From positions 1 through 25,353 of the forward strand of contig CAJVPJ010000431.1 in NCBI GenBank assembly GCA_910592205.1: 25,353 nt of DNA, given 5' to 3'. The notes below the pieces were generated by a model. The model saw nothing but the letters and a program-made list of their open reading frames with translations. It was not told the origin of the DNA and ran no database searches. Position 1 is the stretch's first letter; every line of letters begins with the position of its first letter. Origin of the DNA: Paraglomus occultum. Taxonomy: Eukaryota; Glomeromycota; Glomeromycetes; Paraglomerales; Paraglomeraceae. Positions 1 to 25,353 of this stretch are shown one piece after another. The position numbers were made by a program, and so were the translations under genes.

Positions 1-7
1 CGTGTAG

Positions 8-103
8 GACGTCCAAGGCGATGGGACTGTTCTGGATATTCATTTTGTTGATATGACATATCTTTCGGGATGTAGTGGAAGTGGAAGAAGTAGTTTGTAT
101 TGA
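8..103 (+). CDS. Possible last exon of a gene truncated by the window edge
   Basis: An AG acceptor-like site (gtgtag) at 2-7 is followed by an open frame from position 8 to a TGA at 101-103, about 31 residues. The peptide begins DVQGDGTVLDIHFVD and ends in a Gly/Ser-rich tail (GCSGSGRSSLY). It reads like the C-terminal exon of a plus-strand gene whose body lies left of the window. No family can be assigned from this fragment. An alternative is chance openness of a short frame. Confidence 0.25.
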   Translation, partial: DVQGDGTVLDIHFVDMTYLSGCSGSGRSSLY

Positions 104-787
104 TAGTATAAGGACGAGCGGGAACTAAAGGATGTAATCGCTACAGAGTGGAATTATGCTGAGTGGTAAACCAGATATTGGAAATAGTGGGAATCGTGTA
201 CAGAAATGACATTGGGGTAACGCATACGTGCAGTACATATTATATATATTGCACAGGTGATTTTTCACTGGATCTAAACACATAAATCCAAGATCCCTGA
301 ATGTGCCTTCCAAATTGAACACAATAACACGTTGATATTGTATTTCGATTGTAACCCTTGCCGATCATCAATAAACGTCGACATTTGATTTGCTTCTGTC
401 ATTTGGCGTTCTTGGCAGCAGGTTCCCGAGACAGATTACGAATTGGAGAAATTTACGGAAGCAAATGTGTCATGTAATTAATGCGAATAAACGCATCTAT
501 ATGTAATGAGAATTATGTTACTTTCGTTTGTCGCAATTATAGCAGCAACGTTTCGAGGTCGAATAATGTGCCAATTCTTAAGGAGGAAGTTGGCATATTC
601 TATAGTGAATAAAAGTTACTTTAGGCAATTTGAGAATGTTAAGTCCGAGTAACTTCTCGTATTACGTTAAACCGAAAGCCACATCCGTTAAATTTATCGT
701 TATAATTTTAACCTAACAACTCGTGGATCACAACTGGCTTTATTCGACAATAGTCGATCTTTGATAATTTTTTATAGTTTTCGTGAA
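104..787. other. Intergenic stretch upstream of the UBE3D-like gene
   Basis: No supported gene. A 65-codon minus-strand open frame (125-322) has no splice sites, motifs or codon bias in its favour. The last part should carry the promoter and 5' leader of the gene at 788, but I see no clear TATA box. Confidence 0.4.
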
Positions 788-2555
788 ATGGATCATTTAA
801 ATTGTCCAACTGTATTTGCAGAGCTTCTCCCTAACATTCGTTCACTAAACCTCTCCATCGGTCTTCCATCTCAAACAACTTCTTTCCAATTAGGCGTATA
901 TCCTCTTAAATTAACGTTCGCTTCTCCCAGCTTCTTTTCTTCTCTTGAATTGTCCCAAACAATTGAGACGGATGTAGAGCCTGCCCTTACTTCTGCAATT
1001 TCTTCTCTTGAAGTAAAACTGAAACTAAGGAATTATATCCGGCGTAAGCCGTTCCGGCGCGTAAGCGGTAACGAAGTTGTTCCACCGCTTACTGCCTGCG
1101 ATCTTACCAATTTGCGGAACGTGCTATGCAGAAGTTGCGGATTGGTTATTGTTAGGGATGGGGCGCTTGAGAAAATAATGGATTTGCCTTCTGAGCATTG
1201 GGCTGAGCTTCTTGAGTGCTGGATGTGCCATCAGGAGGATTATAAACAGGCACAAGTAGAGGATTTTAATGCAAAGGAGACCGTTGGGCTTGTTGGTGGG
1301 ACTTACATACTAATACATCCGAAAGATATTGAAGATGCTCTGATAGTCGAGGGTTTCACTAACGTTGATGTAGGTGAGTTGTTATTGCTCTTGGGAGTAT
1401 TTTTGCGTTTGTCTGCTTCAGCTTTTGATTTCCTTGTGAATTCTTGTCTTTTGTCTTTCATCTCACAAATAATTTTGGGCTTGCAAGAAGGCTCTGATCA
1501 TGAGCTGTTGATGCTTGGCTGATATTCAAGCCCTATACTAATATGTGCCAGTCATTCATCTGTACAATAGAAGTTTTTGTATTGCTATTATCCTGGTGCA
1601 CATCATCATCTTTATGCGTAGCAAGATTTGTCAGCTTATAAAACACGATTTTTTGTTTGTGATGTATTTATAGTGGACAAACGAGATATCATCCAACAAA
1701 TGGATTTCTGTGTGCTGTAGAAGATGCCTGTCTCCCATTGGTGAAGGTTTTTATTCAAAAGCAAATCTATCAAATAAGATGCAAGGCAAGTACATGGCAC
1801 GTTAATCAAATTGAGATGATAATATTGCTTTGTTAACCGTTCGCTCTTTATTAAGAGGCTGAACTGTTGGCTGTTAAGTTAAACAAACACTTGATCACAG
1901 TTGTGCTCGAAGAAGCAGGCCGGTAAGGTTATTCTCAATCCTTGTACATTACTTATATTTGATTACGGAAGTTTTTTGTAATTCAGTGTAACGGCATTTA
2001 TAGACTGGATACCATCAAGTGTAGCTTTACCGCTTTTTTGGCAGCCGACTTTCTAGATGCTGCTAAAGCACATGCCACATATAAGTTCATTATTAAAGGC
2101 ATGATATCAAAGAGTCCTTACATACTGGTAAGAACATAATCAGGCATAGAACATGCAATTGATATAGCTACATTAATAATACTGGATATTGTTAGGTATG
2201 GCTTTTTGATTGGGACACAAAAGTGATGACAAACGCGCTCGAGGGAGTGAAATCGTTATGGATGTTCTCACGTGATATTACTGATGACATTGACAGTGTT
2301 ATTCCACAACACATGAAGATTACCCCAGTTATGAAGATGCTTTATATCGATTGTACCAACCAAAACGATAGCGCACGTAGTCTTATGGCCGCTTGGGTCC
2401 ATGACAAAACAGTCGAATGTCTCGTATACCATGATGATATTTGTTTACAGTTACTACTGTTATTACATGCCAGTAATTGTTGCCTTGCAGAGAGTAATCG
2501 TGTGATGAATGGATTTCGTGTTGGATTCATGGAGCACAACAAGGATCAAGAGTAG
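788..2555 (+). CDS. UBE3D: UBE3D/Ipa1-like E3 ubiquitin ligase (HECT_2 family)
   Basis: Predicted E2-binding E3 ligase. The family includes human UBE3D and yeast Ipa1, the latter needed for mRNA 3'-end processing. Exons: 788-1369, 1674-1785, 1856-1922, 2004-2127, 2196-2555 (414 aa; human UBE3D is of similar size). The start is the ATG at 788, with A at -3 and G at +4; an upstream TTG opens the frame but is not a eukaryotic start. Visible motifs are three zinc-ligand pairs, CRSC (114-117), CWMCH (144-148) and CCRRC (208-212), then the family strand YILVWLFDWD and the C-terminal signature LLLLLHASNCCLAESNRVMN. Phases close exactly. Intron 3 (1923-2003) uses the acceptor at 2002-2003, since the one at 1986 breaks the frame. 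Intron 2 (1786-1855) appears to be GC-AG. Intron 1 (304 nt) is the least certain: its phase-correct donor is GTAGGT at 1370, although GTGAGT at 1374 looks stronger, so a small exon could be missed there. Confidence 0.86.
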
Positions 2556-3092
2556 TAAATATGTAATGGTATCCTCGTCACGGACATAGGATACAGTTGG
2601 TTGTAAATGAGGGCGCAACAGTCTATTAATCAGGTCGGTAAATATAACGGATATTGATCTATTGCTACGCTTTTAATTCGCTCATTAAAATGGCTGTTTA
2701 TTATGATGTGATTTTTTTTGTGCCAAGCAATTGTCAGATTACTATTGATAAGTTATTAAATTAGTATCGGCTTCTGCTTTGCGAACACCATTTAAATTTT
2801 CTAGAGACGACATTATCTAGAACACTGTCCAACAACATTAAAAGTTTTTAGTCTTGATATTAATAATTGGGAGACAAAACAACACATTCTCAGCGAGAGG
2901 AATTTGACAAACGTGAGCATAAATAACACCGCAATGAGTCAGGTCTTGACGATTTATTCAATTATCTTCCCGTTTTTTAACAAATCAATAATTCATTTCG
3001 TCACCAAGACAAACACGTTAGTGAATCAGTTCAAGTATAAGTTTACGTGATTTATTAAAATGACGTAAGAATTTGATCTAGCAATAATATCG
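2556..3092. other. Intergenic, AT-rich, no feature seen
   Basis: Holds the 3' region of the UBE3D-like gene and the upstream region of the disrupted gene at 3093. No open frame with splice support on either strand, and no repeat recognised. Confidence 0.4.
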
Positions 3093-4050
3093 ATGGAAAC
3101 TCCCAATGGGGTATGTGGGATAACCGAGCAATTAGGTTTGTATTACATCGGCTCAGCTGAGGCATGTTACATCAATCCTTGTTAAAACCGATGGGCCGTT
3201 GTCCTATTAATAAAAGTAAACCGAACACACGGTAAAGTACCAATGCTTATTTTAAATAAAATTTTTATTCGTTTGTAGTACAAGACATCTTTTGAATTGG
3301 CACTATCGGACTCTTTCACAACTTCAGTTGCAAAGGATTCAGCGATCGGCCGACTTATGCAAGAATGGACTTGGGCAAAATGTGCTACGAACGACAACGA
3401 TAATACATGTAGAAATGATCCAAGTCAGGTTCACAATGAGTTTGTCAATGCAGGAGGGACAAGCACAGTCTCTTCGCACGATTTAAAGCTGGGTGGATCC
3501 ATGTCAGAAAAACGTTGCCAAAGTCTGATTGAATCGCTCTCATATTAATACTACCACAATGGGGCTAGTCAGGTATTTTCATCATGACAATGCAAGCACC
3601 ACATAAGCCATTAATTAGTAACCGAATGTTTCAAAGTAACCGCATTCTTCAATATAATCCAGATCTTACTCCTTGGGATTCTTTTCTGATTCCTTCAAAT
3701 CCAGAAAACACTGAAGGAAAAAGTTTTAATGTGAAAGTTTGCAAGTAGTCCTTGACGTCATCCCAAAAGCTGGTTATGAGAATCCTCCCAGATCGTCCGC
3801 AATTGCACAGATGTTAATGGAAACTTTTGATTAATTATCAAAACGAAGAATTAAACGACAAAACTTTCAGCAGAAAGAAATGGGATTCCATCTACACAGA
3901 CGACTTAATACGGTGTTAGTGTTGATGATGTCAAATTATTATTGCAGATTTCTCAAACGGGGTTCGCAGAGCTCTAAACCACGCACACACAAGTTGAAAG
4001 TCACAGGGATTAAAAATCGGCCGAGACTCGAAACACGAGCCACCTATTAA
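3093..4050 (+). pseudogene. Frame-disrupted multi-exon gene, family not recognised
   Basis: A chain of protein-like segments on one strand: ATG at 3093 with six codons, a GTATGT donor at 3111, an exon from 3279 (begins YKTSFELALSDSFTTSVAKD), a likely exon from 3573, then segments around 3736-3832 and 3827-3912, a 35-nt GT-AG gap (3913-3947) and a final exon ending TAA at 4048-4050 (...KNRPRLETRATY). The segments at 3584-3748, 3736-3832 and 3827-3912 lie in frames 2, 1 and 2. They are joined near A/T homopolymers (aaaaagtttt about 3719-3727; aaacttttg about 3821-3829), too closely for introns. Base composition is richer in GC than the flanks, as in the real exons nearby. Either a decayed gene or a live gene with assembly indels in homopolymers. 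I do not recognise the product. Confidence 0.42.
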
Positions 4051-4744
4051 GTTTTGTTTTATTTCTGCTGGAAGTCTCACCCATAAGACTACCAAAAGCT
4101 ATGTTATGTTATAGATGGTTAACAATATGTTTGGTTATCCCGTCAAATATGTGAACCGTCCGTACCCTCTTTTTACTTTGCACACCAAATTTATCAGCCT
4201 GGGAATGCCAACATAGGAAAACCATTTTTTAATGTTAAATCGTGTGATGAATAACGAAAATGTGCAACGTGCTTAACTATAGCTTTTCGTCTCCTTAACC
4301 ATTATGCCTCAAAATAGATCTAGTTGTTTGCGTGTACTGGGAATGCCAGTCGCCGTTATCGAGATGATCAATACATCGAAAGGACCACATGATGTTTACT
4401 GTCTTTGTTTAAATTAGTCATGATCATCCCGTTCTGCGAGCCAAACAGCCAATAAACTTTGTTGAATTCGGGGACAATGTTTACCTAATTGGTCTGGGGG
4501 CGAGGGAGTCAAGTACAGCCTTATTACCCTTCCCCCTGTTAATGTATAATAATACCGTGCTAACAATAACGCTAACAACTAACAATACGTTCATAACTAC
4601 CATCTCTATCGCTTGATTTACATATCCACATTCTATAATTGTGATTCCATCAGATCTGATCGCACCACTATTACAAATATTACACACATTATTATTCTAA
4701 AACTGATGAATGGCTGATTCAGTTTCGTCACACCAGCCCGAATA
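4051..4744. other. Intergenic region upstream of Argonaute
   Basis: Mostly featureless apart from one weak minus-strand open frame (4481-4687). The AGO core promoter follows it. Confidence 0.35.
4481..4687 (-). CDS. Hypothetical small membrane peptide (weak)
   Basis: A 68-codon open frame starting at ATG 4687. It has a CNIC pair near the N-terminus, then a long hydrophobic run (VVMNVLLVVSVIVSTVLLYI, roughly residues 30-49) followed by a basic RGKGNK stretch, the layout of a single-pass membrane peptide. A GTAAAC donor-like site at its 3' end could make it an exon. There is no homology I recognise, and AT-rich DNA readily yields hydrophobic frames, so it may be chance. Confidence 0.18.
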   Translation of the reverse strand: MCNICNSGAIRSDGITIIECGYVNQAIEMVVMNVLLVVSVIVSTVLLYINRGKGNKAVLDSLAPRPIR

Positions 4745-4861
4745 TTTGTATATATATATAGACACCGCATACCTCGGTCTATTCTTTCATTTTTTTTTCT
4801 TTCACTCCAACTCCCCTCCCAAAAACCAAACCACTATTCTCTAAATACAAACTTCCGAAAA
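4745..4861 (+). promoter_or_regulatory. AGO core promoter and CT-rich leader
   Basis: A long TATA tract (tatatatatataga, about 4748-4762) lies 100 nt before the AGO start. A pyrimidine-rich stretch (about 4781-4819) and an A/C-rich leader follow, running into aaaaATGG, which has A at -3 and G at +4. This TATA, CT-block, ATG order is common for expressed fungal genes. Confidence 0.55.
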
Positions 4862-7800
4862 ATGGCACACACACCGTCGGGAGGAGTGCAGCTTACGGAG
4901 TTCGTCAAAAGACCTGGTCTTGGCCGTGAAGGACGTCCGCTCAAAGTCAGAGCAAATTTTTTCGAGGTGCTCACGCTGCCACAACAGGACTTGCACCACT
5001 ACGACGTAACTATAACGCCGGATGTCCCCCCGGCTTTGAACAGGCGTATATTTCAACAGTTTGAGGATATGTTTCGCGCCGACCTTTCAAATATAAGGAC
5101 CGTGTTTGATGGTACGTTTGCTGATATTTGACCAGTAGTTGTATTATGTAGGTCACGTGTTTCTTATACGAGCGCGACTGATTGTTATCGGTTTGCTCGG
5201 GTGCACCGTTTACTTGATAGCCTGTGACAAGGGAGAGCGCATCTACGTTGTTTGCTGCTCGTGTTTATCGCCTTTTGACTTTTAGCACCCTTTTACTTTA
5301 AGACACGCGTCGAGTTTATTTGACTACATACCCGTCTCTAACTTGTACTCATCGTAGGTCGCAAAAATATCTTTGCGCCGAAACCTCTGCCCTTTGGCGA
5401 CGCGCGAACTTTCGAGGTGAGGCTAAATAACTTATTAACTGTACATTATTTCAATAAAGACAACATATTTAGTTATGCGACGCGTTTGCGTCAAATTTAG
5501 TTAACTTTACCAGAGGACGATGGCATAACGAGCTCAAAGCGTCCGCCGAGGAATTTTGTCCTCAAGATTAAAAAAGCGGGCACCATAAGAATGGAGGTGC
5601 TCCATCGATTCCTCGACAGTAAACAAGGTTTGACGAACGACTGTCTTACTGGTAAGGGTCAACTATCCCCGATGGTATCTATTCCGTGTTATATATTCAT
5701 AGTTTTATCTGATAATTACATTTTTATTTCAGCAATTATGGCACTTGACGTGTTGATTCGGCACAAGCCGTCAATGGAGCATACTACGGTCGGTCGGTCT
5801 TTTTACACGCCGCAGGGCTCCAAGCCCCTATTCGGTGGGGTCGAAGTTTGGCAGGGCTATTATCAGTCCGCGCGTCCTACGCCGCGTATGTACTCTTAGC
5901 TGTTAACCTTTCCTTGGAAGACAATTTTTATAATTTCTGTATTTTACTTTCTTTACTACAGGGAAGATGATGATAAACATCGATTTGAGCGCTACCGCTT
6001 TCTATGAGGGTGGGCAACTCATCCAAATGGTTGCCAAGGTGTTGAATAAGCGGAATGTTGATGAATTACGGAGAGGTTTAAACGATCGTGATCGTGTTAA
6101 GCTGGAGAAAGCGATCAAAAATTTGAAGATATGCGTGACGCATCGAGGCGAGACGACCAAAAAAAGAAGATTCAAAATTATGAAGCTTACACAAACGCCG
6201 GCCAACCATACAAATTTCGATGCGGGCGATCAAGGAGGTACTATGGATGTTGCCACCTATTTTAATAGGCAATATAATACACGTTTGGGTTTTGCGGCGT
6301 TGCCATGCGTAGTCGTGAGAAAGAACGTCTTCCTACCCATGGAAGTATGTGAGGTGATTCCGGTAAGTGATGCTGCTCACTGACCAATGTCTTGCGGATT
6401 CGCAAGTTTCTAATCCGACTATTTATGAAGGGCCAACGACATATTAGGAAACTTAATGACCGCCAAACAGCGGACATGATAAAGTTTACATGTCAACAGC
6501 CGCAAATGCGGGCGAATAAGATTCGACAGGGCTTGGACATACTTAATTATAGGGGCAATGAGTATATGCAACAGTTTGGTATGCGTGTTGCAACGGACAT
6601 GACCGTAGTAAGTATACGTGTTTTTTCTATGGTGCTTCCCTCATCGATATAATCTTCTAACGTTTACTATATTTATTAGGTTGATGCGCGAGTACTTCCG
6701 GTACCCACGCTTAATTATCATGCATCGTCAACTGACGCGTCTTTTGTTCCAAATGGCGGTGTTTGGAATCTTAGGGGCAAACGCGTGGCAACTGGAGCCA
6801 CGCTTGGTTCTTGGGCAGTTATCGCCTTTGATCGGGAAGACGACCTGCGGATGAATACGATCAAGGGCTTCATTCAGGAATTGACGGTGACTTGTTCGGA
6901 TACGGGCATGGTTAGTAAAGCAACATACAACTTAATCGATATTTGTTAGACCATTAAAAAAACTTTTTTTTCTTTTCCTTCAGAATATTATGAACAAAAC
7001 GCCACCCATCATGCACGCCAATCCCCAAGGGGACATTGAGAATGCGCTGAAGCAAGCATGGCTTCGCGCTGGCAATGCCGCTAAGGCACAACCACAACTC
7101 ATATTGTGTATTCTGCCGAATACTGGTGTGCCGCTCTATGCGGAGATTAAGCGAGTGAGCGATACAGTAATCGGTGTTGCAACACAGTGTGTCCAGAAGA
7201 AGCACACTTTGCGTCCGAACAAACAATATTGCGCGAACGTCTGTCTGAAGATAAACGTTAAACTGGGGGGAATGAATTCATTTTTAAAAGCGACCGACAT
7301 CCCGTTTATCTCGGATAGACCGACGATTCTTATGGGTGCTGATGTAACGCATCCCGCGCCTGGTAAGGGATTAATTGATTGTAATACTAAGTAACTGCTG
7401 AAATTCTAATCTGCTGTTGTTGGTGCTGATAGGAGCGTCAAACAACAGTCGACCGTCTATTGCGTCTCTGTGCGCTTCCATGGACGCGAAGGCGTCACGA
7501 TACGCTGCGTCAATCAGGGTCCAAGCGGGTAAGGAGGAAATAATCGTCGATTTGGCTAACATGGCCAAAGAATTATTGAAGACGTTCTACCAAACATGTG
7601 GAAGAAAACCGGAACGTATTCTATTTTATCGCGACGGTGTATCGGAAGGGCAATTTAGCGCCGTATTAAACAGCGAGATAAAAGCCGTAAAGGGTAAGAA
7701 TTCCGATAGTTATATTCATCTCGTGGGGTTAATGGCTTCTGATATATATTGATTTGGTTGGTTTTTTTTTTTTTTAATAAAGCCGCCTGCACGGCGCTCG

Positions 7801-8566
7801 ACGCGCAATATAAACCAACGATCACATTTGTTGTGGTACAGAAGAGGCATCATACTCGGTTCTTCCCTATGAATAAGAACGAGAGTGACCGAAGTGGCAA
7901 TTGTCTGCCGGGGACGGTCGTGGAATCGACAATCATCCATCCGACGGAATTTGACTTTTGTAAGTATTGAACGCATATTTTCGTGAAGAGTTCAAACCTG
8001 AAGTAACCATCAACATCGTATTTCGTTACTTCAGATCTGCAAAGCCATCCGGGACTGCAAGGCACGAGTCGCCCGACTCATTACCACGTCCTATACGATG
8101 AAAACAATTTTAACGCAGACAGGTAAGTGCTATCACTGGCTCGTGATTTGCATGTTATAATGACTGCGTCTTTCTGAACTATATATTATTATTTACAAAC
8201 AATACAGTCTACAAACGCTGTCCTATAATTTGTGTTATTTGTATGCCCGCTGCACTCGAGTAGTCTCTCTCGTAAGTACTAGTTTACATTTCAATTATTT
8301 ATAATATGTCTAGTCGCTTATACTGTGACTTACACTTGCAGGTGCCTCCCGTGTACTACGCGGATCTCGTTTGCTCTCGAGCAAGGTTTCATAGTCGGGG
8401 GGAAAATTGGTCCGATACAGAGTCGTCCGAAGAAGGAACGGGCTCCGCCGCGAGTTTTGGGGTCGTCAAACCTGACCTCCAAAAGGTACATGTTTTGTTC
8501 GTCTGATGCACATTTTATATTATCGATACTGACTGTGGTCTCTTGTAGGTGATGTACTTCATGTAA
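4862..8566 (+). CDS. AGO: Argonaute, slicer-competent (RNA silencing effector)
   Basis: Small-RNA-guided silencing protein (RISC core). Fourteen exons, all phase-consistent: 4862-5111, 5358-5416, 5501-5651, 5733-5885, 5962-6362, 6431-6607, 6680-6910, 6984-7362, 7433-7693, 7783-7959, 8035-8122, 8208-8271, 8342-8485, 8549-8566, giving 850 aa. Domains in order: N (about 1-165), L1 (VGRSFYTP), PAZ (about 220-340), L2 ([13 protein letters not shown]), MID, PIWI. The MID 5'-phosphate pocket is intact: Y526, K530, Q542, K563, K567. The catalytic tetrad is complete: D594 (GADVTHP), E636 (KEEIIVDL), D668 ([11 protein letters not shown]), H814 (CSRARFH). It ends with the canonical VMYFM, encoded by a five-codon final exon. 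A Ser/Glu-rich insert ([11 protein letters not shown]) sits just before that end. Exon 3 starts at 5501, not at the nearby AGs at 5513 or 5515, because this restores [10 protein letters not shown]. Nothing suggests inactivation. Confidence 0.97.
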
Positions 8567-8833
8567 AGAAGACGTAACCTTATATATCCACGCTATACCC
8601 TAATTGACTTCTCTACAAACCAATAGATTAGTAGTGTATGAGATAGCAAGTTGCTTTAGTTTTTTGCTTGTAGAAAGTCTCGCTTTTTTTTTTTTAATAT
8701 TGCTTGTGTACAGAAAAAAATTGTATGAAATAAAAATGGACATATTTCATCCAGAAGTAATTTCACGTGACGTTATAAGTAGGACCCTGGTTTTGGATTT
8801 GGTTTTGATACAGTTTTGACCTTTCCCCCCCCG
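8567..8833 (+). promoter_or_regulatory. AGO terminator region and LIP2 promoter
   Basis: Compact 267-bp spacer between two same-strand genes. It contains an AATAAA polyadenylation-type hexamer at 8729-8734 and, downstream, a CACGTGAC E-box (8764-8771), a Cbf1/bHLH-type site that would lie in the promoter of the octanoyltransferase gene. Confidence 0.4.
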
Positions 8834-9806
8834 ATGAATACTGTTGTTCTGCCGTATATATATCTCTCAAAAATTCCATATGGTCAAGCGCTACGTCTAC
8901 AGAATCACCTCGTTCAAGCTAGATTTAAAACACGTGATGCTATGAAGAAGTCACTAAACGGTAACGAGCATTCGGCGACTGATTTGCTTATATTATTACA
9001 ACATCCGTATACATACACATCAGGAAGAAGAGACAAAGGGAGAACTTCAAAGGATGAGGAGAGGTTACGAAGGCTTGGGGCCGATTATTATGAGGTGTCA
9101 TCTGTTTATCATCTTTGTATATTAAGCATTTGAGACTGACAATGTAGTAGACTTTAAGAGGCGGACAAATGACATTTCACGGACCCGGTCAATTAGTTGG
9201 TTATCCTATTCTGGATTTGAACAATTACGAGGTACATTAAATTTACAAGGTAGTTCGATACTGACCAGGTTCATTATTTTAATGCTTAACTTTCATCTTG
9301 CTGTTCCAAGCTATCTGTCAGAGACTACGTTGCAGCCATAGAACGCACGATTATAAACACTTGCGCTGAATTCGACATAGACGCGAAAGTAGCAAAGGAT
9401 ACTGGCGTTTGGGTTGGAGATGAGAAAATATGTGCAATCGGTATTGATTAATTGTTTGTTACGCATGATGTGTAAACGATTACACCTAACTGAATGTTAA
9501 TCAGGTATTCAAGTCCGACGATACCTGACGATGCACGGGTTTGCTCTTAACTGTAATAATGACATGAGATGGTTTGAACACATTGTCCCATGCGGGTTAC
9601 AAGACAAAGGAACAACGTCTATCTCCCTAGTGAAAAATGAAGAAGTTACTGTTGAAAAAGTGGTTCCAGTATTATGCAAAAATTTTGGGCAGGTATTTTA
9701 TAGAACAGTCAAGCCACTTGCCACGGTGAGAGATTCGTTTGGATACCTTATCGAGTTGCTCGAGTCATCTAATATCGTCAACGTACCATTGCAACAAGAG
9801 GACTAG
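8834..9806 (+). CDS. LIP2: Octanoyl-ACP:protein octanoyltransferase (LipB/LIPT2 family)
   Basis: Transfers octanoate from ACP to lipoyl domains, the first step of de novo lipoylation of mitochondrial dehydrogenases and glycine cleavage H protein. Exons: 8834-9094, 9151-9231, 9311-9440, 9505-9806 (257 aa). Family motifs in order: HPYTYTSGRR in exon 1, RGGQMTFHGPGQL (90-102), catalytic Lys K153 in EKICAIGI, MHGFALN (167-173), catalytic Cys C187 in VPCGLQDKGTTS. The start is the ATG at 8834; the open frame extends a little upstream only through a TTG. The protein begins almost at the conserved core and no clear mitochondrial presequence is visible, so an upstream leader exon could be missing. 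It is transcribed in the same direction as AGO and converges on the apyrase gene 209 bp downstream. Confidence 0.93.
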
Positions 9807-10015
9807 TGGTGAAAATGCGCTACTATTCATCAAACAGTTTATATTTCATCGAACACCCGTTACACTTTGTATCAAAGCACTTGATTCAATTAATAATTAT
9901 CTTGCTTCGTATTAAATATCAAATGATGGATGTTCTAGTATATAACCTTTGGAACGTTTGAAATACTTTATCATCGGTCTATTTATATGAAATACGGTTA
10001 TAGTCCAAATTAAGT

Positions 10016-12726
10016 CTATTCTAAATCTTTTGCAAGTCCCTTATTGTTTTTGTCCACATTCATCGTCCTTCCTGCTCGGCTGTTCGGTCTATTGAAACCT
10101 GTAATCCCTCCCATCGAGCCCATATCCACAGACGAATGGTTGCTATGATACCCAACACCGCTACCTCCAACAGGTTGTATTGAATTACGCGGCGACGTTG
10201 TTGAAGGAAAGTTATATGCCCTTGGTATGGTTGATGATGAATAAGATGATAGAGATGTCAAATGAGTCATGCTGTCTAACTGCCCAGAATCCGGAGTCTC
10301 ATACTCAATAATATTATCCTCATTATTAACATCGTTCTTCCATACGCCACCGAGCAGTAGGGATGGAGTGGATCGAGCACGGGTCGATGAATATCCTGGA
10401 TTACCATTGTTACTATTACCGCTCATTATATTAATGGTAGTCGAGCTTGCGTTACGGGATTGTAATCCGTTCAGAGATAACAAGCCTGGCGTTGATGCTG
10501 ATAAAACCTCAGCCTCCATAATGCCCTCGTGTGGACTACCCGGAGCAACGCTATCATCGCTCAACCTCTTCTTCGGATATCTAGATTGAAATACATTCTC
10601 GTTCACAGAAGTTTGAGACTCTTGAATACCGCTTCCTGCATCTGTTGGTCGAAGATGGATGTCATCTTCGCCGGATATTCCACTCCCAAACACATGTTCA
10701 GTAGAATCGGCCCCTTTTTTAGAGGAAAATGGTCTAAATTGTGGCTTGAACCGATTAATCCATACTTTCATAACGATATGCATCATCTTTACGGTGTTTA
10801 ATATACGCCAACTAGGAGCAGAGTTAGGAGATGCAAATTGTCCGTCTATAATGCTATAATCGGAATTGTCTCGCCTGCATGGCGATGAGAAGCACGCATG
10901 CAAACATGAAAACATCCTCCTCCTCACATTTCCATTTTTACGGAGATAGAAGAGGACTCCGCTTGTAAACAATACCAGCAGAAATATCAACATCACAAGG
11001 ATCTGACGTTCAGAATGTGGGTCGCGAGGTGGAGTTGGAGGAGTTGGAGATGAAGGTATTGAATGAGATACTTCCATTACCATCATACCTAGTGTCCAGC
11101 TTACTTGTATCTTATTAACATCCTTGACACTCCGGAAGAGTGGGTTATCTTCACCAAAAGCATCTACTTCATTGTCATTAGGAATTCCAATTCCATCATG
11201 CAGAAAGTTCACTAACCATGCAGATTTAAAACATTGCATCTCTAACCGCTGGATATCAATGTCAGGATATTTCTCCAAGATGTCATCCCAATTTAATGAG
11301 CAGTAGTCAGCCGCCTTCTCTTCAAATGCTTCATAATTCCATTCACCTCCTAACTTAAGAACGTCATCAGCAGTATACCAGTATTCAGATATACCGACAA
11401 ACCGGTTTACGGAGAAGTCTATGTTGGGTGCGTGAACTCCGTTAAACAAGCAAGGTGGATCGTTACAAGGTACTGTCTTGTTTAGCAATGGAAACGTTTG
11501 CTCAAGACAATCCCTAAAAGATCCAGTTCCTTGAAAGGCATGATACGGAGGAGGACGAGATGTATCTGTGAGAAGTAAATTTTTCGGTATACAAGGATCC
11601 TTGATTATTGTGATTATCTGTTCACGTGCTGTTCCCGAATTCTTGACCTCTGTATGAGTATTATTATGAGTATTATTATAACTGTTAATTTGCATCTCCA
11701 CATATCTTCGACGGGCCTCGTTAGTTCCAAAGCCCAGAAATGTTGTGACAAACACGTAATAATCTAATTTCTTCTCATCAAGAGTGTAAAGAGTTACATT
11801 TTGCAAATCCTCTCGATGTTTTTGAGCCTCTAACGAATTAGGTTCAAATGCGATTTGTGCACTAGCGCCACCCATATCTAAGAAGCCGAAGGTAGTAATA
11901 TGTTTGTTGGCTCCTGAAAGATCTTGAACGCCACGAGGCGTAGAATGATCAACATTATCGGTAACAAATCCTCCCAATTTATAATTTACGGCAAGCCAGC
12001 CGTATATTCCTTCCATTACACCCGAGATGACTTTGATCTGGTCTCCACATTTGTCCAATCGGAAATGATAATAAGTTCGAATGTAAGCACATGCACTATC
12101 TAAAATTTGCCTTTGCTGTTCATTAGTTAGAAGACGCATTCCTGCTGTAGCGAATAAATATACCGGAGTATCGGCAATCTTATGCTGTGGGATGACTTCA
12201 AGTGCAAAATCCAACAATTGTTTAAGATGATGATCCCCAACATCCATCGGTTTGTCGACAAAAGAAGATATCCCTAAACGACCGAATTGATTGTCGGAAA
12301 GGTCGTTGTTAGTTGTGAAAGTCCATAAGTTTCGAATTAACATAATTCTTACTAAAGTAAAAGAATGGTTTGCTTCATGATTTGGCGTAAGTTCTATATT
12401 ACCAATTCCATTCTTCAAAGTGTCAGTCAACCATTGACTAAACCCTCTGATAAACTACTATCAATTAACCAAAGCAGAGTAGGAAATTTAAATGGAGCCA
12501 AATGACAAACTCATTTCATACCTGGTTCTACTTTAGACTGCCATTTCTCCCCTAATTCGTCTGCAAGTTCGATGTTCGGAAGAACATGAAGAGATTTGTC
12601 GTTCTGTTCGCGCACAAATCTATGGTCTTTCCAAGAGTATATTTGTATTCTAGAACCAGAGCTGCCTGCGTCTATGACAGCGCCGTAGTTTCTGTTTGAC
12701 TTCCAAGAACTTCCAACAGCAGGCAT
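10016..12726 (-). CDS. YND1: Golgi-type apyrase / nucleoside diphosphatase (GDA1-CD39 family, Ynd1-like)
   Basis: Hydrolyses NDPs and NTPs in the Golgi lumen, supporting exchange of nucleotide sugars during glycosylation. Two exons, 12726-12522 and 12444-10016, with a 77-nt intron; 877 aa. The acceptor is the second AG of cagag, which joins VEPG to FSQW in frame. Apyrase conserved regions: ACR1 VIDAGSSGSRIQIYSW (17-32), ACR2 YLFATAGMRLL (164-174), ACR3 GVMEGIYGWLAVNY with catalytic Glu 213, ACR4 GFLDMGGASAQIAFEP (255-270). Several N-glycosylation sequons (NVT, NNT, NKT) lie in the presumed lumenal part. One membrane segment (ILVMLIFLLVLFTSGVLFYL, about 549-568) is followed by a basic stop-transfer. 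The remaining ~305-residue cytosolic tail is Ser/Asn/Gly-rich and looks longer than the tail of yeast Ynd1. Confidence 0.95.
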
Positions 12727-13462
12727 CAGAGCGTTGAGTCAAACACTTCACGGTGAAAGTTATTTATTTCTATTCGAAGACAATATAGAAATCCGAACTT
12801 GCTGCTATTTACGGTAGGTATCAACGTGACAAGAATAGATAGATCAACACGGTTCTATCCTTAGAGTCTAAATGCCACACACCAGTACATAGATAGACAA
12901 CGATCGAGACGCAAAAAAAAAGAGAATATCATTTCCCAACTAAATAGTAACCAGTAGCGCACGATGACACAAGAGGATATTGACATTTCCGCCATAGTTG
13001 CTATGAGTGGTATATTTTCACACAATGTTCGCGAATTTATTGGTCACTCTTACTCCAAGTCAATAAGAACATAATGAAGTTGCTCTTATAATATTTCGAT
13101 CATTATAATCCTTATCCAATTTAAAGGTTTAAATCCTAAATCCTCGCTATGAGCGTAACGTCAGAATTACTGTCCGAATCAAAGCGCTCCATTATGTAAA
13201 TTATAACCTTTCGCTTAACAACATGATGAATGAAGTCTTGTAGTGATTTAGTGTGCGTGTATATGAATAACTATGTTACAACAAGGAGAAATATTTACAT
13301 AAACCATTTAATACTAATCATTAATCATAACGACGCGACATTGCGTATATTAATATAGTGTAATTCTCATTTCTTTCAATTTTAGCGCTTGCTACAACTA
13401 GATTAAAGTAATCGCCACAGTTGCTAACTGTCTTGCGAACTTGTAGAAAGCAGAGTATTTAT
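12727..13462. other. Region upstream of the apyrase gene, no gene seen
   Basis: Probably contains the apyrase promoter on the minus strand. A GCN4/AP-1-like TGAGTCA core lies at 12735-12741, about 10 bp upstream of the apyrase ATG. A 36-codon plus-strand frame at 12964 is too short to support. Confidence 0.35.
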
Positions 13463-13702
13463 TTAAGCCAAGGGAAACCATCTCATAAAATAATAACCGT
13501 ATCGAGCTACCTTTAAGCAAGCATGTGTCAATGTTAGTTTGACGCATGAAGTTTGTTTTCCTTGACTAACTGGCTCCCCATATGTTGCTTTTCTTGTGTC
13601 TTTAAGATAGTTTAACTCAGTCGATATATTCAGTCCGCGTCTTTTAATAATTACAAAGGGTTTGCCTTGAGAATCACTAAGAATAGTTCTCTTGAGGGAC
13701 AT
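13463..13702 (-). CDS. Hypothetical 79-codon ORF (weak)
   Basis: Open frame from ATG 13702 to 13463. The N-terminal part (ILSDSQGKPFVIIK) resembles the short N-terminal strand of some chaperonin-type proteins, but nothing chaperonin-like follows within this frame or in the next several hundred bases of the minus strand. It could be a first exon, a gene fragment or chance. No splice donor is compelling. Confidence 0.2.
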   Translation of the reverse strand: MSLKRTILSDSQGKPFVIIKRRGLNISTELNYLKDTRKATYGEPVSQGKQTSCVKLTLTHACLKVARYGYYFMRWFPLA

Positions 13703-14196
13703 TTTGAGTCAACGCTCTAAACGAATAAGACTCCATCATTCATAAGGGACTCCCATACGCGATTATGAATAAGGCTGCGAACCCATATCCGCCCCATTAC
13801 TCGCTGATATATGCAGTTTGTGATTATGTCATGGACAAAGATAACGCAGCGTGACGATTTACAGTTTTTGTACTGTTTGTAGCCACAACCAAACGTCTCC
13901 CCTTATATGATAAAATGGAGTCTCTTCATGAAAGTTTACGGCACATTTTACCAGTACTGATAAGTAAACTCACGCCACTATTGCGTCTTTGTTCACGTGT
14001 GGACTCGAAAATCGCTTGCACGTGTAGAGTATGGAAATGGAGGTGTAAGTATACTAAAATTATAAAATGCTGATGCCATTTTTTCGCTAATGCTAAAGAG
14101 GCAATTAATTTTCTGGTTTATTCATGTACTGCACAATCAAATCGCTTGCACTTTATATGGTGCGCTGAAATTTCAATTTTCTCTTATTTGTATTGC
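13703..14196. other. Intergenic, no supported gene
   Basis: Contains a 52-codon plus-strand frame (13915-14073) with a loose F-box-like spacing, but no second exon in frame. Otherwise nothing recognised. Confidence 0.3.
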
Positions 14197-14225
14197 GACC
14201 CGTTCTGCCATTCTGAGAACGGGTC
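14197..14225. repeat. Perfect 10-bp inverted repeat (hairpin)
   Basis: gacccgttct (14197-14206) and agaacgggtc (14216-14225) form a perfect 10-bp stem around a 9-nt loop. Related cores recur just downstream (agcccgtttc at 14226-14235, agaacgggtt near 14317), so this may be the remnant of a small repeat-rich element rather than a terminator. Confidence 0.5.
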
Positions 14226-16430
14226 AGCCCGTTTCAAAAATTTTCCGACATTATCACATAAATTGTGCACTTTATTGGTGCAGTAGATTATTCTAATGTG
14301 ACAATCCCAAATCCAAGAACGGGTTATACATTTGTTTATTTGTGTACATTCTTGGAACGCTCAGAGCTGATGATATAATTTTTAGACTTGTGCGGTCTCT
14401 CATGTTCTTGCCTTTTTACTATTCTCTTTTAGATTGCTACTTATCTCGTAGTTGGAATTCCCAAATTTATAAATATTCGATAACTTATATTCTACTAGAT
14501 TGTATGTGTTTAAGCGCGCAAATGCTTAATTTGGGTTACTTAACTGAAAACGGTTTAATTTAATGTATAAGCATTAATCCACTCGTTTGAGCAGTAGCAT
14601 TTTCTAAATATTGAGAAAACAACAAGCTGCTTAGAAGCTATGTTACAATGTAAAAGAATTCGTCGTGTTTATCGTAACACATTGTTGACTGATATGGCTA
14701 ACACTATTTTACTACTACTATTATTTTTTTCAAAATTGATGACTGATGTGTGTATATAAATAAGATTTATCCATAAAATATGATAAAAGTAAACACTATG
14801 CACAATTGCTAATTATGTAGGATATTGGCAGTGTGCGTGTTTGTAATGTGTAAGAGCTGAATATCTAATTATTATATCCAATCATACTTGGTATAAAGTT
14901 ACTTTTTCTTCCAAGTGTCATCCAATGACTCCTTGATGGGGAACAGTTCAGACTAAATAACACATGCCAACGATTGAAATTTTTCACGGGTGGGTAATGG
15001 GGAAATGGTATTGTAAGAAGCATGAGCACTTTAGCGAACAGCGAACTTCGTATGTATCTATTTACTCGACAAGGCCTGCTGACATATTGCTCAATTTATA
15101 AAACTAAAAGCAAATGCAGCAAGTATGCAAGTTTAAAAATTAATAATATGCCTTTCTTATCAGGACAAGTAAATGAAAACTTTCAAATGTGAGGAAATGA
15201 ACCAAATTACCAAAATGTATAAAGATTCATTAATAGCAAGCTAGAAAGTGTTTATAAGATATGTAAAACACACCAAAATACCGTATTTCTCCGACACGTA
15301 CGCCGAATTTTGATTATACTTGATATTCCCCCATATACACAGTAAAATTTACCTTTACGAACACTCACTTGAACGAAGATGGCCAATAACGGATAACAAA
15401 GACTTATATGTAAATTCAGTATAGCGATATAACAAATTCAAAAACCCTTGTATTATACACCCACTTAGGCAAATTTATTTGTATAACGGAGTTCGTCATC
15501 CATCTCAATATTTCAATATATCATCAATAAAAATTTAAAGCTTTCACATCATTGCATCTTCTCAGTTACTTTCTATTGAAGTTGTAAAAGCATTCTCCTG
15601 TTTGTTACATTGTTCCTTCCGCTATACGGTTGCAAGAAGCGAAAGAGGAACATGTGAAGAAACTAGAGAAAAATGAGAAAGAATCTTGATTGACTTTCAG
15701 GAAAGATGGGGAAAAAATTACGGTTTATGCTTATCAACCAGAAATTTTAGACAATTTGATAGCATTAATAAACTCGATATTTTTTTTGGTTGTCCCTTAC
15801 TTCGTGAGGAATTGCTTACGCAAGAAAGTTTTGCAGAAAAAGAATTTACGATTACCTTTAATCTTTGAATAATTTTGCATTGTGTGTATTTTGATCAAAT
15901 TTTTATTGACGAAATTGCGGATTAACAAATTTTCAGATTACCGAAACTGCAGAACGGATGTTGTATTTCTCTTCTGTTAATAAAGACAGATATTGGAAAA
16001 TCAATAAAAATATTGACTAGCGCTCAAAATTAGAATAATACGAAATGGGGTTTTAAAATATTTATGCCAACTTTTCACCGTCAATATTATTAAATTTGGT
16101 TACCACATATTTTTACTCTATCGAACAATTAATAAACAGAGTTACGTTTTGCCCAATCATGATTATGAATTATCTACAGCCAATGACGTAAATCGAGATA
16201 TGTACCCACTATCAATGCATCCTCCCTATACGAGTACTCTGGGTCTAAATGAACAACTTGGCTTAGTGCGTCAGGTTCGGTGGAGATAAATAAACATGTA
16301 TGTAACTTTTAAGTTTATAATGAAATATTAATATCTAAGTATACACGATAACATGACATTATCATTTGGTCCGCCACCCAACGTGTTTAATTTTTTATAC
16401 AATTTTATTTCACCAATATATTGTGTAAAA
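14226..16430. other. AT-rich gene-poor region
   Basis: No convincing gene. Two overlapping 60-codon plus-strand frames at 15686-15872 follow a tttcag acceptor-like site and could be an exon, but I cannot join them to neighbours or name a family. Confidence 0.3.
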
Positions 16431-16500
16431 AAGTACAAGAAAAAATAAAAAGAAAGAAAAAGAAAAAAAGATAATAAATGAGAAAGGTATAAACAGAAAT
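16431..16500 (+). repeat. Polypurine (A/G) low-complexity tract
   Basis: About 70 nt composed nearly only of A and G, with short T interruptions. It generates spurious Phe-rich minus-strand open frames. A similar tract occurs at 16997-17062. Confidence 0.6.
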
Positions 16501-16996
16501 AATATGACAAAAATGTAAAAAATAAAGACAACCGTACTGAGAATGCGAGGCACTATTACACCTACACCTAATTCTTCAAAAGAAAAAAAAAACAATTTTA
16601 AATTTAAATGCTAATAAATTCCAATAATGTCCATATTATGCTACTGTAATTTTAAATGCCTATAAAATTTTGGCCAACCATAATATCTGTCTCACAACGA
16701 ACCATCACCTGAATCGAATTATATGTCATCGTAAAGATAAAAAAAATAAACATAAATAAGTTTTTAAAGAAAACAACATAATAATAATCTTAGTTAAAAT
16801 AAATATTGTAAGAAAATTATGTCTGTAAAATCTTAAAAATTTAAAGCATATATAATGTGTATGTAGCGTCTTGGTATTTTGTATATAATAAAATCATTGT
16901 GAGACAACCACTAAGTAAACAACAGACATTTCCCTTGAATGTACATAACCACTCGGATAGACCTCGACTTCTCAAATTCGAGAATATTAACAAATA

Positions 16997-17062
16997 CAGG
17001 AAAAAAAGAAAAAAAAAAGGAGAAAAAAAAATAAGAAAAAAGAATAACAAATAAGAAAAATA
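16997..17062 (+). repeat. Second polypurine tract, 3' of Myb micro-gene A
   Basis: A/G-rich low-complexity run immediately downstream (on the minus strand) of the stop of micro-gene A. On that strand it is a poly-pyrimidine stretch and may lie in the 3' UTR or terminator region. Confidence 0.55.
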
Positions 17063-17092
17063 GCAACCAAAGATTTGATAAATATGTTGCAA

Positions 17093-17402
17093 TTAGACCA
17101 GCTGCGCAACTCTAAATAAAATAATTGTAGTTCATGTAAGCGCAATTGTAATTACGTTATAAAAAGTAATTAGACAGTTCAAAAAGCGAACGTACCTTAA
17201 GCAGCATTCCCGAGGGGAACGCGTTTTTAATTTCTTTGATATTAGAAGCCATTCATTTTGATATATTACATAGTAATACAGTAAGTAATAATCTTCCTAA
17301 TAGGATTAAAAAAAAAGTTGCAATCTGTGAGCGAGAAATGTTGGAAGTTTTGATAATGGGTAAAATATACGTGCATACTTGTTTAGACCAATTTGGACGC
17401 AT
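17093..17402 (-). CDS. Single-Myb/SANT-repeat micro-gene A (47 aa)
   Basis: Predicted tiny DNA-binding protein that is essentially one Myb/SANT repeat. Three exons: 17402-17379 (24 nt), 17296-17196 (101 nt), 17111-17093 (19 nt). Introns are 82 and 84 nt, GTATGC...TTAG and GTACGT...TTTAG. Core residues have Myb spacing: W5, W24, then V43 at the third aromatic position. Helix 2 is WLLISKKL and the helix-3 turn is KTRSPRECCLR. Exon lengths 1 and 2 and both intron phases (0 and 2) are identical in paralogs B (19394-19103) and C (21245-21560), which is strong evidence that this is a real gene family and not chance. There is no activation domain or other sequence beyond the repeat. The third Trp is replaced by Val. 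Function unknown; competition with full-length Myb factors is one possibility. Confidence 0.72.
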
Positions 17403-17434
17403 CACGATCTGATTAATAAAATTTCGTTTGTCAA

Positions 17435-17461
17435 AGTAAAAATTTGAGTAAAAATTTGAGT
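17435..17461. repeat. 12-bp tandem duplication
   Basis: The unit agtaaaaatttg is present twice in a row plus three bases. It lies in the presumed 5' leader of micro-gene A. Confidence 0.6.
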
Positions 17462-17527
17462 ATTAATTTTGTTTATATCAGACTTTTGCTTAGCTGATGA
17501 GATTTCTCTACGTCTTTCCGGCTTGCC

Positions 17528-17675
17528 TTTAAATATCTTCTCAGCGCATTCTTCCCGCGCTTTTCCGCCAACAGTAGTTTAGGTCAACATGTTACTATTG
17601 TTCCGATACTTAATTTTAAAATAATTGTATTACTCGTTAAATGCAGTTAAAGTTTTTCACCAGCATTTTCCCGCC
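17528..17675 (-). promoter_or_regulatory. Promoter of Myb micro-gene A
   Basis: Reading on the minus strand: GGCGGGAAAA (17675-17666, containing an exact E2F-type core TTTCCCGC on the plus strand), CGGAACAATAGTAACATGTTG-type box (17605-17585), TGGCGGAAAAGCG (17570-17558), then a TATA-like TATTTAAA (17535-17528). The same four modules in the same order, with similar spacing, precede micro-gene C. Confidence 0.6.
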
Positions 17676-17918
17676 ATTATTTTTAGCACTTCCATTGTTT
17701 AGCATAATCAATGTGTCAACAAAAAATTAGTGTTCGGTTACTCTATTGTTATTTTGGCGGTAAAATATGAGGCTTTGTTTACACTTCTATTGAAAGAGAA
17801 CAATAGGATTACAAGTTAAATATACAGTACTGAATTAATTTAATTTGAATACATCAGACCGTATTGTGTGTTTATTTTAGTTACTAATAAATTAACATTA
17901 TTTTTTTATCCGGAACTA
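17676..17918. other. Spacer with further AACAATAG boxes
   Basis: No gene. Contains another reverse AACAATAGAGTAAC-like box near 17736-17749 and a forward AACAATAGGATTAC box near 17799-17812. Confidence 0.35.
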
Positions 17919-18830
17919 TTACAATATGACGCGAAACAAAGCTATATCTTTGTTTGTGGATTACCCCGAAAGTAAAATCGGCCTACTTTTTTTGCATACT
18001 TCTTCCCATTGTCACCGAGACGATATGTCGTACGAGCCACCAATTTGTCCAAACAAATTTCCTTTCTTTGTCGTCATTACGACAGTACACTGCTTGAGAT
18101 ACTCTGAAACCACCAGTTTCTCCTGCATGACTCGGCTTAGTAAAGACAAAATTTAATTAATTCCTTATGCGGTATCTTTGATGTTTGAATGAGGGATTTT
18201 ATGAGTAAAAGATGACCCGAAAGTACGGTTAATATACTATAATAATACTAGAAATAGTAATGTATTGGTCGGTAAATAGCTTGATGATTGGCCGTAAATA
18301 ATCCATTAACTGTCAAAAAAAAATATATATTAAACATATATCTAGTACGTTAATAGTAAAGCTAAATTTTAACTGTATAAGTCCATCACAAAATGTATTA
18401 CATTTACAGTATTCGGCTCTTGAACGTCTCTACAAAGACATTGTTAATCGATAGCTTCCAATAATAGTCATCTTCGACCAAACTATTTACGGGGTATTTA
18501 ATTATCGCACATACATTTGTCTTAGTTAGTTGACGATGCCAAAATTCATGTATTCGGCGAGATCGTGCAATTAGCAAATGTGCGGATGTGTGCGATTGTA
18601 CACCGTGCCTATAGCATTTCATACAGAAATCTCCGAATGTAGACGAGTTTATTATACAGTTTCCGTAATTCATATATGATAATTTGGTCTCACATGCTAT
18701 GATACATATACTCTAACAGTCAGGGTTAATGATGCATGTGCCTCGACATCAGCACTAGGTCGATTCACCCACGAATATTCGTTAGTATAAGATAAAGAAC
18801 CCTTGACTCTATTTGTAATCCAAGCACAAA
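17919..18830 (-). pseudogene. Coding-like fragments of an unrecognised minus-strand gene
   Basis: Several segments richer in GC than the flanks read as protein on the minus strand. One, near 18820-18690, has a run RLCAWITNRVKGS. The open frame 18673-18404 (89 codons) has a Cys/His cluster FCMKCYRHGVQSH. An exon-like segment 18135-18000 (acceptor ...CTAAG, donor GTATGC; 45 residues including CRNDDKERKFVWTNWW) joins in phase across a 58-nt intron to 17941-17919 and a stop. I could not link all pieces into one frame, so a decayed gene is as likely as an unsolved intron structure. No family is assigned. It could be linked to micro-gene B upstream on the same strand, but B has its own stop. Confidence 0.27.
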
Positions 18831-19102
18831 GACGATCTGGCCAATAAAATTAACAAGGAAGCATTGTTCAATAAAAGGAAGTGATTGTCCATGTATGTCT
18901 TTTTATGGAAATAGACCGTTGTTATCGTCATCTCAACTCATGCGCATTGTTCACTTTTTAACAAACATATTTTATTTAGAACATATTCACAGGAAATGAG
19001 AAATACAATGGGAGAATTGCCGCATAATGATTATCATATTCATACAACACTTATTAGCATATATGATTAATATTAATAGCAATAGTCTTGCATGCAGTCG
19101 AT

Positions 19103-19394
19103 TCATCGAAGAAGGCTTCTCAGTCTATACAAAAGACCGAATCACTTAATAAACCGTCAGTATTATTTTCTGTTATAATAATTGTTTCTGTTACCTTTCC
19201 GCACATTCCTTGGGGCTTTTCGTGCCGAGTTCTCTAGCAATAACAATCCATTTTGGTCCGTTATTAAAATACAAGACCAATAACATTCGGCTTTCCTGCA
19301 ATAACGTTGATCAATCGGTAAAAGTCCACTATTCTCAAAATTGATAACAAGTAAGAATGCAATATCTCACGGCGATTGTCCACTGAACTCTCAT
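19103..19394 (-). CDS. Single-Myb/SANT-repeat micro-gene B (48 aa)
   Basis: Paralog of micro-genes A and C with the same three-exon plan: 19394-19371 (24 nt), 19295-19195 (101 nt), 19124-19103 (22 nt). Intron 1 is GTGAGA...TTGCAG (75 nt) and intron 2 is GTAACA...TATAG (70 nt), in phases 0 and 2. W5 and W24 are conserved and L43 stands in for the third Trp. Helix 2 is WIVIARELG; helix 3 is TKSPKECAERLRSLL. Only about half of its residues match A or C, yet gene structure and core are unchanged, which suggests selection on a functional fold. A TATA-like ATATAAATA (19477-19469) lies about 75 nt upstream of the ATG, with a GGGCGGCAAA box just after it. Confidence 0.72.
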
Positions 19395-20449
19395 AGTAAA
19401 CAATTTCAAGTTAAATTCGTTCTGTTTTTGGTATATGACCAATATTAAGTTTGCCGCCCTTTTTTTTCTATTTATATCTGGTCTCAGCCGCAACCTTACA
19501 TCACATGTATATTAACGTAATAAAGTATGGAGACATACATGTTTATTGGACGGATTATATTAATATAAACATACATGCATGGCTCTGTGCTAAAGGATCG
19601 TTGCTACCTTGTCTTCCTCGTCAATAACTATTGCTGCAAATTCGGTTCAATAATGGATTTGTCACACAGTCATATCACGCCATTATGCAAAGCGATAATC
19701 GTAGTACAATGACCGACAATGAAACACGTCAACTGTATAACAAGGCTTTGTCTTTATTCATCTACACCTAATGTTCGACGCTAGTACTACTAAGTATTAG
19801 TGTGGCGACTAGATGGACCGAAAAACTTGAGACACGACTGAGACAAATTACTTCATTTTCGACAAACATAATCGCACAGCATTGATTGCAAATACAGCGT
19901 ACAAAAACCAAACAACATCAACACAAAAAAATGATACCTTTTGTTGCTAAAAATAGGTGTTATCAAATCCAATGTTGTGTAGAGAGTTTTAACTTTTATT
20001 GGTATTATTAATCATATCGTCCCACTGTTGTAAAAGCGTTTTCAGACAATATTAAGAGGGCAAACACCAATAATTATCTCTAACTGTCATTACACACTTT
20101 TCCATTCGTATCAACAAAAGCATTGCACCCCTTTCTCTATGAGTTACATTAGCCAACAAACGCGCAATCATTAACCATAATATACTCCTTAATGTGTTTG
20201 ACACTTCGTGAAGACAGAAGTAGAATTGATTGGTTGTTCTCGAGTTTGTGATAATTCCATCTTGCAAGTCAAGAAGAAATTGATATAATAAATAAGACAT
20301 TTATGAAAAGAGAGTAACTAGAAGAAATTTACCAATTGTTTATTGATTAATGTATTTGCAATAACGGTATCAGTGATTACTATCAAATTGTGGATTGTGA
20401 CTTATTTCTAGCGTTGCAATGAGACAAGTTGTTGTCTTAAAATAAATGA
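19395..20449. other. AT-rich spacer, one weak ORF
   Basis: Starts with the promoter of micro-gene B. The rest has no supported gene apart from the weak minus-strand ORF at 20052-20300. Confidence 0.35.
20052..20300 (-). CDS. Hypothetical 82-codon ORF (weak, distantly Myb-like)
   Basis: ATG at 20300, unspliced frame. A middle segment (ILWLMIARLLANVTHRER) is reminiscent of helices 2-3 of the Myb micro-proteins, but the diagnostic W5 exon is absent and helix 1 has the wrong spacing. It may be a decayed paralog or chance. Confidence 0.2.
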   Translation of the reverse strand: MSYLLYQFLLDLQDGIITNSRTTNQFYFCLHEVSNTLRSILWLMIARLLANVTHRERGAMLLLIRMEKCVMTVRDNYWCLPS

Positions 20450-20919
20450 AGGATTAAAACTATATCTAACCTTGCAGAAATTGCAAAAAATATCAACCGA
20501 CAACAAATATTCGGTAAAAGTTTGTACGATTACGTTATTCCGAACCATAACAGTCTTAGCAACTATAACGATAGTATGGTGACAATTTACACAGAGACCA
20601 AACGCGTTTCATTGCAGAACAATCTTTATTCGCGGTTACTAAGTTTCCGCATTAGGAGTTAATTAAATTTACACTTAGTTTTCTTGCAATTACTGGCAGT
20701 TCCCATGGACGTGCAAGGGATAGTTACCAGTTTCATGCGTTTCATACCATTTGGTTACCTCATAAAATGAAATAAGCATTTTGTTCTAGAACAAATGCAA
20801 GAGCACTGGATACGACTTACGCAATTGTTTATGAGCCGATCACAATGGGAAAAGCCGAGTGCGAGACAAGGATCTCTTTGTTCACGTCAAATCAGAATAA
20901 TATCATTGTTAATTTCTAA
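20450..20919 (+). pseudogene. PAS-like domain fragment, probably a broken gene
   Basis: An open frame from 20450 (acceptor-like cttgcag at 20471-20477) contains IFGKSLYDYVIPNH, the typical PAS-fold G-[KR]-S-x-[YF]-D-[YF]-V-x-P core. A 44-nt GT-AG gap (20635-20678) joins in phase to a second segment with RFLAITGSSHGRARDSYQ and FHAFHTIW. The frame then hits TAA at 20773-20775 but stays protein-like on the other side (LDTTYAIVYEPI) to TAA at 20917-20919. One nonsense codon in otherwise coding-like sequence suggests a pseudogene; a small intron around the stop is an alternative. PAS domains sense light, redox or ligands in fungal regulators, but nothing here shows LOV flavin motifs. No upstream exon with a start codon was found. 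Confidence 0.35.
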
Positions 20920-21011
20920 ACTTAGTCAGTGATGCAATCACATTGTTCATATTGTTTCTCTCCCATAACGAATACAAATTAATCTCATTGTTAATTTTGA
21001 AAATAACAATG
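20903..21011. promoter_or_regulatory. Cluster of four AACAATG (HMG-box-type) sites
   Basis: CATTGTT at 20904-20910, 20941-20947 and 20986-20992, and AACAATG at 21005-21011: the SOX/MATA_HMG-type consensus four times in 108 bp. Two of them sit in a 13-bp direct repeat, tcattgttaattt (20903-20915 and 20985-20997). The cluster lies directly upstream of the promoter modules of micro-gene C. Confidence 0.35.
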
Positions 21012-21056
21012 ACAGTATTTTGAGTTTTGTAACAGAAATCTAACTATTACAGTATA

Positions 21057-21181
21057 GGCGGGAAAACTATTACTTCAAACTTAATAATGACAAACGTTGG
21101 TCGAGCTGCCGCGAACAATAGTAACAAGTTGTAAGACAATTCTGGCGGAAGCGTGAAAGTACAGACTTTACATCTATTTAA
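21057..21181 (+). promoter_or_regulatory. Promoter of Myb micro-gene C
   Basis: GGCGGGAAAA (21057-21066; E2F-like), CGAACAATAGTAACAAGTTG (21112-21131), TGGCGGAAGCG (21143-21153) and TATTTAA (21175-21181), followed by the ATG at 21245. It has the same order as the micro-gene A promoter. Spacings (box 2 to 3: 11 versus 14 nt; box 3 to TATA: 21 versus 22 nt) are nearly the same. Confidence 0.6.
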
Positions 21182-21244
21182 GAGCATGGTGGCCAGAACG
21201 AGGAGCTAGCATCAACTCAAAAAAAGAATAAAATCTCAGACAAA

Positions 21245-21560
21245 ATGCAAACACCTTGGCAACCAGAGGTAAATTTAGCTCATAATTTGATCTCGTCCTG
21301 TTTCTAAAGTATTAATTTTGTTTGCCGTAATCTTTAGGAGGATTTCATGCTTCTTAACTTGTTTCACACTGTGGGCGCCAATTGGCCCCTCCTTTCTAAA
21401 GAGCTTAAAACTCGCTCTCCGAGAGAATGTGCAATTAGGCATGCTTTAATTACTATTAAAAACACGCTTTTTTGTAAATTGGCTAATATTGTTGTTACTA
21501 TTACACTAACATATACTTTTCTGTAAATTTAATAGGGTTCAGCAATTGCTGCCTATGTGA
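21245..21560 (+). CDS. Single-Myb/SANT-repeat micro-gene C (49 aa)
   Basis: Plus-strand paralog of A and B. Exons: 21245-21268 (24 nt), 21338-21438 (101 nt), 21536-21560 (25 nt). Intron 1 is GTAAAT...TTTAG (69 nt). Intron 2 (97 nt) would start with GC (AG|GCATGC) exactly where A and B have GT, and contains a CTAAC branch-like motif before ...TTAATAG. W5, W24 and V43 are present, with EED after exon 1, NWPLLSKEL in helix 2, and TRSPRECAIRVQQLLP completing helix 3 in the usual Myb style. If the GC donor is not used, read-through adds 28 codons to a TAA, or a GTAAAT donor at 21474 yields a longer protein; the homologous structure favours the 49-residue form. Function unknown; probably DNA-binding or a Myb competitor. 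Confidence 0.75.
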
Positions 21561-22396
21561 AGAACTATCTCGAGATATTCTGCATCACATCGTTATTCAA
21601 CAAAGTATCAAACACCCCACATTTTTAATTCATGCGCTAATTAATATGCATTTACATTTATTGATAAGTGATTTCTTTATTTATGACGTTAAGATTAATT
21701 TGCGTATTAAGAAATTTTTTATCTTTAAGCTATAACTTCTTTACTTTATTTATATTAAGAGAGCATTGGAACTAATAGTCCAACGATATAGTCAGTATTA
21801 CTGTAAATAGCTTTTTTTATTACAACTTTTTGGTTTTTATTTGGAATGTCTCTGCATGACTGTTGTCGGATTTTGGTCACGAATGCGTCTTCAAGATTTA
21901 CTTATTTGTGTTTCTTATATCTGTTTAATTTATCTATATATCTTGAGCTTTTATATTATTTTTATCATTTTTGTTATATTAACATTATCAATTACAATGA
22001 ATAAACTCGTTTACAATGAATAGACAGCCTCCTATGATTGACCAGCATAATAATTGCTTAGGAATTTGTCTCCGTAAAAATATTTTATAATATTTATTAA
22101 CTTCATACTAATATCTATTTTACAATTGCAACGAAATTCTCTATTGGTTAGGAAAAGCATGCGGTTACTATGTCGCCGTTAATACGATTAATGCGACAAT
22201 TACATTCAGCTTAGAGACGTTTATGGTGTACAATCTTGACTCAAGCAATAACTAGATTGTTGGGATGCTACGCGTAAAAAGCTCGACTTTGATAAGTAAC
22301 TGTTATGTTCATGTACTAATAAAGGTAGCAGCAATAGTAATGCAAGTAGGCTTAGGACTAATATCCACATCAATTACTATTAAATAAAAATTGACA
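21561..22396. other. AT-rich intergenic, no supported gene
   Basis: A 60-codon hydrophobic frame at 21841-22023 is typical of AT-rich non-coding DNA. Nothing else recognised. Confidence 0.4.
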
Positions 22397-22764
22397 GTTA
22401 CCGTATTTCACGGACTAAAGTACCTCTCCACTAGCAAATTGTAAAGTACCATAGTATAAACAATAGTGTTAAGTAATCATGGAATGACCATGATTGTAGT
22501 AGCTGACAACCATAATGTTTCTCTAGCTCACGAGCGAGACTGCTTATATGTAATTAATACGTGCAATTGTGCGCGCAAACATTTAAACACGTATATGTCC
22601 AACATAGCATGTCCAATGAAAAGACTATGTACATGCTTCTGTCATAATATTTTCCCAGTACAATACACCCATTCGATCAAAGCACCATTCGGTGTATAGT
22701 AGCTCATGGTATAACAGAGTTTTGTAAAATACCATTGGTAGTTTAGTCCGTAAAATATGATAAC
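22397..22764. mobile_element. MITE-like element with 27-bp imperfect terminal inverted repeats
   Basis: The left end (22397-22423) begins gttaccgtatttcacggact; the right end (22738-22764) is its reverse complement with 4 mismatches in 27. The element is 368 bp and encodes no transposase; the 77-codon frame inside (22466-22699) has no motif. I could not recognise a target-site duplication, so the exact ends and superfamily are open. Confidence 0.55.
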
Positions 22765-23827
22765 TTGTTCCCATCTAAGCGTTAGTTATTTATAGATTTG
22801 GCCAAGGGACATTGAATTGTATCTTAATTTGGTCCCGTGGAAGTAAACAATACATTGTGTGACATTGCTTATTAAAGATAATTTTGTTAGTACTGGTTAA
22901 AGCGCAGGTTTTCTGGTGCAACTTTAGCGTTTATTATGTCGACGCACAAGGCTAAAGTAACATGCTGTTAAATTAATTCACACACTGTTATTTTTCAGCA
23001 TTTAGTGATCAAACTCCAAGTGTATGTTAAGAAAATAAAAGTATTAATTTAAAAAATATCGTATTTTGCGACTCAACTTTAACATCGCAATTTTATGTAC
23101 TTTATTCAACACCATTAAATAATACACTAAAAATTAAATTAAATAAAATTAATTAGTTGTTTTGCACTTCTGCATGTTAAAATAAATTAGTTTGGTGTTG
23201 AAAAAGGTTTATGCATTTGTTGGCTGCGGGCATCTTTGAACCCGTTTGTTATTCTCTACCTTTTTTTGTTTACCATGCAGAATTATTAAATAAAAAGTCT
23301 AGACGCATTGAGTAAATATTTTAAGAAAACAATATTGTTTAATAATATACAACTTTTCGATTTAACTATTATTTGGGGCATAGTATTATTTGTATCTTCA
23401 AGAGTGCGTATTCAATAATCGAAATATGCTTACGAAAAATTTAATTAGTTTGACGTGTTTGACTCTTTGATTGCAACTGTATCAAAACTTAACCAATGCA
23501 CTCGAGCAGTATTTTATCAAGACTAGAACAATAAAAAACGATCTTTTGTTGACAGTTGCTTGATAAGTGAAGGCCTTTGGGGAAAGCTTTACGTTAAATT
23601 TATTCAAATTTCGTTTCTTTCTTGGCTATTATGAGTTGAGGTTAATGCTCGTTCATTTTTCGTTCTTGATAAGTTCATGAGTGGTTTTTTCTTTATCTAG
23701 ATACTCCTGGAGAGTTTGGGTATCATTGATTTTAAAAACATAGGGCCAATTTTTTCCTTGTTTTGTTTAAGAATGCTTCAAATAGTGCTGTAATTCTTGG
23801 TAAGTTTAATGTAAATTACCGTAAACT
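22765..23827. other. AT-rich intergenic, nothing recognised
   Basis: No open frame with splice support, no clear repeat and no RNA gene seen on either strand. Confidence 0.4.
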
Positions 23828-23878
23828 CTCATGAATAAAGGCCCCTCTTTATCATATAAGGGAGCTCTTATTCATGAG
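23828..23878. repeat. Fold-back hairpin with 11-bp perfect outer stem
   Basis: ctcatgaataa (23828-23838) pairs perfectly with ttattcatgag (23868-23878). The stem continues imperfectly inward (ggcccct against gggagc) around an A/T loop. It could be a terminus-only remnant of a transposon or a structured transcript. A terminator or small-RNA hairpin cannot be told apart from sequence alone. Confidence 0.55.
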
Positions 23879-24193
23879 ATGGGTTGGTTGTGGATTATTT
23901 GCATTGATTTTAAGCCACCAATCGTCACGTAACAGTTGTCCGCGTTTTTTGTTTATTACATAATCACGAGCTGCATACAGTATATCATATGATTTCGAAC
24001 TCGCCTTTCTTATTATAATTCGCATTATTTGTTGTTGTTTATGATTATAGTTAAGCGTTCTCGCTATGATTAATCGTGTAAATGAAAGTAAGATAGTGAA
24101 AATGCTGAAGAGAAGAATGAACCAGCTATAGTTTACCAGAGGACGTTTGTGAAGATGAGGAATGGTAATAAATCAGCATTACTAAATAAAGTA
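23879..24193. other. Spacer between the hairpin and the pogo-like element
   Basis: No feature recognised; AT-rich. Confidence 0.4.
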
Positions 24194-24857
24194 CAGTGAG
24201 ACTCCTCTAAATGCATCTCCTCTAAATGCATAACTCCTCTATATGCATACTTTTGTCTGGTCCCAAGTTCGGACTTATCTGTTATTGCATACACCCTTTA
24301 GATGCATATGCATCGATTTTATAAATCTTTACATAGTATTCTAAATGCATAATCACGTGATATATTATCAGTTTTTTCGGAGGTTCATTTGCTCACCAAC
24401 ATTAGTATTATTATTTCGAAATATTCTTTTAGTTGTCAATGAAATGATATGAACCCAGTATAATAATGCATGTTACAATTAAGTCCAATCCAGTCTGTTT
24501 AATGTAAAAAAAATTTTCTTTATTTAAATGCCTGTTTCCTAAACCATTCACTGATTGCAACTCCTATTTTTCATCTACAACAAAATAATCACCCAAATTT
24601 TTTTGTACTAGTGATTTTACCTTCAATATTTCTAATACACGACCAACCTTCATTATATTGTCAACCTCTTTTGAATATTCACCTTCCTGGCCTAAAAAGA
24701 ATCGCATTTAATTTGTCAAGTGAATATTTATCGGCAAATAAACATCCAATCAATTGTCTTTCCTTCATATCATGCGACTATCCTCCAAATGCATAACCCC
24801 TTGTAATGCATAAAATTTCTACGGTCCCGACAGTATGCATTTAGAGGAGTCTCACTG
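24194..24857. mobile_element. Non-autonomous pogo/Tigger-like (Tc1-mariner) element
   Basis: Perfect 23-bp terminal inverted repeats: the left (24194-24216) starts cagtgagactcctctaaatg and the right (24835-24857) is its exact reverse complement. Both ends are flanked by TA (24192-24193 and 24858-24859), the target duplication of the Tc1-mariner superfamily, and the CAGT end is usual for pogo/Tigger. Homology continues past the repeats (atgcatac...gggacc on both sides), interrupted by two extra copies of the cctctaaatgcat unit on the left. Subterminal tgcat motifs recur inside, as transposase-binding repeats often do. Length is 664 bp with no transposase frame, so it would be mobilised in trans. 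Confidence 0.86.
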
Positions 24858-24859
24858 TA

Positions 24860-25353
24860 TGTAAGAAAATGTGATTATCTGATACCATTTTGTCTTCATT
24901 CGTATTTGGTCATGGGTCGTTCGACTTTTTTTCGCACTTTATGAGATTTCCCAATCGAGTAATCTATTCACAAAAACATACAGAAAGGACGGACTATCGA
25001 TTGAAAAGGATGTGCGTCTTGATTAAGCACTGTTATAGTAATAATAATTTTCAAGTGACAATGGCGCGCATGTAAAACCGCTTCACATCAAGAAGATATA
25101 CGATAAATGCAAATAAGCGATTATTATTATAGTATCGGAATCACTCTAAGGGCAAGACAATGTCACTCAAAGCATAAAATATAACATTTCGAGTATACAT
25201 GACATCATCAATATGGCTTTGACGTAGCATCAGAACAAGGACAGACTTGCACGATGCGTATAAGGGCCAAGTTACCTGCTTTCATACTAAATCCGATTGC
25301 CTATATCCCAGCAATTCTTAATAATGGAGCACCGCTAAAAATAGTCTTAATGG
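24860..25353. other. Right edge, no supported gene
   Basis: A 61-codon plus-strand frame (24890-25075) has no support. On the minus strand a short exon-like stretch with AG and GT borders lies near 25278-25302 but cannot be extended within the window. Confidence 0.3.

Follow-up and report, generated by a model that had tools for sequence, protein, structure and literature searches.

Three probable one-repeat Myb genes in Paraglomus occultum and their relation to a two-repeat Myb family

Three short loci in the genome of Paraglomus occultum can be spliced to give peptides composed of one Myb repeat and little else. We conclude, with a probability that we put at roughly 60%, that they are genuine one-repeat Myb genes which were cut down from a two-repeat family of the same genome and which act by competition. 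The existence of loci 1 and 3 as genes is well supported; production of the proteins, their action in the nucleus and the competition itself are steps that we infer. P. occultum forms arbuscular mycorrhizae and has a small genome (PMC9453076); the main text of that paper makes no use of the word Myb. In topic searches, no paper on fungal one-repeat Myb microproteins was among the matches listed.

Results

Structure of the three loci

The window, that is, the whole stretch of DNA analyzed, is contig C431 (25,353 nt) of the 32.3-Mb genome. An earlier note on this DNA had placed exons of 24, 101, and 19 to 25 nt at each of three loci, with common intron phases, peptides of 47 to 49 residues and a set of shared residues, and all of these features were reproduced at all three (Table 1). 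The introns of loci 1, 2, and 3 are of phases 0 and 2, and the three peptides have in common W5, W24, and the motif T-[RK]-S-P-[RK]-E-C. They begin and end with MRPNW and AQLV (locus 1), MRVQW and SLLR (locus 2), and MQTPW and LLPM (locus 3). The position of the third core tryptophan is occupied by V or L, and the N-x-L that follows this tryptophan in most two-repeat members is lost. Intron 2 of locus 3 (21439-21535, 97 nt) is a GC-AG intron with the donor GCATGC, the only GC donor among 35 exon-2 models made in this genome. Retention of intron 2 was considered and rejected; it gave an immediate stop in locus 2 and broke the P. occultum frame in locus 3, and splicing was therefore preferred. 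The earlier statement that no locus contains an open reading frame above 60 codons in the correct frame needs a small correction, as the stop-to-stop frame of locus 3 has 62 codons.

Table 1. Positions of the three loci and of nearby upstream sequence matches in the window
Feature	Position	Strand	Description
Locus 1	17402-17379, 17296-17196, 17111-17093	minus	exons of 24/101/19 nt; single Myb repeat, 47 aa
Locus 2	19394-19371, 19295-19195, 19124-19103	minus	exons of 24/101/22 nt; single Myb repeat, 48 aa
Locus 3	21245-21268, 21338-21438, 21536-21560	plus	exons of 24/101/25 nt; single Myb repeat, 49 aa
GGCGG/CCGCC, three sites upstream of locus 1	17565, 17671, 17756 (17565..17760)		two E2F-like, TTTCCCGCC, TTTGGCGG
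TATA-like box, locus 1	17526..17536	minus	sequence match only
GGCGG site upstream of locus 2	19454..19458	minus	word match
TATA-like box, locus 2	19468..19477	minus	TATAAATAG; sequence match only
GGCGG, two sites upstream of locus 3	21057, 21144 (21057..21148)	plus	21057 E2F-like, GGCGGGAAA
TATA-like box, locus 3	21176..21183	plus	TATTTAAG; sequence match only

Comparison of the spliced peptides with the Myb/SANT profiles, a check that the earlier note had proposed, placed all three above the cut-offs of both PF13921 and PF00249; the PF00249 scores were 28.8, 34.9, and 34.9 bits for loci 1, 2, and 3 (cut-off, 24.4 bits). A profile was also built from the other first repeats of the genome, the window being excluded. 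On it the exon 2s of loci 1, 2, and 3 scored 30.6, 34.3, and 28.9 bits; no other match in the window scored above 6.9 bits. None of 200 dinucleotide shuffles of positions 14501 to 25353 reached the exon-2 scores, the best giving 13.1 bits. A 24-nt exon 1 with a tryptophan four codons before the GT is present at all three loci; across the same region, on both strands and with the real loci counted, this shape lies upstream of 6 of 1004 AG acceptors.

Relation to the two-repeat Myb family

PF00249 has 140 matches in the genome, of which 96 were read. Many of these form pairs separated by some hundreds of bases, and the pairs are often clustered. The comparison was drawn from these 96; many of the other 44 are repeats in long multi-repeat frames. 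The first-repeat set consisted of the 42 matches that scored 25 bits or more in the loci fetched, including the three in the window. A second repeat (15 bits or more, no farther than 900 nt downstream) followed 37 of the 42, that is, 37 of 39 outside the window and none of the three within it. The remaining two first repeats without a second one are C785, at a contig edge, and C327, apparently the terminal repeat in a gene that carries several.

Exon-2 models were obtained for 35 of the 42 first repeats, the other seven departing from the plan by lacking an intron-2 donor (six) or an acceptor (one); the donors of three models of 110 nt and one of 116 nt are doubtful. Exon 2 measured 101 nt in 18 of the 32 models outside the window. 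Among 26 full two-repeat models, which include one with a seemingly wrong join at exon 3 (C831) and one in which repeat 2 is missing its beginning (C408), exon 1 was 18 to 30 nt long in 20, and the second repeat lay in exon 4. A tryptophan was usually found four codons before the first junction and exon 3 was 26 nt long in 24 of the 26, both features being partly built in, since the scoring scheme gave preference to a tryptophan late in exon 1 and to an exon 3 of about 26 nt. A C-terminal motif of the MSIxxLL type, M[SAKE][IV]xx[LI], occurred in 20 of these models and, by inspection, is absent from the three window peptides. Four of the spliced models were letter-identical to public proteins (P0001, P0003, P0004, and P0011), which supports the splicing rules.

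The small two-repeat Mybs of P. occultum, P0001 for example, resemble the window loci in their short exon 1, usually 101-nt exon 2 and phases 0 and 2, but differ from them in having a second repeat, encoded by exon 4, and in ending for the most part with the MSIxxLL motif. The window loci fit this small two-repeat family in the layout and phases of their first two exons, and each window peptide is a lone domain with larger homologous relatives in this genome. When the window was searched for a relic of repeat 2, neither protein nor DNA profiles gave a match above noise except for cross-matches to the repeat-1 exons. A stretch near 21603, past locus 3, had looked by eye like the start of an R2 exon; it is in the wrong frame, has no profile match, and was rejected. 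Genome searches with the exon-2 peptides of loci 1, 2, and 3 yielded at least 13, 15, and 8 matches, respectively, each of them either in the window or at a contig that carries multi-repeat Myb genes; no further one-repeat locus was among the matches listed. A search of this kind had also been proposed earlier. The exon plan had been taken as the mark of a one-repeat gene family; it belongs instead to the two-repeat family, of which the three window loci are the sole one-repeat members found by these searches.

Counterparts and public annotation

Locus 1 has a counterpart in P. brasilianum, P0121, which is annotated at 47 aa with the same ends and is itself a Pfam Myb match. The two are identical at 43 of 47 residues, with substitutions at residues 6, 12, 19, and 29 only; this identity (91%) is close to that of a two-repeat pair from the same two species (108 of 123). 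A metagenome frame without introns, P0122, is the counterpart of locus 3 and agrees with exon 2 at 29 of 31 residues and with exon 3 at 8 of 8, counting the split arginine, versus only 15 of 31 for the translation of the locus 3 intron. The H that follows the junction arginine in P0122 would fit the GC donor if that arginine were encoded by AGG. A protein search with locus 2 alone found no homologue. The description of these loci as single, bare, spliced fungal Myb repeats that diverged and yet kept their core residues was borne out, and locus 1 is conserved in a sister species.

It had also been claimed that ORF-based annotation misses all three loci. Two protein searches, for which loci 1 and 2 served as queries, did not bring up these loci of P. 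occultum. Locus 3 is not wholly missed, being covered by a mis-spliced public protein of 81 aa, P0123. That public model reaches its length via an upstream exon and so lends some weight to a different reading, namely, that the exons described here are fragments of larger genes, join other unrecognized exons and encode no microprotein. P0123, however, leaves the conserved exon 2 at an internal GT, loses the domain and has no Pfam match; P0121 is annotated at 47 aa, with the same ends as locus 1, and no second repeat was found in the window. We regard the fragment reading as very improbable.

Constraint and decay

If the loci were pseudogenes, they would be decaying relics of two-repeat genes in which repeat 1 has stayed open by chance. 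Several observations point in this direction. The window exon 2s scored 31.6 to 34.9 bits versus 45.8 to 65.5 bits for 18 two-repeat exons, all three being lower, on a profile made largely from those same 18 exons. Locus 3 has its GC splice donor, and locus 2 is without a homologue found. In the family there is also, in cluster C150, a gene whose repeat 2 is degraded (C150:6768), which indicates that decaying copies exist in it and are still recognizable.

Exon 2 of loci 1 and 3 shares 17 of 33 residues. The two differ at 14 first, 11 second, and 28 third codon positions, a pattern that indicates constraint at the protein level; the corresponding differences between locus 2 and loci 1 and 3 were 21/15/19 and 16/14/22, pairs that carry less sign of constraint. 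In neutral simulations at the observed divergence, no more than 0.05% of 4000 runs retained an exon that was both open and scoring; when change was set to 0.1 per site, the share of copies that still passed was 37%, so that a recent inactivation after long constraint would escape this simulation. The probability that decay erased repeat 2 and kept repeat 1 was at most 0.009 per locus, a value that covers substitutions only; it would not catch a deleted repeat 2 or an inactivation of recent date. Unless repeat 2 was deleted, such an outcome at all three loci is improbable. The relic reading is also opposed by the same-length P. brasilianum counterpart, with its 4 substitutions in 47 residues, and by the conservation of exon over intron in P0122. 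Neutral decay fits the loci poorly, and we think it quite unlikely that they are pseudogenes. In a tree of 32 rows and 38 columns, which excludes six of the 35 exon-2 models and whose columns resolve little, the proportion of 200 bootstrap trees that united the one-repeat rows was 0%, so that a single clade is not shown; nor is it rejected (p-AU 0.46).

Type of the repeat

The best match among solved structures was c-Myb (PDB 1h88 and 1mse; E 1.1e-13), and within 1h88 the middle repeat scored 26.6 bits versus 12.9 and 13.4 bits for the others. The two-repeat family, used as a profile, aligns with R2R3 of c-Myb; since the window repeats are first repeats, they would be R2-type, an assignment that is a leaning because the second-best chain, MYB24 (2k9n), matched best with its second (last) repeat, at 27.2 versus 22.7 bits. 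Repeat 2 of c-Myb differs from the window repeats in being part of a three-repeat protein and in keeping the third tryptophan. In the alignment the window peptides have R or K at the position of the lysine in the GKQC stretch of c-Myb repeat 2, a lysine that contacts DNA, and in the recognition helix the basic residue before E-C is kept. Binding of DNA by c-Myb needs both R2 and R3. With the third core tryptophan replaced and the second repeat lost, strong independent DNA binding by the window proteins is unlikely.

These features bear on the possibility that the loci encode functional stand-alone proteins, which would bind as homodimers or cooperatively on repeated half-sites and would not inhibit their two-repeat paralogues. 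The R or K at the lysine position is in keeping with it, and telomere binders, which use single Myb domains, offer a precedent; fungal telomere-binding Myb proteins are reportedly on record (PMC4839565). A length of 47 to 49 residues, however, leaves no room for a dimerization segment outside the domain, and the altered third tryptophan position and missing N-x-L also argue against it. We consider stand-alone function unlikely, if somewhat less so than decay.

Sequences upstream of the loci

Six of the seven GGCGG/CCGCC words in the AT-rich part of the window (14.5-25.35 kb) fall in the 400 bp that precede the ATGs of the three loci, and several of these sites are presumably E2F-like. A GGCGG within 400 bp upstream was found at all three window loci, compared with 4 of the 27 models from outside the window (P 0.009); the 27 promoters include two odd models (C10:8093 and C785:40), and as the motif was picked after the sequence had been seen, the enrichment is a lead. 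The genome contains three places at which E2F/DP domains match. The presence of GGCGG or E2F-like sites at all three loci suggests that they may be switched on together.

Discussion

We propose that the three loci are one-repeat Myb genes derived from the two-repeat family as follows. The second-repeat exon, with the C-terminal MSIxxLL motif found in most of the family, would have gone, and exon 3 would now supply the stop, leaving a product that is a single Myb repeat, nearest to repeat 2 of c-Myb, and little else. Such a lone repeat keeps a basic recognition helix and would bind DNA weakly. Most likely, the one-repeat protein would occupy the half-sites or the partners of its two-repeat paralogues and so dampen them, in the way that plant one-repeat Mybs act on larger Mybs through another contact.

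The plant R3 MYBs (CPC, TRY, and ETC) are described as proteins of 77 to 112 aa with a bHLH signature, a WxM motif and the spacing Mx18Wx18W, which act by competing for bHLH partners (PMC3986520). They resemble the window proteins in being small, in having mostly one Myb repeat and in lacking an activation domain; the window proteins differ in their length of 47 to 49 aa and in matching repeat 2 of c-Myb best, not repeat 3. The bHLH signature [DE]Lx2[RK]x3Lx6Lx3R had no match in any of the three window peptides; by eye, WxM and Mx18Wx18W are likewise absent from them, the spacing being Wx18Wx18[VL]. Membership in the CPC/TRY group was therefore rejected, and of the comparison with CPC and TRY drawn in the earlier note the analogy of size stands, whereas the signatures and the type of repeat do not agree. 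As the plant contact signature is absent, any competition would need another contact, most simply shared half-sites. A more elaborate version, in which the loci form an independently evolved fungal counterpart of CPC/TRY, a co-regulated R2-type trio that is controlled by the cell cycle in an E2F-like manner and damps down an expanded complement of bare two-repeat Mybs, we offer tentatively, as an idea with the odds against it.

Locus 3 illustrates that a GC-AG intron combined with very short exons can make annotation destroy a conserved domain. Arbuscular mycorrhizal fungi are hard to manipulate, and natural small inhibitors of such a fungus's own regulators, if that is what these proteins are, would be useful handles. 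If real and expressed, the three loci would encode Myb proteins with hardly anything beyond a single repeat. They would then mean that a two-repeat Myb can be reduced to one repeat in fungi as in plants, apparently with a different repeat being kept.

Locus 3 and other parts of the window

The single-Myb-repeat mini-gene at locus 3 was mis-spliced in the public gene 8006_t (P0123), and inspection of that model by eye indicated that the promoter region of locus 3 had been taken as an intron. Short stretches of the window at 3653-3722, 16758-16806, 22706-22757, and 23663-23795 matched parts of contigs C57 and C147 (L018, L042) with 69-81% identity and may be shared repeats.

Features located in the window and on contig C150
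Feature	Position	Strand	Basis or note
HECT_2 frame	window 761-1522	plus	PF09814 match
Piwi domain exons, Argonaute-type gene	window 6990-7749		PF02171 match
GDA1/CD39 nucleoside phosphatase	window 10016-12726	minus	PF01150 match
Public gene 8006_t (P0123, 81 aa)	window ~21087-21629		overlaps locus 3
Two-repeat Myb family member (L014)	C150:6504-6869		degraded repeat 2

Two-repeat Myb genes

Small two-repeat Myb genes were clustered on P. occultum contigs C10, C150, C175, C57, C780, and C1103 (loci L009-L020), with at least six on C10 and at least six on C150. Their full models spanned 101-199 aa, and most carried a conserved MSIxxLL motif at the C-terminus. A subgroup on C175 and C976 (L012, L013, L031) was without the intron after repeat 1; splice modelling found no donor for it in these loci. 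Among the two-repeat members on C150, repeat 2 scored 20 bits in L014 and 58-67 bits in the five others; L014 is probably a decaying copy.
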